From Desulfobaccales bacterium (GTDB taxonomy: Bacteria; Desulfobacterota; Desulfobaccia; Desulfobaccales; 0-14-0-80-60-11), in assembly GCA_037481655.1 (NCBI GenBank), contig JBBFLF010000011.1:1-64000 (forward strand): a stretch of 64,000 bases of DNA, in the 5' to 3' direction. Below are positions 1-64,000 of the stretch, in pieces; position 1 is the stretch's first letter; the number at the start of each line of letters is the position of its first letter. The position numbers and the translations under genes were made by a program. The notes beneath the pieces are model-generated. The model saw nothing but the letters and a program-made list of their open reading frames with translations, had not been told where the DNA came from and did not search any database.

Positions 1-386
1 GGTTCGTGAAAAACCCCGAGTGGTTCGACGTCATCGTCACCGACAACATGTTCGGGGACATCATCACCGACCTGGGGGCCATCATCCAGGGCGGCATGGG
101 GGTGGCCGCCGGCGGCAACATCAACCCGGAAGGGGTCTCCATGTTCGAACCCATCGGCGGCTCCGCCCCCAAATACACCGGGAAAAAGGTGGTCAACCCC
201 ATCGCCGCCATCGCCGCGGCCCAGATGATGCTGGAGACCCTGGGCGAGGCCAAGGCCGCCGCTGCGGTGGAGGCAGGCATCCGCAAGACCGTCACCCTGA
301 TGAAATCCATGGCCGCCGGCCAGATGGGCTACAACACCGAAGAGGTGGGCGACCTGGTGGCCCAACACGCCGCCGCGGCGTTGTAG
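1..386 (+). CDS. leuB: 3-isopropylmalate dehydrogenase, C-terminal part
   Basis: This is the 3' end of a beta-decarboxylating dehydrogenase; the gene enters from the left edge with its frame starting at base 3. Visible family signatures are the metal-binding stretch VTDNMFGDIITDL and the cofactor-loop region EPIGGSAPKYTGK. LeuB oxidatively decarboxylates 3-isopropylmalate in leucine synthesis. The GNINPEG wording is shared by LeuB and the related isocitrate/homoisocitrate dehydrogenases of anaerobes, so the exact substrate is inferred, helped by the asd gene that follows, a common arrangement. About 127 codons remain of an expected 350 or so. A G-rich hairpin begins 11 bases after the stop. 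Confidence 0.85.
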   Translation, partial: FVKNPEWFDVIVTDNMFGDIITDLGAIIQGGMGVAAGGNINPEGVSMFEPIGGSAPKYTGKKVVNPIAAIAAAQMMLETLGEAKAAAAVEAGIRKTVTLMKSMAAGQMGYNTEEVGDLVAQHAAAAL

Positions 387-393
387 TTTGGAT

Positions 394-515
394 GTGAGGG
401 GAGGGCCAGGGACCTGAGGTCCCTGCCCTCCCCCCACACCCCCCTCCCAACCCGCATAATAAGGGATTGAGGGAGGGAGAAGGGGTAAAGGGCCCTGCAC
501 CTGACCCCGTTCCTT
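394..515. repeat. G-rich palindromic element, copy 1 (leuB-asd gap)
   Basis: A hairpin with arms 398-414 and 418-433 (GGGGAGGGCCAGGGACC against its near-complement) is followed by a C-rich/G-rich inverted pair at about 435-478 and a weaker third arm to about 515. It belongs to the same family as the A-B-C elements found elsewhere in the window. Lying just after leuB, it may also weaken readthrough, but there is no T-tract. Confidence 0.65.
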
Positions 516-538
516 TTTTGCCAGCACGGAGATCAGCA

Positions 539-1561
539 ATGAGTCGGCAATACAAGGTAGCAGTGGTGGGCGCCACCGGCGCGGTGGGCCAGCAGATGGT
601 GGAGTGTCTGGAGGAACGCCAATTCCCGGTGAGCGAGCTCAGGCTTCTGGCCTCCGAGCGCTCCATCGGCAAATCCCTCACCTACAAAGGCCGGGAGATC
701 CCGGTGGACGTGCTTACCCGGGATTCCTTTCAGGGCATTGACCTTGCCCTGTTTTCCGCCGGCGGCAGCGTCAGCAAGGAGTATGCCCCCATCGCCGCCG
801 CGGCCGGCGCGGTGGTGGTGGACAACTCCAGCGCCTGGCGCATGGACCCGGACGTGCCCTTGGTGGTGCCGGAGGTCAATCCCCAGGACATCGCCCTGTA
901 CAAGAACAAAGGCATCATCGCCAACCCCAACTGCTCCACCATCCAGATGGTGGTGGTGCTGAAGCCCTTGCATGATGCCGCCCGCATCAAGCGGGTGGTG
1001 GTCTCCACCTACCAGGCGGTCTCCGGCACCGGCCAGAAGGCGGTGGAGGAGCTGGCGGCCCAGGTGCGGGCCCTGTTCAACAACCAGGAGCTGCCCCGTC
1101 AGGTCTATCCCCATCGCATTGCCTTCAACTGTTTCCCCCATATCGATGTCTTCCTGGAAAACGGTTACACCAAAGAAGAGATGAAGATGGTGAACGAAAC
1201 CCAGAAGATCATGGGGGATGATTCGATCCGGGTGACGGCCACCACCGTGCGGGTGCCCGTCTTTTACGGCCATTCGGAGTCGGTGAACATCGAAACGGAG
1301 CGCAAGCTCACCCCCGAGGAGGCCCGGGCCATCCTCTCCCAGGCGCCGGGGGTCAAGGTGGTGGACGATCCGGCCAAAAACCGCTACCCCATGCCCCTGG
1401 AGGCCGCCGGCCAGGACCTCACCCTGGTGGGCCGCATCCGGGAGGACTTCAGCATCGACAACGGCCTCAACCTGTGGATCGTGGCGGACAATATCCGGAA
1501 AGGGGCGGCCACCAACGCGGTGCAGATTGCGGAAATTCTCATCCGGGATTATCTGCGCTAA
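539..1561 (+). CDS. asd: Aspartate-semialdehyde dehydrogenase
   Basis: Reduces L-4-aspartyl phosphate to aspartate semialdehyde with NADPH, the branch point to lysine, threonine, methionine and diaminopimelate. The N-terminal Rossmann motif GATGAVGQQM starts near residue 11, the catalytic cysteine is Cys132 in NPNCSTIQM, and the C-terminal part holds the HRIAFNCFPHID segment. The product is 340 residues, normal for the family. I start it at ATG 539, preceded by CGGAG, rather than at an in-frame codon 24 positions upstream which would add a low-complexity leader encoded by the repeat. Follows leuB; rsmD starts 62 bp downstream. Confidence 0.95.
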   Translation: MSRQYKVAVVGATGAVGQQMVECLEERQFPVSELRLLASERSIGKSLTYKGREIPVDVLTRDSFQGIDLALFSAGGSVSKEYAPIAAAAGAVVVDNSSAWRMDPDVPLVVPEVNPQDIALYKNKGIIANPNCSTIQMVVVLKPLHDAARIKRVVVSTYQAVSGTGQKAVEELAAQVRALFNNQELPRQVYPHRIAFNCFPHIDVFLENGYTKEEMKMVNETQKIMGDDSIRVTATTVRVPVFYGHSESVNIETERKLTPEEARAILSQAPGVKVVDDPAKNRYPMPLEAAGQDLTLVGRIREDFSIDNGLNLWIVADNIRKGAATNAVQIAEILIRDYLR

Positions 1562-1623
1562 TGGGGAGTGGGGGTGCGGACCCGGCGCCGGGGGACGGTG
1601 CTGCCCTTTCCCCGTGAGGCACC

Positions 1624-2193
1624 ATGCGCATCATTGCCGGGGAATTCCGGGGCCGGCGCCTGGCAGCCGTCAAAGGGGCGGTGCGCCCCACCAGCGACCG
1701 GGTGCGGGAGGCCATCTTCAGCATCCTGGGGGAACAGGTTGCGGGAGCCCGGGTGCTGGACCTCTTCGCCGGCACCGGGGCCCTGGCCCTGGAGGCCCTC
1801 AGCCGGGGGGCGGTCGCGGCGGTGCTGGTGGAGGAGGCCCCGGCCGCCCTAGCCGTCATCCGGCGCAATGTGGCCCACCTGGGGGTGGCGGAGCGGGTGC
1901 GTCTCTTGCCCCTCACGGTGGCCGGCGCGATAAAGAAGCTGGCCGCCGCCGGGGAGCGCTTTGACCTGATCTTTCTTGATCCCCCCTATGGCCGGGGGCT
2001 GGCGGCCGCCACCCTGGCGCAGTTGGGGGAGGGCCAGGTGCTCACGGCTGAGGCCACCGTGGTGGCGGAGATGAGCCGCCGGGAAAGCCCGCCGCCGGCG
2101 GCCGGCGTGCTCACCTTGACGGAGGTGCGGGATTATGGCGACACCCGGGTGGCCTTTTATGCCCGCGGTGCGGCGGATGAAAAGGAGCCATGA
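1624..2193 (+). CDS. rsmD: 16S rRNA (guanine(966)-N(2))-methyltransferase
   Basis: SAM-dependent methyltransferase that modifies G966 of 16S rRNA during 30S assembly. It opens with MRIIAGEFRGRRL, typical of RsmD, carries the SAM-binding loop DLFAGTGALALEAL at residues 46-59 and the catalytic DPPY at 119-122, which marks methylation of an exocyclic amine. At 189 residues it has the usual length. The stop overlaps the start of coaD by 4 bp (ATGA), so the pair is translationally linked; the rsmD-coaD pairing is widespread in bacteria. Confidence 0.95.
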   Translation: MRIIAGEFRGRRLAAVKGAVRPTSDRVREAIFSILGEQVAGARVLDLFAGTGALALEALSRGAVAAVLVEEAPAALAVIRRNVAHLGVAERVRLLPLTVAGAIKKLAAAGERFDLIFLDPPYGRGLAAATLAQLGEGQVLTAEATVVAEMSRRESPPPAAGVLTLTEVRDYGDTRVAFYARGAADEKEP

Positions 2194-2693
2194 CCTTCAT
2201 GCCTGATCTGGCGGTATATCCGGGGACCTTCGACCCCATCACCAACGGCCATGTGGACCTGATCAAACGGGGTCTGAAGATCTTTGACCGCATCATCGTG
2301 GCGGTGGCCAAAAACCCCGGGAAAAAGCCCCTGTTCACCCTGGAAGAACGGGCCGACATGCTGCGGGTGGCCCTCAAGGACATCCCCGGCGTCACCATCG
2401 ACACCTTTGACGGCCTGTTGATGGACTACTGCAAGAAGGTCAAAGCCCGGGTGGTGCTGCGGGGACTTCGGGCGGTCACCGATTTCGAATACGAGTTCCA
2501 GATGGCCATGATGAACCGGCGCCTGGAACCGGAAGTCGAAACGGTCTTCCTCATGACCGGCCTGAAATGGGTCTTTCTCAGCTCCAGCATCCTGAAGGAG
2601 GCTGCGGTGCATGGCGGCGACATCCAGGAGATGGTGCCGCCCGTGGTGTACGAGATGCTCCGAAAAAAATTCGGACTTCCCCCGAAGGATTGA
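2190..2693 (+). CDS. coaD: Phosphopantetheine adenylyltransferase
   Basis: Transfers AMP from ATP to 4'-phosphopantetheine in coenzyme A synthesis. The nucleotidyltransferase signature YPGTFDPITNGH (TNGH at residues 18-21, the HIGH-like motif) is at the N-terminus and the second signature, FLSSSILKEA, lies near residue 130. Length is 167 residues with the ATG that overlaps rsmD; an alternative ATG nine bases on (2199) sits at better spacing from the AAGGAG at 2181-2186 and gives MPDLAVYPG. Either start leaves all motifs intact. Confidence 0.95.
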   Translation: MTFMPDLAVYPGTFDPITNGHVDLIKRGLKIFDRIIVAVAKNPGKKPLFTLEERADMLRVALKDIPGVTIDTFDGLLMDYCKKVKARVVLRGLRAVTDFEYEFQMAMMNRRLEPEVETVFLMTGLKWVFLSSSILKEAAVHGGDIQEMVPPVVYEMLRKKFGLPPKD

Positions 2694-2695
2694 CC

Positions 2696-3115
2696 ATGCG
2701 CATCTGCGTCATCGACGGCCAGGGGGGCGGCATCGGCGCGGCCATCATCAAGCGGCTGAAGGAGGTTTACGGCGAGGAGCACGAGGTCATCGCCCTGGGC
2801 ACCAACGCCGTGGCCACCGCCCAGATGATGAAGGCCCGGGCCAACCGGGGGGCCAGCGGCGAAAACGCCATCGTGCGCACCGCGCCCACCGCCGACGTCA
2901 TCCTGGGGCCGCTTTCCATCGTGTTGGCCAACTCCATGATGGGAGAGCTCACCCCCAGGATGGCGGAGGCCATCGCCTCGGCCCCGGCCCCCAAGCTGCT
3001 ATTGCCCCTGACCCAGGAGAAGGTGGAGATTGTGGGCCTGGTCCCCGAACCCTTACCGCATCTGGTGGAAAAGATCGTCAGCGATCGCCTCAAGGAGTTG
3101 AGCAAACATGTGTGA
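2696..3115 (+). CDS. DUF3842 family protein
   Basis: Small protein of 139 residues beginning MRICVIDGQGGGIGAAIIKRL, a glycine-rich N-terminus resembling a nucleotide-binding beta-loop-alpha unit. I recognise it as the DUF3842 family of anaerobic bacteria; no biochemical role is established as far as I know. It starts 2 bp after coaD and its last bases overlap the CooT-like gene by 8 bp, so both are probably made from one transcript. That partner suggests, but does not show, a link with nickel handling or CO dehydrogenase maturation. The start avoids an out-of-family extension reading through coaD. Confidence 0.75.
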   Translation: MRICVIDGQGGGIGAAIIKRLKEVYGEEHEVIALGTNAVATAQMMKARANRGASGENAIVRTAPTADVILGPLSIVLANSMMGELTPRMAEAIASAPAPKLLLPLTQEKVEIVGLVPEPLPHLVEKIVSDRLKELSKHV

Positions 3116-3299
3116 AGCCTCTGCCTATATCATCCGGGACGGCCAGGAGGAGCTCCTCCTGGCGGATGTGGACATCATCGAGCCGGACGGCGATCAACTG
3201 AGGCTGGTGAGCATCTTCGGCGAGCAGAAGGTGGTCAAGGCCGCCATTCACAGCCTCAACCTCATCAACCACAAAGTGCTGCTGGTGGAAAAGACCTAA
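3108..3299 (+). CDS. CooT family nickel-binding protein
   Basis: A 63-residue protein starting MCEASAYII. The CooT family (older name: predicted RNA-binding protein, PF10133) is a small beta-rich protein in which the near-N-terminal cysteine, here Cys2, takes part in Ni(II) binding by the dimer; CooT of Rhodospirillum rubrum helps deliver nickel to CO dehydrogenase. Length and Cys2 fit. It overlaps the DUF3842 gene by 8 bp. No CO dehydrogenase gene is in the window, so the client is unknown. An element of the G-rich repeat family fills the gap to the convergent MBL gene. Confidence 0.75.
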   Translation: MCEASAYIIRDGQEELLLADVDIIEPDGDQLRLVSIFGEQKVVKAAIHSLNLINHKVLLVEKT

Positions 3300-3317
3300 A
3301 AAACAGGGGTGATCAAG

Positions 3318-3432
3318 TACGGGGCGGGGAAGCCACGGCTCCCCCGCCCTCTTACACTCCCCTATATGGGGTTGGGGATGGGGGTTTGGGGGAAGGGGCA
3401 GGGGTTTGTGACCCCTGGCCCCTTCCCCCAAA
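3318..3432. repeat. G-rich palindromic element, copy 2 (order C-B-A)
   Basis: Three adjacent hairpins between convergent genes: C at 3321-3351, B at 3356-3387 with a CCCCTATATGGGG centre, and A at 3385-3432, where TTTGGGGGAAGGGGC pairs with the CCCCTTCCCCCAAA side. The A hairpin ends directly at the stop codon of the MBL gene. The order is the reverse of copies 4 and 7, i.e. the element is inverted. Confidence 0.8.
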
Positions 3433-4059
3433 TCACCTCCGCGGCAGGATTTCTACTCTAACCTTGCCGTCCAGGAGGGCCCGGAAGCGCTCGGCGTCCT
3501 CCAGGGTCCCCAAGGTGCCGCCGAAGTGCATGGGGATGGCCACCTGGGGTTTCAGGGCCAGGGCCGCTTGGGCCGCCTCCTCGGCGTCCATGGCCATCAC
3601 CCCGCACACCGGCAAAAGGGCGATGTCCACCGACAGGTCATTCATCTCCGGAATGAAGTCGGTATCGCCGGCGAAGTAGAGGCGGACGCCCTCCACGGCC
3701 ACCACAAAGCCCAGGTAGCCGGCCCGCCGGGGGTGGAAGTGGCTCTCCCGGTTGTAGGCCGGCACCGCCTGGATCACCACCTCGCCGACTTTCGCCTCCT
3801 CCCCCGGTTCCAGGGCCAGGACCGGGGGCTCGATCTTGGCCGCCGCCTTTTTGTCGCTTACCACCACCGTGTGGGCCCGCCGGATGCGTTCGATATCCAC
3901 CGGCGAGCAATGCTGGGGATGCTCATGGCTGACGAGGATCAGGTCTGCGGGCCGCTCCAGCTGCAGGGCAAAGGGGTCAAAGTAGATGACCGGCGGCCCT
4001 TCATAAATGAAACTGGCATTCCCCAGCCACCCCAAACGGGACAGAACCTCTTCCAGCAT
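3433..4059 (-). CDS. MBL-fold metal-dependent hydrolase (UlaG/YtkL-like)
   Basis: A 208-residue metallo-beta-lactamase-fold protein: N-terminal beta-strands with GWLGNASFIYEG, the metal-motif region VSHEHPQHCSP, and later GDTDFIPEM and IPMHFGGT, which supply further ligands in this family. The usual HxHxDH reads HEHPQH, so the metal-binding aspartate appears to be glutamine; metal binding or catalysis may be altered. GGAGGT lies 6 bp before the ATG. Family members hydrolyse diverse substrates and the substrate here cannot be told from sequence. It stands alone, convergent with cooT. Confidence 0.8.
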   Translation of the reverse strand: MLEEVLSRLGWLGNASFIYEGPPVIYFDPFALQLERPADLILVSHEHPQHCSPVDIERIRRAHTVVVSDKKAAAKIEPPVLALEPGEEAKVGEVVIQAVPAYNRESHFHPRRAGYLGFVVAVEGVRLYFAGDTDFIPEMNDLSVDIALLPVCGVMAMDAEEAAQAALALKPQVAIPMHFGGTLGTLEDAERFRALLDGKVRVEILPRR

Positions 4060-4099
4060 CGGACACCTCCGTCACCAGAAATATCAACCAGCAATGTCA

Positions 4100-4162
4100 A
4101 GGGGTTGGGGAAGAGATGGGGAAAGGGGCAGAAGGCCGATGGCCCTTGGCTCCCTCCCCGAA
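4100..4162. repeat. G-rich palindromic element, copy 3 (degenerate)
   Basis: A half B arm (GGGGTTGGGG at 4101-4110) is followed by a decayed A hairpin at 4115-4162 with centre GAAGGCCGATGGCCCTT. The pairing is imperfect, as expected of an older copy. Confidence 0.5.
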
Positions 4163-4277
4163 AAACTGTCTTGGGCAGTTTCAGCCTGGGTTATGTGTCT
4201 GAGGCAAAGATAAGTCATGACTGGGCCGAAAGGAAGGGCAGAAGGCGGGAAAGGGGGGAATTTTCCCGAAAAGGAGA

Positions 4278-4299
4278 GGGGGCGGGATGGCCCGCCCCC
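4278..4299 (-). terminator. Probable terminator after the ABC binding-protein gene
   Basis: A 9-bp perfect GC stem (GGGGGCGGG / CCCGCCCCC) with a 4-base loop lies just downstream of the minus-strand stop at 4314. In that direction it is followed by a short pyrimidine run containing TTTT. It suits a Rho-independent terminator, with a weak T-tract. Confidence 0.5.
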
Positions 4300-4313
4300 C
4301 GGTCCAACAGGAA

Positions 4314-5453
4314 TTATTGGACTTTCACATACTTGCCGTCCTTGATTTCAAAGAGATACACCCCGCCGCCGGCCACGCCGCTCCGCACCACATCCCGGGT
4401 CTCATTGAAGGAGAGCTTGCCGGTGACGCCGTCGAAGTCCTTCACCTCATCCAAAAATTTCTTCACCCCCTCGCTGGTGGGGCCGTATTTGGCCATGCCC
4501 GCCAGGACGAGGGAGGTGGCGTCATAGGTGAGGGCGGCAAACATGATGTTTACCGGCTCCTTGGCGGCTGCGGCCTGCTGATAGTAGCTCTCCCGGAACT
4601 TCTTGTTCTTGGGGGTATCGTAGTTTTCGTCATACTCGCCGTTGATGAGGTGGCCCTCCGCCGCCTTGCCCGCCAGCTTGGCATATTCCGGGTCCATGTC
4701 GCCGTAGACCCCGATGATCTTCTGATTCAGGCCGAGACTGCGGGCCTGGGCCGCGGCGGGCGCGGTCTCCGGGGTATAGCCGGGGATGAAGAGGATATCC
4801 GGGTTGGCGGCCTTGATGTTGGTGAGCTGGGCCTTGAAATCCCGGGAGCCCCGCATGAAGGACTCGGTGGCCACCACCTTGATGCCCTTGGCCTCAAAGT
4901 CCTTGCTGAAGACCTCGGCGCAGCCCTTGCCGTAGGGCTCATTGCTGAACAGGATGGCCACCGTCTTGGGCTTGAGTTTCTCGGCGATGTACTGGGTCAT
5001 CACCGCGGACTGGGCGTCGATGCGGGTGCAGCCCCGGTAGAGATAGGGGCTGGCGCCGCTGATTTTGGGGGAGGTGGCGGTGGGGGTGATGAAGACCACC
5101 TTGGCCTCATCGGCGCTCTTGAAGGCCGCCAGCGTCCCGCCGGAGGTCATGGGCCCCACCAGGGCCTGGACCTTGTCCACGTTGATGAGTTTCTGCACCG
5201 CATTCACCGCCGCGGTGGGGGAGTCCTTTTCATCTTCAAAGATGACTTCCACCTTGCGGCCGCCGATGCCGCCGGCGGCGTTCACCTCATCCACCGCCAT
5301 CTGCACCCCCCGCTTGGCGGGGATGCCGTGCTCGGCGCCGATGGAGAGACGCAGCACCGAGCCGATTTTGATGGGCTCTGCCGCCAGGACCCCGGCGGCC
5401 AGCGCCAGGACCGCCGCCAGAGACACCACTGCGAGAAATCCCGCCTTCTTCAT
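4314..5453 (-). CDS. Branched-chain amino acid-type ABC transporter substrate-binding protein
   Basis: Periplasmic type I binding protein of the LivK class, 379 residues. A signal peptide (MKKAGFLAVVSLAAVLALA, cleavage likely near residue 25) precedes the mature start EPIKIGSVLRLS. The body has family hallmarks such as GGRKVEVIFEDE, ALVGPMTSGGTLAAF and YGKGCAEVF. I start at ATG 5453, which has GGGAGG 7 bp upstream. It is the last gene of the liv-type cluster and the second binding protein in it; ligands in this family range from leucine to aromatic acids and amides, so specificity is open. Confidence 0.9.
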   Translation of the reverse strand: MKKAGFLAVVSLAAVLALAAGVLAAEPIKIGSVLRLSIGAEHGIPAKRGVQMAVDEVNAAGGIGGRKVEVIFEDEKDSPTAAVNAVQKLINVDKVQALVGPMTSGGTLAAFKSADEAKVVFITPTATSPKISGASPYLYRGCTRIDAQSAVMTQYIAEKLKPKTVAILFSNEPYGKGCAEVFSKDFEAKGIKVVATESFMRGSRDFKAQLTNIKAANPDILFIPGYTPETAPAAAQARSLGLNQKIIGVYGDMDPEYAKLAGKAAEGHLINGEYDENYDTPKNKKFRESYYQQAAAAKEPVNIMFAALTYDATSLVLAGMAKYGPTSEGVKKFLDEVKDFDGVTGKLSFNETRDVVRSGVAGGGVYLFEIKDGKYVKVQ

Positions 5454-5602
5454 TGCTACACCTCCCGAAATGACAGGGTGAACCGCCATGTTGCCGGATG
5501 GAAATGCCGGGGGCCGGCAGAGAGAGCCGCAAACATGGACTCTCTTCGGCTATGCCCCGGGAACCATCAAGACTCTATTCTTGGCCTGAAAGCCGGCCAA
5601 TG

Positions 5603-6493
5603 TCAAAAGGAAACGGGAGGGACGAGCTTGATTTTGATGGTTTTCCCCTCCCGGGAGAGGGTGAGGATATTCTCCTGGGGCTTGAGGGCCGCGGCCACCT
5701 CCTGGGCGCTGGCGACCTCGGTGCCGTTCACGGCCAACAGCTCATCGCCGACCTTCAGGCCCGCCTTGTCCGCCAGGCTGCCCGGCTCCACCTGGGTGAG
5801 GGGCAGGCCCTTCTTGCCCGGCGGCGCCGCGGGGAGCAGGCTGAAGCCCAGCTTCGGAGCCCCGGTTTTTTCCGGGGCGGCAGCCGGCAGCCGGGCAAAA
5901 CTTAGGGTGGCCGGCACCTTGTCCTTGGGGATGGCCGGGTTGCCCGCCGCGGCCATGAAGGACAAAATCGCCCGATACAGCACCTCGGCTTGGGGCTGGG
6001 TGGTGGCCCCCACCAGGTTGAGGTCCGGCGCCCCGCCCTGGCCCGGAATGGTGACAAAGAACCTCCAGGTAGGGTTCTTGGGCTCCGGGGTCATGATCCC
6101 CTTAGTCACCCGGATGATGTCCAGGGGGAAGGTCTTGATCTTCTCCACCTCCTCCGGGGTTCGGGTGGAAAATTGCAGGGGCACCGGCCGGGTATGGATG
6201 AAGCCGGTACTCTCCTTCATCCGGGGGACCTTGTATTTCAGGGTCAGGGTTTTGGGGCCCAAGACAAAGGCCTCCAGCGGCACTGCCACCGGGTCATAGC
6301 CTCCGGTATCGGAGGGGAGCATTTCAATGACCCGGAGACTGGTGAGCACCGCCTGGAGGGCCCGGGCCGCCTCCTCCACGTCCCGGAAGAGGGGTGGGTC
6401 ATAGGGGATGCTGGTGGCAGCAGACACCCCCTGCGTGCCGCTCAGCTGGCAGATCAGCGCGGCCAGAATGAGAAGCCGAAGCCACCTCACCAT
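5603..6493 (-). CDS. Secreted PDZ-domain protein
   Basis: A 296-residue exported protein of unknown function. The N-terminus MVRWLRLLILAALICQL is a signal peptide or membrane anchor ending near residue 25. A novel middle part of about 165 residues precedes a C-terminal PDZ domain (about residues 215-296) with the typical GSLADKAGLKVGDELLAVNG. There is no protease domain, so it probably acts by binding a partner. I reject an upstream start that would read 29 residues from the G-rich repeat. It sits between the ligase paralog and the binding protein in the liv cluster. Confidence 0.75.
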   Translation of the reverse strand: MVRWLRLLILAALICQLSGTQGVSAATSIPYDPPLFRDVEEAARALQAVLTSLRVIEMLPSDTGGYDPVAVPLEAFVLGPKTLTLKYKVPRMKESTGFIHTRPVPLQFSTRTPEEVEKIKTFPLDIIRVTKGIMTPEPKNPTWRFFVTIPGQGGAPDLNLVGATTQPQAEVLYRAILSFMAAAGNPAIPKDKVPATLSFARLPAAAPEKTGAPKLGFSLLPAAPPGKKGLPLTQVEPGSLADKAGLKVGDELLAVNGTEVASAQEVAAALKPQENILTLSREGKTIKIKLVPPVSF

Positions 6494-6534
6494 ACGTGAT
6501 ACTTTCCTCCTCCTTGACGAGTTGCTGTGAACTT

Positions 6535-6664
6535 GTGGGAGAGGGGGCCAGGGGCCGGGGGCCCCTGCCCCCTCTCCCACACCCTCACCCCCAACCCCTT
6601 AAAGGGGGTGGGAAGGGGAGTTGAAAGAGGGTTGGGGAGCCACCGCTCCCCCAGCCCTTCCCTC
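6535..6664. repeat. G-rich palindromic element, copy 4 (order A-B-C)
   Basis: A clear full copy. Hairpin A is 6535-6580 (GTGGGAGAGGGGGCCAGGGG pairing to CCCCTGCCCCCTCTCCCAC), B is 6581-6620 (ACCCCTTAAAGGGGGT centre) and C is 6626-6664. It lies inside the minus-strand liv cluster, between the ligase-paralog stop and the PDZ-protein start, so it would be transcribed in the mRNA. Confidence 0.85.
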
Positions 6665-6675
6665 AGTATGCCAGT

Positions 6676-7932
6676 TCAACTTTCAGGGCTTCCCATCTCC
6701 TTCAGGATGATGCGGGCGTTGAGGCCCAGGTGGTCCTGCAGGTGCCGGCGCACCGTGCGGCACAGCCCCTCCAGGGCCTTCACCTCGTCGGAGAACAGAG
6801 TCTCATCCAGCACCAGGTGGATGTCCAGGACCTCCAGGCCATCCTCTTCCGCCACCTGCCAGGAATGGGGCGGCAGGTGCCCCCCCAAAGCCTCCCGGAG
6901 CAGGGCCCGCAGATGCTCCGGATGCACCTTGATGCCGCCCACGGAGCAGATGGCGTCCACCCGCCCGAAGATGCCGGTGAGGCGGGGCAGGGTGCGGCCG
7001 CAGGTACAGGAGCTGACGTCCAGGGCAGTGCGGTCGCCGGTGCGGAAGCGAAGCAGGGGGAAGGCCAGGGTGGAGAGCGTGGTGATGACCAGCTCCCCTT
7101 CGGTCCCCGGGGGCAGGGGCTGGCCGCTTTCCGGGTCCACCACCTCGGGGTAGAAGTGGTCGGCGTTGAAGTGGAAGCCGCTTTCGGCCTCGCAGGAGAA
7201 GGCCAGCCCCGGGCCCATGACCTCGGTGATGCCGTAGGCCCGGGCGATGCTTACCCCCAGGCCCTCAGCCAGTTCCCGGCGCACCGTCTGGGGGAGGGGC
7301 GCAGCCACGAGCAAAGCCCGCCTGAGGCTCAGCTCGGCGGGGGTGAGGTCCAGAGTCCGCATGACGGTGAGGAGATGGCGGGCCGCAGGCGGGGTGGCCA
7401 CCAGGACCGAGGTCTTGTAGTCCCGCATCACCATGAGCTCTTTGGCGTAGTTGAGGGTGGCCGCGGGGATCACCGAGGCCCCCAGATACTCGGCCCCGGC
7501 CTGCAGGTCCCGGCGCCAGTTGGCCAGCCCCGGGGGAATGATGAACTGCACGATGTCCTCCCGGGTGACCCCGGCGGCCCGGTAGAGGCGGGCCAGGAGC
7601 TCCAGCCACAGCCTGAGATCCTGGGCGGTGTAGCCCACCACCAGGGGCCGCTCGGTGGTGCCCGGCGAGGACACGATGCGCACAATGTCCCTGAGCGGCA
7701 CGGCAAAGAGGCCGTAGGGGTAGTTTTCGGAGAGGTCCTCCCGGGTGGTGAAGGGGAGGCGCGCCAAGTCAGCCAGGGATCTGACGTCCTCGGGCCGCAG
7801 ACCGGCCCGGTCGAACTGGCGGCGGTAGAATTTCACCTGGCGGTAAGCCCGGGTGAGGGTGCTCTGCAGGCGCTCCAGCTGCAGGAGCTCCAGCTCCGCC
7901 GCGTCCAGGGTCTCAGGAGAGGGCTCGTGCAC
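6676..7932 (-). CDS. Phenylacetate-CoA ligase-like protein, degenerate paralog
   Basis: A 418-residue relative of the ligase at 13308-14615, with the same domain order and many shared segments (SLADL..LPFTT, AYGITEVMGPG, LRFRTGD, CTCGRTLPRLTG). Functional motifs differ: the ATP-binding loop SSGTTGKP reads SSPGTTERP, and the C-terminal [10 protein letters not shown] segment, carrying the conserved lysine of adenylate-forming enzymes, is missing because the protein ends earlier. It may bind an aryl acid or CoA ester without activating it, or be a divergent ligase. It follows livF by 3 bp, indicating co-translation with the transporter. Confidence 0.8.
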   Translation of the reverse strand: MHEPSPETLDAAELELLQLERLQSTLTRAYRQVKFYRRQFDRAGLRPEDVRSLADLARLPFTTREDLSENYPYGLFAVPLRDIVRIVSSPGTTERPLVVGYTAQDLRLWLELLARLYRAAGVTREDIVQFIIPPGLANWRRDLQAGAEYLGASVIPAATLNYAKELMVMRDYKTSVLVATPPAARHLLTVMRTLDLTPAELSLRRALLVAAPLPQTVRRELAEGLGVSIARAYGITEVMGPGLAFSCEAESGFHFNADHFYPEVVDPESGQPLPPGTEGELVITTLSTLAFPLLRFRTGDRTALDVSSCTCGRTLPRLTGIFGRVDAICSVGGIKVHPEHLRALLREALGGHLPPHSWQVAEEDGLEVLDIHLVLDETLFSDEVKALEGLCRTVRRHLQDHLGLNARIILKEMGSPES

Positions 7933-7935
7933 GCC

Positions 7936-8673
7936 TTACCTCCCGTCGGTGAAGTCCTTGTAATCCCGCCCGAGATAGGCCCGGGTCACCTGGCGGTCGG
8001 CCAAGAGCTCCCGGGCGGCGCCGCTTAAGATGATGCGGCCGGTCTCCAGCACGTAGGCCCGGTCGGCGATCTTCAGGGCGGCCCGGGCGTTTTGCTCCAC
8101 CAGGAGCACGGTGAGGCCCTCCTCTCTTAGGCGCGCCAGGGTGGTCATGATGGCCTCCACCACGATGGGGGCCAGTCCCAGGGAGGGCTCATCCAGGAGC
8201 AGCAGGCGAGGGCGGGCCATAAGGGCCCGGGCGATGGCCAGCATCTGTTGCTCGCCGCCGCTCATGGTGCCCGCGGGCTGCTCCAGGCGCTCCTTGAGAC
8301 GGGGGAAGAGCTGAAAGACCCGCTCCCGGTCGGCTTCGATTTCCGCCGCCGGCACCCGGCGATGGCGGCGGTAGGCCCCCAAAAGCAAATTGTCCGCCAC
8401 GCTCAGGGGCGCAAAGAGCTGACGGCCCTCGGGCACCAGGGCCACGCCCAGGGAGACCAGCTCCTCGGGGGCCACCCCCATCAGCGAGCGGCCCTGGAGG
8501 GTGATTTCTCCCTCCCGGCGCACCAGCCCGGCGATGGCATTGAGGAGGGTGGTCTTGCCGGCGCCGTTGGCCCCGATCAGGGCCACAATCTCCCCTTCCC
8601 GCACATGCAGGGTGACGCCGGCCAGAGCGGTCACCGGCCCATAAGAAGCCGAAAGGTTACGAATCGTCAGCAT
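7936..8673 (-). CDS. livF: High-affinity branched-chain amino acid ABC transporter, ATPase LivF
   Basis: One of the two ATPases of a LivFGHM-type importer, 245 residues. Walker A GANGAGKTT is at residues 34-42, the ABC signature MSGGEQQ begins at 137 and Walker B LLLLDEP ends near 163. The PEGRQLF and SLGLAP stretches are typical of LivF rather than LivG. No clear ribosome-binding site is seen; the AT-rich leader (ATTGTTAATATTTTAAAA) next to a repeat copy may be a boundary or internal promoter. Confidence 0.92.
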   Translation of the reverse strand: MLTIRNLSASYGPVTALAGVTLHVREGEIVALIGANGAGKTTLLNAIAGLVRREGEITLQGRSLMGVAPEELVSLGVALVPEGRQLFAPLSVADNLLLGAYRRHRRVPAAEIEADRERVFQLFPRLKERLEQPAGTMSGGEQQMLAIARALMARPRLLLLDEPSLGLAPIVVEAIMTTLARLREEGLTVLLVEQNARAALKIADRAYVLETGRIILSGAARELLADRQVTRAYLGRDYKDFTDGR

Positions 8674-8700
8674 TTTTAAAATATTAACAATTAGTAACTT

Positions 8701-8795
8701 GTGGGAGAGGGGGCCAGGGAGCCGTGGCCACCTGCCCCCTCTCCCACACCCTCTCCCCCCACCCCGAGTAGAAGGTGGAGAGGGCAGGGCGGGGA
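8701..8795. repeat. G-rich palindromic element, copy 5 (A plus decayed B/C)
   Basis: Hairpin A is complete at 8701-8747 (GTGGGAG to CTCCCAC); the following 48 bases keep CCCTCTCCCCCCACCCC against GGTGGAGAGGG as a B-like pair, but C is lost. It lies between livG and livF within the transcribed cluster. Confidence 0.8.
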
Positions 8796-8829
8796 AACTG
8801 CCACTAATTCAATCCTACCTTTGGCCTTG

Positions 8830-9613
<784 letters not shown>

Positions 9614-9621
<8 letters not shown>

Positions 9622-10576
9622 GGGAGGCGCCCTCCCGGCGGAAATGCCGGTATTCCCACAGATCCAGGAGGCCCCGCACCAGCCCCCGGGGGAGAAAGAT
9701 CATCACCACCATGAGGATGGCCCCGAAGATGACCACCTCGAAATCATGGAAGACCACCAGGAGTTCCGGGAGCACCGTGAGTACCCCGGCGCCCAGAAGC
9801 GAGCCCCAGATGCTGGCCATGCCCCCCACCACCACCATGGTCACCAGCTTGATGGAGAACATGATATCAAAGGAGGAGGGCGCAATGAAATTGAGGGTGT
9901 GAGCATAGAGGCTGCCGGCCAGGGAGGCGTAAAGGGCGCTCCAGACAAAGATGAGGAGCTTGAGGCGCTGGGTGTTGATCCCTAAGGATTCGGCCGCGGC
10001 TTCGCTGTCGTGCAGGGCCCGAAGCGCCCGGCCCAGGCGGGAGTCCACCAGCCCGGCGCTTAAGGCGAGCAGGCCTAAAGTGGCCCCCCAGATGAGGGCA
10101 TAGAGGCGTAAAGGGGTATGAAAGGCGAAGCCCGCCAAGCTGAGGGAGGGAATGCCGCTTAGCCCCGAGGGCCCACCGGTGAGCCGCTGGGCCTGCACGA
10201 AAAAAATATAGACGATGACCCCAAAGCCCAAGGTGGCCATGGCCAGATAATAACCTCGGAGCTTCAAGGCGGGGATGCCGATGAGGAAGGCCAACAGCCC
10301 GGCCAGGCCCAGGCCTGCGACCATCGCCAGCCAGGGGTTTACCCCATAGGTGGCGCTGAGGATGCCGGAGGTGTAGGCCCCCACTCCGAAGAAGGCGGCG
10401 TGGCCCAGGGAGATCTGGCCGGCATAGCCCATGAGGAGGTTCAAGCCCACCACCAGGATGGTGTGGATGCCGATGAAGTTGAGGAGGGAGAGATAGTAGT
10501 CGTTTCGGAGCACCAGGGGCAAAAGGGCCAGGACCACAGCAAAGCCGCCCCAGAGAGCCAGGCGCCGCCATGTCAT
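9614..10576 (-). CDS. livM: Branched-chain amino acid ABC transporter permease LivM
   Basis: Integral membrane permease of 320 residues with many hydrophobic spans. The stretch NLLMGYAGQISLGHAAFFGVGAY is diagnostic of LivM, as are SEAAAESLGIN in the cytoplasmic loop that contacts the ATPases and the glycine-rich VVVGGMASIWGSLLGAG near the C-terminus. It overlaps livH by 4 bp (10573-10576) and livG by 8 bp, which supports a single translation-coupled operon. Confidence 0.93.
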
Positions 10577-11442
10577 GACCTGCCCCCCAGCAGGCCCTGG
10601 GGTCGCACAAAAAGCACCACCAGGAGGATGAAGAAGGCCACCGCGTCCCGGTAGCCTGAGGAGATCAACCCGCTGGCCAGGGATTCGGCCACCCCGAGGA
10701 GCAGGCCTCCCAACACCCCCCCCAGGCTGCTTCCCAGGCCGCCCAGGATGGCAGCGGAAAAGCCCTTGAGCCCCAGCATGGTGCCCATGTCATAGACCCC
10801 CAGGGTGAGGGGGGCGATGAGGATGCCCCCGGCGGCGCCTAAGGCGGCGGAGAGGCCGAAGGAGAGCTGCACCATGCGGGCGGCGGGGATGCCCACCAGC
10901 CGGGCGGCCACCGGGTTGTAGGCGCAGGCCCGCATGGCCTTGCCGGTGAGGGTCAGGCGGAAGAAGGCTTCCAGCCCGGCCAAAAGCAGGGCCGCCACCC
11001 CCAGGACCCAGAGGTTCTGGGGCAGGATGGTGGCCGGGCCGAAGCTGAGGGGCACCGCGCCGCTGAAGGGCGGCAGGTTGTAAGCCTCCTTGCCCCACCA
11101 GAGCATGGCCAGGCCCTTAAGGAGCACCGCGCCCCCCACGGTGATGATGATGAGGGTGAGGGGGCTGCGGTCTTTGACCGGCCGCAGGGCCAGACGTTCA
11201 AAGAGGAGCCCGAGAAGGGTCACCAGGAGGACGGCGCCGACAAAAGCCACTGGCAGGGAAGGGAAGGCCTGATGGAGGCTGATGGCGCACAGGGCCCCCA
11301 GCATGACAAACTCGCCCTGGGCAAAGTTGATGATGTGGGTGGCGTTGAAGATGATGCCGAAGCCCAGGGCGATGAGGGCATAGATGGCCCCATTGGTGAG
11401 CCCGGAGATGAGATACTGGGAGAGGGCCGCCAGGGTTTCCAC
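10573..11442 (-). CDS. livH: Branched-chain amino acid ABC transporter permease LivH
   Basis: Membrane permease of about 289 residues, partner of LivM. Family signatures are GLTNGAIYALIALGFGIIFN and INFAQGEFVMLGA near the N-terminus and the EAA-like VGIPAARMVQ loop, followed by KGFSAAILGGLGSSLGG. I start at GTG 11442 (METLAALSQYL), with AGGAA just upstream, because the longer frame to 11505 adds 21 residues encoded by repeat copy 6 and no LivH has such a leader. The start is therefore inferred; the rest is secure. Confidence 0.9.
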   Translation of the reverse strand: METLAALSQYLISGLTNGAIYALIALGFGIIFNATHIINFAQGEFVMLGALCAISLHQAFPSLPVAFVGAVLLVTLLGLLFERLALRPVKDRSPLTLIIITVGGAVLLKGLAMLWWGKEAYNLPPFSGAVPLSFGPATILPQNLWVLGVAALLLAGLEAFFRLTLTGKAMRACAYNPVAARLVGIPAARMVQLSFGLSAALGAAGGILIAPLTLGVYDMGTMLGLKGFSAAILGGLGSSLGGVLGGLLLGVAESLASGLISSGYRDAVAFFILLVVLFVRPQGLLGGRS

Positions 11443-11460
11443 GGTTTCCTGTACATCGGA

Positions 11461-11583
11461 TGGGGGAGGAAGCCAGGGGCCAGCGGGCCCCGCCCCCTCC
11501 CCCACTCACCCCTCTGCCACTCCCCATTGAGTGGCGAGAGATTCCAGGGAGGGCAGGGAAAGAGCGTGTGCCCGGCCCTCCCT
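11461..11583. repeat. G-rich palindromic element, copy 6 (order A-B-C)
   Basis: Hairpin A spans 11461-11504 (TGGGGGAGG to CCTCCCCCA), B spans 11505-11545 (GCCACTCCCCATTGAGTGGC centre) and C spans 11546-11583 (GGGAGGGC to GCCCTCCCT, imperfect). It fills the gap between the binding-protein stop and livH, and has probably replaced the original livH leader. Confidence 0.75.
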
Positions 11584-11599
11584 CCGCAAGGTTTGGTTT

Positions 11600-12748
11600 T
11601 CACTCCGCCGGCTTGAATTCGCCCTTGTCGATCTTCACCATGACGAAGGCTTCGGGAGTGAGGCCGTTGTGGTCTTCGGGGCTCATATTGAAGACGCCGC
11701 TCACCCCCACGTAATTCTTGGTGTTCTCGATGGCGGCCCGGAGCTTGTCCGGGTCCGGGCCGGCCTGTTCCAGGGCCAGGGCCAGGATCTTCATGGCGTC
11801 ATAGGCATAGCCCCCGAAGCTGGAGGCCGGGGCGTTGAAGGCCCGGCGATAGGCCTCGTCGTATCTGGCCAGCACCGCTTTCTGAGGGTCGGTGTCGGGG
11901 AGGCTCGGGTAGATCACCAGCTTGCCGGCGGGCATGAGAATGCCTTCGCCCGCGTCCCCGGCCAGCTCAATGAACTTCTTGGAGGCGGCGCCGTGGCTCT
12001 GGATGAGGGGGATCTTCATGCCCAGCTGCTTCAGGTTTTTGGCCACAATGGCCGGAGCCGGGCCGGTGCCCCAGCAGATCACCGCCTGGGCCGGGGTGTT
12101 GCGGATCTTGGTGAGCTGCGGGGTCATGTCGGTGTCCTTCTCCCCGAAGACCTCGTCCGCTACCACCTTAATCCCGAACTGGGGCGCCTGCTCGGTGAGC
12201 TGCTTGCGGCCCGAGACCCCGAAACCGGTGGACACGGTGAGGATGGCCACCTGGGAGATATTGTGTTTTTTAAGGTATTGATAAATCCGGTTCACCGCCA
12301 TGGCGTCGGTCTGGGCGGTCTTGAAGACCCACTGGCGCTCCGCCGCCGGGTGGGTGATCTCAATGCCGGCGGCGCAGGAGATGAGGGGCACCTTGGCCTT
12401 CTGGGTGATGGGCAGGACCGCCATGGAGGTGTGGGTCAGGCTGGGGCCGATGACCGCCAGGGCCTTGTCCTTCTGGATGAGCTTTTCGGCGTGCAGCCGG
12501 GCCTTGGTGACGTCCCCCTCGTCATCGTAGATGACCACCTTCAGGGGATGCCCCTTAATGCCCCCTTTGGTGTTGTATTCATTGATCAGCATCTGCAAGG
12601 TGTTGCGCTCCGGCTCCCCCAAATACGAGGCAGGACCGGTGATGGAGAAGATGCCGCCGATGACGTAGGGTTCCGGGGGATTCTGGGCCCAGGCTGCGCC
12701 TGCCAGCACCAGAAGCACAAGGACGATGGATGCCAGTCTGCCGCTCAT
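11600..12748 (-). CDS. Branched-chain amino acid-type ABC transporter substrate-binding protein (second)
   Basis: LivK-class periplasmic receptor of 382 residues. The signal peptide MSGRLASIVLVLLVLAGAAWA is followed by a mature part starting near QNPPEPYVIGG. Family segments include GIFSITGPASYLGEPE, LIQKDKALAVIGPSLTHTS and SFGGYAYDAMKILA. It directly precedes livHMGF in the operon and is the more likely primary receptor; the other binding protein lies at 4314-5453. The two diverge clearly, so the importer may recognise two ligand classes. Confidence 0.92.
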   Translation of the reverse strand: MSGRLASIVLVLLVLAGAAWAQNPPEPYVIGGIFSITGPASYLGEPERNTLQMLINEYNTKGGIKGHPLKVVIYDDEGDVTKARLHAEKLIQKDKALAVIGPSLTHTSMAVLPITQKAKVPLISCAAGIEITHPAAERQWVFKTAQTDAMAVNRIYQYLKKHNISQVAILTVSTGFGVSGRKQLTEQAPQFGIKVVADEVFGEKDTDMTPQLTKIRNTPAQAVICWGTGPAPAIVAKNLKQLGMKIPLIQSHGAASKKFIELAGDAGEGILMPAGKLVIYPSLPDTDPQKAVLARYDEAYRRAFNAPASSFGGYAYDAMKILALALEQAGPDPDKLRAAIENTKNYVGVSGVFNMSPEDHNGLTPEAFVMVKIDKGEFKPAE

Positions 12749-12857
12749 GGTCGCCTCCTCTGGCCGCCTGCCAGGGGCCGAGGGCCTAAGACGGAGGGAA
12801 TGCCCCGATTCTCACGCTCCCCTGACCCCGCAGGGCTGGTTTGTCGCCCGCTGCCGG

Positions 12858-13289
12858 TTAAAGCTTATACACCTCTTCCCCTTTGTAAATGTGGATGCCC
12901 GCCTGCTGCAGGAGGGCGATGGCCTCATCCAGGTTGTCAAAGCGGAAGATGATGACCGCGTTCTTGCCGCTGTGCTGCACAAAGGCGTACATGTATTCCA
13001 CGTTGATGCCGGCCTTGGCCAGGATGTCCAGGACGGAGGCCAGGCCGCCGGGACGGTCCGGCACCTCGATGGCTACCACCTCGGTCTTGCCCACGGTGAA
13101 GCCCTTGGACTTGAGGACGTCCCGGGCCAGGGCGTAGTTGTCCACGATGAGGCGCAGGATGCCGAAATCGGTGGTGTCCGCCAAAGACAGGGCCCGGATG
13201 TTGACGCCGGCCTCGCCCAAGACCCGGGTGACCTCCGCCAGGCGGCCGGCCTTGTTCTCCAAAAACACGGAAATCTGCTCCACCTTCAT
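12858..13289 (-). CDS. Double ACT-domain protein
   Basis: A 143-residue protein made of two ACT repeats, about residues 1-68 ([27 protein letters not shown]) and 69-143 ([30 protein letters not shown]). ACT domains bind amino acids and give allosteric control. Stand-alone double ACT proteins next to phenylacetate-CoA ligase are common in anaerobes, where they are presumed to sense aromatic or branched-chain amino acids; this is inference. It starts 18 bp after the ligase and precedes the binding protein. Confidence 0.88.
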
Positions 13290-13307
13290 GGGCTGGCACT
13301 CCTTTCC

Positions 13308-14615
13308 TCAGGCCGAAAGCTTGCGTTTGTCCACCACCCGCTGGGCCTTGCCTTCGCTTCTCGGGATGGAGCGGGGCTCCACCAGCCGGACCTTGACCGA
13401 GACGGAGAGGTAATCCTTGATGCGGCTTTCGATGCGTTTGGCCAGGGCCTGGAGGCCTTTGACCTCATCGGAGAAGGTGGCCTCATCCACCTCCACCGCC
13501 ACCTCCAGGGTGTCCAAGGCCCCTTGGCGGTCCACGATGAGCTGATAGTGGGGGGCCACGCCCGGGATCTCCATAAGCACCGCCTCGATCTGGGAGGGGA
13601 AGACATTCACCCCCCGGATGATGAGCATGTCGTCGCTGCGGCCCTGGATGCGGCGGATGCGGGCGATGGTGCGGCCGCAGATGCAGGGGGCGTAGTCGAT
13701 GGCGGTGATGTCCCGGGTGCGGTAGCGGATCAGGGGGAAGGCCTCCTTGGTGAGGGTGGTGATCACCAGCTCCCCCAGCTCGCCGGGCGGCAGCCGCTTC
13801 AAGGTCACCGGGTCGATGATCTCCGGCAGGAAGTGGTCCTCAAAGAGATGCAGGCCATGCTTGGCCTCGATGCACTCCACCGCCACGCCTGGCCCGATGA
13901 TCTCGGAGAGGCCGTAGATGTCCAGGGCGTCCAGGTGCAGGCGGGCCTCAATCTCCGTGCGCATGGCCTCGCTCCAGGGTTCGGCGCCGAAGATGCCCAC
14001 CCGGAGCTTGGTCTGGCGGAAATCCACCCCCATCTCCTGGGCCACCTCCGCCAGATAGAGGGCAAAGGAGGGGGTGCAGCAGAGCACCGTGGGGCCGAAG
14101 TCCTGGATGAGCATGATCTGCCGCCGGGTCTGGCCGCCGGAGACCGGGATGACCGCAGCGCCCAGGCGCTCCACCCCATAATGGAAGCCCAGGCCGCCGG
14201 TGAAGAGGCCATAGCCGTAAGCGATGTGGACGATGTCCCCCCGGTGCACCCCGGCGGCGGCGAGGGTCCGGGCCATGAGGTCGGCCCAGGTGTTGAGGTC
14301 CCGCTGGGTGTAGGCCACCGGGGTGGGCTTGCCGGTGGTGCCGCTGGAGGCGTGGATGCGTACGATCTGCTCCATGGGCACCGCAAACAGCCCGAAGGGG
14401 TAGTTGTCCCGGATGTCCTGTTTGGTGGTGAAGGGCAGCTGCTCCAGGTCCGCCAGGCTGCGGATGTCCTCGGGCTTCACCCCGGCTTCGTCCAGACGGC
14501 GCCGGTAAAAGGGCACCAGATGATAGACCCGCTCCACCAGGGCCTGAAGCCGGCGCAACTGCAAGGCCTCCAGGTCCTCCCGGGGCAGGGTCTCGTTGGC
14601 AATGTCGAAGATCAT
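13308..14615 (-). CDS. paaK: Phenylacetate-CoA ligase
   Basis: Activates phenylacetate or a related aryl acid to its CoA thioester with ATP, forming AMP. The 435-residue product has the ATP loop [11 protein letters not shown], the [12 protein letters not shown] motif, RYRTRDIT, the small [16 protein letters not shown] region and a C-terminal [11 protein letters not shown] with the conserved lysine. The start at ATG 14615 (MIFDIANE) has AAGG upstream; the open frame extending to 14810 is repeat-encoded and rejected. It leads the ligase-ACT-liv operon, which fits uptake and activation of aryl acids or salvage of aromatic amino acid products. Confidence 0.9.
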
Positions 14616-14665
14616 GGATGGGACCTTGTTAAAAGAAATCGGCTTGAGACCGTGGCGTATGGCTT

Positions 14666-14799
14666 GTGGGAGAGGGGGCCAGGGGCCGGTGGCCCCTGCC
14701 CCCTCTCCCACCCCCTCTCCCCCAACCCCCTTTGGGGGGTGGGGAGGGGAGATTGAGGGGAGGGCGGGGGGCCTGCGGTCCCCCGGCCCTCCCCTCAAA
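14666..14799. repeat. G-rich palindromic element, copy 7 (order A-B-C, best copy)
   Basis: The clearest copy. Hairpin A is 14666-14711 (22-bp arms, GTGGGAGAGGGGGCCAGGGG), B is 14712-14752 (CCCCTCTCCCCCAACCCCC against GGGGGGTGGGGAGGGG) and C is 14754-14799 (TTGAGGGGAGGGC to GCCCTCCCCTCAA). It lies upstream of the ligase start, in the position of the operon leader. Confidence 0.9.
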
Positions 14800-14898
14800 G
14801 TCTTTCTCACAGTCTCAATTTGTGAAAACTACCACAGTGGCCCGCAAGGGGTCAAGAAGATTTAAGATCAGGGGGCGGAAGCGGGGTGAAAGGGGGGA

Positions 14899-14926
14899 GG
14901 GGGGTCAGGGGCGCCCCTGACCCCCC
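14899..14926. repeat. Perfect 28-bp GC palindrome downstream of the sulfite reductase
   Basis: GGGGGGTCAGGGGC is followed directly by its reverse complement, giving a 14-bp perfect inverted repeat that ends 6 bp before the minus-strand stop at 14933. It could act as a transcript-end hairpin, though the T-tract is poor. Together with copy 7 it accounts for most of the 317-bp gap 14616-14932. Confidence 0.6.
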
Positions 14927-14932
14927 GGGGTC

Positions 14933-15610
14933 TTACTGCACCGGCGGCAGGCCCAGGTCTCTGACAAAGGTCTCCAGGCCCACCTCATCCAGGACCCGGC
15001 CCAGGCGCTTGGCCTTGCCCTGGCGGCGGTACCAGTCCACCACCCGGTCCACCAGGTCCAGGGCCTCCTCATCACTCAAGTTCTGGGCGATGACATCCGC
15101 GAGGCGAGGCTTTAAGCCCGAGACAAAGCCGCCGGCCAGCACCCGCCAGCCCTTGGCCATACCCACCAGGCCGATGTCCTTGATGGAGGCCTCGGAGCAG
15201 TTGTTGGGGCAGCCTGAGACTCCGATCTTGAATTTATAGGGCAATGCCATGCCGTGGTATTTCTCGTCCAGCTTGAGGCCCACCCCCACGGCGTCCTGCA
15301 TGCCGATGCGGCAGAAGGTGGTGCCGGGGCAGATCTTGACGGACCGCACGCACAGGCCGATGGCGGCGCCGGGCACCAGCCCCAGCTCCTGCCACACCGC
15401 GTCCAGGTCCTCGGGCTTCAGCCCCACCAGGGCAAAGCGCTCGGCGCTGGTGAGCTTGATGGCCTTGACGCCGTACTTCTCTGCCACGTCCGCCAGCTTG
15501 CGGAGCAAGCTGAAGTCGGTGATGATGCCCCCGGGGATGTGGGGGGCGATGGCGAAGGTCTCCTTATCCCGCTGCAGGATGGCACCTTTTTCCAGGATGT
15601 CGTCCGGCAT
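14933..15610 (-). CDS. Small assimilatory-type siroheme sulfite reductase
   Basis: A 225-residue nitrite/sulfite reductase-family protein. The four cysteines that hold the siroheme-coupled [4Fe-4S] cluster are visible: Cys94 and Cys100 in CPGTTFC and Cys134 and Cys138 in GCPNNC. This compact single-subunit form resembles the low-spin assimilatory sulfite reductase of Desulfovibrio, which reduces sulfite to sulfide by six electrons; the electron donor is unknown. It is much shorter than DsrA/DsrB and has no ferredoxin insert. AGGAGG precedes the ATG, and a 17-bp palindrome lies about 32 bp upstream. Confidence 0.88.
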   Translation of the reverse strand: MPDDILEKGAILQRDKETFAIAPHIPGGIITDFSLLRKLADVAEKYGVKAIKLTSAERFALVGLKPEDLDAVWQELGLVPGAAIGLCVRSVKICPGTTFCRIGMQDAVGVGLKLDEKYHGMALPYKFKIGVSGCPNNCSEASIKDIGLVGMAKGWRVLAGGFVSGLKPRLADVIAQNLSDEEALDLVDRVVDWYRRQGKAKRLGRVLDEVGLETFVRDLGLPPVQ

Positions 15611-15641
15611 ATGTCCTCCTTATTTATTGTTATATTCTCGG

Positions 15642-15658
15642 TCAATAATAATTATTGA
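15642..15658. promoter_or_regulatory. Perfect 17-bp palindrome upstream of sulfite reductase
   Basis: TCAATAAT-A-ATTATTGA is an exact dyad in an AT-rich patch 32-48 bp before the sulfite reductase start. A second inverted pair, TTGA-N5-TCAA, overlaps it on the upstream side. Position and symmetry suit an operator for a dimeric regulator; the regulator is not identified, and the spacing does not exactly match the FNR or HcpR consensus. Confidence 0.5.
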
Positions 15659-15747
15659 TATCTTCAAGGCAAGGGACAGGGCAAAATTTTTCCTCAGCCA
15701 ATGCCCGCCGCGGATGTAACCGCGCCAGGGCCAGGCTGCCTGATACT

Positions 15748-16839
15748 TCAGCCGCCGTCACCCAGGGCCTCCTGAGGGCCCTCCAGGGCGACGGTTTTCG
15801 GCCGGGTGAAGACCCCCCAGCGCCGGCCCCGGCCCCAGTCATAGTCCACCAGGCGTCCCTGCTCATCCAGGTCCAGGGTCAGGGCAAAGGGAAAGGCGGC
15901 GCCGGGCAGGCTGAAGCGCAGATCCACCCAGGTGGCGCTGGTAAATCCGGGATGTTGCTCCACCACCGCCAGTTGGGGGAAGCGGGCAAATTCCAGGAAG
16001 CGACTGAGAAGCCAGGCGGCCTCCGGGGCCGGGGTCTGGTCCAGCCTTTGGGCCGGCCAGCTAAGCACCACCGCCTCCGCCGGCGGCCTCCAGGAGACCT
16101 CCGGCACCCGGGGAGGGAAGGCCGGCCGCACGGTCACCACCCGGGGAGGATGATTCCCGGGGGCCGGGTCGGCGGCCCGCCAGGGCAGTTCCACAAAGGC
16201 CTCCCGCCATTCTTCGGGCAGAGTGGCCACCAGGTGCCAGCGCCGGGGGGAGAAGGGCTGGGGGAGGGCGGCCACCGAGACCGCCTCCGGGCCGAAGAGC
16301 TGCCGGGCCTGCCTGAGGGCCTCAGAGTGATACCAGCCCACCAACGCCAAATATCCCAGGGCCAGAGACAGAGAGAGGACTGCCGGCCAACGCCGGGTGC
16401 CCCCCACAAACCCCGCCACGGCGCCGGGAGCCAGGATCATGAGCAGGTAAATATCTACAATAAAGAGGAGGTCCAGGGTGAACTTCTGGCGGCTGAAGGG
16501 ACTCAGAAGCTGGGTGCCGTAGGAGGTGAGCACGTCGAGAAACAGATGGCTGGCCAGCACCACCACCCCCAGGAGCACCGCCGGGCGGAACCACTGCCGG
16601 CCGCCCAGCCAGCGGGCCAGCAACCCCCCCAGCAGGGCCAGGACAGGAAGCATAAAGAGGGAATGGGTGAGGCCCCGGTGATGGCGCAGATAGCTCACCC
16701 GGTCGATAAAGAGGAGCAGGAAATCCGCATCCGGCAGCAGGGCAAAGCCCGCGGCCAGCAGTGCCGCCCGCCGGGGGGCGGGGGAGCGCAGGAGGCGGGA
16801 GAGGCCGACTCCCGCAGTCACATGGGTCAACGGGTCCAT
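15748..16839 (-). CDS. YdjM/DUF457-type membrane-bound metal-dependent hydrolase
   Basis: A 363-residue protein whose N-terminal 200 residues are the LexA-regulated YdjM/DUF457 membrane hydrolase domain: MDPLTHVTAGVGLSRLL, ALLPDADFLLL, HHRGLTHSLFMLP and SHLFLDVLTSYGT provide the conserved His and Asp residues between hydrophobic spans. The C-terminal 160 residues are soluble and unassigned. No substrate is established for the family. It starts 3 bp after the kinase stop, so the two are probably co-transcribed. Confidence 0.82.
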   Translation of the reverse strand: MDPLTHVTAGVGLSRLLRSPAPRRAALLAAGFALLPDADFLLLFIDRVSYLRHHRGLTHSLFMLPVLALLGGLLARWLGGRQWFRPAVLLGVVVLASHLFLDVLTSYGTQLLSPFSRQKFTLDLLFIVDIYLLMILAPGAVAGFVGGTRRWPAVLSLSLALGYLALVGWYHSEALRQARQLFGPEAVSVAALPQPFSPRRWHLVATLPEEWREAFVELPWRAADPAPGNHPPRVVTVRPAFPPRVPEVSWRPPAEAVVLSWPAQRLDQTPAPEAAWLLSRFLEFARFPQLAVVEQHPGFTSATWVDLRFSLPGAAFPFALTLDLDEQGRLVDYDWGRGRRWGVFTRPKTVALEGPQEALGDGG

Positions 16840-16842
16840 GGC

Positions 16843-18486
16843 TCAGTATTTCGGGGGTTGCCAGCCATATTCCGGAAAATGGCGCATCAGGTCGGCCTTC
16901 AGGGCCAAGGCGCTGGGATAGCGCTCCTTGGGGTCTTTTTTCAGGCACTTCAGGATGATGGCCTCCAGTTCCGGGGGCAGGTCCGGATTGAGTTCCCGGG
17001 GCGGGGTGGGCTCCTGCTCCAGGATGAGGTCGATGAGAATTTTCTCGTTGTCGCTGTAAAAGGGAAGTTCCCCGGTATAGAGGAGGTACATGATGACCCC
17101 GATGGCCCAGATGTCGCTCCTCAGCTCGCTTTCCCCCATGATCTGTTCCGGCGCCATGAAGGGCCGGGAGCCCACCATGGTGGCGCTGATGTCCTGTTCC
17201 TTGAGGATCTTGGCGGCGCCGTAGTCCAGGAGCTTGAGGCGGCCGTCCTCCTGGATGATGATGTTCCCCGGCTTGATGTCCCGGTGCATGATACGGTGGC
17301 GATGGGCATGGGCCACCACGTCGATGAGCTGCAGGACGATGCTTTCGGCCAGATGCTCCGGCACTTCCTGGGTGAGGAGCTCATCCAGGGTGCGGCCGGA
17401 GACATATTCCTGGATGAGGACCACCTTGCCGTCGTCCTCCACCACCTCCTCCAGGCGGACGATGCCGGGGTGGGGCGCCAGTTTGCGGCAGATGGCGGCC
17501 TCCTTGCGAAACTTGGCGTTGGCCGCCTTGCTGTAAGGGATTTTGGCCACGAAGAGGCGCTCTTCCCCCACTGCCTCGGTGTCCCTGACCAGCCAGACCT
17601 CCCCGAAACTGCCCTGGCCCAGCTTCTTCAGCTTCTCATAGCGTCCTCCCACCAGGGGGGTCATGGACAGGAGGGCCAGGTAATCCTTGGCCACCGGCAG
17701 GAAGTGCTCCACCAGAGTCCGCAAGGCCCGCTTCAAGGGGGAGAGCACCCCCACCTGCTGCACCTGAAAGCTGGCTGCAGCCTGTTCCGGAGAGGCCGGC
17801 GTCAGAGCCCGGAGGAGCACGGTCACCGGCTCCCCGGTCTTTTTCCGGAGGGTGATTTTGACTGCGCCGGAACCCTCAGGTGTGGCCAACAGACGGAAGA
17901 AGCGCTCCTGGTCGGCGGCCGAGGCAAAGAGGGATGGGGCGGGCAGTGCCTGACTCTCCCGGGGGCCGTATCCTAGAAGTCGGGTGAGGGCCGGGTTGAG
18001 GCGGCAGGCCGCGCCCTGGCGGTCGCAGGTGAGGAGAGCCTCGGCGTGGTGGCCGAAGAGACGGTCGAATTCGGCCCGGGAGGCCAAGAGCAGGTCTTCA
18101 TCCCGCTTGAGTTTCAGGAGCACCGCCACCCGGGCCAGCACCTCCTCGGCCCGGAAAGGCGGCACCAGGAATTCATCCGCGCCCAGGCTGAGGACCTGGG
18201 CCGCCGCCTGGTCGCTGAATTCCGGCAGGGCCACCAAGAGCGGCAGGCGGCGCTCCCCGGCGGCGGCGCGGGCCGCAGTGATGAGCCCCGGGAGCCGCTC
18301 GGCCGTCGCAGCCACAATGACCAGATCGGGGCAGCGCGTCCGCACCTCCTCCGCCAGCTCGGTGGGGGAGCAGGGGCGCACCTCATAGCCGGCGGCCTTG
18401 AGCAGGTCCATCAGGGAGACGGCCGCCTCGGGGGGCTCCCCGCAGACCAGCACGACTCCCGCCGGAAGAGAAAGGTCCTCGGGCAT
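16843..18486 (-). CDS. Serine/threonine protein kinase with N-terminal pseudo-receiver and PAS-like domain
   Basis: A 547-residue signalling protein. Residues about 8-125 look like a response-regulator receiver, but the phospho-acceptor aspartate is Ala59 (VIVAATAERLPG), so it cannot be phosphorylated normally. A PAS-like segment (about 135-245) follows, then a Hanks-type kinase from about 283: GQGSFGEVW at 290, the VAK lysine at 315, HRDIKPGN with catalytic Asp403, DYG at 421 and a MAPEQ motif. No transmembrane span is seen. I use ATG 18486, with GGAG at good spacing; in-frame starts exist at 18552 and 18579. Confidence 0.85.
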   Translation of the reverse strand: MPEDLSLPAGVVLVCGEPPEAAVSLMDLLKAAGYEVRPCSPTELAEEVRTRCPDLVIVAATAERLPGLITAARAAAGERRLPLLVALPEFSDQAAAQVLSLGADEFLVPPFRAEEVLARVAVLLKLKRDEDLLLASRAEFDRLFGHHAEALLTCDRQGAACRLNPALTRLLGYGPRESQALPAPSLFASAADQERFFRLLATPEGSGAVKITLRKKTGEPVTVLLRALTPASPEQAAASFQVQQVGVLSPLKRALRTLVEHFLPVAKDYLALLSMTPLVGGRYEKLKKLGQGSFGEVWLVRDTEAVGEERLFVAKIPYSKAANAKFRKEAAICRKLAPHPGIVRLEEVVEDDGKVVLIQEYVSGRTLDELLTQEVPEHLAESIVLQLIDVVAHAHRHRIMHRDIKPGNIIIQEDGRLKLLDYGAAKILKEQDISATMVGSRPFMAPEQIMGESELRSDIWAIGVIMYLLYTGELPFYSDNEKILIDLILEQEPTPPRELNPDLPPELEAIILKCLKKDPKERYPSALALKADLMRHFPEYGWQPPKY

Positions 18487-18656
18487 CAGGGCTCCAAAAT
18501 CCTGCCGGGCGGCGCCGTCAGTGGAAGTGCCTGCCCGGCGGAATGGCTTCATTGTCCCATGGCCGGGGGCCCTTGGCAAGGCCGGGCGGTCTGCTTCGCC
18601 CCCCGGGCGCGGCTGGAGAAGACCCGGCGCCGGGACTCACGAAGTATTAATGCCTT

Positions 18657-18687
18657 TTGCATCAAAAATTAGCATAATTATTATAAC
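18657..18687 (+). promoter_or_regulatory. Candidate promoter for the PhoB/PhoR genes
   Basis: An AT-rich stretch in the gap between the divergent kinase and phoB genes has TTGCAT (18657-18662) and TTATAA or TATAAC (18681-18687) at 18-19 bp spacing. No CTGTCAT-type Pho boxes are seen. Confidence 0.4.
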
Positions 18688-18716
18688 TTTCTACCAAAAG
18701 AGAGCAGGGAGGCGGC

Positions 18717-19403
18717 ATGCCCAAGGAAACCGTCCTGGCGGTGGAAGACGAAGAGGATATCCTGGAACTGCTGCGCTACAACCTCACCAAAGAGGGCTAC
18801 CATTTTATCGGGGTCACTTCCGGGGAGGAAGCCCTCAAGCGCCTGCGCACAGAAGTGCCGAACCTGGTGCTCCTGGACCTGATGCTGCCGGGCATGGACG
18901 GTCTGGAGATCTGCCGCCGCCTGAAGCAAGATCCCAAAACCCAGAACCTGCCGGTGATCATGGTCACCGCCAAGGGCGAGGAGGCGGATGTGGTGGCCGG
19001 CCTGGAGCTGGGGGCGGATGATTACATCACCAAACCCTTCAGCCCCCGGGTGCTTCTGGCCCGGGTGCGGGCGGTGCTGCGGCGGCGTCAGCAGGTGCCG
19101 CCGGATGAAACAGCCCCTTTGCAGGTTCACGAACTGGTGATCCATCCCGGCCGCCATGAGGTGCTGGTCAATGGACAGCCCGTGGAGCTGACGGTGACGG
19201 AGTTCCGCCTCCTGCACTTCCTGGCTCGCCGGCCGGGCTGGGTCTTCACCCGCTCCCAGATCGTCAGCGGGGTGCATGGCGATGACTACCCGGTGAGCGA
19301 CCGCTCCGTGGATGTGCAGATCGTGGGGCTGCGGAAAAAACTGGGGGAGGCCGGCAAATATGTGGAAACCGTGCGGGGAGTGGGATACCGTTTCAAGGAA
19401 TGA
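18717..19403 (+). CDS. phoB: PhoB-type OmpR-family response regulator
   Basis: A 228-residue regulator with an N-terminal receiver (acidic pair Asp/Glu 10-12, phospho-acceptor Asp54 in LLDLMLPGMDG, Lys106 in TKPF) and a C-terminal winged helix (ELTVTEFRLLHFLARRPG to RSVDVQIVGLRKKL and VRGVGYRF). The wording is close to PhoB. It is followed after 46 bp by its cognate kinase. No pst or phoU genes are in the window, so phosphate sensing is inferred from similarity only. Confidence 0.85.
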   Translation: MPKETVLAVEDEEDILELLRYNLTKEGYHFIGVTSGEEALKRLRTEVPNLVLLDLMLPGMDGLEICRRLKQDPKTQNLPVIMVTAKGEEADVVAGLELGADDYITKPFSPRVLLARVRAVLRRRQQVPPDETAPLQVHELVIHPGRHEVLVNGQPVELTVTEFRLLHFLARRPGWVFTRSQIVSGVHGDDYPVSDRSVDVQIVGLRKKLGEAGKYVETVRGVGYRFKE

Positions 19404-19449
19404 GGCACCTGAGATGAACGGTTCCAGGGCCTTGAGGTGACCTGAGCTG

Positions 19450-21216
19450 ATGCGTCCCCGCCGACTCTTCACCCAACTGACCCTCTCTTTTCTGGCCGTG
19501 GCGGTCATCGGGGTGGCGGCCGCCACCTGGATCTCCACCCGCATCTGGCGCCACTTTCACCTCACCCAGACAGTGGCCGACCTGGAGGCCCAGGGCCGGT
19601 TTCTGGCCCATATCGCCCAGGAGCGCTGGAGTCGGCCGGAGAGCCTGGATGACCTGTGCAAGCAGGTGGGCCGGGCGACCGGCGTGCGTCTCACCCTGGT
19701 GGCGGCGGACGGCCGGGTCCTGGGGGATTCCCTAAGGGATCCCAAAACCATGGAGAACCATGCCGACCGCCGGGAGATCCAAGGGGCTTTGGCCGGCCAG
19801 GTGGGGGTGCACATGCGCCTCAGCCCCACTGTCGGTCTGCCCATGACCTATGTGGCGGTGCCGGTCAAGGAGAACGGCCGCATCATCGGCGCAGCCCGGG
19901 CGGCCCTGCCGGCCACCGCGGTGAATGCCCCGCTCAGCCAGGTCTATGTCCAGGTGGTCTTGGGGGCTTTGGTCATTTTGGGCCTGGCCGCCGGCCTGAG
20001 CCTGTGGCTCTCCCGTCGCCTCACCCGGCCGCTGGAGGAGATCCGCAGGGGGGCGGAACGCCTGGGGCGGGGGGATTTGAGCCTGAAACTCCCCACCCCG
20101 GAGGTGGAGGAACTGGTCAGCCTGGCGGACACCCTCAACTCCATGGCCGAGCAGCTCAACGAGCGCATCACCACCATCCAGGAGCAGCGCCGGGAGCAGG
20201 AAGCCATCCTGGCCAGCATGGTGGAAGGGGTGCTGGCGGTGGATCCCCGGGGGCGCCTGCTCTCCTTCAACCGCACGGCGGCCCATCTCCTGGGCCTCAC
20301 CCCGGAGATGATGGGCCGCAACATCACCGAGATCGTGCGCAACCCCGAGCTGCAGTGGTTCATCACCCGGGCCCTGGCCGCCACCGAACCGGTGGAGGGG
20401 GAGGTCACGGTGCGGGAGGATGAAGAGGAGCGCATCCTCCAGGCCCACGGCACCACCCTGCGGGACTCCCGGCAGGTGGTGCTGGGCGTGCTCATCGTGC
20501 TGCACGACATCACCCGCCTGCGCCGGCTGGAAATCGCCCGCCGGGATTTTGTGGCCAATGTCTCCCACGAGCTCAAGACCCCCGTCACCTCCATCAAGGG
20601 CTTTGTGGAGACCCTGCTAGAGGGAGCTCTGAAGGACCCCCAACATGCCGAAGAATTCTTAAAGATCATCAGCCGTCAGGTGGAGCGGCTGCACCAGATC
20701 ATCGAGGACCTCCTCAGCCTCTCCCGCATCGAGCAGGAGGCGGAGCAGGGGCGCATCATCCTGCATGGCCGCCGGCTGGGCCCGGTCTTGCGGGCGGCGG
20801 TCCAGACCTGCAGCGACCGGGCGAAGGCAAAAGAGATCACCCTGGAACTCTCCTGCCCTGAGGACCTTCGGGCCCGCCTCAATGACACCCTCCTGGAGCA
20901 GGCCCTGGTGAACCTCATCGACAACGCCATCAAATACAGCGGCCCCCAGAGCCGGGTGCAGATTGAGGCGGCCAAGGAAGACGGCTGGGTGGCGGTGAGG
21001 GTGCGGGACCAGGGCATCGGCATCCCCAAGGAGCATCTGCCCCGCCTCTTTGAGCGCTTCTACCGGGTGGACCCGGGCCGCAGCCGCAAGGCCGGCGGCA
21101 CCGGCTTAGGGCTGGCCATCGTCAAGCACATCGCTCAGGCCCACGGCGGCAAGGTGACGGTGGAGAGCACCCCCGGCCAGGGCAGCGTCTTCACTCTGCT
21201 CCTGCAGCCGGATTGA
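19450..21216 (+). CDS. phoR: PhoR-type sensor histidine kinase
   Basis: A 588-residue inner-membrane kinase. Transmembrane segments lie at about 9-29 and 162-187, enclosing a roughly 130-residue periplasmic sensor. HAMP (about 188-242) and PAS (about 250-358) domains precede the dimerisation domain with phospho-acceptor His373 in VSHELKTP. The C-terminal ATPase shows LVNLIDNAIKYS (N box), DQGIGIP (G1) and GGTGLGLAIVKHI (G2). The periplasmic sensor domain is larger than in E. coli PhoR, more like Gram-positive or deltaproteobacterial versions, so the signal may differ. Confidence 0.88.
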   Translation: MRPRRLFTQLTLSFLAVAVIGVAAATWISTRIWRHFHLTQTVADLEAQGRFLAHIAQERWSRPESLDDLCKQVGRATGVRLTLVAADGRVLGDSLRDPKTMENHADRREIQGALAGQVGVHMRLSPTVGLPMTYVAVPVKENGRIIGAARAALPATAVNAPLSQVYVQVVLGALVILGLAAGLSLWLSRRLTRPLEEIRRGAERLGRGDLSLKLPTPEVEELVSLADTLNSMAEQLNERITTIQEQRREQEAILASMVEGVLAVDPRGRLLSFNRTAAHLLGLTPEMMGRNITEIVRNPELQWFITRALAATEPVEGEVTVREDEEERILQAHGTTLRDSRQVVLGVLIVLHDITRLRRLEIARRDFVANVSHELKTPVTSIKGFVETLLEGALKDPQHAEEFLKIISRQVERLHQIIEDLLSLSRIEQEAEQGRIILHGRRLGPVLRAAVQTCSDRAKAKEITLELSCPEDLRARLNDTLLEQALVNLIDNAIKYSGPQSRVQIEAAKEDGWVAVRVRDQGIGIPKEHLPRLFERFYRVDPGRSRKAGGTGLGLAIVKHIAQAHGGKVTVESTPGQGSVFTLLLQPD

Positions 21217-21364
21217 ACAGGGTCAGGCAAGCCAGTCGCTGCCGCCCTGCTCCCAGCCTCAAGTCGCACCCGTCGGCAAACCCGGGCCACAACCCACCGG
21301 TTCCGGCTCCCTTGTCTCCTTGGGCTTGATTTTTCCGGCGGCTAAAGGCGCCAGTCCGGGGGGA

Positions 21365-22141
21365 TTAACCTGCTTTTTCCCGGGGGCGGCGGTAGTAGCA
21401 CAGGAGGGCGCCGCTGATGACGGCCACCACCAGGGCAAAGACCTGGGTGGCGGGGTAGGCGCCGAAGAGCACCGGTCCCCGATAGTCCAGGGGGTGGCGG
21501 ACGAATTCGGTGAGGAAGCGCACTATCCCGGCCAGGCAGAGGTAGACCAGGGTGAGCTGGCCCTCAAAGCTTTTGCGGGTGCGCAGATAATAGATCACCC
21601 CGAAGACGGGGAGGAGAAGTAGGGCTTCATAGAGCTGGGAGGGGTGGAGCGGCACCCGCAAGGGGCACAGTGTTTCCGGGTGGGTGAAAGTTACCGCCCA
21701 GGGAAGGTCGCTTTCGGCGCCGTAACAGCAGCCGGCCATGAAGCAGCCCACCCGCCCCAGGGCCTGCCCCACGGGCATGCCCACCGCCAGGGCGTCGAAG
21801 GTGGTGCGCCAGGGGAGCTGGTGCCGGCGCATGTAGTAAAAGGCCACCAGGAAGGCCAGCACCAGCCCCCCCTGAAAGACCAGCCCCCCTTTCCACAGGG
21901 CAAAGATTTCCCAAGGCTTTTTCAGGAAGGCGTCCAGCTCCAGCAGCACATACAACAGGCGGGAGCCCACCAGGGCGGCCACGATGATATAGAGGCACAA
22001 GTCATAGAACTGGGCTATCGGCAGGCCCACCCGCCGGGCCTCCCGCCCGGCCAGCCAGATGGCGGTGAGAAAGCCCAGGGCCAGAAAGAAGCCGTAAGTA
22101 AAGAGCCGGATGGGCCCCAGTTCAATGAGGATGGGATGCAT
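21365..22141 (-). CDS. lgt: Phosphatidylglycerol--prolipoprotein diacylglyceryl transferase
   Basis: Attaches diacylglycerol to the lipobox cysteine of prolipoproteins in the inner membrane. The 258-residue multi-span protein carries the Lgt signature GRVGCFMAGCCYG, the HPSQLYEALLLL segment, and an N-terminus IRLFTYGFFLALGF typical of the family. Its start lies inside the end of lspA (20 bp overlap), so the first two steps of lipoprotein maturation are translationally coupled here, behind ileS. Confidence 0.95.
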   Translation of the reverse strand: MHPILIELGPIRLFTYGFFLALGFLTAIWLAGREARRVGLPIAQFYDLCLYIIVAALVGSRLLYVLLELDAFLKKPWEIFALWKGGLVFQGGLVLAFLVAFYYMRRHQLPWRTTFDALAVGMPVGQALGRVGCFMAGCCYGAESDLPWAVTFTHPETLCPLRVPLHPSQLYEALLLLPVFGVIYYLRTRKSFEGQLTLVYLCLAGIVRFLTEFVRHPLDYRGPVLFGAYPATQVFALVVAVISGALLCYYRRPREKAG

Positions 22142-22622
22142 GCTCGCCCTCTGCCTCGGTGAAGATCATCCAGATCAGGAGCCCGGCCCCCAGGCAGATG
22201 AGGGAGTCGGCCACATTGAAGGCTGGCCAATGATACCGCCCCAGGTAAAAGTCCAGGAAATCAATGACTTCCCCCAGGCGCAGGCGGTCAATGAAGTTCC
22301 CCAGGGCTCCGGCCAGAATGAAACTATACCCCAGAGCGGCCCCCACGGAGGTTTCCGGCAGCCGATACCACAGGTAGCCCACCACCGCCAACACCCCCAG
22401 GGTGGAGAGGACGAAAAAGATCCAGGCCACTTCCGGGGAAAGGCTGGAGAGGAGCCCAAAGGCCGCGCCCCGGTTACGCACGTGCACCAGATTGAAAAAG
22501 CCCGGGATGACCGGCTTCACCGTGCCCACCAGGAAACGGGAGTCCACCAGCAACTTGGTAAGCTGGTCCAGTCCCACCCCGAGGAGAAGGACACCCGAAA
22601 GGATCAGGCCCTTGCGGTGCAC
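22122..22622 (-). CDS. lspA: Lipoprotein signal peptidase
   Basis: Inner-membrane aspartyl protease that removes the signal peptide of diacylated prolipoproteins. With a GTG start at 22622 (MHRKGLILSG) it has 166 residues, the usual length; a longer frame from 22721 would read through the end of ileS and is rejected. Family motifs are DQLTKLLV near the N-terminus, VRNRGAAFG, GALGNFIDRL with one catalytic aspartate, and FNVADSLICLG with the other. It begins 5 bp after the ileS stop. Confidence 0.93.
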   Translation of the reverse strand: MHRKGLILSGVLLLGVGLDQLTKLLVDSRFLVGTVKPVIPGFFNLVHVRNRGAAFGLLSSLSPEVAWIFFVLSTLGVLAVVGYLWYRLPETSVGAALGYSFILAGALGNFIDRLRLGEVIDFLDFYLGRYHWPAFNVADSLICLGAGLLIWMIFTEAEGEHASHPH

Positions 22623-22627
22623 GCCGG

Positions 22628-25411
22628 TCAGACCCCCAAAACCTCGCGGCAGAGCCGGCAGAGTTGGGGATGGGCCGCATCCTCCCCCACCCCGGGGCGG
22701 TGATACCAGCAGCGGACGCATTTCTCCCCGGGGGCCTTCTCAATTGTGACCGTCAGCCAGGGGAGCTCCACCCCCGGGCGACCGTCCGGCAGGGGTCCGG
22801 GCACTATCTCCAGATGCTCCACCTGGACCAGAGTTTTCAAGTCGGCAGCCTGCTCCTGCAACACCGCCAGGTGGGCGGCCTCCTCCGGCGCCACCCCCAG
22901 GATCACCCGGGATTCGGGCGCCGAGGCCACCACCTTGGCCTTTTTGGCCAAGTCCATCTCCCGGTTGATCTCCGCCCGCACCTTGAAGAGAAACTCGTAT
23001 TTGGCCAGCAGGGCCTCATCCGGAAAGCCGGCCAGGGCCGCAGGGAAATCGGCCAGGTGCACGCTTTCCGGGCGGGAGCGGGAGGGCAGGTGGCCCCAGG
23101 CCTCCTCGGCGGTGAAGGAGAGGATGGGGGCAAGCAACCGGAGAAGGTATTCCAGGAGGTCCAGAAGCGTACTCTGGGCGCTGCGCCGGGCGGGGCTGTG
23201 GGGTTTGAGGATGTAGAGCCGGTCTTTCAGGATGTCCAGATAGATGGCGCTCAGCTCCACGGCGCAGAACTGGTGCAGCCGGTGGAAGACCAGGTGGAAT
23301 TCATAGTCCAGGTAGGCCCGCCGCACCCGGTCGGTGATCTGGGCCAGCCAGGAGAGGGCCAGGCGGTCCAGCTCCTCCCGGTCGGCAAGGGGCACATAAT
23401 CCCGGGCCGGGTCAAAGTCCGCCAGGTTCCCCAGCATGAAGCGGATGGTGTTGCGGAAGCGGCGGTAGGCGTCCGCCAGTTGCTGCAGGATGGCGGGGGA
23501 GAGGCGCACATCGTCCCGGTAGTCCTCGGCAGTGACCCAGAGACGGAGAATCTCCGCCCCATACTGGGCAATGATCTCCTGGGGCGAGATGACATTCCCC
23601 AGTGATTTGGACATCTTGCGGCCTTCGCCGTCCACCACGAAGCCGTGGGTGAGGACCGCCCGGTAGGGGGCCATGCCCCGGGTGCCCACCGCCGCCAGGA
23701 GGCTGGAGTGGAACCAGCCCCGGTGCTGGTCGGAGCCTTCCAGATACAGGTCCGCCGGAAAGCCCAGGTTGAGGTCGGCCTCCAGCACGCCGGCGAAGCT
23801 CACCCCGGAGTCAAACCAGACGTCCAGGATGTCCGTTTCCTTGCGGAAGGCGCTGCCGCCGCAGTTAGGGCAGGTGGTGCCCGGCGGCAGGAGCTGGGCG
23901 GGCTCTTCGGTGAACCAGAAATCCGCCCCTTCCTTTGCCACCCGGGCCAGGAGGCGCTCCAGGATCTCCGGGGTGAGGAAGGCGCCGCCGCAGCCCTGGC
24001 AGTGGAAGGCCATGATGGGCACGCCCCAGGCCCGCTGCCGGGAGATGCACCAGTCGGGGCGGTTTTCCACCATGTTGTAGATACGGTCCCGGCCCCACTT
24101 GGGGATCCAGGTGACCTTGTCGATCCATTTCAGGGCCTGGCGCCTCAGGTCGTTTTTCTCCAGAGAAATGAACCACTGCTCTGTGGCCCGGAAGATGATG
24201 GGCTGTTTGCAGCGCCAGCAGTGCGGGTAGCTGTGGGTGGCGGTCTCGGCCTGCAGGAGGGCCCCCCGGTTCTTCAAGAGGGCGATGATGCCGTCGTTGG
24301 CCTCCCAGACGTTCTGGCCGGCGAACTCCGGCACCTCCGGGGTGAAGCGGCCGTGGTCGTCCACCGGCGAATAGGGGCTGAGGCCGTATTTGAGGCCGCT
24401 GTCGTAGTCCTCCTGGCCGTGGCCCGGGGCGATGTGCACCAGGCCGGTGCCGGCGCTCAGGGTGACGTAGTCCGCCAGGATGACCCGGGAGTCCCGGTCC
24501 AGCCAGGGGTGGCGGCACAAGAGGCCCTCCAGGTCCCGGCCCCGGCGGGTCTCCAGGATCTCCCCCGAAAGCCCGAAGTGGGCCAGGAGTCCCGGCGCCA
24601 GGTCTGCGGCCACCACCAGGACTTCCTCCCCCACCTTCACCGCGGCGTACTCGTAGTCGGGATGAACGGCGATGGCCAGGTTGGCGGGGAGCGTCCAAGG
24701 GGTGGTGGTCCAGATGACCAAGGCGGCGTTGGAGGCCCGGGCCACCACCGGCCAGGCGGTCTTGAGCACCGGGAATTTCACATAGATGGAGGGGGTGCGG
24801 TGCTCTTCATACTCCACCTCGGCCTCGGCCAGGGCAGTGAGGCAGGTGGCGCACCAGTGCACCGGCTTTTTGCTGCGATAGATGGCGCCGTTAAAGAAGA
24901 ACTTGCCGTATTCCTTGAGGATGGCGGCCACGTAGGCGGGGCGCATGGTGAGATAGGGGTGCTCCCAGTCCCCCAGCACCCCCAGGCGCCTAAACTCCTC
25001 CCGCTGAATGTCAATGAATTTCTCGGCATAGGCCCGGCAGCGTTGGCGCACCTCCACCTGGGAGAGGGAGAGCCCCTCGGCCTTGAGCTCCTTGTCCACC
25101 TGGTGCTCGATGGGCAGGCCGTGGCAGTCCCAGCCGGGCACAAAGGGGCAGTCCCAACCCATCATCTGCCGGGACTTGATGATGATGTCCTTAAGGATCT
25201 TGTTCAGGGCATGGCCCAGATGGATGTGGCCGTTGGCATAAGGCGGGCCGTCGTGCAAGAGGAAGCGGGGCCGGTTCAGGCCCTTGACCCGGAGGCGGCC
25301 GTAGAGGTCCAGCTCCTCCCAGCGGCGGAGGATTCCGGGCTCCCGCCGGGGGAGGTCGGCCTTCATGGGAAATTCGGTCGTGGGGAGATTGAGTGTGGCC
25401 TTATAGTCCAT
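22628..25411 (-). CDS. ileS: Isoleucyl-tRNA synthetase
   Basis: Class I aminoacyl-tRNA synthetase of 927 residues. The HIGH-type motif lies in PPYANGHIHLGH (residues 56-67) and the KMSKS loop in GRKMSKSLGN; the editing domain includes TTPWTLPANLA. The C-terminal zinc module CVRCWYH...LCRLC is present, as in bacterial-type IleRS. I choose ATG 25411 (MDYKATLN) because GAAGGAGG lies 10 bp before it; an ATG 24 bp earlier would place that site inside the gene. It heads ileS-lspA-lgt, an order found in many proteobacteria. Confidence 0.96.
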   Translation of the reverse strand: MDYKATLNLPTTEFPMKADLPRREPGILRRWEELDLYGRLRVKGLNRPRFLLHDGPPYANGHIHLGHALNKILKDIIIKSRQMMGWDCPFVPGWDCHGLPIEHQVDKELKAEGLSLSQVEVRQRCRAYAEKFIDIQREEFRRLGVLGDWEHPYLTMRPAYVAAILKEYGKFFFNGAIYRSKKPVHWCATCLTALAEAEVEYEEHRTPSIYVKFPVLKTAWPVVARASNAALVIWTTTPWTLPANLAIAVHPDYEYAAVKVGEEVLVVAADLAPGLLAHFGLSGEILETRRGRDLEGLLCRHPWLDRDSRVILADYVTLSAGTGLVHIAPGHGQEDYDSGLKYGLSPYSPVDDHGRFTPEVPEFAGQNVWEANDGIIALLKNRGALLQAETATHSYPHCWRCKQPIIFRATEQWFISLEKNDLRRQALKWIDKVTWIPKWGRDRIYNMVENRPDWCISRQRAWGVPIMAFHCQGCGGAFLTPEILERLLARVAKEGADFWFTEEPAQLLPPGTTCPNCGGSAFRKETDILDVWFDSGVSFAGVLEADLNLGFPADLYLEGSDQHRGWFHSSLLAAVGTRGMAPYRAVLTHGFVVDGEGRKMSKSLGNVISPQEIIAQYGAEILRLWVTAEDYRDDVRLSPAILQQLADAYRRFRNTIRFMLGNLADFDPARDYVPLADREELDRLALSWLAQITDRVRRAYLDYEFHLVFHRLHQFCAVELSAIYLDILKDRLYILKPHSPARRSAQSTLLDLLEYLLRLLAPILSFTAEEAWGHLPSRSRPESVHLADFPAALAGFPDEALLAKYEFLFKVRAEINREMDLAKKAKVVASAPESRVILGVAPEEAAHLAVLQEQAADLKTLVQVEHLEIVPGPLPDGRPGVELPWLTVTIEKAPGEKCVRCWYHRPGVGEDAAHPQLCRLCREVLGV

Positions 25412-25513
25412 CCACCAGGAGCCTCCTTCAGACATTCAAAGGCTAAGGATACTCCAATCGCCAAAAAAAGCAACCGGGCCGGGGGTGAGGGGCCACAGGT
25501 GAGGGGGGTGGAT

Positions 25514-26356
25514 TCAGGTCTGGACTGCGGCGGGTCGGGGCACTTGGCCTTCCCGGGGGGAGGCGACGGGGGCAGGCTCCGGGCGGCTGAGGGACGAACG
25601 CTTAAGCTGGCGGCCCACCAGTTGCAGGTAGGTGCGGGTTTCGGCGGGCAGGCGGCCGCCCCGCTCCACATTACCAGGCCCCCAGTTGTAGGCGGCCAAG
25701 GCCAGGGCCACATTGCCCCGGTAGCGCTCCAGCATCTCCTTCAGGTAGCGGGTGCCGCCGTCAATGTTTTCCTTGGGGTCATAGGGGCGGCGCACCCCCA
25801 GGTCCCGGGCGGTGCCTGGCATGAGCTGCATGAGGCCCATGGCGCCGGCCGGGGAGGTGGCGTAGGGGTTGAAATTGCTCTCCACCTTGATGACCGCCCG
25901 GATGAGGTCTTCGGGGACGCCGTGTTTGCGGGAGGCCTCCCGGATGAGGCCGTCATAGGCCTGGGGGTCCGGCCTGCTGCCGCCCCGCCAGCCCCCGCTC
26001 CGGAGCAGGCTCTCCGCCTCGGCCCGCAAGGACAGCCGGCCGCCTTGGCCTTGTCCGGGGACCGAGCGGGCTCCGGCGGCGCCCCGGTAACCCGGCCGCA
26101 GGTAGAGGGCGGCCAGCCGCGGCTCCCCCAGGCGTCCCACCACCCGGACGGGAGGAAAATCCTGCCGTCCGGGGCGGGCAGCGCCGGTGAGACCCTGCCG
26201 GGCCTGCAGCGCCTGGGAGAGGAAGGGGGCAAAGCGAGGGGTGGCGGGAGAAGCAGCCGAGGGCGGCGCGCCCCGGAAAGAGGCGCTGCCGACGGGCGAG
26301 GGCCGTCTGAAGGCGGCGAGGGTTACGGGATGCGAAATGCCGGCGCGGGACAGCAT
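25514..26356 (-). CDS. Lytic transglycosylase (SLT domain)
   Basis: The C-terminal half (about residues 135-255) is a Slt70-type catalytic domain: [29 protein letters not shown] with the catalytic glutamate in VES, and [13 protein letters not shown]. It would cleave the MurNAc-GlcNAc bond of peptidoglycan to 1,6-anhydro products. The first 130 residues are Pro/Ala/Gly/Arg-rich and unassigned, with no obvious signal peptide, so export route and exact start are uncertain. Similar domains without classical signals occur in flagellar or secretion-linked muramidases. It stands alone between ileS and the CheZ-like gene. Confidence 0.82.
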
Positions 26357-26708
26357 GCCATTTGGGGTAGCAAGAGTTATGCCGGCCTTGGAGGTTTTCT
26401 AAAAGGCTTTCTCAGGGACGCGGATAGACGTTCAGGCTCCAAAGGTCCGGGCGGGGGATCGGCAGGCGGCGGTTGCTGGCTGCAGGGGCATCAAAGGGCC
26501 AAGGCTTTCCCCCTTCTGCACATAAAGACCTCAGCCCTGATTTTTAGCTTAAGGAAATGACCTTGGTCTTACAAATGCAAAGGGAGGAGGAGGAACCGGG
26601 AAGACTCTTCTCCGCCCCATTTCGTCTCCGGCCCAGGCCTCACTTTCCCCACCCCCTCAGAATGACCCTATTCCTCCTCCCAGTCCTGCTCCCTGGTCCC
26701 CTTCCGGG
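26357..26708. other. Intergenic gap with no recognised feature
   Basis: Between the lytic transglycosylase and the CheZ-like gene, both on the minus strand. I see an AT-richer patch near 26520-26570, a G/A-rich run GGGAGGAGGAGGAACC near 26580, but no hairpin terminator, repeat copy or credible gene. Confidence 0.4.
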
Positions 26709-28112
26709 CTAAAACCCGAGGCTGGCCAGCAGCTCGTTGACCGCCTCCTGGTCCAGGGGCTCCTGGCTGGACGGCTCCGAGCCGTTGGAGGAGACCACAC
26801 CCCCCAGGTCAGGGTGGCCCATCATGCGCACCAGCTCTTCCTGGGCCAGGGCTTCCCCTTCCTGCAGCGAAATCTCCTGACCCTCGCTCTTCAGGCGCAG
26901 TTTGTTGCCGATGGCGATGAGCAGGGTGAGGACCTGCACCTGGACCTGGCGCAGGAGCTTCAGGACCTTGAGCAGCCGTTGGCCGGAGAGGTCCTGGAAG
27001 GAGAGGGCTTCGGTAATGCGGGAGAGCGAATCCCGGATGCGGCCGGTGGCGGCCAGGGCGGACATGGTGCGGTCGGCGGCCAGGGGCGGCTCCGGTATCT
27101 GCCCGCGCCCAGAGGCCAACAGCGGCTCCAAGACCGCCAGAAAGCCCTGCCAGTGCGCTTCCAGGGCGGACTCCGGAGGGGCAGGGGATGGCTCAGAGGC
27201 GGGCTGGCCCTCCAGGGGGATGGCGCTCACGGGGAAGATCTTGCCGGCGGAGGCGATGAGTTTGGCGATGAGCTCCTTGGCCCGGGGCTCCCGGCAATGC
27301 TCCTGGAGGATGGTGAGCACCTGGTCCACCGGGAGCTGATAAAAGCCGTCTTCCACCGGCACCTGGGCCGCGAGCCGGCTCAAGGCCGCCTCCGCCGCCG
27401 CCACCTCAAAGAGGCCGGCGTGCTGGGCCACCAGGGATTTCAGGTGAGGCTTCACCGCCTCGGTGCCGCAGAATTCCAGGAGCATCTGCAAAGTGTCCGC
27501 CAAGGTGACGGCCACCGCGGTCTCTTCGACGGGGGCGGGAGAGGAGGGCAGGTGAGCCTTGAGGTGGGCGCCGAATTCCTCTGCCGCCGCCTGCACCCGG
27601 GCGATCAGGTCCGCCGGCGGTCCGGCAGGGCCAGGGAGAGCCGCCGTATTTTCTGCCGCCGGGGTGAGGAGGCGATCCAGCACCTGACAGTCAGCCCGGA
27701 TCTGTTCCACCAGGTCCAGGATGTCCAGGGTGGCCCGCTCGGTCATGGCCAGGACATCGTTGAGCTGATGGCGGGCCTGGTCCAGCTGTTCCCCGGGGGA
27801 GGTGCCGGCGCTTTGGATGACCTCCTCCAAGGACAGGTCCTGGATGGAGAGGTTGATCTCCTTGGCCAGGCGCCCCAGCCCGGCGTAAATCTCTTCGGAG
27901 GCCTGGCGATAGAAGGCCGCCTCCTGGGCCAGGGAATGGGACTCGGAGCCGGAGACCTCAGGCAGGGCAGGGGGGCTGGCCGCCGCCAGCCCGGCGCCGG
28001 GGAGGGGCATATCCCCCTTCAGGCGCACATTCATGGTGATGCCGTTCAGCCGCAGACTGAAATCTCCGGCCCCCATCTCCAGAGTGAGCTCGATCTGCCG
28101 GTCCTGGGACAT
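26709..28112 (-). CDS. CheZ-like CheY-phosphate phosphatase with a large insertion
   Basis: A 467-residue, mostly helical protein. Three parts match CheZ: the helix ARHQLNDVLAMTERATLDILDLVEQ (113-137), the active-site motif FQDLSGQRLLKVLKL with Asp374 and Gln378 in the place of E. coli Asp143 and Gln147, and the CheY-binding tail AVNELLASLGF at the very end. E. coli CheZ has 214 residues; here about 150 extra residues lie between helix and active site, plus an N-terminal extension. No che or flagellar gene is near, so the partner (a CheY or another receiver) is unknown. Confidence 0.75.
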   Translation of the reverse strand: MSQDRQIELTLEMGAGDFSLRLNGITMNVRLKGDMPLPGAGLAAASPPALPEVSGSESHSLAQEAAFYRQASEEIYAGLGRLAKEINLSIQDLSLEEVIQSAGTSPGEQLDQARHQLNDVLAMTERATLDILDLVEQIRADCQVLDRLLTPAAENTAALPGPAGPPADLIARVQAAAEEFGAHLKAHLPSSPAPVEETAVAVTLADTLQMLLEFCGTEAVKPHLKSLVAQHAGLFEVAAAEAALSRLAAQVPVEDGFYQLPVDQVLTILQEHCREPRAKELIAKLIASAGKIFPVSAIPLEGQPASEPSPAPPESALEAHWQGFLAVLEPLLASGRGQIPEPPLAADRTMSALAATGRIRDSLSRITEALSFQDLSGQRLLKVLKLLRQVQVQVLTLLIAIGNKLRLKSEGQEISLQEGEALAQEELVRMMGHPDLGGVVSSNGSEPSSQEPLDQEAVNELLASLGF

Positions 28113-28250
28113 TTCCTGGTTCCCTCATGCCCGGGTCTGGGCCGCAGGCGGGTTTAACTCCCCCATCGTCTGCCCGGCCGGAAAACTTGAGGGGAATTTA
28201 TGGGGGGAGAAAGGAGATCATTCTGAAGAGATTCACAGGATTTCCCCAAA

Positions 28251-28278
28251 CAAAAAAGCCGGAGGCAACCTCCGGCTT
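28251..28278 (-). terminator. Rho-independent terminator of mdh
   Basis: On the minus strand a 10-bp perfect stem (AAGCCGGAGG / CCTCCGGCTT) with a 3-base loop is followed by TTTTTT, 25 bp after the mdh stop. Confidence 0.85.
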
Positions 28279-28302
28279 CTTCTATCCCTGTCATTTTCGC
28301 CT

Positions 28303-29542
<1,240 letters not shown>

Positions 29543-29568
29543 GGCGCCAGTTTTTTGGGGATTTTCTT

Positions 29569-30477
29569 ATGCGACTGGGCGTGTATCTCCGGGCCATGCG
29601 GCTGCCCTTCCTCACCGGCTCCCTGATGCCGGTGGCCGCCACCGCGGCCTTGGTGTATCTTAAGCAGGGCACCCTGAGCGTCCGCCACCTGCTTCTCACC
29701 GCCCTGGGAGTGGCGGCCCTGCACACCGGCGGCAACCTCATCAACGATTACTACGACTCCTTCGGCAGCGACCCCCTCAACCCCTTTGAGAGCCCCTACA
29801 GCGGTGGCAGCCGGGTGATCATCAAAGGTGAGCTCTCCGCGATGGCGGTGCGGAACCTGGCCTACGGCTTTCTGGCCCTGGGGGTGCTGTGCGGCCTGGG
29901 CCTGGTGTGGGCCGGGCGTCCCGGGGTGGCCCTGGTGGGCCTGGCGGGCCTCCTCTTTGCTTATTTGTATTCCGCCGCGCCGGTGCAGCTCATGAGCCTG
30001 GGGCTGGGGGAGCTCACCATTTTTTTGGCCTTCGGGCCCATCCTCACCCTAGGCACCTACTACGTCCTCACCGGCACTTTTGCCGGGGTGGGCCTGGCGG
30101 TGGGGCTGCCCTTGGCCTTCCTCATCACCGCCATCCTCTGGATCAACGAATTCCCGGACCTGGAAGCGGATGTGGCCGCGGGCAAGCGCCACCTCATGAG
30201 CCGCCTGGGTCTGAGGCTTTCCCGCTGGGTCTATGTGGCCCTCATGCTGGCCCCCTTTGCCAGCCTCTTTCTCCTGATGGAAGCCTTCCGGCTGCCGCCG
30301 CATCTGTTGGCCTGCCTGGTGGCGCTGCCTTTGGCACTTAAGGCCAGCCGCCTGGCTTTTGCGCTTGACCCCACGCAGGAGGAATTCATCGGTCTCCAGG
30401 CCCTCACCATCCAGACGCACTTCACCTTCGGCCTCGCCCAGACCCTGGCGCTCTTCTACGCCGCCTGGCGGGGGTGA
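29569..30477 (+). CDS. UbiA-family prenyltransferase (MenA-like)
   Basis: Integral membrane aromatic prenyltransferase of 302 residues. The first Asp-rich motif is NLINDYYDSFGSD (about residues 57-69) and the second is FPDLEAD (about 191-197); together they bind Mg2+ and the polyprenyl diphosphate. Similarity is closest in wording to 1,4-dihydroxy-2-naphthoate prenyltransferase (MenA) of menaquinone synthesis, though no other men gene is nearby, so another aromatic acceptor is possible. Several hydrophobic spans alternate with these loops. It is driven by the perfect promoter just upstream. Confidence 0.85.
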   Translation: MRLGVYLRAMRLPFLTGSLMPVAATAALVYLKQGTLSVRHLLLTALGVAALHTGGNLINDYYDSFGSDPLNPFESPYSGGSRVIIKGELSAMAVRNLAYGFLALGVLCGLGLVWAGRPGVALVGLAGLLFAYLYSAAPVQLMSLGLGELTIFLAFGPILTLGTYYVLTGTFAGVGLAVGLPLAFLITAILWINEFPDLEADVAAGKRHLMSRLGLRLSRWVYVALMLAPFASLFLLMEAFRLPPHLLACLVALPLALKASRLAFALDPTQEEFIGLQALTIQTHFTFGLAQTLALFYAAWRG

Positions 30478-30526
30478 GCTAACCATGCCTTCCCGCTCCT
30501 TGTAGATACCTTTTGGAGAAAAGGCC

Positions 30527-31291
30527 TTGTCAGAACTTGCTATTTCTTTGATTGCTTTTGTTTTAATCGTCGGTGGCATGATATGCGGTATGGTAATCCG
30601 CTCCTTTCTTCCCGAACATCATCTCAGCGAGGAGTCGAAAGATGCCGTGAAACTGGGAGTTGGCACGATTGCTACCATGGCTGCCCTGGTTCTGGGATTG
30701 CTGATCGCCTCGGCCAAGAGTACTTTTGATGCCATGAATAATGGAATCAGGGAGTTGAGCTCCCGGGTCATCCTCCTCGACCGGGTGATGGCCCATTATG
30801 GACCGGAGATGAAGGAGGCCCGGGCTTTATTGCGCCTTGGCGTGGTCTCTGCCATCCAGCGGAGATGGCCGGAGGACCAAATAGCCCCGGAAACCGGCAA
30901 GGCATCTGAAGAATGGGTGGGGGTGGAAATTATCCAGGACAAACTGCGCCAACTGTGCCCCCAAACGGAGGCCCACCGCCTGCTCCTGGAGCGGGCTTGG
31001 CAGGTGAGCGGGGAGATCGCCGAAGCACGCTGGCTCCTCGTGGCGCAGGTCGGGTCGAGATCCATCCCGATGCCGTTTTTGGGGATACTGATCGGCTGGC
31101 TCGCCCTTATTTTTACCAGCTTTGGTTTGTTATCCCCCCGCAACCTTACAGTCATCACCATTCTTTTCGTGTGCGCCGTGTCAACTGCGGGAGCCCTGTT
31201 TCTGATCCTGGAAATGGATGCTCCCTATGAGGGGCTGCTGAAGATTTCCAGCGCTCCTCTTCACACCGCCCTTACATATCTCAGTCGCTAG
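30527..31291 (+). CDS. DUF4239-like membrane protein
   Basis: A 254-residue protein with two hydrophobic segments near the N-terminus (about 5-27 and 45-63) and two near the C-terminus (about 185-203 and 210-230), enclosing a soluble helical middle with SAKSTFDAMNNGIRELSSR. This layout matches DUF4239, bestrophin-like proteins without known function. I use the TTG at 30527, with GGAG in range; no better ATG precedes the first membrane span. Lower GC than its neighbours suggests it may be a newer arrival. Confidence 0.65.
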   Translation: MSELAISLIAFVLIVGGMICGMVIRSFLPEHHLSEESKDAVKLGVGTIATMAALVLGLLIASAKSTFDAMNNGIRELSSRVILLDRVMAHYGPEMKEARALLRLGVVSAIQRRWPEDQIAPETGKASEEWVGVEIIQDKLRQLCPQTEAHRLLLERAWQVSGEIAEARWLLVAQVGSRSIPMPFLGILIGWLALIFTSFGLLSPRNLTVITILFVCAVSTAGALFLILEMDAPYEGLLKISSAPLHTALTYLSR

Positions 31292-31314
31292 CAGGTGAGA
31301 GAAGGATGCAGACC

Positions 31315-32304
31315 ATGCTTTCCCCCATCCTGGTGGAAGTGACCCGGGGTCCCCTGGTGGAAAGTCGTCACCGGGGCCAGATCGCCGTGGTGGCGGCTGA
31401 CGGCCGTCTTGTCCGGGCTTTGGGCGATCCGGAGGTGATGCTGTGCCTCCGTTCCCTGGCCAAACCCTTCCAGGCCCTGCCGGTGATCACCACAGGCGCC
31501 GCCGCGGCCTTCGGTTTCGGCCCCGAGGAACTGGCCCTGTTCAGCGGGTCGCTGTCCGGCCAGGATTTTCATGTGGCCCTCGTGCAGCGGGTGCTGATGC
31601 GCCTTCAGCTGGGCCCCGAGGCCCTTCAGTGCGGTGCCATGGCGCCCCTGCACCGGCCCTCGGCCCAGGCTCTTAACCAGAAGGGGGAGAAAGCCACCGC
31701 CCTGCACCACACCTGCGCCGGCAAACACGCCATGATGCTGGCCCTCTGCCGCCACCACGGCTGGCCGGTGGAGGGCTACTTTGAGGCGGAGCATCCGGTG
31801 CAGCGGCTCATGCACCAGACCGTGGCCCAGGCCGCGGGCCTCAGCCCCCAAGAGGTGCCCCTGGCGGTGGATGGCTGTGGCGTACCCACCTTCTACCTCC
31901 CCCTCAAGAACGCGGCCCTGGCCTTCGCCCGGCTGGCCGCGGCGCCGGCAGGGACGCCGGAGGCCCTCATCCGGGAAGCGGCTCTGGCCCACCCTCGCCT
32001 CATTGCCGGGGAGGGCCGCCTGGAGACCATCCTCATGGAGCAGCTCCCGGGGCGGGTCTTTGCCAAGACCGGGGCCGAAGGGAGCTTTGCCCTGGCCCTG
32101 GTGCGGGAGGGTGTGGGGGTGGTGCTCAAGATCGAGGATGGCGCCGCCCGGGCCCTCAACCCTGCCATACTGGCGGCCGCCGACCAACTGGGACTTTTGG
32201 CTGAGGCCGACCGCCAGGCCCTGGCCGCGTACAGAATGCCGGTGGTGCGGGACCACCTGAAACGGGAGGTGGGGGGGCTCAAGGCGGTGTTTACCTTGCC
32301 CTGA
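31315..32304 (+). CDS. L-asparaginase II family protein (Rhizobium etli type)
   Basis: A member of the PF06089 asparaginase family, unrelated in fold to E. coli AnsA/AnsB. The serine-beta-lactamase-like SxxK pair is Ser47-Lys50 in RSLAKPFQ; the family's cysteine and lysine site shows as HTCAGKHAMML and the DGCGVPTF segment follows. Length is 329 residues. ATG 31315 has AAGGA at 8 bp spacing; the ATG at 31306 overlaps that site and would add three residues. It would hydrolyse asparagine to aspartate and ammonia in the cytoplasm. Confidence 0.88.
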   Translation: MLSPILVEVTRGPLVESRHRGQIAVVAADGRLVRALGDPEVMLCLRSLAKPFQALPVITTGAAAAFGFGPEELALFSGSLSGQDFHVALVQRVLMRLQLGPEALQCGAMAPLHRPSAQALNQKGEKATALHHTCAGKHAMMLALCRHHGWPVEGYFEAEHPVQRLMHQTVAQAAGLSPQEVPLAVDGCGVPTFYLPLKNAALAFARLAAAPAGTPEALIREAALAHPRLIAGEGRLETILMEQLPGRVFAKTGAEGSFALALVREGVGVVLKIEDGAARALNPAILAAADQLGLLAEADRQALAAYRMPVVRDHLKREVGGLKAVFTLP

Positions 32305-32524
32305 GGGCAGGACAGGGCGGGGCCCTGAGGACCGGGCAGGGATTCCCCTTCGGTGATCCGGGCCTTTGAATCCCATCGCCGGCATGGTATAGTTCACAAA
32401 TTAAAGCCACTTTGCGGAGATGGGGCGGAGGCAAGGCGGGGGAAAGGTGGGAAAGGTTCATTGCTCCACCCCTTTGCTTAACATGCAGGGCACCGGTATC
32501 CCCTGGACATGAGGCTTTCGGCAT

Positions 32525-33040
32525 ATGAAGAACCTGTGGGCACCCTGGCGCATTGAATACATCCTGGGACAGGACAAGCCCCCCGGGTGTATCTTCTGCC
32601 CCTGGCCGGAGGAAAACCTGGCCGAGCGCCTGGTGCTCTTCAGCGGCCGGCTCACCCGGGTGATGATGAACAAGTTTCCCTATAACAACGGGCACCTCCT
32701 CATCTCCCCCTTGCGGCACGTGCCTTACCTGGAGGACCTCACCCCGGAGGAGCTTCTGGACCTGCAGTTCAAGCTCCGGCATGCCATGCGTATCCTGAGG
32801 GAGACCATGCGGCCGGACGGCTTCAACATCGGCCTCAATGTGGGCACCGTGGCCGGCGCCGGGGTGGAGAGCCACCTCCATTGGCACCTGGTCCCCCGCT
32901 GGCTGGGGGACACCAACTACATCCCGGTCTTCGCCGAAGTCCGGGTGATCCCGGAACATTTCCGCCAGACCTATGAACGCCTGGCCCCCCATTTCCAGGC
33001 CCTGACCGATGAGGATGTCCCATGCGCTACGTCAAGCTGA
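32525..33040 (+). CDS. HIT-family hydrolase/phosphorylase (Ap4A-type)
   Basis: A 171-residue histidine-triad protein with catalytic motif HLHWHLVPRW near residue 119 and an N-terminal CIFCPW that can hold zinc with downstream residues. The MKNLWAPWRIEYI opening is typical of the bacterial HIT/Ap4A phosphorylase-like subgroup that acts on dinucleoside polyphosphates or nucleotide phosphoramidates. The last 19 bases overlap the LapA-like gene in another frame, so the two are expressed together. Confidence 0.9.
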   Translation: MKNLWAPWRIEYILGQDKPPGCIFCPWPEENLAERLVLFSGRLTRVMMNKFPYNNGHLLISPLRHVPYLEDLTPEELLDLQFKLRHAMRILRETMRPDGFNIGLNVGTVAGAGVESHLHWHLVPRWLGDTNYIPVFAEVRVIPEHFRQTYERLAPHFQALTDEDVPCATSS

Positions 33041-33366
33041 TCTTCGCCCTCCTGGTGGTTCTCCTGGCCATCGTCTTCATCGTCCAGAACCGGGTGGTCC
33101 TGGAGCACTCCTTCCAGCTGCGCTTCGATATCATGGTCTTGAAGGTGCAGACGGAGCTCATCCCGCTGTGGGTGCTGCTCCTTTTCGGGTATTTCCTGGG
33201 GGCGGTGACCGCCTTTCTCTATTTTGTGGTGCACCACATCCGGCAGCGCCAGACCATCCGCCATCTACGGCAGAACCTGGAGGTCCTGAACCAGGAGCTG
33301 AAGCGGGCCGGGGTCTCCCCGGAGGGACAGGGCTCGGCGGAGGCCACAACCACCTCCCACAACTAA
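33022..33366 (+). CDS. LapA-domain (DUF1049) membrane protein
   Basis: A 114-residue protein with two membrane spans (about 6-22 and 46-70), the asparagine in FIVQNRVVLEHSF between them, and a basic, coiled-coil-prone C-terminal tail (RQRQTIRHLRQNLEVLNQEL). This matches the lipopolysaccharide assembly protein A domain (LapA/YciS). In E. coli it helps control LpxC turnover with LapB; no LapB (tetratricopeptide) gene is adjacent here. Starts within the end of the HIT gene. Confidence 0.8.
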   Translation: MRYVKLIFALLVVLLAIVFIVQNRVVLEHSFQLRFDIMVLKVQTELIPLWVLLLFGYFLGAVTAFLYFVVHHIRQRQTIRHLRQNLEVLNQELKRAGVSPEGQGSAEATTTSHN

Positions 33367-33480
33367 TCTCTGGGAGCAGGCCCAAGCAATTTCCCGGCCC
33401 CGGCCCTCGGGGGTGGCTTGCACCCCAGGCAAGTCCCGGCTCTTGGCTCTCGCCCGGTCATCTGAGGCCGTCCTGGCAGT

Positions 33481-36027
33481 ATGAGTGAACCTCTTCCCGA
33501 ACGCCTCACCCCCATGCTCCGGCAGTATCTGGAGCTGAAATCCCGCTACCCGGATGCCCTCCTCCTCTTTCAGATGGGGGATTTCTTTGAGCTCTTCTTC
33601 GAGGATGCCGAGAAGGCCGCGGGGGCCCTGAACATCGCCCTCACCAGCCGCAGCCGGGCCGGCGAGGAGCGCATTCCCATGGCGGGTTTCCCCCTGCACG
33701 CCGCCGATGCCTATATCCACCGCCTCCTGGAGCAGGGTTACACCGTGGTGGTCTGCGAGCAGACCGAGGACCCCGCCCTGGCCAAAGGGCTGGTGCGCCG
33801 GGAAGTGACCCGCATCCTCACCCGGGGCACGGTGGTGGATCCCGCCGCCCTGGACGCCCGCCGGGACAATTATCTCGCCGCAGTGGCGGTCATGCGGCAG
33901 CGCTGGGGGCTGGCCTATCTCTCCCTCTCCACCGGGGAGTTTCGGCTGACGGAAGGGGAGGGGGCCGAGGTCCTGGCCGATGAGGTGGCGCGCCTTAAGC
34001 CCGCGGAGATTCTCCTCCCGGAGGATAAAGGCGAGGCGCTTCTGGCCGCGGCGTTCCAGCCCCTAGCCAGCCCGCCGGCGCTCCGCCGCCTGCCGGCCTT
34101 TGTCTTTGATGAGGCCAGCACCCGTAAGGAGCTCAGCCACACCTTGGGCACCCTGTTTCTGGACGGCTTCGGGCTGGAGCCCTACCCCCTGGGGGTTGTG
34201 GCGGCCGGCGCCATCCTGCGCTACCTCAAGGACTCCCTGCACCTTTCTCTCCCGCACCTGGACCGCATCATCCCCTACTCCCGGGGGGATTTCCTGGAGC
34301 TGGACGAGGCCACCCTGCGCCATCTGGAGGTCTTTGACAACTGGCGCACCGGCGGCCGTCAGGGCTCGCTATGGGAGGCCCTAGACGCCACCGTCACCGC
34401 CATGGGCTCCCGGCAGCTGGCCCGCTGGCTGAGGCACCCCTTAAAGGACCCGGAGGCCATCGAGGCCCGGCTGGCGGCGGTGGAGTTCTTCGTCACCCAG
34501 GCGCTGCTGCGGCAGCAGTGGCGGGAGGGCCTCAAGGGCCTGCCGGACCTGGAGCGCCTCACCGCCCGCCTGGGGCTGGGGCAGGCCACCCCCCGGGAGG
34601 TGGCCCAGGTACGCCAGGTGTTGGGGCGCCTGCCGGAATTCAAGGCCCTCCTGTCCCAGCCGTCGCCCCCGTTGGTGGCCCAGGCGGTGGCAGAGCTGGA
34701 AGACCTGGCGGACCTCCATGCCCTCCTCTGCCGGGCCCTGGTGGACGAGCCCCCGGCCACCCTGGCCGCGGGCGGCGTCATCCGGGCAGGTTACGACGCC
34801 GAGCTGGATGAGCTCCTGGAGCTGGCCCGGGGCGGCAAGGAGTGGATGGCCCGCCTGGAGGAGGAGGAGCGCCGGCGCACCGGCATCGCCTCCCTCAAGG
34901 TGCGGTACAACAAGGTCTTCGGCTACTATATTGAGGTCTCCCGGCCCAACCTCTCCCTGGTGCCCCCCGATTACATCCGCAAGCAGACCCTGGTGAACGC
35001 CGAACGCTTCATCACCGCCGAGCTCAAGGAATACGAGGCCCGGGTGTTGGGGGCCGAGGAGGGCCGCCTCAAGCGGGAGCAGGAGCTCTTCCAGGAGCTG
35101 CGCCGCCTCCTGGGAGAGGAGGCCCCGCGGCTGAGGAAAGTGGCCCGGGCCCTGGCCCGCCTGGACGCCTGGGCCGCTTTGGCGGAAGTGGCGGCGGTGC
35201 GGCGCTATTGCCGGCCTCGCATCGTGCCCGACTCCTGCCTCTTCATCCGCCAGGGCCGCCACCCGGTCATTGAGCGCCTGCTTCCCCCTGGCACCTTTGT
35301 GCCCAACGACCTGGAGCTGGACGAAAACCGCCGCCTCCTCATCGTCACCGGCCCCAACATGAGCGGCAAATCCACCATCCTGCGCCAGGCGGCCCTGACC
35401 GTGCTCCTGGCCCAGATGGGCTCCTTTGTGCCTGCGGCCGAGGCGGTGGTGGGCCTCACCGACCGCATCTTCACCCGGGTGGGCGCGGTGGACGACATCG
35501 GCCGGGGGCAAAGCACCTTCCTGGTGGAGATGCACGAAACCGCCCGCATCCTGCACCAAGCCACCCCCCAAAGCCTGGTGATCCTGGACGAAATCGGCCG
35601 GGGCACCAGCACCTTTGACGGCCTCTCCCTGGCCTGGGCGGTGGCGGAGTTCCTCCACGACCTGGAGGGCGTGGGGGTGCGCACCCTCTTTGCCACCCAT
35701 TACCAGGAGCTCACCCAGCTCAGCCGGGTGCGCCCTCGGGTGCACAACGTCCAGGTGCTGGTCCAGGAGGAGGGGGGCGAGATCGTCTTTCTGCACCGGC
35801 TGGCCCCCGGGGCTGCTTCCCAAAGTTACGGCATCCAGGTGGCCAGGCTGGCCGGGGTGCCGGCCCCGGTCATTGAGCGGGCCAAGGAAGTTCTGGAGAA
35901 CCTGGAGGCAGGGAGCCTCGACCCCTTAGGCCTCCCCAAGCTGGCCCGGCCTCGGCGCCGGGGGCTGCCGGAGGGGCTCCAGCCTGACCTCTTCAGCCTG
36001 CCCGCCGGGGCCTCCCGGGAGGAGTGA
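33481..36027 (+). CDS. mutS: DNA mismatch repair protein MutS
   Basis: Mismatch-recognition ATPase, 848 residues, typical of MutS1. The N-terminal mismatch-binding Phe-x-Glu is in MGDFFELFFEDA. The core/clamp domains follow, then the ATPase with Walker A TGPNMSGKST (about residue 620), the ST motif GRGQSTFLVEM, Walker B SLVILDEIGRGTSTFDG and FATHYQEL. The tail ends in a short arginine-rich stretch and lacks an extended tetramer segment. A ribosome-binding site is not obvious. No mutL is in the window. Confidence 0.96.
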   Translation: MSEPLPERLTPMLRQYLELKSRYPDALLLFQMGDFFELFFEDAEKAAGALNIALTSRSRAGEERIPMAGFPLHAADAYIHRLLEQGYTVVVCEQTEDPALAKGLVRREVTRILTRGTVVDPAALDARRDNYLAAVAVMRQRWGLAYLSLSTGEFRLTEGEGAEVLADEVARLKPAEILLPEDKGEALLAAAFQPLASPPALRRLPAFVFDEASTRKELSHTLGTLFLDGFGLEPYPLGVVAAGAILRYLKDSLHLSLPHLDRIIPYSRGDFLELDEATLRHLEVFDNWRTGGRQGSLWEALDATVTAMGSRQLARWLRHPLKDPEAIEARLAAVEFFVTQALLRQQWREGLKGLPDLERLTARLGLGQATPREVAQVRQVLGRLPEFKALLSQPSPPLVAQAVAELEDLADLHALLCRALVDEPPATLAAGGVIRAGYDAELDELLELARGGKEWMARLEEEERRRTGIASLKVRYNKVFGYYIEVSRPNLSLVPPDYIRKQTLVNAERFITAELKEYEARVLGAEEGRLKREQELFQELRRLLGEEAPRLRKVARALARLDAWAALAEVAAVRRYCRPRIVPDSCLFIRQGRHPVIERLLPPGTFVPNDLELDENRRLLIVTGPNMSGKSTILRQAALTVLLAQMGSFVPAAEAVVGLTDRIFTRVGAVDDIGRGQSTFLVEMHETARILHQATPQSLVILDEIGRGTSTFDGLSLAWAVAEFLHDLEGVGVRTLFATHYQELTQLSRVRPRVHNVQVLVQEEGGEIVFLHRLAPGAASQSYGIQVARLAGVPAPVIERAKEVLENLEAGSLDPLGLPKLARPRRRGLPEGLQPDLFSLPAGASREE

Positions 36028-36363
36028 AGAAGGGCTGGGGCGTTTCAGCTTGGCGGGGGAAATTGGCTTATCCCCGAGGCAGGCCGGGAGTGTGGCCCTG
36101 ATGAACTCAGCCTTAGGAAAAAGAGCGTGGGGCGTTCATTCCGTTGCCCTAGCGACTTCCTAACTTAGGGGTCCGCCAAGCCTGCTTGCGGCTCCAGGGG
36201 GCAGAAAGAGGGGAAGGCAGGGCCGCGGCCTCTTGCCGTCCAGGCGGCAACGTGCTAAAATGGCAAAAAATTCGTTCGGTTAGCCGGCTTCTGCCCCTCA
36301 GGGGGGACACGAAATTTTCCTCTTGACAAGGGCGGCGGATTTACCAAAAATTAATATAGCTGA
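36028..36363. other. Gap between mutS and tRNA-Gly
   Basis: No credible gene. It ends with a TTGACA (36323-36328) and an AT-rich stretch running into the tRNA-Gly 5' end, with AAAAAT at 17 bp or TAATAT at 23 bp; these are the likely tRNA promoter elements, though the -10 is not clear-cut. The G-rich bits around 36190-36240 do not form a repeat copy. Confidence 0.45.
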
Positions 36364-36438
<75 letters not shown>

Positions 36439-36448
36439 TTTTTTTTGA

Positions 36449-36523
36449 GGCGGCATAGCCAAGTGGTAAGGCAACGGTCTGCAAAACCGTTATACACCGG
36501 TTCGAATCCGGTTGCCGCCTCCA
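36449..36523 (+). tRNA. tRNA-Cys (GCA)
   Basis: Acceptor GGCGGCA pairs with TGCCGCC, the anticodon stem ACGGT/ACCGT encloses CTGCAAA with anticodon GCA, the T arm is CCGGTTCGAATCCGG, and CCA is encoded. It follows tRNA-Gly by 10 bp and is flanked downstream by an integrase remnant. Confidence 0.97.
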
Positions 36524-36537
36524 ATGATTTCAGCTAG

Positions 36538-36756
36538 TTAGCCTCCACTCGCCCTCCCTGGATCATCCCCCGGTAAATGCATAAGCGAATAACCTTCCCG
36601 GGGCTTTCCCACCAAGGCCTTCAGCTCGTCTTTGTCCACGGTATTGTAGCGTTTGAACACGCTCATGGTCTTATGCCCGGTGGCCGCCATGATCCGGAAG
36701 TAGTCATGCCCTTCCCGCCGGCAGGTGCTTCCTCGGGATAAGCCACTGAAAGGCAA
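36538..36756 (-). pseudogene. Tyrosine recombinase (integrase) C-terminal remnant
   Basis: A 72-codon open frame matching only the last part of a phage-type integrase: RIMAATGHKTMSVFKRYNTV includes the conserved GH and the nucleophilic tyrosine before DKDELKALVGKP. The catalytic Arg box, the HxxR and the whole N-terminal part are missing, and the first 15 codons do not look like integrase, so the gene is truncated. Its position 15 bp after tRNA-Cys, pointing toward it, fits a decayed element that once integrated at the tRNA. Confidence 0.75.
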
Positions 36757-36949
36757 CCCTGCTCATGGAAAGCGACTCTTGATTTTTGGGGAAGTGGCGG
36801 CTTTCTCAAATGGCGTTTTGATTTTTTTACCTTTCCCCAACTGGGAAAGTTGGCTCTCTCCTCTTTCGTCCTGCCTTTCAGGGGGAGTCAGGCCGAAGCT
36901 CGCCGGTGCCTGCCTTGACCGGCGGGGCGATTCCTGATAGCTTTGCGCC

Positions 36950-37972
36950 ATGCAGCCCGAAGTGGTGTGCGTAGGCGCAGTGAACCTGGACCTGCTTTTT
37001 CAAGCCCAGGACCTGCGGCCATTTCAGGCGGTCTGGCCGGACCTGCGTCCTGGAGCCGAGCTGGCCCTGGATGAGGGCGACGAGGCGCTGCTTCAGGCCC
37101 TCCTGGAGCAGTATGCCCACTGGCTGGGGTATGCCAGTGGCGGCCAGGCGGCCAACACCGCCTATGCCCTGGCCCGGCTGGGGGTGGCCGCGGCCCTGGT
37201 GGGCCGGGTGGGGGAGGATGAGGCGGGGGAGTTCCTGTTAGCGGGCCTGGCCGGCGTGGATGTCAGCCGGGTCACCTGGGAGGGGAGGAGCGGCCGGGCT
37301 TACATCTTAGTGGACCGGCAAGGCGAGCGCACGATTTTTGTGGCCCCCCACACCAATGACGAACTGTGTGACGCCGATGTGCCCCTTGAGGACCTGGCTC
37401 AGGCACCCTGGGTGCATTTCACCTCCTTTGTGGGGGAGGGGCCCCTTCAGGTGCAGACGGCGGTGGCGGCCCGGCTGAAAGAGCTGGCCGAAGCGAGTAG
37501 GGGAGGGCAGGGGAGAGAAAGGGGCGCCGGATATGGGCCCCGCCTGAGCCTGGATCCGGGGGAGCTTTATGCCCGCCGAGGCCGGCAGGCGCTGGCCGGT
37601 TTGCTGGCCGCGACGGAGACCCTGTTTGTCACCGAGACGGAGTGGCAGCTTTTGGGCGGGGACCCCTGGGAGCGGCCCGCCTGGGCGCCGCCGGTGGTCC
37701 TCGTGAAACGGGGGGCTGCCGGGGCGCGGCTCCTGACCGCGGCGGGGCTCCATGACTTTCCGGCCCCCCGGGTGGGCGCGGTGGACACCGTGGGCGCCGG
37801 GGATGTCTTTGCGGCAGGATACTTGGCCGGGCGACTCAAAGGCCTCAGCCTCCCCCAAGCGGTGCGGCTGGCGGTGGTGGCGGCGGCGGCCAGTGTTTCC
37901 GGCCGGGGCCGGGAAGCCTACCCGGACGCCGCCTTTCTCGAGCGACAACTCCAGCTTCTCTTGGACACATGA
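36950..37972 (+). CDS. PfkB-family carbohydrate/nucleoside kinase
   Basis: A ribokinase-fold kinase of 340 residues. N-terminal VGAVNLDLLF, the substrate-site GGQAANTAYALARLG, and near the C-terminus the signature DTVGAGDVFAAGYLAG with its catalytic aspartate are all present. Substrate cannot be told. Around residues 182-196 a Gly/Arg-rich insert (GGQGRERGAGY) encoded by a G/A-rich run interrupts an otherwise regular region. The stop overlaps the formyltransferase start by 4 bp. The protein seems to be part of a three-gene cassette with that gene and the HAD phosphatase. Confidence 0.85.
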   Translation: MQPEVVCVGAVNLDLLFQAQDLRPFQAVWPDLRPGAELALDEGDEALLQALLEQYAHWLGYASGGQAANTAYALARLGVAAALVGRVGEDEAGEFLLAGLAGVDVSRVTWEGRSGRAYILVDRQGERTIFVAPHTNDELCDADVPLEDLAQAPWVHFTSFVGEGPLQVQTAVAARLKELAEASRGGQGRERGAGYGPRLSLDPGELYARRGRQALAGLLAATETLFVTETEWQLLGGDPWERPAWAPPVVLVKRGAAGARLLTAAGLHDFPAPRVGAVDTVGAGDVFAAGYLAGRLKGLSLPQAVRLAVVAAAASVSGRGREAYPDAAFLERQLQLLLDT

Positions 37973-38796
37973 TGCGCTTCGGCTGGTTAACCAGCGGTCG
38001 GGATCAAGCGGCCCTGGACCTGTTTCAGGCGGCTGCAGAGGAGATGGCCCGGGGCTTCATCCCCGGGGAGATCGCTTATGTCTTTATGGACCGGGACCCC
38101 GGAGAGAGCCCGGCGGCGGACCGGCTCATGGCAGCGGTAAAGGCCCGGGGCCTGCCGTTAGTGACCCTGTCTTCCCGGGAACTCCGGGAGGCGCTCCGGC
38201 GGCGGTTGCCCGAGGCCGAGGCCCGGCGCCAGGCCTTTGATGCCCGGGTGATGGAGCTAGTGCAGGGGTTTCAGGCTGAGGTGGTGGTGCTGGCCGGCTA
38301 TATGCTCATCGTGAGCCCCCTTCTGTGCCGCACCTTCCTCTGCCTCAATCTGCACCCGGCCCTGCCCGGCGGCCCCGTCGGCACCTGGCAGGAGGTGATG
38401 TGGCAGATCATCGCTCAGCGCCTCCCGGAGGCCGGAGCCATGATGCACCTGGCCACCCCGGAACTGGATAAAGGCCCGCCGGTGACCTTCTGCCGCTTCT
38501 CCACCCGCCTGGGCCGCCTGCCTGGGCTGTGGGCCGCCTTGGAGGAGCAGCTCCGCCACGAGCCTCTGGCAGCCATCCGGGCCCGGGAAGGGGAAAGCCA
38601 GCCTCTGTTTCAGGCGCTTCGGGCCGAGGAACTGCGGCGGGAGTTCCCCCTTATCCTCCTCACCCTGAAGAGCCTGGCGGAGGGCCGCATCCACCTGACC
38701 CGGGAGGGCGCGGTGGTGGACGGGGTCTTGCGGCCCCAGGGGCTGGACCTCACCCCGGGGGTGCAGGAGATGCTGGCCCGGGAGGGCAGGGCCTGA
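37969..38796 (+). CDS. Formyltransferase-fold protein (PurN/Fmt-like)
   Basis: A 275-residue protein with the formyltransferase fold: MRFGWLTSGRDQAALDL at the N-terminus, VVVLAGYMLIVSPLL, and CLNLHPALPGGPVGTW carrying the Asn and His of the active site, followed by GAMMHLATPELDKGP. It is longer than PurN, and the loop after HPALPGG differs from both PurN and Fmt, so the formyl acceptor is probably different. It is coupled to the PfkB gene (4 bp overlap) and followed by the HAD gene after 35 bp. Confidence 0.75.
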   Translation: MMRFGWLTSGRDQAALDLFQAAAEEMARGFIPGEIAYVFMDRDPGESPAADRLMAAVKARGLPLVTLSSRELREALRRRLPEAEARRQAFDARVMELVQGFQAEVVVLAGYMLIVSPLLCRTFLCLNLHPALPGGPVGTWQEVMWQIIAQRLPEAGAMMHLATPELDKGPPVTFCRFSTRLGRLPGLWAALEEQLRHEPLAAIRAREGESQPLFQALRAEELRREFPLILLTLKSLAEGRIHLTREGAVVDGVLRPQGLDLTPGVQEMLAREGRA

Positions 38797-38831
38797 GGCC
38801 TGGCCCGTTGACATTCCCCTGAGGAGATGAC

Positions 38832-39923
38832 ATGCATCCGGTGCAGGTGGTAACCGACTGCGAGGGCCCCTTGGCCTTGAACGACAATGCCTTTGAACTC
38901 TGCCGGGATTTCCTCGGACCCGAGGGCGAGCGCTTCTTCCGCCAGGTGAGCCGCTATGACGATTTCCTGGGCGGCGTCCTAAAAAAACCGGGCTACCGCA
39001 ACGGCGACACCTTAAAACTCATCCTGCCCTTCCTTCTGGCCCGGGGCCTGACCCAGGAGAAGCTGGAGGACTACTGCCGCCAGACCATGAAGCTGGTGCC
39101 CGGGGCCAAATCCTGCTACCGCTTTCTGCACTCCCAGAATCTGCCGCTTTTTGAGATCAGCACCAGCTACCGGCCCTTTGCCGAGGCGGTGGGCCGCAAA
39201 CTGGGCTTTGCCCCGGAACGCATCTTCGCCACCGAGGTGGACCTGAACCGCTACCAGATCTCAGAAGGGGAGGCGGCGAGGCTGGAGAAGCTTATGGCGG
39301 AGATCGCGCACACCGACGACATCGAGCTTCCCCCTGAGGCCCGCTCCGAAGAGGACCTGTCCCCCGCCACCCGGGCCGTCATCCGCCGCCTGGACGAGAT
39401 CTTTTTCGAGGAAATCCCGGCCCTGGCCATCGGCCGGCTTTACCAGGACGTGCAGCCGGTGGGGGGCGAGGAGAAGGCCGAGGCCCTGCGCCGCAGTCTG
39501 GCCGTTACAGGGCTGAAGATGGAAAACGTCATCTACGTGGGGGACAGCATCACCGACGTGGAGGCCTTCCGGGCCGTCAAGGCCGGGGGCGGGGTGAGCA
39601 TTTCCTTCAACGGCAACCACTACGCCGTGGCGGCGGCGGAATTCGTGGTGGTGGCGGACAGCGCCTGGCCCATCGCCCTCCTCACCGCCATCTTCGGCCG
39701 CTGGGGCAAGGCGGGCCTCCTGGAACTGGCAGAATCCACCCGGGCTGGCCACCAGAAGATCATCGCCCTGCCGGAGCGCATGCTGGAAGCCATCGTCACC
39801 GGCCTCCAAGGCGTCACCTTCAACTACTACCTGAGCGGCAGCAGCAAGAAAGACAAAGCCCTGGCCGAAAGCCTGGACATGAGAGCCAAACTGCGCGGCC
39901 AAGACGTGGCGGCTTTGGGATAG
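38832..39923 (+). CDS. HAD-superfamily phosphatase resembling archaeal EhaR
   Basis: A 363-residue HAD-like protein. Motif I reads VVTDCEGPLALNDNAFEL, where Asp-x-Glu replaces the common DxD; motif II is SEISTSY-like (FEISTSYRPF), and motif IV is YVGDSITDVEAF with GVSISFNGN. This architecture resembles the archaeal protein annotated as energy-converting hydrogenase A subunit R, which is not itself a proven hydrogenase part. A helical insert of roughly 100 residues sits between the motifs. No hydrogenase genes are near. Downstream is repeat copy 9. Confidence 0.75.
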   Translation: MHPVQVVTDCEGPLALNDNAFELCRDFLGPEGERFFRQVSRYDDFLGGVLKKPGYRNGDTLKLILPFLLARGLTQEKLEDYCRQTMKLVPGAKSCYRFLHSQNLPLFEISTSYRPFAEAVGRKLGFAPERIFATEVDLNRYQISEGEAARLEKLMAEIAHTDDIELPPEARSEEDLSPATRAVIRRLDEIFFEEIPALAIGRLYQDVQPVGGEEKAEALRRSLAVTGLKMENVIYVGDSITDVEAFRAVKAGGGVSISFNGNHYAVAAAEFVVVADSAWPIALLTAIFGRWGKAGLLELAESTRAGHQKIIALPERMLEAIVTGLQGVTFNYYLSGSSKKDKALAESLDMRAKLRGQDVAALG

Positions 39924-39925
39924 CA

Positions 39926-40059
39926 CCTGAGGGGAGGGCCGGGGGAGTAGTGGCTCCCCCGCCCTCCCCTCAGGCTCCCCTCCCCACCCCCTATATGGGG
40001 TTGGGGGAGAGGGCATGGGAGAGGGGGCAGGGGTCTGCGACCCCTGGCCCCCTCTCCCA
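39926..40059. repeat. G-rich palindromic element, copy 9 (order C-B-A)
   Basis: A full copy in the inverted orientation: C at 39926-39974 (CCTGAGGGGAGGGC to GCCCTCCCCTCAGG), B at 39975-40014 (CCCCCTATATGGGGTTGGGG), A at 40016-40059 (TGGGAGAGGGGGCAGGGG to CCCCCTCTCCCA). It lies between the convergent HAD and YHS genes, ending 15 bp before the YHS stop, the same setting as copy 2. Confidence 0.9.
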
Positions 40060-40074
40060 TTACCTAACCGCTGA

Positions 40075-40260
40075 CTATTGGCCGGACTTGGTCTTGGCGG
40101 CGTATTTTTCGGGTTGGGCGGCGAATTCCGCTTTGCAGGCTTCGGAGCAGAAGTAATAGGTCTGCTCCTCGAAGTCGTAGGTGAATTTGCCGTGGCCGGC
40201 CTCCAAATCGATATTGCACACCGGGTCCACGTGGCAGACGGGCTTTTCTTCCTTGGCCAT
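40075..40260 (-). CDS. YHS-domain protein
   Basis: A 61-residue protein consisting of one YHS domain: CHVDPVCNIDL, then TYDFEEQTYYFCSEACKAEFAAQPEKYA. The cysteines resemble metal-binding positions in TRASH/YHS modules found with metal transporters and reductases. I start at ATG 40260 (MAKEEKPVC); six more codons upstream are open but unlikely. It is isolated between the repeat and the hopanoid cluster, so its partner is unknown. Confidence 0.85.
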   Translation of the reverse strand: MAKEEKPVCHVDPVCNIDLEAGHGKFTYDFEEQTYYFCSEACKAEFAAQPEKYAAKTKSGQ

Positions 40261-40314
40261 CCTGCACCTCGCAAGCAAGTCTTTTCATTGAAAGTAAGGC
40301 CTGGCGCCGGGCTG

Positions 40315-41199
40315 TCAAGCCGGGAGGCCCGGGTCTGCTCCCGCCACTTGCCGGAAATCCGTCAGTTTTACTCCATGGATTTTCAGAGCCTCCCGCACCC
40401 GGGGGCTGAGGAGGGCTGCCAGTTCCTCCCGGCGCCGGTAGGTGGGGGTTAAGCGGGTCAGTTCCGCCTCCTCATACAGGGCCGGGTGGCCATAGATTTC
40501 GGTCACCCCGGGTTTGAGGCGAGGGATGAGGGCCAGGAGATGTTCTTCGGTCATGCGGCCGTCGTTGGTGAGGCCGAAGAGGTGGTCGTTGTATTTCAGG
40601 CCGGCGGCCAAAAGCAGCCGCTCAGCCCGGCGGCTGAGCCAGCGGAAGATCAGGCCCTGGGCCAGCTTGGGGAGAGGGCCATCCGGGGCCAGGGCCAGGG
40701 TGGTGAGCACCTCCTCCCGGGCCAGGCGCAGGGCCGGGATGCCGTACTCCCGGGCCAGCCCGATCACCAGGGGGAGCAGCCGGGGGTGGAGGTGCAGGTT
40801 GAGGTGGCCATTGAGGAACCACACTGTGAGCCCGGCCCGGAGCACGGCCTCGATCTGGGCGGCAAGCTCGGCCCGGATCTGGGGCAGCAGGCCCGGCCGG
40901 AAAAAGTAGCGCCAGCCGGTGGCCACGGGGTTGACGGGGAAATGGCCCCCCTGATCCACCAGATCCGGGATGAGACGGGGCGGCAGCACGGCCCGGCCCT
41001 GAATGAGGGTGAGGTGCACCCCCAGGCAGAGCTCGGGAAGCTCCCGGGCCAGGGCCAGGGCGTGGCCCGCGGCCGGGGCCCCGGGCATCAGGCTGGCTGA
41101 GGTGAGCACCCCCTGCCGGTGGGCCAGGGCCACGGCGGCATTCAGGGCCGGGGAGAGGCCGAAGTCATCGGCGGTAAAAATAATTAGTCTCAAGTCCAA
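40315..41199 (-). CDS. hpnK: HpnK/ChbG-type hopanoid-associated deacetylase
   Basis: A YdjC/ChbG-fold deacetylase of about 294 residues with IIFTADDFGLSPALNAAV, LGVHLTLIQG, and NGHLNLHLHPRL providing the metal-binding Asp and His residues, plus TEIYGHPA. HpnK removes the acetyl group from N-acetylglucosaminyl-bacteriohopanetetrol on the way to the composite head group. The start is uncertain: the only candidates are TTG codons at 41217, 41199 or 41193, all inside the heptamer repeat and without a Shine-Dalgarno sequence. Family N-termini (about MxxLIxTADDFG) favour 41199 or 41193. Confidence 0.85.
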   Translation of the reverse strand: MDLRLIIFTADDFGLSPALNAAVALAHRQGVLTSASLMPGAPAAGHALALARELPELCLGVHLTLIQGRAVLPPRLIPDLVDQGGHFPVNPVATGWRYFFRPGLLPQIRAELAAQIEAVLRAGLTVWFLNGHLNLHLHPRLLPLVIGLAREYGIPALRLAREEVLTTLALAPDGPLPKLAQGLIFRWLSRRAERLLLAAGLKYNDHLFGLTNDGRMTEEHLLALIPRLKPGVTEIYGHPALYEEAELTRLTPTYRRREELAALLSPRVREALKIHGVKLTDFRQVAGADPGLPA

Positions 41200-41546
41200 A
41201 TTTAGTCCAAAGTCCAAGGTCCAAGGTCCAAAGTCAAAAGTTTAAAAATTTAGTTCAAAGTTCAAGGTTCAAAGTTCAAAGTCAAAAAATTGCATATAGA
41301 AGATAATTTTGTTGAGGTGTTTGATAATCTGTAATATCAGTTATATTTTTATATTTTTGACTATGATAATTAGTTCCTTTTGGTATATTAACTATTAAAC
41401 TTAAAAATTGGAAAATGGACTTTGGGCTATAAACTATAAACATTGAATTATAAACTTTGAACTATAAACCATGAACCATGAACTATGGACCTTGGACCTT
41501 GGACCTTGGACTTTGGGCTATTGACTTTGGACTTTGGACTATTGCT
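41191..41546. repeat. AT-rich inverted element built of 7-bp tandem units
   Basis: Left arm 41191-41291 consists of degenerate heptamers of the type AGTCCAA/GGTCCAA, then GTTCAAA; the right arm 41396-41546 runs GAACTAT, ATGAACC, ATGGACC, TTGGACC, TTGGACT in 7-bp steps, i.e. the reverse complement of the left arm. The 104-bp centre is AT-rich with no gene. It contrasts sharply with the GC-rich flanks and fills the gap between two genes of one operon. It is not a CRISPR: units are contiguous without spacers. Confidence 0.9.
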
Positions 41547-42612
41547 TAAGCCACGAGCGGCTCTCCCATAGGGTCGCCAGAGAGCGGAAAGTGGCTTGGC
41601 TGAAGAGCCGCCCCAGCCCTTCCCGAAACCGGGCCTGCCGAAGAGCCGCCCAGCCTTCTGCCAGGGAGACGGCGGCCGTCTGGCAGGCGCTGGCGTCCAG
41701 GTAGCACTCGCTCACGCATCCCGGACAGGCCTGCTGGCGGGGCGAAGCGACGGGAAAGTCCTCCAATACCCCCAGGCGCTCCCCCAGGAGGTGGCACGGG
41801 TAAAGAGTCAGCTCCCAGTCGAGATAGAAATACTTGTCCCCGGCCAGACACGGAAGTTTAGGTGGATTGCCCCTCAGGCCGCGGCAGAGCTCCTCCAGGA
41901 CCCAGCGGGTGTTGAGCAGGGGCAGCGGACTTTTGGCCTTCAGGGCCAGCAGGGTCTGGAAGAGGGTTTGCAATTCCTCCAGCGAAAACTGGACCAGCGG
42001 GTCCGGCGCATAGCCCAGATAGGAAGACTCCAGCCGGGTGAGGGGATACGAAAACGTGACGGCCACAAAACCCAGGTGACGCAGGCAGCCCATCAGTCTT
42101 TGGAGGTTCCCCGTCAGCCGGGAGAGGGTCACTGAGGCGGTGGGCCTGAGCCCCTCCCGAGCGGCCAGCGGTACCAACTCCCGGAGGTGCCGGCTCAGGC
42201 CCGGCACCCCCCGATGCCGGTCGTGCACCTCGGGCTCAGCGGCGTCCAGAGAAATGAGAAGACGACCCAGGCCCGCCTGCTTGAGGCGATGGAGCAGGAC
42301 AGGGCTGAGAAGCGTCCCGTTGGTCACCAATAGGGTGTAAAACCCCAGGCGCCGGGCCTCATCCACCAGCTCCAGGAGAGCCGGATAGAGCAGGGGCTCG
42401 CCGCCGGTGAGGCTGAGGTAGCGGATGCCCCCGGCCTGGAGGCGTGCCAGCCCCGGTACGAGGCGGGCCGGATCGGCAAAGACCCGGTCTTCCGCGGGCA
42501 CGGAGGGAAAGCGGCAGAAACGGCAACGGGCGTTGCAGGCATTGGTGAGGGCGATCTGACAGAGACCGGGGCCGCCTGTCGCCAGCAGCCGGAGAAAGTC
42601 ACGCAGGTTCAT
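41539..42612 (-). CDS. Radical SAM protein in the hopanoid cluster
   Basis: A 357-residue radical SAM enzyme: the cluster motif CNARCRFC (CxxxCxxC) lies near residue 26, with LSLTGGEPLLYP and LLISLDAAEPEVHDRHRG following. A C-terminal cysteine set (CLAGDKYFYLD, YPCHLLG, CPGCVSECYLDASAC) suggests a SPASM-like auxiliary iron-sulfur cluster. It is not HpnH-like in its C-terminus, and I do not recognise a defined subfamily. It overlaps the upstream hpnJ by 14 bp; a GTG at 42633 is an alternative start. Its last codons and TAG stop are made of heptamer-repeat sequence. Confidence 0.8.
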   Translation of the reverse strand: MNLRDFLRLLATGGPGLCQIALTNACNARCRFCRFPSVPAEDRVFADPARLVPGLARLQAGGIRYLSLTGGEPLLYPALLELVDEARRLGFYTLLVTNGTLLSPVLLHRLKQAGLGRLLISLDAAEPEVHDRHRGVPGLSRHLRELVPLAAREGLRPTASVTLSRLTGNLQRLMGCLRHLGFVAVTFSYPLTRLESSYLGYAPDPLVQFSLEELQTLFQTLLALKAKSPLPLLNTRWVLEELCRGLRGNPPKLPCLAGDKYFYLDWELTLYPCHLLGERLGVLEDFPVASPRQQACPGCVSECYLDASACQTAAVSLAEGWAALRQARFREGLGRLFSQATFRSLATLWESRSWLKQ

Positions 42613-44047
42613 GCCGGCAAGCGGCCGCCTCACCCTGACGCCGCTTGAAATAGAAGGAGAGAAATTGTCGCCCCTCCTTGAGCAGCCGGCGGCGCTCCGC
42701 CGGATCCCTGACCATGGTGGCCAGGGCCCGGGCCATGTAGCGGGGCCGGAAGTAGAAGCGGCGATAAAAGGTGTTCACCGCCTGGAAGATCTCCGCCGCC
42801 GCCAGACCGGGGTAATCCACGGCGCACTGCTGATAGCCGGTGCCGCCGTCCACCAGGGCCTCGCCCTTGAGGTAGCCGTGCTCCCGGCACCAGTCGTAAA
42901 ATTCCGTCCCGGGGTAGGGGGTGGCCAGGGACACCTGGATGGTATCCGGGTCCAGCTCGCAGGCGAAGCGCATGGAGGCCTCCAGGGTCTCCCGGGTCTC
43001 CCCGGGCAGGCCCACCATGAAGGTGCCGTGCACCTGGATCCCCAGCTCCCGGCACCAGCGCACCAGGCGGCGGCCCAGCTCGAGGGTGGCCCCTTTTTTG
43101 ATATTCTTCAGAACTTGCTCATCCCCGCTCTCAAAGCCCACCACCAAAAGCCTCAGGCCACCCTCCCGCATGGCCTTCAGGGTCTCATAATCCGTGTTCA
43201 CCCGGCCGGTGGTGGACCAAATGAAGTTCAGGGGCCGGAAGGCCCGTCCCAGCTCCCGGGCCCGGTGGGCGTCGGCGGTAAAGGTGTCGTCGTCGAAGAA
43301 GATCTCCGCCGCCTCCGGGAAGAGCTCCAGGGCCCGGCGCACCTCCGCCACCACATTGGCCACGCTGCGGACCCGGTAGCGGCGGCCGGTGAAGGTCTGG
43401 GGCCACAGGCAGTAAACGCAACGGTGCGGACAGCCCCGGCCGGTGTAAATGGAGATGTACGGGTGCTTGAGATAAGGGATGTGGTAGCGCCGGAAGTCCA
43501 GGTCCCGCTTGTAGATCTCGGTGACAAAGGGCAGGGCGTCCAGGTCCTCGATGAAAGGCCGGTCGGGGTTATGCACAATGCGGCCGTTCTCCCGATAGCT
43601 TAAGCCCAAGATTTCCCGGAAGGGCCGGCCCTGGGCCACCTCCAGGATGGTGTAGTCGAATTCCCGCCGGGCCACAAAATCCAGCTGCGGTCCCGCCTCC
43701 AGGGACTCCTGGGCCAAGATGCTGACGTGCGGGCCCACCATGCCCACCGTGAGGCGGGAATTGGCCTCCTTCAGGCGGGCCGCGGTCCTCAGGTCATAGT
43801 GGAAGGAGGGGCTGGTGGTGAAAAGCACCGCCAACTCAAAGTCCGAAGCCAGGGCCGCCACCTGGTCCACCGTCAGATTTTCCGGCGGCGCGTCCACCAC
43901 CCGGCTGTTCGGAATAAGGCCGGCAGGGTAACAGAGCCAGGTGGGATACCAGAAAGAGACCACCTCCCGGGTGGCCTGGTAGCGGGAGCCGGCCCCGCCG
44001 TCGAAATCCTGGAAGGACGGCGGGTTGAGAAGCAGTGTGCGCAGCAT
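42599..44047 (-). CDS. hpnJ: HpnJ, hopanoid-associated B12-binding radical SAM protein
   Basis: A 482-residue protein with an N-terminal cobalamin-binding-like domain (LRTLLLNPPSFQDFDGGAGSR) and a radical SAM domain with CPHRCVYC (GRGCPHRCVYCLWPQ). The DGGAGSRYQATREV and SFWYPTWL stretches are very close to HpnJ, which contracts the amino sugar of glucosaminyl-bacteriohopanetetrol to the cyclitol ether. ATG 44047 (MLRTLL) has AAGG upstream; an upstream in-frame start adds nine residues. It leads the cluster hpnJ-radical SAM-hpnK; the glycosyltransferase hpnI and squalene-hopene cyclase are not here. Confidence 0.9.
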   Translation of the reverse strand: MLRTLLLNPPSFQDFDGGAGSRYQATREVVSFWYPTWLCYPAGLIPNSRVVDAPPENLTVDQVAALASDFELAVLFTTSPSFHYDLRTAARLKEANSRLTVGMVGPHVSILAQESLEAGPQLDFVARREFDYTILEVAQGRPFREILGLSYRENGRIVHNPDRPFIEDLDALPFVTEIYKRDLDFRRYHIPYLKHPYISIYTGRGCPHRCVYCLWPQTFTGRRYRVRSVANVVAEVRRALELFPEAAEIFFDDDTFTADAHRARELGRAFRPLNFIWSTTGRVNTDYETLKAMREGGLRLLVVGFESGDEQVLKNIKKGATLELGRRLVRWCRELGIQVHGTFMVGLPGETRETLEASMRFACELDPDTIQVSLATPYPGTEFYDWCREHGYLKGEALVDGGTGYQQCAVDYPGLAAAEIFQAVNTFYRRFYFRPRYMARALATMVRDPAERRRLLKEGRQFLSFYFKRRQGEAAACRHEPA

Positions 44048-44355
44048 ACAGGTGCCTTGAGATAAGATGGTCACGGGTCAGAGGAGCCTAAAGCCCCCGG
44101 ATGAGACCTAAGTGACAATCGGGATCCCGGGTGACCGTGCTTTCCTTCCATCCCACGCCGTTCACGGTTAAGAGGCGGGCGGCTTGGGACAGGAAAGGCA
44201 GAGTCGGTGGCTCCGGGCTTTTCGTCCCGAGAGCAATGTTTACGGGTTTTTATTGTAGCACGGATTGACGGGTGGGACACCCTTCAAGGCCGATTTGCGG
44301 ACCGTTAGGATACCGAAGAGTATTTAGACCACGGTGGCCCTGAAGGCTGACCCCG

Positions 44356-45777
44356 TCAGTAGGCTTCCTTGCAGGTGAACCAGGTGAGGATGGTGAGGCC
44401 GATGATCTTCAGGTCAAACCAAAGGGACCAGTTCCTCAGGTAATCCAGATCGTATTGCACCCGTTTCTCCATTTTGTCCAGGGTCTGGGTCTCCCCCCGC
44501 CAGCCGTTGACCTGGGCCCAGCCGGTGATGCCCGGGCGCACCTTGTGGCGCAGCATGTAGCGGGGGATGAGCTGCCGGTAGTATTCATTGTGGGCCACCG
44601 CATGGGGCCGGGGGCCAACGATGGACATGGTGCCCTGGAGCACATTGATGAACTGCGGCAGTTCATCCAGGCTGGTGCGCCTCAGGAACCGGCCGAAAGG
44701 CGTCACCCGGGGATCGTCAGGCCGGGCCTGAGGCACTTCCGGGCCGTCCTCGCACACCGTCATGGTGCGGAACTTATAAACCAGAATCTCCTCCCCGTGG
44801 AGGCCATAACGGCGTTGCCTAAAGAGCACCGGCCCCGGGGAGGTGAGCTTGACCCCCAGGGCAATCACCAGGAGGAGGGGAAGGGTGCACAATAGAATCA
44901 CACTGGCCAGAATGAGATCCTCCACCCGCTTCAGCCAGCTGTTGATGCCATAAAAAGGCGTCTCCCACAGAGAGATAAGGGGGATGCCGTTCAAGTCCGT
45001 GAGGCCGGCCTGGAGCAGGGAGAAGACAAAGACATCCGGCGCCAGATAGACCGAGGCGGTAGTGTGCCCCAGGCGCTCCACGATCTGGCGCAGGCGTTCC
45101 TCCGCCCGGAAGGGCAGGGCCAGATAGACCATGTCCACCTTATGGTCCTGGACATAATCCACCATGTCATCCAGGTTGCCCAGGATCGGGACTTTCACTG
45201 CCCCCCCCGCCAGCACCACCTCCGGCTCCCGAGGGGCATCGTCGAAGAAGCCCAGGATGGCAATGCCGATGGCCCGGATCTGGAGGATGTTCTCCGCCAG
45301 CATCTTCCCCAGCTCCCCGGCGCCGCCGATGACCAGAGTGCGGGAGTTGTGGCCCCGGGCCCTTAGCCAGCCGGTGACCTGATAGACGAGGGCCCTCAGC
45401 AGCACCAGGACCGGGGGGGTAACCACCAACCAGGTGAGGAGGAGGCGCCGGGAATAGATCTCCGAGCGCTTGGTGACAAAACCGAGGATGGTGAGGGCGG
45501 CAAAGACGGCGAGCCAAGCCAGGACAATGCGGGTGGCCAACCGGCCCAGCCGGGATCCCCGCCAGATCTGGTAAAGATTGGCCAGAGTGAAGACCACAAG
45601 CAGCATCGCGCAGGCCACCCCGGCCAAAATGAGATAGTCGGTCTCAAATTCCACCCCATACAGCCACTTAAACAGGAACAACAGCGCGATAATGGCGGCG
45701 CAGTCCAGCAACTGCTGCAGGCGCAGAAACAGGCGGCTGTATTGATCAAAGAATTCCCGACTTTTAGGCCGCATCAT
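44356..45777 (-). CDS. Undecaprenyl-phosphate sugar-1-phosphate transferase (WcaJ-like)
   Basis: Polyprenyl-phosphate phosphoglycosyltransferase of 473 residues that would start repeat-unit assembly on undecaprenyl phosphate. It has a hydrophobic N-terminal half with four or so spans, a CoA-binding_3-like segment (TLVIGGAGELGKML) and the catalytic bacterial sugar transferase domain: SPGPVLFRQRRYG, YKFRTM, RRTSLDELPQFINVLQGTMSIVGPRP and PGITGWAQVNG. The WcaJ family usually transfers glucose-1-phosphate. It is the last gene of the minus-strand polysaccharide locus, and a homologous transferase lies directly upstream. Confidence 0.9.
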   Translation of the reverse strand: MMRPKSREFFDQYSRLFLRLQQLLDCAAIIALLFLFKWLYGVEFETDYLILAGVACAMLLVVFTLANLYQIWRGSRLGRLATRIVLAWLAVFAALTILGFVTKRSEIYSRRLLLTWLVVTPPVLVLLRALVYQVTGWLRARGHNSRTLVIGGAGELGKMLAENILQIRAIGIAILGFFDDAPREPEVVLAGGAVKVPILGNLDDMVDYVQDHKVDMVYLALPFRAEERLRQIVERLGHTTASVYLAPDVFVFSLLQAGLTDLNGIPLISLWETPFYGINSWLKRVEDLILASVILLCTLPLLLVIALGVKLTSPGPVLFRQRRYGLHGEEILVYKFRTMTVCEDGPEVPQARPDDPRVTPFGRFLRRTSLDELPQFINVLQGTMSIVGPRPHAVAHNEYYRQLIPRYMLRHKVRPGITGWAQVNGWRGETQTLDKMEKRVQYDLDYLRNWSLWFDLKIIGLTILTWFTCKEAY

Positions 45778-45784
45778 ATACTTA

Positions 45785-47248
45785 TTAAGTCCCTTTCCCG
45801 GATAAAACGATTTTTATAGTTTTAAAAATAATCAAAATATCTAATAGTAACCCCATGTTTTTTATGTAATACAAGTCGTATTGCAATTTTTCGTTAGTTT
45901 CCTCAATGGAAGATGTATAATTATGCATCACCTGTGCCCAGCCAGTGAGGCCGGGTTTGACCAGGAAACGAAAACTGTAAAAAGGGATTTTTTCCCTCAA
46001 GCCGATGCAGATTTGGGTGTCCGGAGGATCATTCAGGCGGCGGCCCGGGCGGTAATCAGGGACAAGATGTTGATATTCCTGACAAAATATTTGACGCTCG
46101 GGCCGCGGCCCGATAAAACTCATATCGCCTTTAATGATATTGATGAGCTGGGGTAACTCATCTAGACGGAGTTTGCGGAGGATTCGGCCGACTCGGGTGA
46201 TGCGCGGATCGTCAGCGGTGGAAAATTGTGGGCCGTTTTCTTCAGCATTTTCCACCATCGTTCTAAATTTAATGATTTTGAAGGGACGCTTGTTTTTCCC
46301 CAATCTTTCCTGCAGATAAAAAACCTTCCCTTTGCTATTTATTTTAATGGCCAGAGCGATAAATAAAAACAAGGGCAAAAGGGCCAGGAGACAAAAAGCG
46401 GCAACAAATGGTTCGAGAATGCTTTTGAAGCGTACATAATAATGTTTGTTAAAATTTAAATTCCATTGATAAAACCAATAACTGGAGATATGGGAGTTGG
46501 GCACCTTTCCAGTGATAGCTTCAAAAATGCTGGGCATGTCCAGGAGGGTCACCTTTTGCCAGCAAGCCTGGACCAACCGGTTCACGAGGGGCGGCTGCTT
46601 GTCATGAGTAATGGCCACCACCACCAAGGAGACCTGCTCTTTATCAATGATGGAGTTCAAGTCGGCGGAGGTGCCTAAGACCGGCAGGCCGCCCACTTCG
46701 GCCCCCACTTTGGCCGGATCATCGTCGATATACCCCACGGGCCACAGGCCGCAGCGGGGGTGTTCCCGGATAATCTCCAGGAGGCGGCGGCCGGCCCCCC
46801 CAGCCCCGACGATGAGGGTGCGCTTGAAGAATTTGGGGGTGAACAGCAGCGCGGAGAAAAGATAGCGCCAGGCGAGGATCAATACCAGGAAGGTGGCGGC
46901 CTGCACCAGGAAGAGTTTGTGGCTGAAAGGGGTCATTCGCAGAAGGTGGCTGGCCAAGAAGGCCACCATTGACCCTACGATAACGGCCAGGCCGATTTTC
47001 AAAAAATTGGTGATCTCGCAGTAATCCTGCTGATAGTCATAGGCATCGGCAATATATAGAGTCGAAAAAATGATGATGCCGTTGGCCAAAGATCTGAGGT
47101 CCATAACCGCACAACCAGAAGGGCAAAATCCGAGGAATACTTGATCTGCCCATGCACAGAGTAGCAGAGAGGCGACAAAGGAGAGAAAATCGCCGAAGAA
47201 CAGGGCGATTTTCCATTTTATTAGGGGGATACCAAAAAAGGAGGCCAT
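45785..47248 (-). CDS. Second polyprenyl-phosphate sugar-1-phosphate transferase
   Basis: A 487-residue relative of the preceding transferase with N-terminal spans, a nucleotide-fold segment (TLIVGAGGAGRRLLEII) and the catalytic domain (FYLQERLGKNKRPFKIIKFRTM, LDELPQLINIIKGDMSFIGPRPER, PGLTGWAQVMHNY). The loop with RPGRRLNDPPDTQICIGLREKIPFY is an insertion relative to WcaJ. Codon use is noticeably more AT-rich than in its WcaJ neighbour, pointing to separate origins. ATG 47248 is preferred over a GTG at 47272. Confidence 0.88.
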   Translation of the reverse strand: MASFFGIPLIKWKIALFFGDFLSFVASLLLCAWADQVFLGFCPSGCAVMDLRSLANGIIIFSTLYIADAYDYQQDYCEITNFLKIGLAVIVGSMVAFLASHLLRMTPFSHKLFLVQAATFLVLILAWRYLFSALLFTPKFFKRTLIVGAGGAGRRLLEIIREHPRCGLWPVGYIDDDPAKVGAEVGGLPVLGTSADLNSIIDKEQVSLVVVAITHDKQPPLVNRLVQACWQKVTLLDMPSIFEAITGKVPNSHISSYWFYQWNLNFNKHYYVRFKSILEPFVAAFCLLALLPLFLFIALAIKINSKGKVFYLQERLGKNKRPFKIIKFRTMVENAEENGPQFSTADDPRITRVGRILRKLRLDELPQLINIIKGDMSFIGPRPERQIFCQEYQHLVPDYRPGRRLNDPPDTQICIGLREKIPFYSFRFLVKPGLTGWAQVMHNYTSSIEETNEKLQYDLYYIKNMGLLLDILIIFKTIKIVLSGKGT

Positions 47249-47268
47249 GATTTCCCAACAAACTGCAA

Positions 47269-48489
47269 TCACTTAATATGAAGAATTTCCTTAACTTTAT
47301 CCTTCACCATCTCGTCAGTAATATCAAGCATGCATTTCTGATAAGTGAGATTTATACAATGAGGTCTGATACCACGATGACTATAAGTGCAAGGAGAGCA
47401 CGGTTGCTCTATATATAAGTAATGGTTGCCAGGCCCGAAAGGACCATAACGCCCAGGGGTTTCCGGACCGAAGAGACCGAGGGTCGGAACGCGCAACGCA
47501 GCTCCTAAATGCATCGGGCCAGTGTCGTTGGCCACCATCAGCTTGGCTTCATCCAATAAAGCAACATAATCAGCAAAGGAAAGCTCATCCATTAAAGAAA
47601 ATATGGGAGCTCCATCGGCATGTGAAAGGATAAAATTAATAATATCTTTTTCCGAGTTGGTGCCGGATAAAAAGACGACGTAGTCATTTTGGGCAAGAAA
47701 TTGGGCCAAAGTGAGGAAGCGTTCCTTCGGCCAGGCCCGGCATCGACCGGAAGGGCCGCACCCAGGGTGGAGCACCACATACGGCCGGCCTTCGAGGCCC
47801 TTTGCCTGGAGCCACCGCTGGATGTTATGGCGATTTTCCGGGCGAAGGCGCGGGGCCACCAGCCTGTGCGGCGGCGGAGGCAGGGGCAGAATCGATTGGG
47901 CCAGGCCATAAAAATCGTGGAGGATATGATGCTGGGGGGAGAGACGCCAGGCATTGGTCAACAGCAGCCGGCGCGCCCCTAGATAGTAAAAGCCGCCGCG
48001 GACCGGAATGTTAGACAAATAAAGAATGACCGGGGTGAAATAAAAATGTGGTTCAAAATCAATCGCAAGGTCATACTGGGATTTTCTTAAATTTTTGATT
48101 ATCTTAATGAGCCTTAGAAAACCAAGTTTAGATTTCAAAATATCCTCGACAATCAAACGATCATAGAGATGAGAATTTTGCTCCAGGATCTGGGAGTTGA
48201 GCGGAGTGGCCAATACATGAATTTCGGCCTGCGGACATGCCTTTTTTATTCTGTCGATAACAGTCAATAATATGGTTGACTCTCCTAAGGCAGCTAATTT
48301 GACCAGCAATATTTTATTAAATCGATGATTGCAAGTAACATTTTGAGTTCTCCCAAACGTTTTCCCGAAAATATAGAGGAAAAAAGTGATTAAAAGGCCA
48401 AAGTAGGCATCAATTATGCGGAATAATTGCCTCTTCAAGGGTTCGTTGCGGGTTGCAACTCTTTCTTTATGTCGGTTTATCAGAGTCAT
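47269..48489 (-). CDS. Glycosyltransferase family 9 (heptosyltransferase-like)
   Basis: A 406-residue protein with GT9 features: ILLVKLAALGESTILL near residue 60, the acceptor-side KIIKNLRKSQYDLAIDFEPH, and the ADP-heptose-type C-terminal half with VVLHPGCGPSGRCRAWPKERF, ELSFADYVALLDEAKLMVANDTGPMHLGAAL and TLGLFGPETPGRYGP. The cysteine-rich C-terminus PCSPCTYSHRGIRPHC is seen in part of the family. An N-terminal hydrophobic segment (about 27-46) may anchor it to the membrane. The gene is AT-rich compared with the flanks. Confidence 0.88.
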   Translation of the reverse strand: MTLINRHKERVATRNEPLKRQLFRIIDAYFGLLITFFLYIFGKTFGRTQNVTCNHRFNKILLVKLAALGESTILLTVIDRIKKACPQAEIHVLATPLNSQILEQNSHLYDRLIVEDILKSKLGFLRLIKIIKNLRKSQYDLAIDFEPHFYFTPVILYLSNIPVRGGFYYLGARRLLLTNAWRLSPQHHILHDFYGLAQSILPLPPPPHRLVAPRLRPENRHNIQRWLQAKGLEGRPYVVLHPGCGPSGRCRAWPKERFLTLAQFLAQNDYVVFLSGTNSEKDIINFILSHADGAPIFSLMDELSFADYVALLDEAKLMVANDTGPMHLGAALRVPTLGLFGPETPGRYGPFGPGNHYLYIEQPCSPCTYSHRGIRPHCINLTYQKCMLDITDEMVKDKVKEILHIK

Positions 48490-48886
48490 AGTAGATCAAG
48501 ATGACTTGAACAAATTTGAGGTGCGTAATGAAGCCGCAGGGGAAATAAAACCGAGAACACACCTCTGGGGCCGCTGAGGAGTAACCCTCACGAGAAGCCG
48601 TTCAATCTAGAGTGAAATTACAACAGTTTCGCCTGAGGTTGGCAGGTGGAGTTCACCACCGGAGCACTGCCCCCTTTTTATCATTAGCAATTTCTGTTCC
48701 CAGTCAAATTCTATGCCGGTCTCTTAACCTGAAAAGGAGGAGAGCCGGGTTCTATATGGAAACACCAGGAGAAATGTTCATAAAATGAAACATGAATGTT
48801 TCAAAAGAGGAGCAAATGGGCTCCAGGCACCGGCATGGTTCCCGGGAGTCCGGGCTGGAAGGGCGTTTCAGTAGGGCGACAAAGCC
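48490..48886. other. Intergenic gap inside the polysaccharide locus
   Basis: 397 bp with no gene I can support. Near 48775-48810 there is an imperfect inverted repeat around GAAACATGAATGTTTC. The stretch may be the remnant of a lost gene, as the rest of the locus is tightly packed. Confidence 0.4.
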
Positions 48887-49888
48887 TCACCGTAACGACA
48901 AACCGGAATAAAGTTCGATATGCCGGGAGGCAATCGCGGCCCAGGAGATTTTCTCCAAATATTTCCGGGCTTCTCGTCTTAAGCGGGTAAAGCGCTCGCT
49001 TGGCTCGGAGAAGGACTCCAGGATCTGCAGCGCCTCTGCCGGATGATGGGCAAAGAGGAGGAATTTTTCAAATTCCGGAGGCATCTGAGGCCCCCGGGTG
49101 GTGATCACGAGCACTCCGTTCCCCAAGGCCGCCAGGAGGGAGCCCCGCCGTTCTGAGGCCCCGTCAGGGTAGGGAAGATAAGCGAAGGTCGCCCGGCTTA
49201 AGATTTCCGCTACTTGTTGAGGTCCGAGGGACAAGTGGAGACTCACATATGGCAGGGCCCGGATCCGGTCCAGGAATCGGGGATAATGGGGATGAGGGAA
49301 ACCAAGGAGGCGGAATTTCCAAATGCTCTCCCGTTCCCACGCCATCCGGGCCAGAGCCAGGAATTCCTCAATTCCTTTGCCTGGTTTGATGATACCAAAA
49401 TAGATCACTTCGGGATTTTTCTCGCCTGGGCTTGCGGTAAAGGGGATGTTACTGCCAATGGGTATGATATCTGACCGACGCCTGACCCAGGGGGTCCATC
49501 GACATAATGAGTCTCGCTCCCCCTCATTGGTAAAAATAAAATAGCTTCGAAGGGTAAAGGGGATAATGGAAAGTCGGCGAAGAATATGTGCCTGGGAGAA
49601 TTCATGTAAAGTGACGACAATATTTGTCGATTGTAAAATGAGTGAAATGATTTGTGGAATAATGCTTTTCCCATAACCGATTGTCGGGTATTGAATATGG
49701 AGGATGTTCGAGTTTTGTTGGCGGAGAATGGAAATTAATGAGGGTAAAGAAGAGAGCCGCCAATCCCTGTGGTGCAGGACTGAAACGTTTACCTTTGCCT
49801 TTTTAAGAGCTGTTATCAGCTGATAGGTATAATCACCCACACCGCAATGGTCGGGTGGGTAGGAGCCGGTTAACATGACAATTTTCAT
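48887..49888 (-). CDS. GT4-type glycosyltransferase
   Basis: A 333-residue GT-B glycosyltransferase. The N-terminus MLTGSYPPDHCGVGDYTYQLITAL is characteristic of family 4 donors/acceptors, and the C-terminal domain has VIYFGIIKPGKGIEEFLALAR and the region LSRATFAYLPYPDGASERRGSLLAALGNGVLVITT, which aligns with the E-x7-E donor-binding motif, here with the first Glu as SERRGSL. It overlaps the polymerase gene by 4 bp. The sugar is unknown. Confidence 0.82.
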   Translation of the reverse strand: MKIVMLTGSYPPDHCGVGDYTYQLITALKKAKVNVSVLHHRDWRLSSLPSLISILRQQNSNILHIQYPTIGYGKSIIPQIISLILQSTNIVVTLHEFSQAHILRRLSIIPFTLRSYFIFTNEGERDSLCRWTPWVRRRSDIIPIGSNIPFTASPGEKNPEVIYFGIIKPGKGIEEFLALARMAWERESIWKFRLLGFPHPHYPRFLDRIRALPYVSLHLSLGPQQVAEILSRATFAYLPYPDGASERRGSLLAALGNGVLVITTRGPQMPPEFEKFLLFAHHPAEALQILESFSEPSERFTRLRREARKYLEKISWAAIASRHIELYSGLSLR

Positions 49889-51297
49889 TTTTCAAGAAGC
49901 TTTTGATAAAGAAGGTCATAATATTTTTGATAGAGGAGACTAGTGGCCCCGATGAAGGAGCCGATGATAAACCAGAGATGATTGAGCACAAAAGTGAATC
50001 CGGTGAGAGTCTCCAAAGAGAGCACCATCAGAAAAGAGACGAAATATCCTGAAAGGAATATTTTATCTTTTTCTAGTGTATGAGGGGGAAAGATCCTGAT
50101 GATTCGGAGGAATCTCCAGCAAAGATAGAAAATAAAAAGAGAGAAGGCACCGAATCCCAGGATGCCGGTGTGAGCCAACAATTTGACAATAAGGTCGTGA
50201 GAAACGGAACTTCCCCATCCGATTCCCAGGATAGGATACTGGAGGAAATATTGAAAAGAATCAATAATGGAGCTCATTCGTTCAATTCCAGAATACGATT
50301 CCTGTTTTTGGATAACATTTGTAATAAAATATTCGAGAAAAAATGGAAAATATAGAAAAGATAGGAATAATAATATGATGGGAGTGAGTATAACTATTAA
50401 AACACGTATTTTGACTATTTCCAATAAAAATAATGTAACCAGGGAGAACATGACCAAAAGAAATAGTCCAATAAAAGAAGTGGTAGAGGCTCCCAAAATA
50501 ATTACAGAAACTATAAACAGGAAACATATGGGGTCCAGCTTGGGCGAAAAGATATATTTTTGCGAGAATATTGAAAAAACTAAAAAAGGGGCGATGCTCA
50601 GCATGAATTTGGAAAAATATGAAGCCTCCAGACACACGGAGGTGATCCGCTTGAGCTCGGCTAAAGAATAGGTTTCCTCCATATAACCGGCAGCCGCAGG
50701 GTGGATGGAATTGTTGAAAATGAAGTCGGGATACGGAAGGTTGAACCAATAGAGCAACCATTGCATAAGTCCCCATAAACCGACAAAAATTCCCGAAACG
50801 ATATAGACCAGAAGACTTTTTTTCAATAGTTCTTCCACAGAATTAAACACGGCAAAAAAAACTGTAAGAAAAACGCCGTGTAATAAATATAGATATAATG
50901 TAATGTGCCGGAGGGAAAGGTTCAAGGGAATCATAACAGGATACAGCAGACTCCATTCGGGACCATGGACTAAGAGCCTACCAGAAATAATGACCGGCAT
51001 CGATAAAGATAATAAAACTATAAAAGCAAATAAAAATAACAGGGAAAAGGAATATCCAGTATGGCGGGGAAGGGGCAATTTTCTCATTAAAAAGCGGCCA
51101 ATTTCCCGGGAGACAAACAGGGATCCCAACCACAAACTGACCTGAATGCCAGAGCCAGAAAAAGCATCTCTATAAATATTAATGACTGCAGTGGCCGAAA
51201 AAGGTAAAAAGAAAATCAAAATGTAATAAATGCTTCTAGTAAAAAGAAGCATGAAGCTCAGCGGAATGATGATGGCGCCAATATAAGTAATTTCCAT
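49885..51297 (-). CDS. Wzy-like polysaccharide polymerase/O-antigen ligase family protein
   Basis: A 470-residue, extremely hydrophobic protein with roughly ten membrane spans and one larger periplasmic loop (about 195-235, YPDFIFNNSIHPAAAGYMEETYSLAEL). ILGIGWGSSVSHDLIVKLLAHTGILG near the C-terminus matches the conserved glycine/histidine loop of Wzy/WaaL-type O-antigen polymerases and ligases. It lies between glycosyltransferase genes, where the polymerase of a Wzx/Wzy locus is expected. Base composition is the most AT-rich of the window's genes, typical for wzy. Confidence 0.8.
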   Translation of the reverse strand: MEITYIGAIIIPLSFMLLFTRSIYYILIFFLPFSATAVINIYRDAFSGSGIQVSLWLGSLFVSREIGRFLMRKLPLPRHTGYSFSLLFLFAFIVLLSLSMPVIISGRLLVHGPEWSLLYPVMIPLNLSLRHITLYLYLLHGVFLTVFFAVFNSVEELLKKSLLVYIVSGIFVGLWGLMQWLLYWFNLPYPDFIFNNSIHPAAAGYMEETYSLAELKRITSVCLEASYFSKFMLSIAPFLVFSIFSQKYIFSPKLDPICFLFIVSVIILGASTTSFIGLFLLVMFSLVTLFLLEIVKIRVLIVILTPIILLFLSFLYFPFFLEYFITNVIQKQESYSGIERMSSIIDSFQYFLQYPILGIGWGSSVSHDLIVKLLAHTGILGFGAFSLFIFYLCWRFLRIIRIFPPHTLEKDKIFLSGYFVSFLMVLSLETLTGFTFVLNHLWFIIGSFIGATSLLYQKYYDLLYQKLLEK

Positions 51298-51303
51298 ATA
51301 TCT

Positions 51304-52374
51304 TTATTTTCTGATAGGAATGAAGAAGCTGATCAGAAAAGAACGAAATATCCAATAAACTCGATCGAACTGTTTACGATAAATGCGATTAAACAGTTTT
51401 CCTAACAATTTGATACTCAATATCAGGGGAAATAATTTACTATATTTGCGAAAGAAGATCACACAAGAAGAGATTTCATAGCAGTCTGCCTGCAGACTGG
51501 GTCCCTGGGTGCTGGCCCCCTCCTTATGATACACTTTACTTTCTTCAGCATAAAGCAGGCGATACCCCGCCAGCGTTATTCGATAACCAAGATCGACGTC
51601 CTCCCAGAAATGAAAAAAAGCTGGGTCAAAAAGACCGACATCCCTTAATGTCTCCAAGGGTATCAGGCAGCTGCACCCCTCAATATAATCCAGCTTATTA
51701 GACTCAGGGGGGAGCGGGGCCCCGGGAGCATTTCTTACTAAGGGAGAGACACCCCCCAAAGCCCACCGGATCCGTTTGCCGCCCCAGGAAAGAATCTTCT
51801 CGGGGTAAAAGTAATCAAGAATCTTGGACCCTACTGCTCCGACGCGGGAAGTTGAAGCCGCCTTGGCCCAAAGGGAGCGGAGTGCGTCCGGCGCCACCAC
51901 CGTGTCGTTGTTCAGCAGCCAGACGTGGCCGGCATCTCCCCTAGCCAGGGCGTAACGCAGCCCCACATTATTGCCGCCTCCGAAGCCCAGATTGGCCCCG
52001 GTCTGGATGAAGACCAGCGGCACGGCCGGGTCGGGGTCAACACCACCGGCCTCCGCCGTCGGTCGATCATAACACACAAAAGGGATGGGTTTGGCCAGGG
52101 GGCGGCGGAAGAGGTGCGCCAGGGCCGGGTTCTGGGGGCCGGGAAAGGGAAGCTCCCCCCGGGCCCACGCCAACATCTTCTCCCATGAGCCGTCCTGAGA
52201 GCCATTGTCGCAGACCACCGCCACGAAAGGATGGTAGTCCTGCCGAAACAGGCTCTCCAGGCATTCGATGGTATGGGCCCAGCCGTTCCAATTGACCAGG
52301 AGCACGTACACTCGGGAACTCTCCGGCGGTGATTGACCGGCCGTCTCTCTCCGAGGGCCGATGCTTGCTATCAT
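51304..52374 (-). CDS. Glycosyltransferase family 2
   Basis: A 356-residue GT-A enzyme of the rhamnosyl-type GT2 branch: VYVLLVNWNGWAHTIECLESLFRQ, VAVVCDNGSQDGSW, GGGNNVGLRYAL and VWLLNNDTVVAPDAL with the metal-binding aspartate in NND, then FDPAFFHFWEDVDLGYR, the acceptor-side ED motif. The C-terminal 60 residues are basic and hydrophobic and may associate with the membrane. It starts 8 bp after the GT39-like gene. Confidence 0.9.
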   Translation of the reverse strand: MIASIGPRRETAGQSPPESSRVYVLLVNWNGWAHTIECLESLFRQDYHPFVAVVCDNGSQDGSWEKMLAWARGELPFPGPQNPALAHLFRRPLAKPIPFVCYDRPTAEAGGVDPDPAVPLVFIQTGANLGFGGGNNVGLRYALARGDAGHVWLLNNDTVVAPDALRSLWAKAASTSRVGAVGSKILDYFYPEKILSWGGKRIRWALGGVSPLVRNAPGAPLPPESNKLDYIEGCSCLIPLETLRDVGLFDPAFFHFWEDVDLGYRITLAGYRLLYAEESKVYHKEGASTQGPSLQADCYEISSCVIFFRKYSKLFPLILSIKLLGKLFNRIYRKQFDRVYWIFRSFLISFFIPIRK

Positions 52375-52382
52375 CGCTCCTG

Positions 52383-54080
52383 TTAGCGCAACCGGATGGT
52401 GATGGTTTTACCGATACTGGGCATGGGAAGCTCCAGATCCAGGTCCAGGGGCACGGACGTGGCCTTTCGGTATTCATAGAGGAGCAGCTCCCCCTGTTGC
52501 CGGGAGGGATCACCCCCATGATCCAGTTGGAAGACGATGGGGAACTTCTTCACCAGGACAAAGTCAGGGTCGGTGAGCATCATGGTGCGTAGGGTGGAAA
52601 GCGCCGGCAATTTCTCCCAGTCAGCCACTGGCATGAAATGGATGCAGATGTAACGGATGCCATACTTACGGAAAAATTCCTTGATCTCCTCGTCTTTGGT
52701 TCTGATCTCCCAGAGGGCGTAATGGGGAAAAATGGCAATGGCATAAAGGAATTTGTTACTTCGGAAGAGATAGAGCCGCCGGTCAGGGTCGGCTTTCCGG
52801 GTGGCGAAAACCAAGGCCCCATAGGCGGAATAATCGCCGTCAAAAAACACGATTTCCTCGCGGTCCGGCGGAATCTGGGACAGGAGGAAACGGGCCACCT
52901 CCTCATTACCGGAGACCCGGGAGCGGGGGGTGAAGGCGGCCTCCGTCAGGGTGGCGGCAGAGAAGACCGCCACCAGTCCCACCAGGACAAGGGTCCCGCG
53001 AGCGGTGCGGGAAGAGAGCTGGGCAGCCAGCCGAAGCACAGGGAGAGCAGCCAATCCACAGAGCGACGGGACCCAATAGATGATATAGCGCGGCTCCTTG
53101 CTGCCCAGGACGGTGAACAGGAGATAACAGGAGGCGGCCCAGAGGAGGAGAAAGATCTCCTGCCCCCGCACCGGGCGGCCAAGGGGGGTGATAAGACTCA
53201 GCAGGTAAAAGACCAATAGCACAATGGTGGTCCAGGATAATTGTTCGGGGAGTGTAACAAGATAATATAAATAGATATGAATGGAAAGATAATGTTGGAA
53301 TCCTTTAAAGGAATCTTTAAAAATAACGTCACTATGAAAGAAAAAGCTGGCGATATAGTAAGGAGCACTGAGGATAATCACAATGGCTACGAAAATAATC
53401 AGGTGCCGCCAGGCGAAAAACACTCTCTTTTCCTGACCATACTTATAGAGAGAAAATAAGAAAAAGAATACCAACAGGTAAAGGGAGGTTTGCTTTGTGA
53501 GTAGCGCCAGGCCGGTAAATATGGCCGTCAGGATGACGTCCAGGAGCCTGGCCTCCCGCACATATACATAAAAATAGTAGGTGGCGATAAGGGAGAGGGA
53601 GACCGAAGGGATCTCCAGGCTGACGGTGCGCGCCATAAACAACATGATCGGACTGGTCACCAAGAGGATGGAGGCCAGTACTGCGGTCAAGTCATCAAAC
53701 ATCACCCGAAGGAGCCGGTAAAAATAGGTCAATCCGAGGAGAAAAAAGAAGTAGCTCACCAACCGCGCCACCGGCTCGCTGATCCCGAAAATCAGAAAAA
53801 AAGTCCCTTCCACTAGATGGAACAGATGTGGCCAGTGTAATAAAGCAATATTGTTATAATGGGCATAATAATTCCAGATATAGTCCATCATATTCTTGGG
53901 ATTGTTTAGGAATGCACCGTCCCGGATAAAGTCCGCAAAAAACACCCCGATCATGGTATGGGCATAAGTGTCTGCAATGCCACCCAGTTCGCCGTCGTTG
54001 ATGGTCCACAGAACCAAAAGCGAAGCGATGCCCACCACGAGCAAGTAGGAGGTGGAGAAAAAGGTCTTTTTATGGGTCAT
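52383..54080 (-). CDS. GT39/ArnT-like membrane glycosyltransferase
   Basis: A 565-residue protein with about a dozen spans followed by a C-terminal periplasmic domain of roughly 170 residues. The first loop has acidic residues in INDGELGGIADTYAHT, comparable to the conserved Asp/Glu of the PMT/ArnT superfamily, and the loop GSKEPRYIIYWVPSLCGLAALP is typical of ArnT-like enzymes. These use polyprenyl-phosphate sugars outside the cytoplasm. ATG 54080 has AAGGA at 8 bp; a TTG at 54125 is unlikely. It may decorate the polysaccharide or its lipid-linked unit. Confidence 0.78.
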   Translation of the reverse strand: MTHKKTFFSTSYLLVVGIASLLVLWTINDGELGGIADTYAHTMIGVFFADFIRDGAFLNNPKNMMDYIWNYYAHYNNIALLHWPHLFHLVEGTFFLIFGISEPVARLVSYFFFLLGLTYFYRLLRVMFDDLTAVLASILLVTSPIMLFMARTVSLEIPSVSLSLIATYYFYVYVREARLLDVILTAIFTGLALLTKQTSLYLLVFFFLFSLYKYGQEKRVFFAWRHLIIFVAIVIILSAPYYIASFFFHSDVIFKDSFKGFQHYLSIHIYLYYLVTLPEQLSWTTIVLLVFYLLSLITPLGRPVRGQEIFLLLWAASCYLLFTVLGSKEPRYIIYWVPSLCGLAALPVLRLAAQLSSRTARGTLVLVGLVAVFSAATLTEAAFTPRSRVSGNEEVARFLLSQIPPDREEIVFFDGDYSAYGALVFATRKADPDRRLYLFRSNKFLYAIAIFPHYALWEIRTKDEEIKEFFRKYGIRYICIHFMPVADWEKLPALSTLRTMMLTDPDFVLVKKFPIVFQLDHGGDPSRQQGELLLYEYRKATSVPLDLDLELPMPSIGKTITIRLR

Positions 54081-54131
54081 CCGGGTGTTCCTTACGAATG
54101 TCTCTCTGACGGTCAGATCCTCCAACTGTCC

Positions 54132-55385
54132 TCACCTGGCCCGAGGCAGCAACCGGAACCCCAGCCGGCGGGCAAAATAATACATGCCCACTAGGATGAA
54201 GAGTTCGCAGAGGAGATAGGCCAAGCCCGCTCCCAGATGGTGATATCGGGGCACCAACAGGAAGAGCAGGCCCAGGTTGATGAGCCCGGCAAAGCTGCCG
54301 ATGGCGAAAAAGGTCCGCTCTCGCTGGAGATTGATGAGAATCTGGGTGCCAAAAATGTTGTCCAGAAAGATGGTGAGGGGGAGGATGGCCAGGATCTGAA
54401 CCACTGCCACCGAAGGGCCGTATTGTTCCCCCACCACCAGGGACACCGCCCAGGGGGCAGAGAGAAAGGTGGCCAGCGACAACAGGAAGAAAAACAGGCC
54501 CCCCCACCAGGTCATCCGGCGGAGAAAACGGAAAGTCTCCTCCCGGGAGGAGAGGAACATGTGACTCACCCGGGGAAAGAGGGCTGTGGAGAAGGGGATG
54601 GACAGGTGGATCAAGGCCCTGATGATTTTCTCCCCGGCGGCGTAAAAGCCCACATAGGTGGTGGTGGTGAGCATTCCCAACAGAAAGATATTCAACTGGT
54701 TATAAATGGTGGCCATGGCTTGGGAGAGAAAGAGGGACAGCCCTTCCCCCAAGGTGGCTCGCTGATAGCGCCAGCGGGGCCAGACCACCCGGTAACGAAT
54801 CTCCCGTAAGCCACAGACCAGGGCCACCAATCCAAAGCCAATGGCCACCCCGGAGTTGATCAGAGGGACAGCCAGATAATCCTGCTCGCTGCGGACAAAG
54901 GCAAAGGTGCACACCAGGACGAGAAACTTGGCGGAAACATTCAGCACCGTGATATACTCCATCTTTTCCAACCCCTGAAAAAGCCAGACCGGGAACAGCA
55001 CGGTGCCCACCACGATTCCGAAGGTAAAAAGATAAAGGCGCCACTCGGCCCCGAGGCGGGGCACCAGCAGCAACAGCATCAGGAGGCCCGAAAGACTTAG
55101 GACACAGAGCAGCCCTTTGATGATGAGCACTCCGTAAAAAATGAGGCTCAGTTGCCCGAGATCCTGGCGCTCCCGCGAGACTTTCCGGGTGGCGGAAAGA
55201 TTGAAGCCATAATCGGTGATTACCACCAGGAACTGGATCAGGGATTGGGCCACCGCCACCAACCCGAATTTCTCCGGCCCCAAAACCCGCACCAGGTAGG
55301 GGAAGGTGAGCAGGGGAAAGAGATAGTTGCCGATCTGCAGGATCGACAGAGATAGGACATTTCGCCACAGTCCCGGTGCAGGCAT
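54132..55385 (-). CDS. Wzx-type oligosaccharide flippase
   Basis: A 417-residue MATE/MOP-superfamily membrane protein with about twelve spans. The N-terminus LSLSILQIGNYLFPLLTFPYLVRVLGPEKFGLVAVAQ is diagnostic for Wzx/RfbX, as is NIFLLGMLTTTTYVGFYAAGEKI in the middle. It would turn lipid-linked repeat units to the periplasmic side for the Wzy-like polymerase. Together with the polymerase, Wzz-like protein and the SLBB export protein it defines a Wzx/Wzy-dependent route. Confidence 0.92.
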   Translation of the reverse strand: MPAPGLWRNVLSLSILQIGNYLFPLLTFPYLVRVLGPEKFGLVAVAQSLIQFLVVITDYGFNLSATRKVSRERQDLGQLSLIFYGVLIIKGLLCVLSLSGLLMLLLLVPRLGAEWRLYLFTFGIVVGTVLFPVWLFQGLEKMEYITVLNVSAKFLVLVCTFAFVRSEQDYLAVPLINSGVAIGFGLVALVCGLREIRYRVVWPRWRYQRATLGEGLSLFLSQAMATIYNQLNIFLLGMLTTTTYVGFYAAGEKIIRALIHLSIPFSTALFPRVSHMFLSSREETFRFLRRMTWWGGLFFFLLSLATFLSAPWAVSLVVGEQYGPSVAVVQILAILPLTIFLDNIFGTQILINLQRERTFFAIGSFAGLINLGLLFLLVPRYHHLGAGLAYLLCELFILVGMYYFARRLGFRLLPRAR

Positions 55386-55403
55386 GGGGGACAGGCACAG
55401 CGC

Positions 55404-56696
55404 TCACACCCTTGGGGGCGGTGAGGAATCGGCCTGGCGGCCGCTCAGGCGGCGCAGATCCTGGCGCCACGGGTCCAAGGCGGCCTGCAGACGTTGCCAC
55501 CGATCCCGGTCATCCGGGCTCTGGGGCCCCCGGAAGTGTTCCCAGACAAAGACGTAGACCACCATGAAAATAAAGGTGAAGCCCGTCACCATCATCAGGA
55601 TGAGTAGCCGCTTGGGGCGGGACTTCTTCTCCGGCGCCTTGGCGCGATCTACCACCTGCAGTACCAAGGCGTCCCGGGCGTGGTCCAGCCGCGCGATCTC
55701 CGCCAGCTTGGTATAGACCCGATAGAGGCCCTCCTGATACTTCACTTCCCTATACAGGCGCAGGTATTCGAGTCCGAGGGCGGGCATCTTGCTCACCGCA
55801 ATCATAACCTGGCTGGCACCCTCGGGACCGTTCCCTGGGGTTTCCGCCTGCCTCAGTTTCTCCCTCAGGGCCTTCAGCTCCGCCTCCAGTTGTTGCACTT
55901 GGAAGTTAAAGGGGGTGGCCCACTGCTTCTGCACCTGCAGCTCCACCTCCCGGAAGTCAACGGCCGCCTTCAGATTGGCGATGTATTCCAGCATGCCCCG
56001 GGCCTGAGCATCCGGGAATAAGACACTGTTTTTCTCGCTGAACTGCCTGAGATCCTCCTCCGCCTTGGCCAGACGCACCACAGCCGCCTGGCGCTCCCGA
56101 TCGAGCATGGTTAAACGTTTGGAAGCCTCCTGGACCGCCATGTCCCGGAGCAAGTTGGCCAGCTCCTCCACAAAGGCGTTGGCCATCGCCGCCGCCTTGT
56201 CAGGCTGGCGATGAGTTACCTCCACCGTGATCAGCCCGTATTTGGTGGTGCGGAATTTAGCCAGGTTCTCCAGTTTGGCCCGGGCCTCCTCAATATAGGT
56301 TACCCTGAACTCGTTCCGCAAGTCGAACCGCTTAATGATCCGGTCCGAAATGGTTTCACTCTGCAGCAAACCCACAAAAAAATCTCCAGGACTTTTCAGA
56401 CCCAGAAGACTTTCGGCAAAGCCGCCCAAGGCGCCAAACGCCGCCCGGCCGGGAATCATGGCTCCCCCCAGCCCTTCTATGATCTGAGCACTCAGGGTGA
56501 GATTTTGCTGGGGCGGGACGATACGGGCGGTGGCGGTATATTCCTTGGGCAGGAGGAACACCACCACCAAGGTGATCAGGCTGACGATCAGAGTGGTATA
56601 GATGATTTTCCGGCTATGTTTTGCCAAGACGATAACATAATCCAGCAGGTGGACTTCTTCCAGTTGCCGGACCTTTTCATCTTGCGTGTTCATCAT
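55404..56696 (-). CDS. Wzz-type chain-length determinant (no kinase domain)
   Basis: A 430-residue polysaccharide co-polymerase. A first span (about 33-51, TTLIVSLITLVVVFLLP), a large periplasmic part with coiled-coil helices (about 150-330), and a second span (about 366-386) preceded by the Pro-rich EKKSRPKRLL. A cytoplasmic tail of about 40 residues has no Walker motifs, so there is no BY-kinase as in Wzc. It should set polymer length with the polymerase. It starts upstream of the flippase by 18 bp. Confidence 0.9.
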   Translation of the reverse strand: MMNTQDEKVRQLEEVHLLDYVIVLAKHSRKIIYTTLIVSLITLVVVFLLPKEYTATARIVPPQQNLTLSAQIIEGLGGAMIPGRAAFGALGGFAESLLGLKSPGDFFVGLLQSETISDRIIKRFDLRNEFRVTYIEEARAKLENLAKFRTTKYGLITVEVTHRQPDKAAAMANAFVEELANLLRDMAVQEASKRLTMLDRERQAAVVRLAKAEEDLRQFSEKNSVLFPDAQARGMLEYIANLKAAVDFREVELQVQKQWATPFNFQVQQLEAELKALREKLRQAETPGNGPEGASQVMIAVSKMPALGLEYLRLYREVKYQEGLYRVYTKLAEIARLDHARDALVLQVVDRAKAPEKKSRPKRLLILMMVTGFTFIFMVVYVFVWEHFRGPQSPDDRDRWQRLQAALDPWRQDLRRLSGRQADSSPPPRV

Positions 56697-56953
56697 GACT
56701 CACCGAGGTAGATCGCCCACGCATGGCGGACGGCCAGAAAGAGAGTGCTTACGGCGCCGTCTGAGTGTGAAATGATCATTATCAGCAAAAGCAGAAACCC
56801 TTGAGACCGGCAAGCAACAAGAGCAGGGGAGACGGCCCGGGAGCCGAGCGACCGGGGACGACAGGGCGCCATAGATTCACGAGACTCTCCGGCTTGACCG
56901 AAGCCCCTTCATCCGCTAGAATAGGCCACACTCCTGCCGGCCGAGGGAAACCC

Positions 56954-57610
56954 ATGGCTTGCGTGCGTCTGGCCCTGTTCCTCCTCTGTTTGGTGCTCCC
57001 CTGGGGGGCCGGGTCGAATCTGGCTGCGGCTCCGGCTTCAGAAGTGCTTCGGGTCACCCGGAAGGGAGTGATTTACTATTATTTCCCTAGCCAATCTTCA
57101 GCCGAGGCGGGCAGGCTTCACCGCCTGCCGGTGCCCCCGAAGCGGACGGCCGCAGTCCCGGCCCGGAAGATTCCACCCCAGCAGTTGGCCCCGCACATCG
57201 AGCGGGCCGCCCAGGAGCACGGTCTGCCCCCGGCCCTGATCAAGGCCATCATCCGGGTGGAGTCCGGCTACAATCCGGCGGCCACCTCCCCCAAGGGGGC
57301 CCAGGGGCTGATGCAGCTCATGCCCGAGACCGCCAGCGAGGTGGCGGTGGCGGACCCCTATGATGTGCAGCAGAACATCTGGGGCGGCACCCGCTACCTG
57401 GCGCGCCTTCTGGCCCGCTTCAACTATCGCCTGCCCCTGGCCCTGGCGGCCTACAATGCCGGTCCGGCGCGGGTGGAGCGCCGCCAGGACATCCCCAATA
57501 TCCCCGAAACGCAGCACTATGTGCGCCAGGTGTGCGCCGAATTCCTGAAATACCGCGCCCAGGAAAAGGCCCCGGCGCCAAAAACGGCGTCTCCTCCCTC
57601 CGGTCCCTGA
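56954..57610 (+). CDS. Lytic transglycosylase (SLT domain), secreted
   Basis: A 218-residue exported enzyme. Signal peptide MACVRLALFLLCLVLPWGA, then a short segment VTRKGVIYYYFPSQ often found in DUF4124-like/SLT proteins, then the SLT domain (about 80-200): IIRVESGYNPAATSPKGAQGLMQLMPETA with the catalytic Glu and ALAAYNAGPARVERR. ATG 56954 is used; the open frame to 56801 is not coding-like. It lies on the plus strand inside the otherwise minus-strand polysaccharide locus, possibly making openings in the peptidoglycan for the export machine; this is inference. Confidence 0.9.
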   Translation: MACVRLALFLLCLVLPWGAGSNLAAAPASEVLRVTRKGVIYYYFPSQSSAEAGRLHRLPVPPKRTAAVPARKIPPQQLAPHIERAAQEHGLPPALIKAIIRVESGYNPAATSPKGAQGLMQLMPETASEVAVADPYDVQQNIWGGTRYLARLLARFNYRLPLALAAYNAGPARVERRQDIPNIPETQHYVRQVCAEFLKYRAQEKAPAPKTASPPSGP

Positions 57611-57698
57611 GGGGAAAGCCAGTCAACCTCATATCTTTCCGGGTGCCCCCTTGCCGGCCCCGGGAAGACCTCTTTGTCCTGACCCCCAAATCCCACCA

Positions 57699-60341
57699 TC
57701 AATTCCGCAGGCCCACAATGATCACCCCGGCGGTGAGGGCGAGCTGGGAGATGATGGAAACAATATCCTTGAAGGGCTTCAGCCAGGTCACCTTTTCCAG
57801 CCTTTCCGGCACCACCACGGTGTCGCCGGGGTCCAGCCGAAGGGACCCGACCCCGCCCATGTGATGCACGTACTGATAGCCGTCCCAGGTTTGCCCGAAG
57901 CCGAAGCGGCCAAAGGAGCTGCGGCCCACCGCCGAGCCGTTGGCCTTGATGACGTAGGCATTCTTCATATCCCCCACCCGGTTGGCGCCGCCGGCCATGC
58001 GGATGTAATCATTGACCGTGGCCTGGGAGGCATAGACCACCGCCGAGGGGCTGAAGACCGCGCCCAACACGGAGACGGTGCCGGGGTTCTGAGGCACCAC
58101 CAACTTGTCGCCGTCCATCAGGGGGATGTCGTTTACGGTGCCCCGGATGCGCTCCGGATCATCGACGCGCACAATCACCCGGCCCAGGGGTTCAATGGAT
58201 CTGAGGCGCCCCAGGAGCTGCTGCTGCAGTTTGGCGAAGTACTCCGCCCGGCGCACCTCCTCGGGCTCCAGGGCCTGCTGGGTCTGGCCGGAGTAGTAGG
58301 CCAGAGTGATGGCCTCGGCCTGGTCCAGGGCCCGGGCCAGCTCCTCTTTCTGCTGCTTTTTCACCGAGGGGCGGGTGAGCACCGCACCGAAGGGATAGGC
58401 CGAAGGGGTGAAGCCCCCCACCCGGGTGAGGAGGGAACTTAAGGTCTCCCCCTTGCGGATGGCGTAGGTGCCGGGGTATTTGACTTCACCCTCCACCACC
58501 ACCGTCTTGTAGACATCCCACTCCGGCATGGGCCGCACAAAGAGATAATCGTTGGGCTGCAGGCGCACATTCTCCCGGGGGTCATCCGCCAGGGCCCGTT
58601 TCAGATTCACAGTGAGCTGAGAGGAGGTGGTGCCGGAGGAAGAGGTGTGGAAGCGGGTGATCTCCAGGGCCTCGGTGCTGGCGTGATGGAGCAGGCCGCC
58701 TGCCAGCTGCACCAGGTCCTTGACCCGCATATTCTCCGTCAGGCCATATTCGCCAGGCAGGCGCACCGCGCCGGCAATGGCCACTTTGCGCTCCACCAGG
58801 GCCGGGACCTTGAAGACCCGGACAAAGTCGCCGTCCACCAGGGTCACGGCGGGGTGTGCCTGACGGATGACTTTCTCCAGGTCATCCTCAAAGAGCACCA
58901 TCTCCTTGTGGTTCTTCACCCTGAGCACCTGCACCCGGCCTTTGAAGGCGGTGTCCCCCAGGCCGCCGCAGAGGCCGAGAAGGTCTTTTAAGGTCCGTTC
59001 CTGCTTCAGCTCAAAGATACCGGGCACCTTGATGGGACCGCCCCCCTCCATGCGCCGGCTCATGGCCACCTTCTGGCCGGCCTCCTTCAGGGTGAGCCCG
59101 AAGCGCTTCTTGAAATACCGGTTTTCTGCCTCCTCCCCTTGCTTCAGCCAGGAGGCCGTGGGGCCCCGGGAAGGTCTTTCGGGCTCTGCTTTGTGGATGT
59201 TTTCCGGCGGCACCGGGATGCCCCCGGGGGTCTGGCGCAGGAGCTCCTCCATGCGGCGCTTGCGCTGCACCGGGTCATCGCCGGTGACGATGCGCCGCGC
59301 CTCCTGGGATTTCCAGTTGATCTCCACCGGTTCGGTGATCCGCATCTGGCGCATGAGGGCGGATTCTTCCTCCAGCTCCATGCGGGCCAGGATGGTGAGC
59401 TCCTCCTCCAGCTCCTCGGGGGTTTTGGGGGTGCCGATGGCCACCAGGGGCCCCACCGGCGGAATGAAGATGACATCGCCGTTCATCAGGCGGATGTCTT
59501 TGGTCTTGTCCCCCTTGAGGAGGAAGTCATACATGTCGAAATGGGCCGCCACCCGGTTGCCCCGGCGCACCTCGATATTGCGCATGGACCCGGATTTGGC
59601 CGGGCCGCCGGCGGCATAGAGGGCATTGACCACGGTGGCCAGGGAAGAGACCGAGTAACTGCCGGGCATGCGGGCCTGCCCCACCACAAAGACCTGGATG
59701 GTGCGCAGGTTGTCCAGGGTGACGCTGAACTGGAAGTTCTGATACTGGCGCTTCAGCTCCCGGTCCATCACCGTCTGCAGCTGCCCGAAGGTGAGGCCGC
59801 TCACATGGATGACCCCCACCTGGGGGACGGCGATCTGGCCCTGACGGTCCACGGTGAGATTGTATTCTGCCTGGACGCTGCCCCAGAGGACCAGCCGGAT
59901 AGTGTCCCCCGGGCCGATAATGTAATCCGGCCCCACGGGCACGTCGTGGAGGGGGAGAAAAGTGGTGGGCGGCTGGGAGAAGAAGCTATAGCCGTATTGG
60001 CGCACAAACATCATCTGGTCCCAGGCCCGGCGCTCGATGGCGGAGATTTCTTCGGGCTGCTGGGGAGCGGTGGTGAACACCTGGGGCTGGGGCTGCGGCA
60101 CCACCCGGGGGCGGCCCAGGGCGTCCACCCCGGGCTGGCCGGGCCTGAGCGTGGGCGGCAGGGTGACCCGGGGGCCGGGCATGGCGGGGACGGGTCCCGG
60201 GGTGGTGGAAGGCCCCACCCGCTGCAGGTAGAATTGCGCCTGTTCCTCCAGATCCTGGTCCACCTGGCCTCGGGCCGGAACCACCGGCAAAAGGACCAAC
60301 AGGAAGATTTGCAGCCAGCAGATGAACTCTCTCATAACCAT
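57699..60341 (-). CDS. SLBB-domain polysaccharide export protein (Wza-like)
   Basis: An 880-residue periplasmic/outer-membrane protein. Signal peptide MVMREFICWLQIFLLVLLPVV, a Pro-rich stretch (about 40-90), a Poly_export domain (PVGPDYIIGPGDTIRLVLWGS, about 132-200), and several SLBB beta-grasp repeats (VFVVGQARMPGSYSVSSLATVVNALYAAGG, VAIAGAVRLPGEYGL, VVVEGEVKYPGTYAIRKGETLSSLLTRVGG, VSVLGAVFSPSAV). A charged helical segment of roughly 150 residues separates the first and second SLBB units. It ends with a hydrophobic helix. It is far longer than E. coli Wza (379 residues), as in GumB/SLBB export proteins of deltaproteobacteria. Confidence 0.9.
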   Translation of the reverse strand: MVMREFICWLQIFLLVLLPVVPARGQVDQDLEEQAQFYLQRVGPSTTPGPVPAMPGPRVTLPPTLRPGQPGVDALGRPRVVPQPQPQVFTTAPQQPEEISAIERRAWDQMMFVRQYGYSFFSQPPTTFLPLHDVPVGPDYIIGPGDTIRLVLWGSVQAEYNLTVDRQGQIAVPQVGVIHVSGLTFGQLQTVMDRELKRQYQNFQFSVTLDNLRTIQVFVVGQARMPGSYSVSSLATVVNALYAAGGPAKSGSMRNIEVRRGNRVAAHFDMYDFLLKGDKTKDIRLMNGDVIFIPPVGPLVAIGTPKTPEELEEELTILARMELEEESALMRQMRITEPVEINWKSQEARRIVTGDDPVQRKRRMEELLRQTPGGIPVPPENIHKAEPERPSRGPTASWLKQGEEAENRYFKKRFGLTLKEAGQKVAMSRRMEGGGPIKVPGIFELKQERTLKDLLGLCGGLGDTAFKGRVQVLRVKNHKEMVLFEDDLEKVIRQAHPAVTLVDGDFVRVFKVPALVERKVAIAGAVRLPGEYGLTENMRVKDLVQLAGGLLHHASTEALEITRFHTSSSGTTSSQLTVNLKRALADDPRENVRLQPNDYLFVRPMPEWDVYKTVVVEGEVKYPGTYAIRKGETLSSLLTRVGGFTPSAYPFGAVLTRPSVKKQQKEELARALDQAEAITLAYYSGQTQQALEPEEVRRAEYFAKLQQQLLGRLRSIEPLGRVIVRVDDPERIRGTVNDIPLMDGDKLVVPQNPGTVSVLGAVFSPSAVVYASQATVNDYIRMAGGANRVGDMKNAYVIKANGSAVGRSSFGRFGFGQTWDGYQYVHHMGGVGSLRLDPGDTVVVPERLEKVTWLKPFKDIVSIISQLALTAGVIIVGLRN

Positions 60342-61318
60342 GGAGCATTTCCTGAGGGGGAAAAGCTTGCCGTCCTCCGGCGGTCCCCATTATGGGGGAA
60401 AAGGCCACATTCGGCAAGGAAAAATGAGGCTCTCAGGCCTTCTCGGCGGGTGGCGGGGCCAGGGATGGCGTCCGGCAGCAGGAAGTGCAGCCGGCAGGCC
60501 AGGTTCTCCAGCATCAGTCTCCGGATGACTTCCGTCCCGGTCCAGTAATTCTCCCGGGAGGGAAAGGGGGGACAGTTCGCCACGATGCCTGCAGGGTGCC
60601 CCGCCACTCGGGAACCGGCCACCTGCCACACGGCTTTGCCGTCTGTGGCCCGAAAGAGCGTCAGAGCCAGGTGGATCACCGCGTGGCTGATGGACAGGGG
60701 CGGGGCCTGCGGGGACGCCGGTCCGGCCCACAGCAGCAGACCCCGGCCCGGGTTGAGATGGCGGGCGATCTCCTCCAAGGTGTAAGAGCGGAAATGCGCC
60801 CCCACCGGCGCCTGCTCCGGCCGGGAGACATACAGGGTGGGGCCGTAAAAGCCGAGGAGATAGGCGTCCACCTCGGGGGTAAGGAGGCGCTGGCGGGCAA
60901 GAAACTCCGCCACCGGCATCTCCGAAGGGGTCAGGGCGTCGGCGCTTAGCAGCACCGGCTCATAACCCCGGTGCCGCAGGGCGCTGAGCACGGTGTCGGC
61001 CACCTCCTCGTCCAGCCCGGCCACGGCCACCGCCCGGGGTTCGGGCTCCTTTTTGGGTTCCAGGCCGGCGAAGAAGGGAGTGTTTGCGGTAATGAAATCG
61101 GAGTCCAGGCGGGGTTGCCCGGGGAGCTGCCGGTGGGCGGGCCAGTGCCGCACCAGCACCGCCACCCGCATGAGACCGCGATAGCCGGGGGCGCTCTTGG
61201 TATACGGCCGGTTGCTCATGCCCGCACAGCCGACTGCCAGCGCCAGCAGGACCCCCACAACCGCTGCGGGATGGGTAAGGACAAGTAAGGCACGGCGCAG
61301 ATGAAAGGGCACCCTCAT
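60332..61318 (-). CDS. Putative lipoprotein of the polysaccharide locus
   Basis: A 328-residue protein of unknown function. From ATG 61318 it has a signal sequence ending in the lipobox LAVGC (Cys31), so it is likely lipid-modified by Lgt/LspA. The mature part has alternating hydrophobic and polar stretches (AVLVRHWPAHRQLPG, VDAYLLGFYGPTLYVSR, HAVIHLALTLFRATDGKAVWQVAGSR) recalling lipoproteins that report surface assembly states, but I recognise no family. Its 3' end overlaps the SLBB gene start by 10 bp, which argues for joint function in export. Confidence 0.65.
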   Translation of the reverse strand: MRVPFHLRRALLVLTHPAAVVGVLLALAVGCAGMSNRPYTKSAPGYRGLMRVAVLVRHWPAHRQLPGQPRLDSDFITANTPFFAGLEPKKEPEPRAVAVAGLDEEVADTVLSALRHRGYEPVLLSADALTPSEMPVAEFLARQRLLTPEVDAYLLGFYGPTLYVSRPEQAPVGAHFRSYTLEEIARHLNPGRGLLLWAGPASPQAPPLSISHAVIHLALTLFRATDGKAVWQVAGSRVAGHPAGIVANCPPFPSRENYWTGTEVIRRLMLENLACRLHFLLPDAIPGPATRREGLRASFFLAECGLFPHNGDRRRTASFSPSGNAPWL

Positions 61319-61699
61319 GTATGTCGGGAAAGTCTGCTGCCTTAATAAGACATCCGTTAAGTAACCGGCATGGTGAGGGGGCCCGGCGGCCCTGGTCCGG
61401 AACCCCTCCCCCAGAGGGACCCGAAAAGGTACCCGCGTTCCGCCTCCAGAAGCCCGCTGACGGCATGATTGTGACATGAGGCGGGCTGCCTGTCAAAATT
61501 TTTCCTTGGGAGCCTCGGAGGAGCCGCCGGAGGTGGCGATTTCGCTTGACAACCGGGCTCTGTTTTCTAAGAATTTTCCTTAGCACATAATCAGATAATT
61601 TAATAGATTAAATCAGGTAATCCCTGAGAAAGAAATTTTTGCTTCTTGCCTTTCAGGTTGCCGCTGATGTGCCGATAAGCAGGGTGAGGGAGGGCGGTC
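61319..61699. other. Divergent intergenic region upstream of the export operon
   Basis: Separates the minus-strand lipoprotein gene from the plus-strand small ORF. The right half is AT-rich (61560-61640) with two copies of AATCAG spaced by 17 bp and a candidate plus-strand promoter. No repeat copy or gene is seen. Confidence 0.45.
61546..61574 (+). promoter_or_regulatory. Candidate sigma-70 promoter for the small membrane ORF
   Basis: TTGACA (61546-61551), a 17-bp spacer and AAGAAT (61569-61574) with an AT-rich downstream part. A small dyad, CTAAG-N7-CTTAG, covers the -10 region (61567-61583) and could be an operator. Confidence 0.5.
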
Positions 61700-61831
61700 A
61701 TGTCATACGCACTCGTCTTTTACCTGGGGGTAATGGTGGGGACGCTTCTGGGAGTGGGGATCATGTGCCTGCTGGCCATCGGCAAAGAGCCGGTCACCGA
61801 GGCAGAAAAAGAATTTTCCCCGCCCCGCTGA
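61700..61831 (+). CDS. Small single-span membrane protein (43 residues)
   Basis: ATG 61700, with GGGAGGG upstream, opens a 43-codon frame ending in TGA. The product has a hydrophobic segment from about residue 4 to 26 (VFYLGVMVGTLLGVGIMCLL) followed by a charged tail KEPVTEAEKEF. The glycine-rich span with a cysteine recalls small phage-like or DUF3789-type membrane peptides, but assignment is tentative. A promoter candidate lies about 130 bp upstream. It does not overlap a longer gene. Confidence 0.55.
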   Translation: MSYALVFYLGVMVGTLLGVGIMCLLAIGKEPVTEAEKEFSPPR

Positions 61832-62423
61832 GGCCGTTGACTGCGTGGGGCAACGCGGCGCCGACCACGCCTCCAGGCGGACGCGCCTGAGCGTGACCCC
61901 TCGGGGTCGGCTGAAGGACGGGGCCTCCGGCGCCCGCCAGAGGAGGCCCGGCCGGCCTGCAGGGAGTAACCGCAGAAGTTGAGTCCTGGCCGGGGTTATC
62001 CGACCGGGGCCCGGTGCCAAAACCGGGCCGCCACTGCCGTCCGTCTCAGCGTCCTGGCAGGCCCAGGGCGGGAGACGAAAGCCTGCAAGCTCCCCTCCCC
62101 AAAGTGTGGAACCCCTCCCGCAAGCTGCAGGGGTGGTTTGTCGGTTTCGGCGGCATCGGGGGCTTTTGCCGCTCCCCGGGTGCCAAGGAAGGGGTGCCGG
62201 GGCCGGTTCCCGCCTCGAACCTGGCGCCTGCCTCTGACGATCCCCTCGGGGCCTCCGGAAAGGTCCCAGCCGCCTTGCTGTTACCTCCCCGGCCATATGG
62301 TATAATTTACCGGAGGTTTGGACCGCTCCCTCCCTGGCGAGCGTCGCCCAAGCCCCTCATTTCGGGCCTCGGGGGCCATCTGAATCCCTGGTCGGAAAAA
62401 TCCCCGAGGAGAGGAGACGCGGC
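61832..62423. other. Long structured noncoding region before gspE
   Basis: About 590 bp of GC-rich sequence with several hairpins, for example GACC-CCTCGG-GGTC near 61895-61908 and GGCCCGGT-N6-ACCGGGCC near 62008-62029. The open frames on both strands have no family features. It contains the gspE promoter near 62298. An unidentified leader RNA or small RNA is possible. Confidence 0.4.
62298..62306 (+). promoter_or_regulatory. Extended -10 promoter upstream of gspE
   Basis: TGGTATAAT is a perfect extended -10 (TGn plus TATAAT at 62301-62306). The -35 is weak (TTGCTG at 20 bp spacing), as is usual for extended -10 promoters. It lies about 118 bp before the gspE ATG. Confidence 0.7.
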
Positions 62424-63914
62424 ATGAGTCCCCTTCCCGCCGCCCTGAAGGCCTGGGAGCCCATCCAGCCTTTTCCGGGCCTGTCGGTGCGCTTCCTGAA
62501 AGAAAGCCGCTGCCTGCCGGTGAAGCAGGAGGACGGGCGGGTGCTCCTGGCCATGGCCGATCCCGAGGACCTGGAGACCCGCCGCACCCTGGAAGCGGTC
62601 CTGGCCGCGGCGGTGGAGCCGGTGCAGGTGCCCGAGGAGGCCATTTTGGAGGGCATCGAGGCGGTCTATCTCCCGGGGAGCGCCATGGCCCGCCTGGTGG
62701 ACGGCCTGGAGCAGGAGGAATACGAAGGCCCCCAGGAAGAGACCGCTGAAATCGGGCACTTGCGGGACATGGCCCGGGAAGCCCCCATCATCCAGCTGGT
62801 AAACCTCCTCATCTCCCGGGCTATTGAGATCGGCGCCAGCGACATCCACCTGGAGCCCTTCGAGAACCAGTTCCGGGTGCGCTACCGCAAGGACGGGGTG
62901 CTCTTCGATGCCGAAAGCCCGCCCAAGGCCCTGGAGCCGGCGGTCATCTCCCGCCTGAAGATCATGGCCCGCATGGACATCGCCGAGCGGCGCCTGCCCC
63001 AGGACGGCCGTTTCCGCCTGAAATTCCAGGGCCGGGACATTGATTTCCGGGTCTCCACCCTCCCCAACCTCTTTGGCGAGAGCATGGTGATCCGCATCCT
63101 GGACCGGGAGCGGGTGGTCCTGGACCTGGAGCGCCTGGGCTTCCCGCCGGACACCCTGGCGGATTTTGACCGCCTCATCCACAAGCCCTACGGCATGATT
63201 CTGGTCACCGGGCCCACCGGCAGCGGCAAGACCACCACCCTGTATGCCGCCCTGGAGCGCATCAACTCGGTGGACAAAAAGATCATCACCGTGGAGGACC
63301 CGGTGGAATACCGGGTGGCCGGGGTCATCCAGATGCAGGTGAAGCCGGATATCGGCCTCACCTTCGCCCGGGGCCTGCGGCACATTGTGCGCCAGGACCC
63401 GGACGTTATCCTGGTAGGCGAGATCCGGGACCGGGAGACCGCCGAGATCGCCATCCATGCGGCCCTCACCGGGCATCTGGTCTTCAGCACCCTGCACACC
63501 AACGATGCCCCGGGCGCGGTGACCCGCCTTCTGGAGATGGGCATTGAGGACTATCTTTTGGCCTCGGCCCTCCTGGGGGTGCTGGCCCAGCGGCTGGTGC
63601 GGGTCATCTGCCCCCAGTGCAAGGTGCCGGCGCCGCCGGGGGAGGGGGTGGCGGCGGTGGAGGGTGCCACCGTCTATCTGGGCCGGGGCTGCGAGGCCTG
63701 CGCCCATACCGGTTATCAGGGGCGCACCGGGATTTATGAGCTCCTCCTGGTCAATGACGACCTGCGCCGCCTCATCCTCAAGCGGGCCGACGCCGTCACC
63801 CTGCGCCAGGCGGCCCAGCAGGCGGGCATGCGCTCGCTGGCGGCCGACGGCTGGGCCAAGGTCAAAGCCGGCCTCACCACCCCCCAGGAAGTGCTCCGGG
63901 TGACCCACGACTAG
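62424..63914 (+). CDS. Type II secretion/type IV pilus assembly ATPase GspE/PilB
   Basis: Hexameric secretion ATPase of 496 residues. An N-terminal N1E-like part (about 1-110) is followed by the N2 domain (GASDIHLEPFENQFRVRYRKDGVL) and the motor: Walker A GPTGSGKTTT, Asp box TVEDPVEYR, Walker B QDPDVILVGEIRDRETAE and the His box GHLVFSTLHTNDA. A four-cysteine zinc site is present late: CPQC and CEAC. The gene starts with GGAGAGGAG in range and is followed after 3 bp by gspF/pilC. Whether it belongs to a T2SS or a pilus cannot be decided from this window; length and Cys spacing favour GspE. Confidence 0.93.
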   Translation: MSPLPAALKAWEPIQPFPGLSVRFLKESRCLPVKQEDGRVLLAMADPEDLETRRTLEAVLAAAVEPVQVPEEAILEGIEAVYLPGSAMARLVDGLEQEEYEGPQEETAEIGHLRDMAREAPIIQLVNLLISRAIEIGASDIHLEPFENQFRVRYRKDGVLFDAESPPKALEPAVISRLKIMARMDIAERRLPQDGRFRLKFQGRDIDFRVSTLPNLFGESMVIRILDRERVVLDLERLGFPPDTLADFDRLIHKPYGMILVTGPTGSGKTTTLYAALERINSVDKKIITVEDPVEYRVAGVIQMQVKPDIGLTFARGLRHIVRQDPDVILVGEIRDRETAEIAIHAALTGHLVFSTLHTNDAPGAVTRLLEMGIEDYLLASALLGVLAQRLVRVICPQCKVPAPPGEGVAAVEGATVYLGRGCEACAHTGYQGRTGIYELLLVNDDLRRLILKRADAVTLRQAAQQAGMRSLAADGWAKVKAGLTTPQEVLRVTHD

Positions 63915-63917
63915 CCT

Positions 63918-64000
63918 ATGCCCCTCTTTTATTACCGGGCCGTGGATGCGGCCGGCAACATCATCACCGGCAATCTGGAATCCCGGGAGGAGGCCCAGGT
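63918..64000 (+). CDS. Type II secretion/pilus platform protein GspF/PilC, N-terminal fragment
   Basis: The first 27 codons of a gene cut by the window edge: MPLFYYRAVDAAGNIITGNL, the classic N-terminus of the inner-membrane platform protein GspF/PilC. It starts 3 bp after the gspE stop, the usual gene order in T2SS operons, and would anchor the ATPase to the pseudopilus assembly site. Confidence 0.85.
   Translation, partial: MPLFYYRAVDAAGNIITGNLESREEAQ

Follow-up and report, generated by a model that had tools for sequence, protein, structure and literature searches.

A heptamer-armed intergenic island in a Desulfobaccales genome as a probable non-autonomous copy of a mobile element linked to S23-type four-helix-bundle genes

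An AT-rich island between two genes of a Desulfobaccales operon is probably a gene-less, non-autonomous copy from a class of small mobile elements that a cognate four-helix-bundle (FHB) protein serves in trans. Elements of this family have inverted arms made of tandem 7-bp units, or 8-bp units in some clades, and a subset of them hold a single gene of the IVP/S23 FHB type between the arms. Unit sequences are FHB lineage-specific, and genomes hold further FHB-less copies built from the unit of their own FHB. Orthologous sites differ in whether an element occupies them, and one insertion into a plasmid carries a 5-bp target duplication. We infer a direct role for the FHB protein in this mobility.

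Structure of the island and its place in the operon

The window analyzed here is a stretch of 64,000 nucleotides, positions 1 to 64,000 of contig JBBFLF010000011.1 (C11 among the 50 contigs of a 2.87-Mb genome, G000, called the own genome below). The island occupies positions 41187 to 41541, between the stop codon of a radical-SAM gene (41539 to 42633, minus strand), which lies upstream of it in the operon and was placed by synteny, and the start codon of a downstream ChbG/YdjC (HpnK)-like gene (40315 to 41193, minus strand), named from its TADDFG motif and syntenic in 23 relatives. Its GC content is 30%, against 63% for the whole window, as the original prediction had it in calling the composition unlike the surroundings. 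The same prediction described two inverted arms of degenerate heptamers around an AT-rich centre, and self-matching at lag 7 bears this out: values reach 0.69 in the left arm and 0.72 in the right, compared with shuffle means of 0.31 and 0.26 and shuffle maxima of 0.49 and 0.42. TRF reported 7-bp arrays in both arms along with a 41-bp higher-order repeat, and every one of the 21 matches in the window to a 21-bp three-unit pattern fell inside the island, against 0.14 expected.

The limits of this FHB-less element were set where the units stop and were compared with the same gap in two genomes of the same genus, G002 and G001. Earlier coordinates of 41191 to 41546 were right to a few bases, but the arrays extend from about 41187 to 41541. 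The left arm (41187 to 41287, plus strand) consists of AGTCCAA and then AGTTCAA units, with sub-blocks at 41203 to 41239 and 41251 to 41286. The right arm (41417 to 41541, plus strand) is its inverted copy, in which inner TATAAAC/TATGAAC units drift to outer TTGGACC/TTGGACT units. Between them, the AT-rich centre (41288 to 41416) measures roughly 130 bp, not 104 bp as first described, and the open reading frame list contains no ORF there. The 7-bp phase had also been called strict; it is broken by GTCAAAAATTTAG-type spacers between sub-blocks. The arms are complementary up to 90 to 94%, and one strand folds as RNA into a hairpin of -120 kcal/mol (z = -10.9). No Rfam family matched the island, and weak Rfam miRNA matches at 40002 to 40078 were rejected as chance hits to GC hairpins.

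The last unit of the right arm ends within the stop codon of the radical-SAM gene (CTA/TAG, 41539 to 41541, minus strand), which is formed jointly with this outermost unit and is identical in G002. At the opposite end, a TTG at 41193 to 41191 (minus strand), inside the terminal unit of the left arm, is the likely start of the ChbG/HpnK-like gene, judging from the alignment of its LIIFTADDFG beginning with relatives.

Elsewhere in the GC-rich window, positions 47177 to 53932 contain more AT-rich stretches, free of heptamers and next to sugar-transferase-like genes, and may represent a horizontally acquired surface-polysaccharide region.

Other copies in the genome and the same site in relatives

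A search of the own genome for further TTGGACC-type islands, as proposed with the original prediction, found about 17 more built from the window island's unit when pattern matches and BLAST were used for counting, with 97 exact matches to the three-unit pattern. Several have the full plan, in which the left arm is always AGTCCAA, the middle is AT-rich, and the right arm is always TTGGACT. The centre of the window island showed no similarity to four other islands or to the interior of the FHB element of the same genome, so that an origin of FHB-less islands by internal deletion is not demonstrable. For three of the four islands compared, the orthologous sites in both G001 and G002 contain only short heptamer-free spacers, while the fourth island is common to G002 and absent from G001.

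The gap between the radical-SAM and ChbG/HpnK-like genes is likewise variable in relatives and holds no conserved coding or RNA gene, the outcome that had been named as refuting the original prediction. It spans 31 to 66 bp and is array-free in the sister family; within the own family it ranges from 8 to 1196 bp, and about half of the genomes have 7-bp arrays in it. G001 has an array-free gap and G002 a decayed relict, and because of that decay, neither a target duplication nor the exact empty site of the window copy can be read. The arrays at this junction in the own family (L043 to L068, orthologues of window positions 40315 to 42633) use at least five different heptamer units, which means that the 7-bp period is general and the unit sequence is not. 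This may mark the junction as a hot spot for insertion, or it may reflect how many such elements these genomes carry.

Tandem copies of a longer unit were also seen in the own genome, where a segment of contig C37 (L041, 6263 to 7331) repeats a unit of about 215 bp with GTTCAAA/TTTGAAC arms four to five times.

Heptamer arrays flank FHB genes across bacteria

One island of the own genome, C3:15911-16695, shares the AGTYCAA unit with the window island and encloses the only PF05635 gene of that genome (C3:16209-16523, TIGR02436 E = 6e-34), which is the sole gene between its arms. PF05635/TIGR02436 is the four-helix-bundle family labelled "23S rRNA IVP/S23". Within the order, 26 of 29 genomes have PF05635 genes, flanked by 7-bp arrays that each have their own unit, and searching the contigs of GTDB genomes with an alignment of these proteins brought up 80 loci in very diverse bacteria.

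The association was quantified at 110 FHB loci from 14 phyla, taking for the 350-bp upstream flank the lag at which it best matched itself; 193 windows placed 1 kb beyond, on those same contigs, served as controls. The best lag was 7 in 86 upstream flanks and 8 in a further 11 (97/110); downstream, it was 7 in 69 and 8 in 11 (80/108). Among the controls, lag 7 was best in 26 and lag 8 in 8 (34/193), and both sides of FHB genes differed from them (Mann-Whitney p = 2e-34 upstream and 1e-25 downstream). At a threshold of 0.65, both arms were detected at only 53 of 107 loci, and neither at 12. Where both arms could be read, they resembled each other as inverted copies (similarity of 0.83) rather than directly (0.43), and they did not resemble the arms of other loci (0.41). 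On the coding strand, the upstream arm tends to be G-rich, with G exceeding C in 82 of 107 units and AG or GG occurring in 97. No rRNA and no other Rfam family was found at eight FHB loci, and no FHB relative was found in phage records. The association between FHB genes and arrays is general across bacteria, and the recurrence of the same kind of ends around these genes suggests that FHB moves or serves heptamer-armed elements.

One genome, G024, has 20 PF05635 matches and tandem 215-bp units that combine fragments of FHB genes with AGGACTG-type heptamers; these lie about 20 kb apart at C1 3064500-3067000 and 3084000-3087200 (L242 and L243).

Published repeats provided a prediction. GGGAATC repeats of Xanthomonas were reported in 2015 as heptameric SSRs with 70 to 75 convergent inverted pairs, and the accessible part of that report states that GGGNATC repeats of Xanthomonas and Nostoc are "generally" unassociated with mobile elements (PMC4692102). 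If the Xanthomonas repeats are arms of an FHB element, then GGGAATC is expected on the flanks of FHB genes in such genomes. A perfect four-unit GGGAATC array was present in 1 of the 369 Gammaproteobacteria drawn (G416), and FHB genes were found in 20 of 59 genomes of its family. At least seven FHB loci in this family, that of G416 included, are flanked on one side or both by GGGAATC/GGGATTC-type arrays oriented as predicted, and most of the remaining loci have arrays of other units. The prediction was confirmed.

Unit sequence follows FHB lineage

Similarity between units falls with patristic distance between the FHB proteins, from 0.90 at distances below 0.3 to 0.71 at 0.3 to 0.6 and 0.38 above 1.6, a covariation that also holds between phyla; the overall correlation is weak (Mantel r = -0.18, p = 0.007). 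Within the own order, ten proteins that form a clade have NGTTTTC or a near variant throughout, the own clade uses AGTYCAA, and a mainly Bacteroidetes clade uses 8-bp units like AGGCACAA. On the FHB tree, the 7- or 8-bp state changes 8 times, compared with at least 10 changes in 1000 shuffles. Arrays of 8 bp flank FHB at L106, L115, L135, L146, L152, L160, L167, L171, L173, L174, and L177, and since they belong to particular clades, the period itself is clade-specific.

The same relationship appears in the distribution of arrays among genomes. The own unit has 97 matches in G000, 7 in G002, where the FHB protein is 91% identical, and 0 in G001, which lacks FHB. AGTAGYC has 83, 20, and 15 matches in G009, G012, and G017, all of which have the cognate FHB, and none in the sister family. 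A perfect AGTGGTT array occurs in only two of ten genomes searched, both with an FHB element bearing AGTGGTT, and the Thiohalocapsa genome has AGTGGTT at three places; the other eight have FHB elements with other units or imperfect AGTGGTT arrays. Exceptions exist. G018 and G025 have some matches to own-type units where no cognate FHB was found, and no PF05635 gene was found in G005, yet it has 28 matches to the reversed pattern that fit the NGTTTTC unit; for all three genomes, relics or missed genes must be assumed. Arrays are abundant in genomes with the cognate FHB and absent or rare in most others. If arms and gene are inherited together in one element, this covariation would arise even without direct recognition.

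Filled and empty sites on plasmids

Complete plasmids of Nostocales were used to compare filled and empty sites. An FHB element with AGAATTC/AGGAGTC units is present on plasmid C of Trichormus variabilis and on a Scytonema plasmid, and missing at that site from plasmids that are 97% identical. The empty sequence AAAAAGTAATTAACAAAT becomes AAAAAGTAAT-element-GTAATTAACAAAT, an insertion of 428 bp that comprises a 423-bp element and a 5-bp target duplication, GTAAT. A Nostoc plasmid has a decayed copy of an FHB element at the same spot. Filled and empty versions were found at two more sites, A and B, in two other plasmid families. The apparent TTCTA duplication at site B in Nostoc also fits the heptamer, and duplications at site A, nrdB/nrdA, and the cas operon are unreadable because the flanks have diverged or contain other inserts; the target duplication is unambiguous only on T. 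variabilis plasmid C.

Like the window island, several insertions lie at stop/start junctions within operons or tight gene pairs. One FHB element separates nrdB from nrdA. Another, with a very long AGGTGAC/AGGGAAC array, lies between cas6 and cas4 in the type I-D CRISPR operon of Anabaena sp. 90 plasmid pANA02 (L183, 2080 to 2960), and a near-identical CRISPR operon of Dolichospermum has a different, unrelated insert at this junction. Nesting also occurs, as on Nostoc plasmid pNPM1 (L203, 1300 to 1680), where a second heptamer-armed insert interrupts an FHB element. The mobility of the heptamer-armed class is well supported.

Discussion

We propose that FHB multimers, as pentameric four-helix bundles with the Avd fold, would recognize the 7-nt units in the hairpin that the arms form, either as RNA or as single-stranded DNA, and that by binding them a cognate FHB would mobilize FHB-bearing and FHB-less copies alike, as TnpA-REP does with REP sequences. 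The own FHB was modelled with AlphaFold (mean pLDDT 84), and the structures nearest to the model are the S23 proteins 2GSC and 2RLD, followed by the DGR Avd protein 4DWL (TM 0.85 by target length, rmsd 2.0) and also 8UB7. The FHB family has no known catalytic motif. The enzyme that cuts or copies the element could be FHB itself, a reverse transcriptase, or host replication and repair, and a reverse transcriptase partner for FHB is possible by analogy with Avd. A pentameric state has a precedent in S23p of X. campestris, a homopentamer according to the passage of PMC4990558 that cites Lin et al. (2006). Because the arm provides a stop or start codon, operons would tolerate insertion at their stop/start junctions. 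Unit number would then drift via slippage, inner units would decay, and unselected copies would decay from the inside.

Repeats of this kind are usually read, whether as STRR or as SSR heptamers, as arrays that grow by polymerase slippage in intergenic DNA with no mobility. In favour of this, copies differ in how many units they contain, the inner units have degenerated, and in many bacterial genomes no class of long SSR is commoner than heptanucleotides, as the introduction of PMC4679880 states. Slippage probably changes the number of units, but as a full explanation we consider it very unlikely: the unit tracks the FHB clade, islands are missing at orthologous sites, and the precise empty sites on plasmids already contradict it. 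The inverted arms that surround a single gene family in 14 phyla also speak against it, and slippage followed by inversion, one of two origins put forward in the original prediction, cannot account for them. The other, a mobile element with heptameric ends, is upheld by the roughly 17 further islands, the island-free sites in same-genus relatives, the clean empty sites, and the arms that flank FHB genes. Repeats are easily misassembled, and the own genome is a draft in 50 contigs; even so, the chance of an assembly or binning artefact is negligible when the same architecture is found in complete closed cyanobacterial plasmids and isolate genomes, and when islands lie within long contigs of conserved synteny.

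Two other accounts give FHB a different task. Movement could depend on reverse transcription or a foreign transposase, with FHB only an accessory, like Avd for the DGR reverse transcriptase. The match in fold to Avd in DGR ribonucleoprotein structures (4DWL and 8UB7) speaks for this alternative, which we hold to be rather unlikely; against it, FHB stands alone between the arms and the element contains no reverse transcriptase or transposase. The feature could also act at the level of RNA, where a hairpin cut by RNase III would make the element tolerable, FHB would be a transcript-binding protein for processing or regulation, and spread would be passive, through recombination or host copying. 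A strong hairpin, insertions inside operons, and the S23p/IVS precedent of RNase III excision and GACAGAT heptamers in Coxiella (PMC4990558) are what such an account expects, but neither target duplication nor the large number of dispersed copies is expected without some insertion activity, and we find it improbable. Our preferred reading remains a small mobile element on which the cognate FHB acts in trans.

Heptameric intergenic repeats have so far had no agreed origin. The link between FHB and heptamers gives both a testable role, would explain the 7-bp period by a protein and not by slippage, and points to a mechanism of insertion without a known transposase. With its pairs of unit and protein, the class already offers the material from which a recognition code could be read.

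Comparison with known systems

In a REPtron, a RAYT/TnpA-REP transposase gene is flanked by inverted REPs, and REPs are dispersed in the genome. The elements described here share with REPtrons one gene between inverted repeats and many gene-less copies elsewhere in the genome, but instead of a Y1 tyrosine transposase they encode a four-helix bundle, and arrays of 7-bp units take the place of the REP palindrome. Short, AT-rich, ORF-less, and intergenic with inverted ends, the window island also resembles MITEs; it differs in its tandem-heptamer ends, with which no transposase is known, and in its full-length counterpart, whose gene between such ends is FHB rather than a known transposase. The window island is a MITE only formally. 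Structure comparison gives FHB the same four-helix-bundle fold as DGR Avd, whereas the heptamer-armed element has no template or variable repeat and no reverse transcriptase.

STRR are the heptameric repeats of heterocystous cyanobacteria. The accessible parts of two other reports describe TAACTGA heptameric repeats in Beggiatoaceae (PMC4679880) and heptanucleotide elements in Geobacter metallireducens (PMC2700814). Known heptameric repeats and the arrays described here are alike in their tandem 7-bp units, their intergenic position, and their frequent placement immediately before or after ORFs. Here, however, the repeats are the arms of an FHB element, while in the accessible parts of PMC4692102, PMC4679880, and PMC2700814 they are unconnected with FHB or S23 genes. 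A literature search of open-access papers, with subscription papers and preprints outside its scope, found no published link between FHB and heptamers. Each part was known before, and the unification of S23p elements with heptameric repeats appears to be unreported.

The intervening sequences (IVS) of 23S rRNA in Coxiella, Leptospira, and others share with FHB-bearing elements a single PF05635 ORF, hairpin-forming inverted repeats, and a patchy distribution that suggests mobility, and the window island has long stem-forming inverted repeats as well. The Coxiella IVS encodes S23p, a member of the PF05635 family, and has three tandem GACAGAT heptamers before the ORF; S23/IVP FHB proteins are widespread in bacterial genomes, with function unknown (PMC4990558). 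Unlike IVS, the FHB elements studied here occupy ordinary intergenic and operon junctions outside rRNA, have long 7- or 8-bp arrays as arms on both sides, and are accompanied by many FHB-less copies. The window copy, which has no ORF and lies between two protein genes, is not a 23S IVS, whereas C3:15911-16695 does carry a PF05635 ORF. In its behaviour, the window copy resembles a non-autonomous partner to an element of the IVS/S23 type. A broader unification, on which we are evenly divided, would see in all of these a mobile element class of at least 14 phyla whose sole gene is FHB and whose ends are telomere-like arrays of a lineage-specific 7- or 8-nt unit read by that protein; many heptameric SSRs and STRRs would then be its arms, and the intervening sequences of rRNA would be a special case, namely those members that inserted into 23S rRNA.
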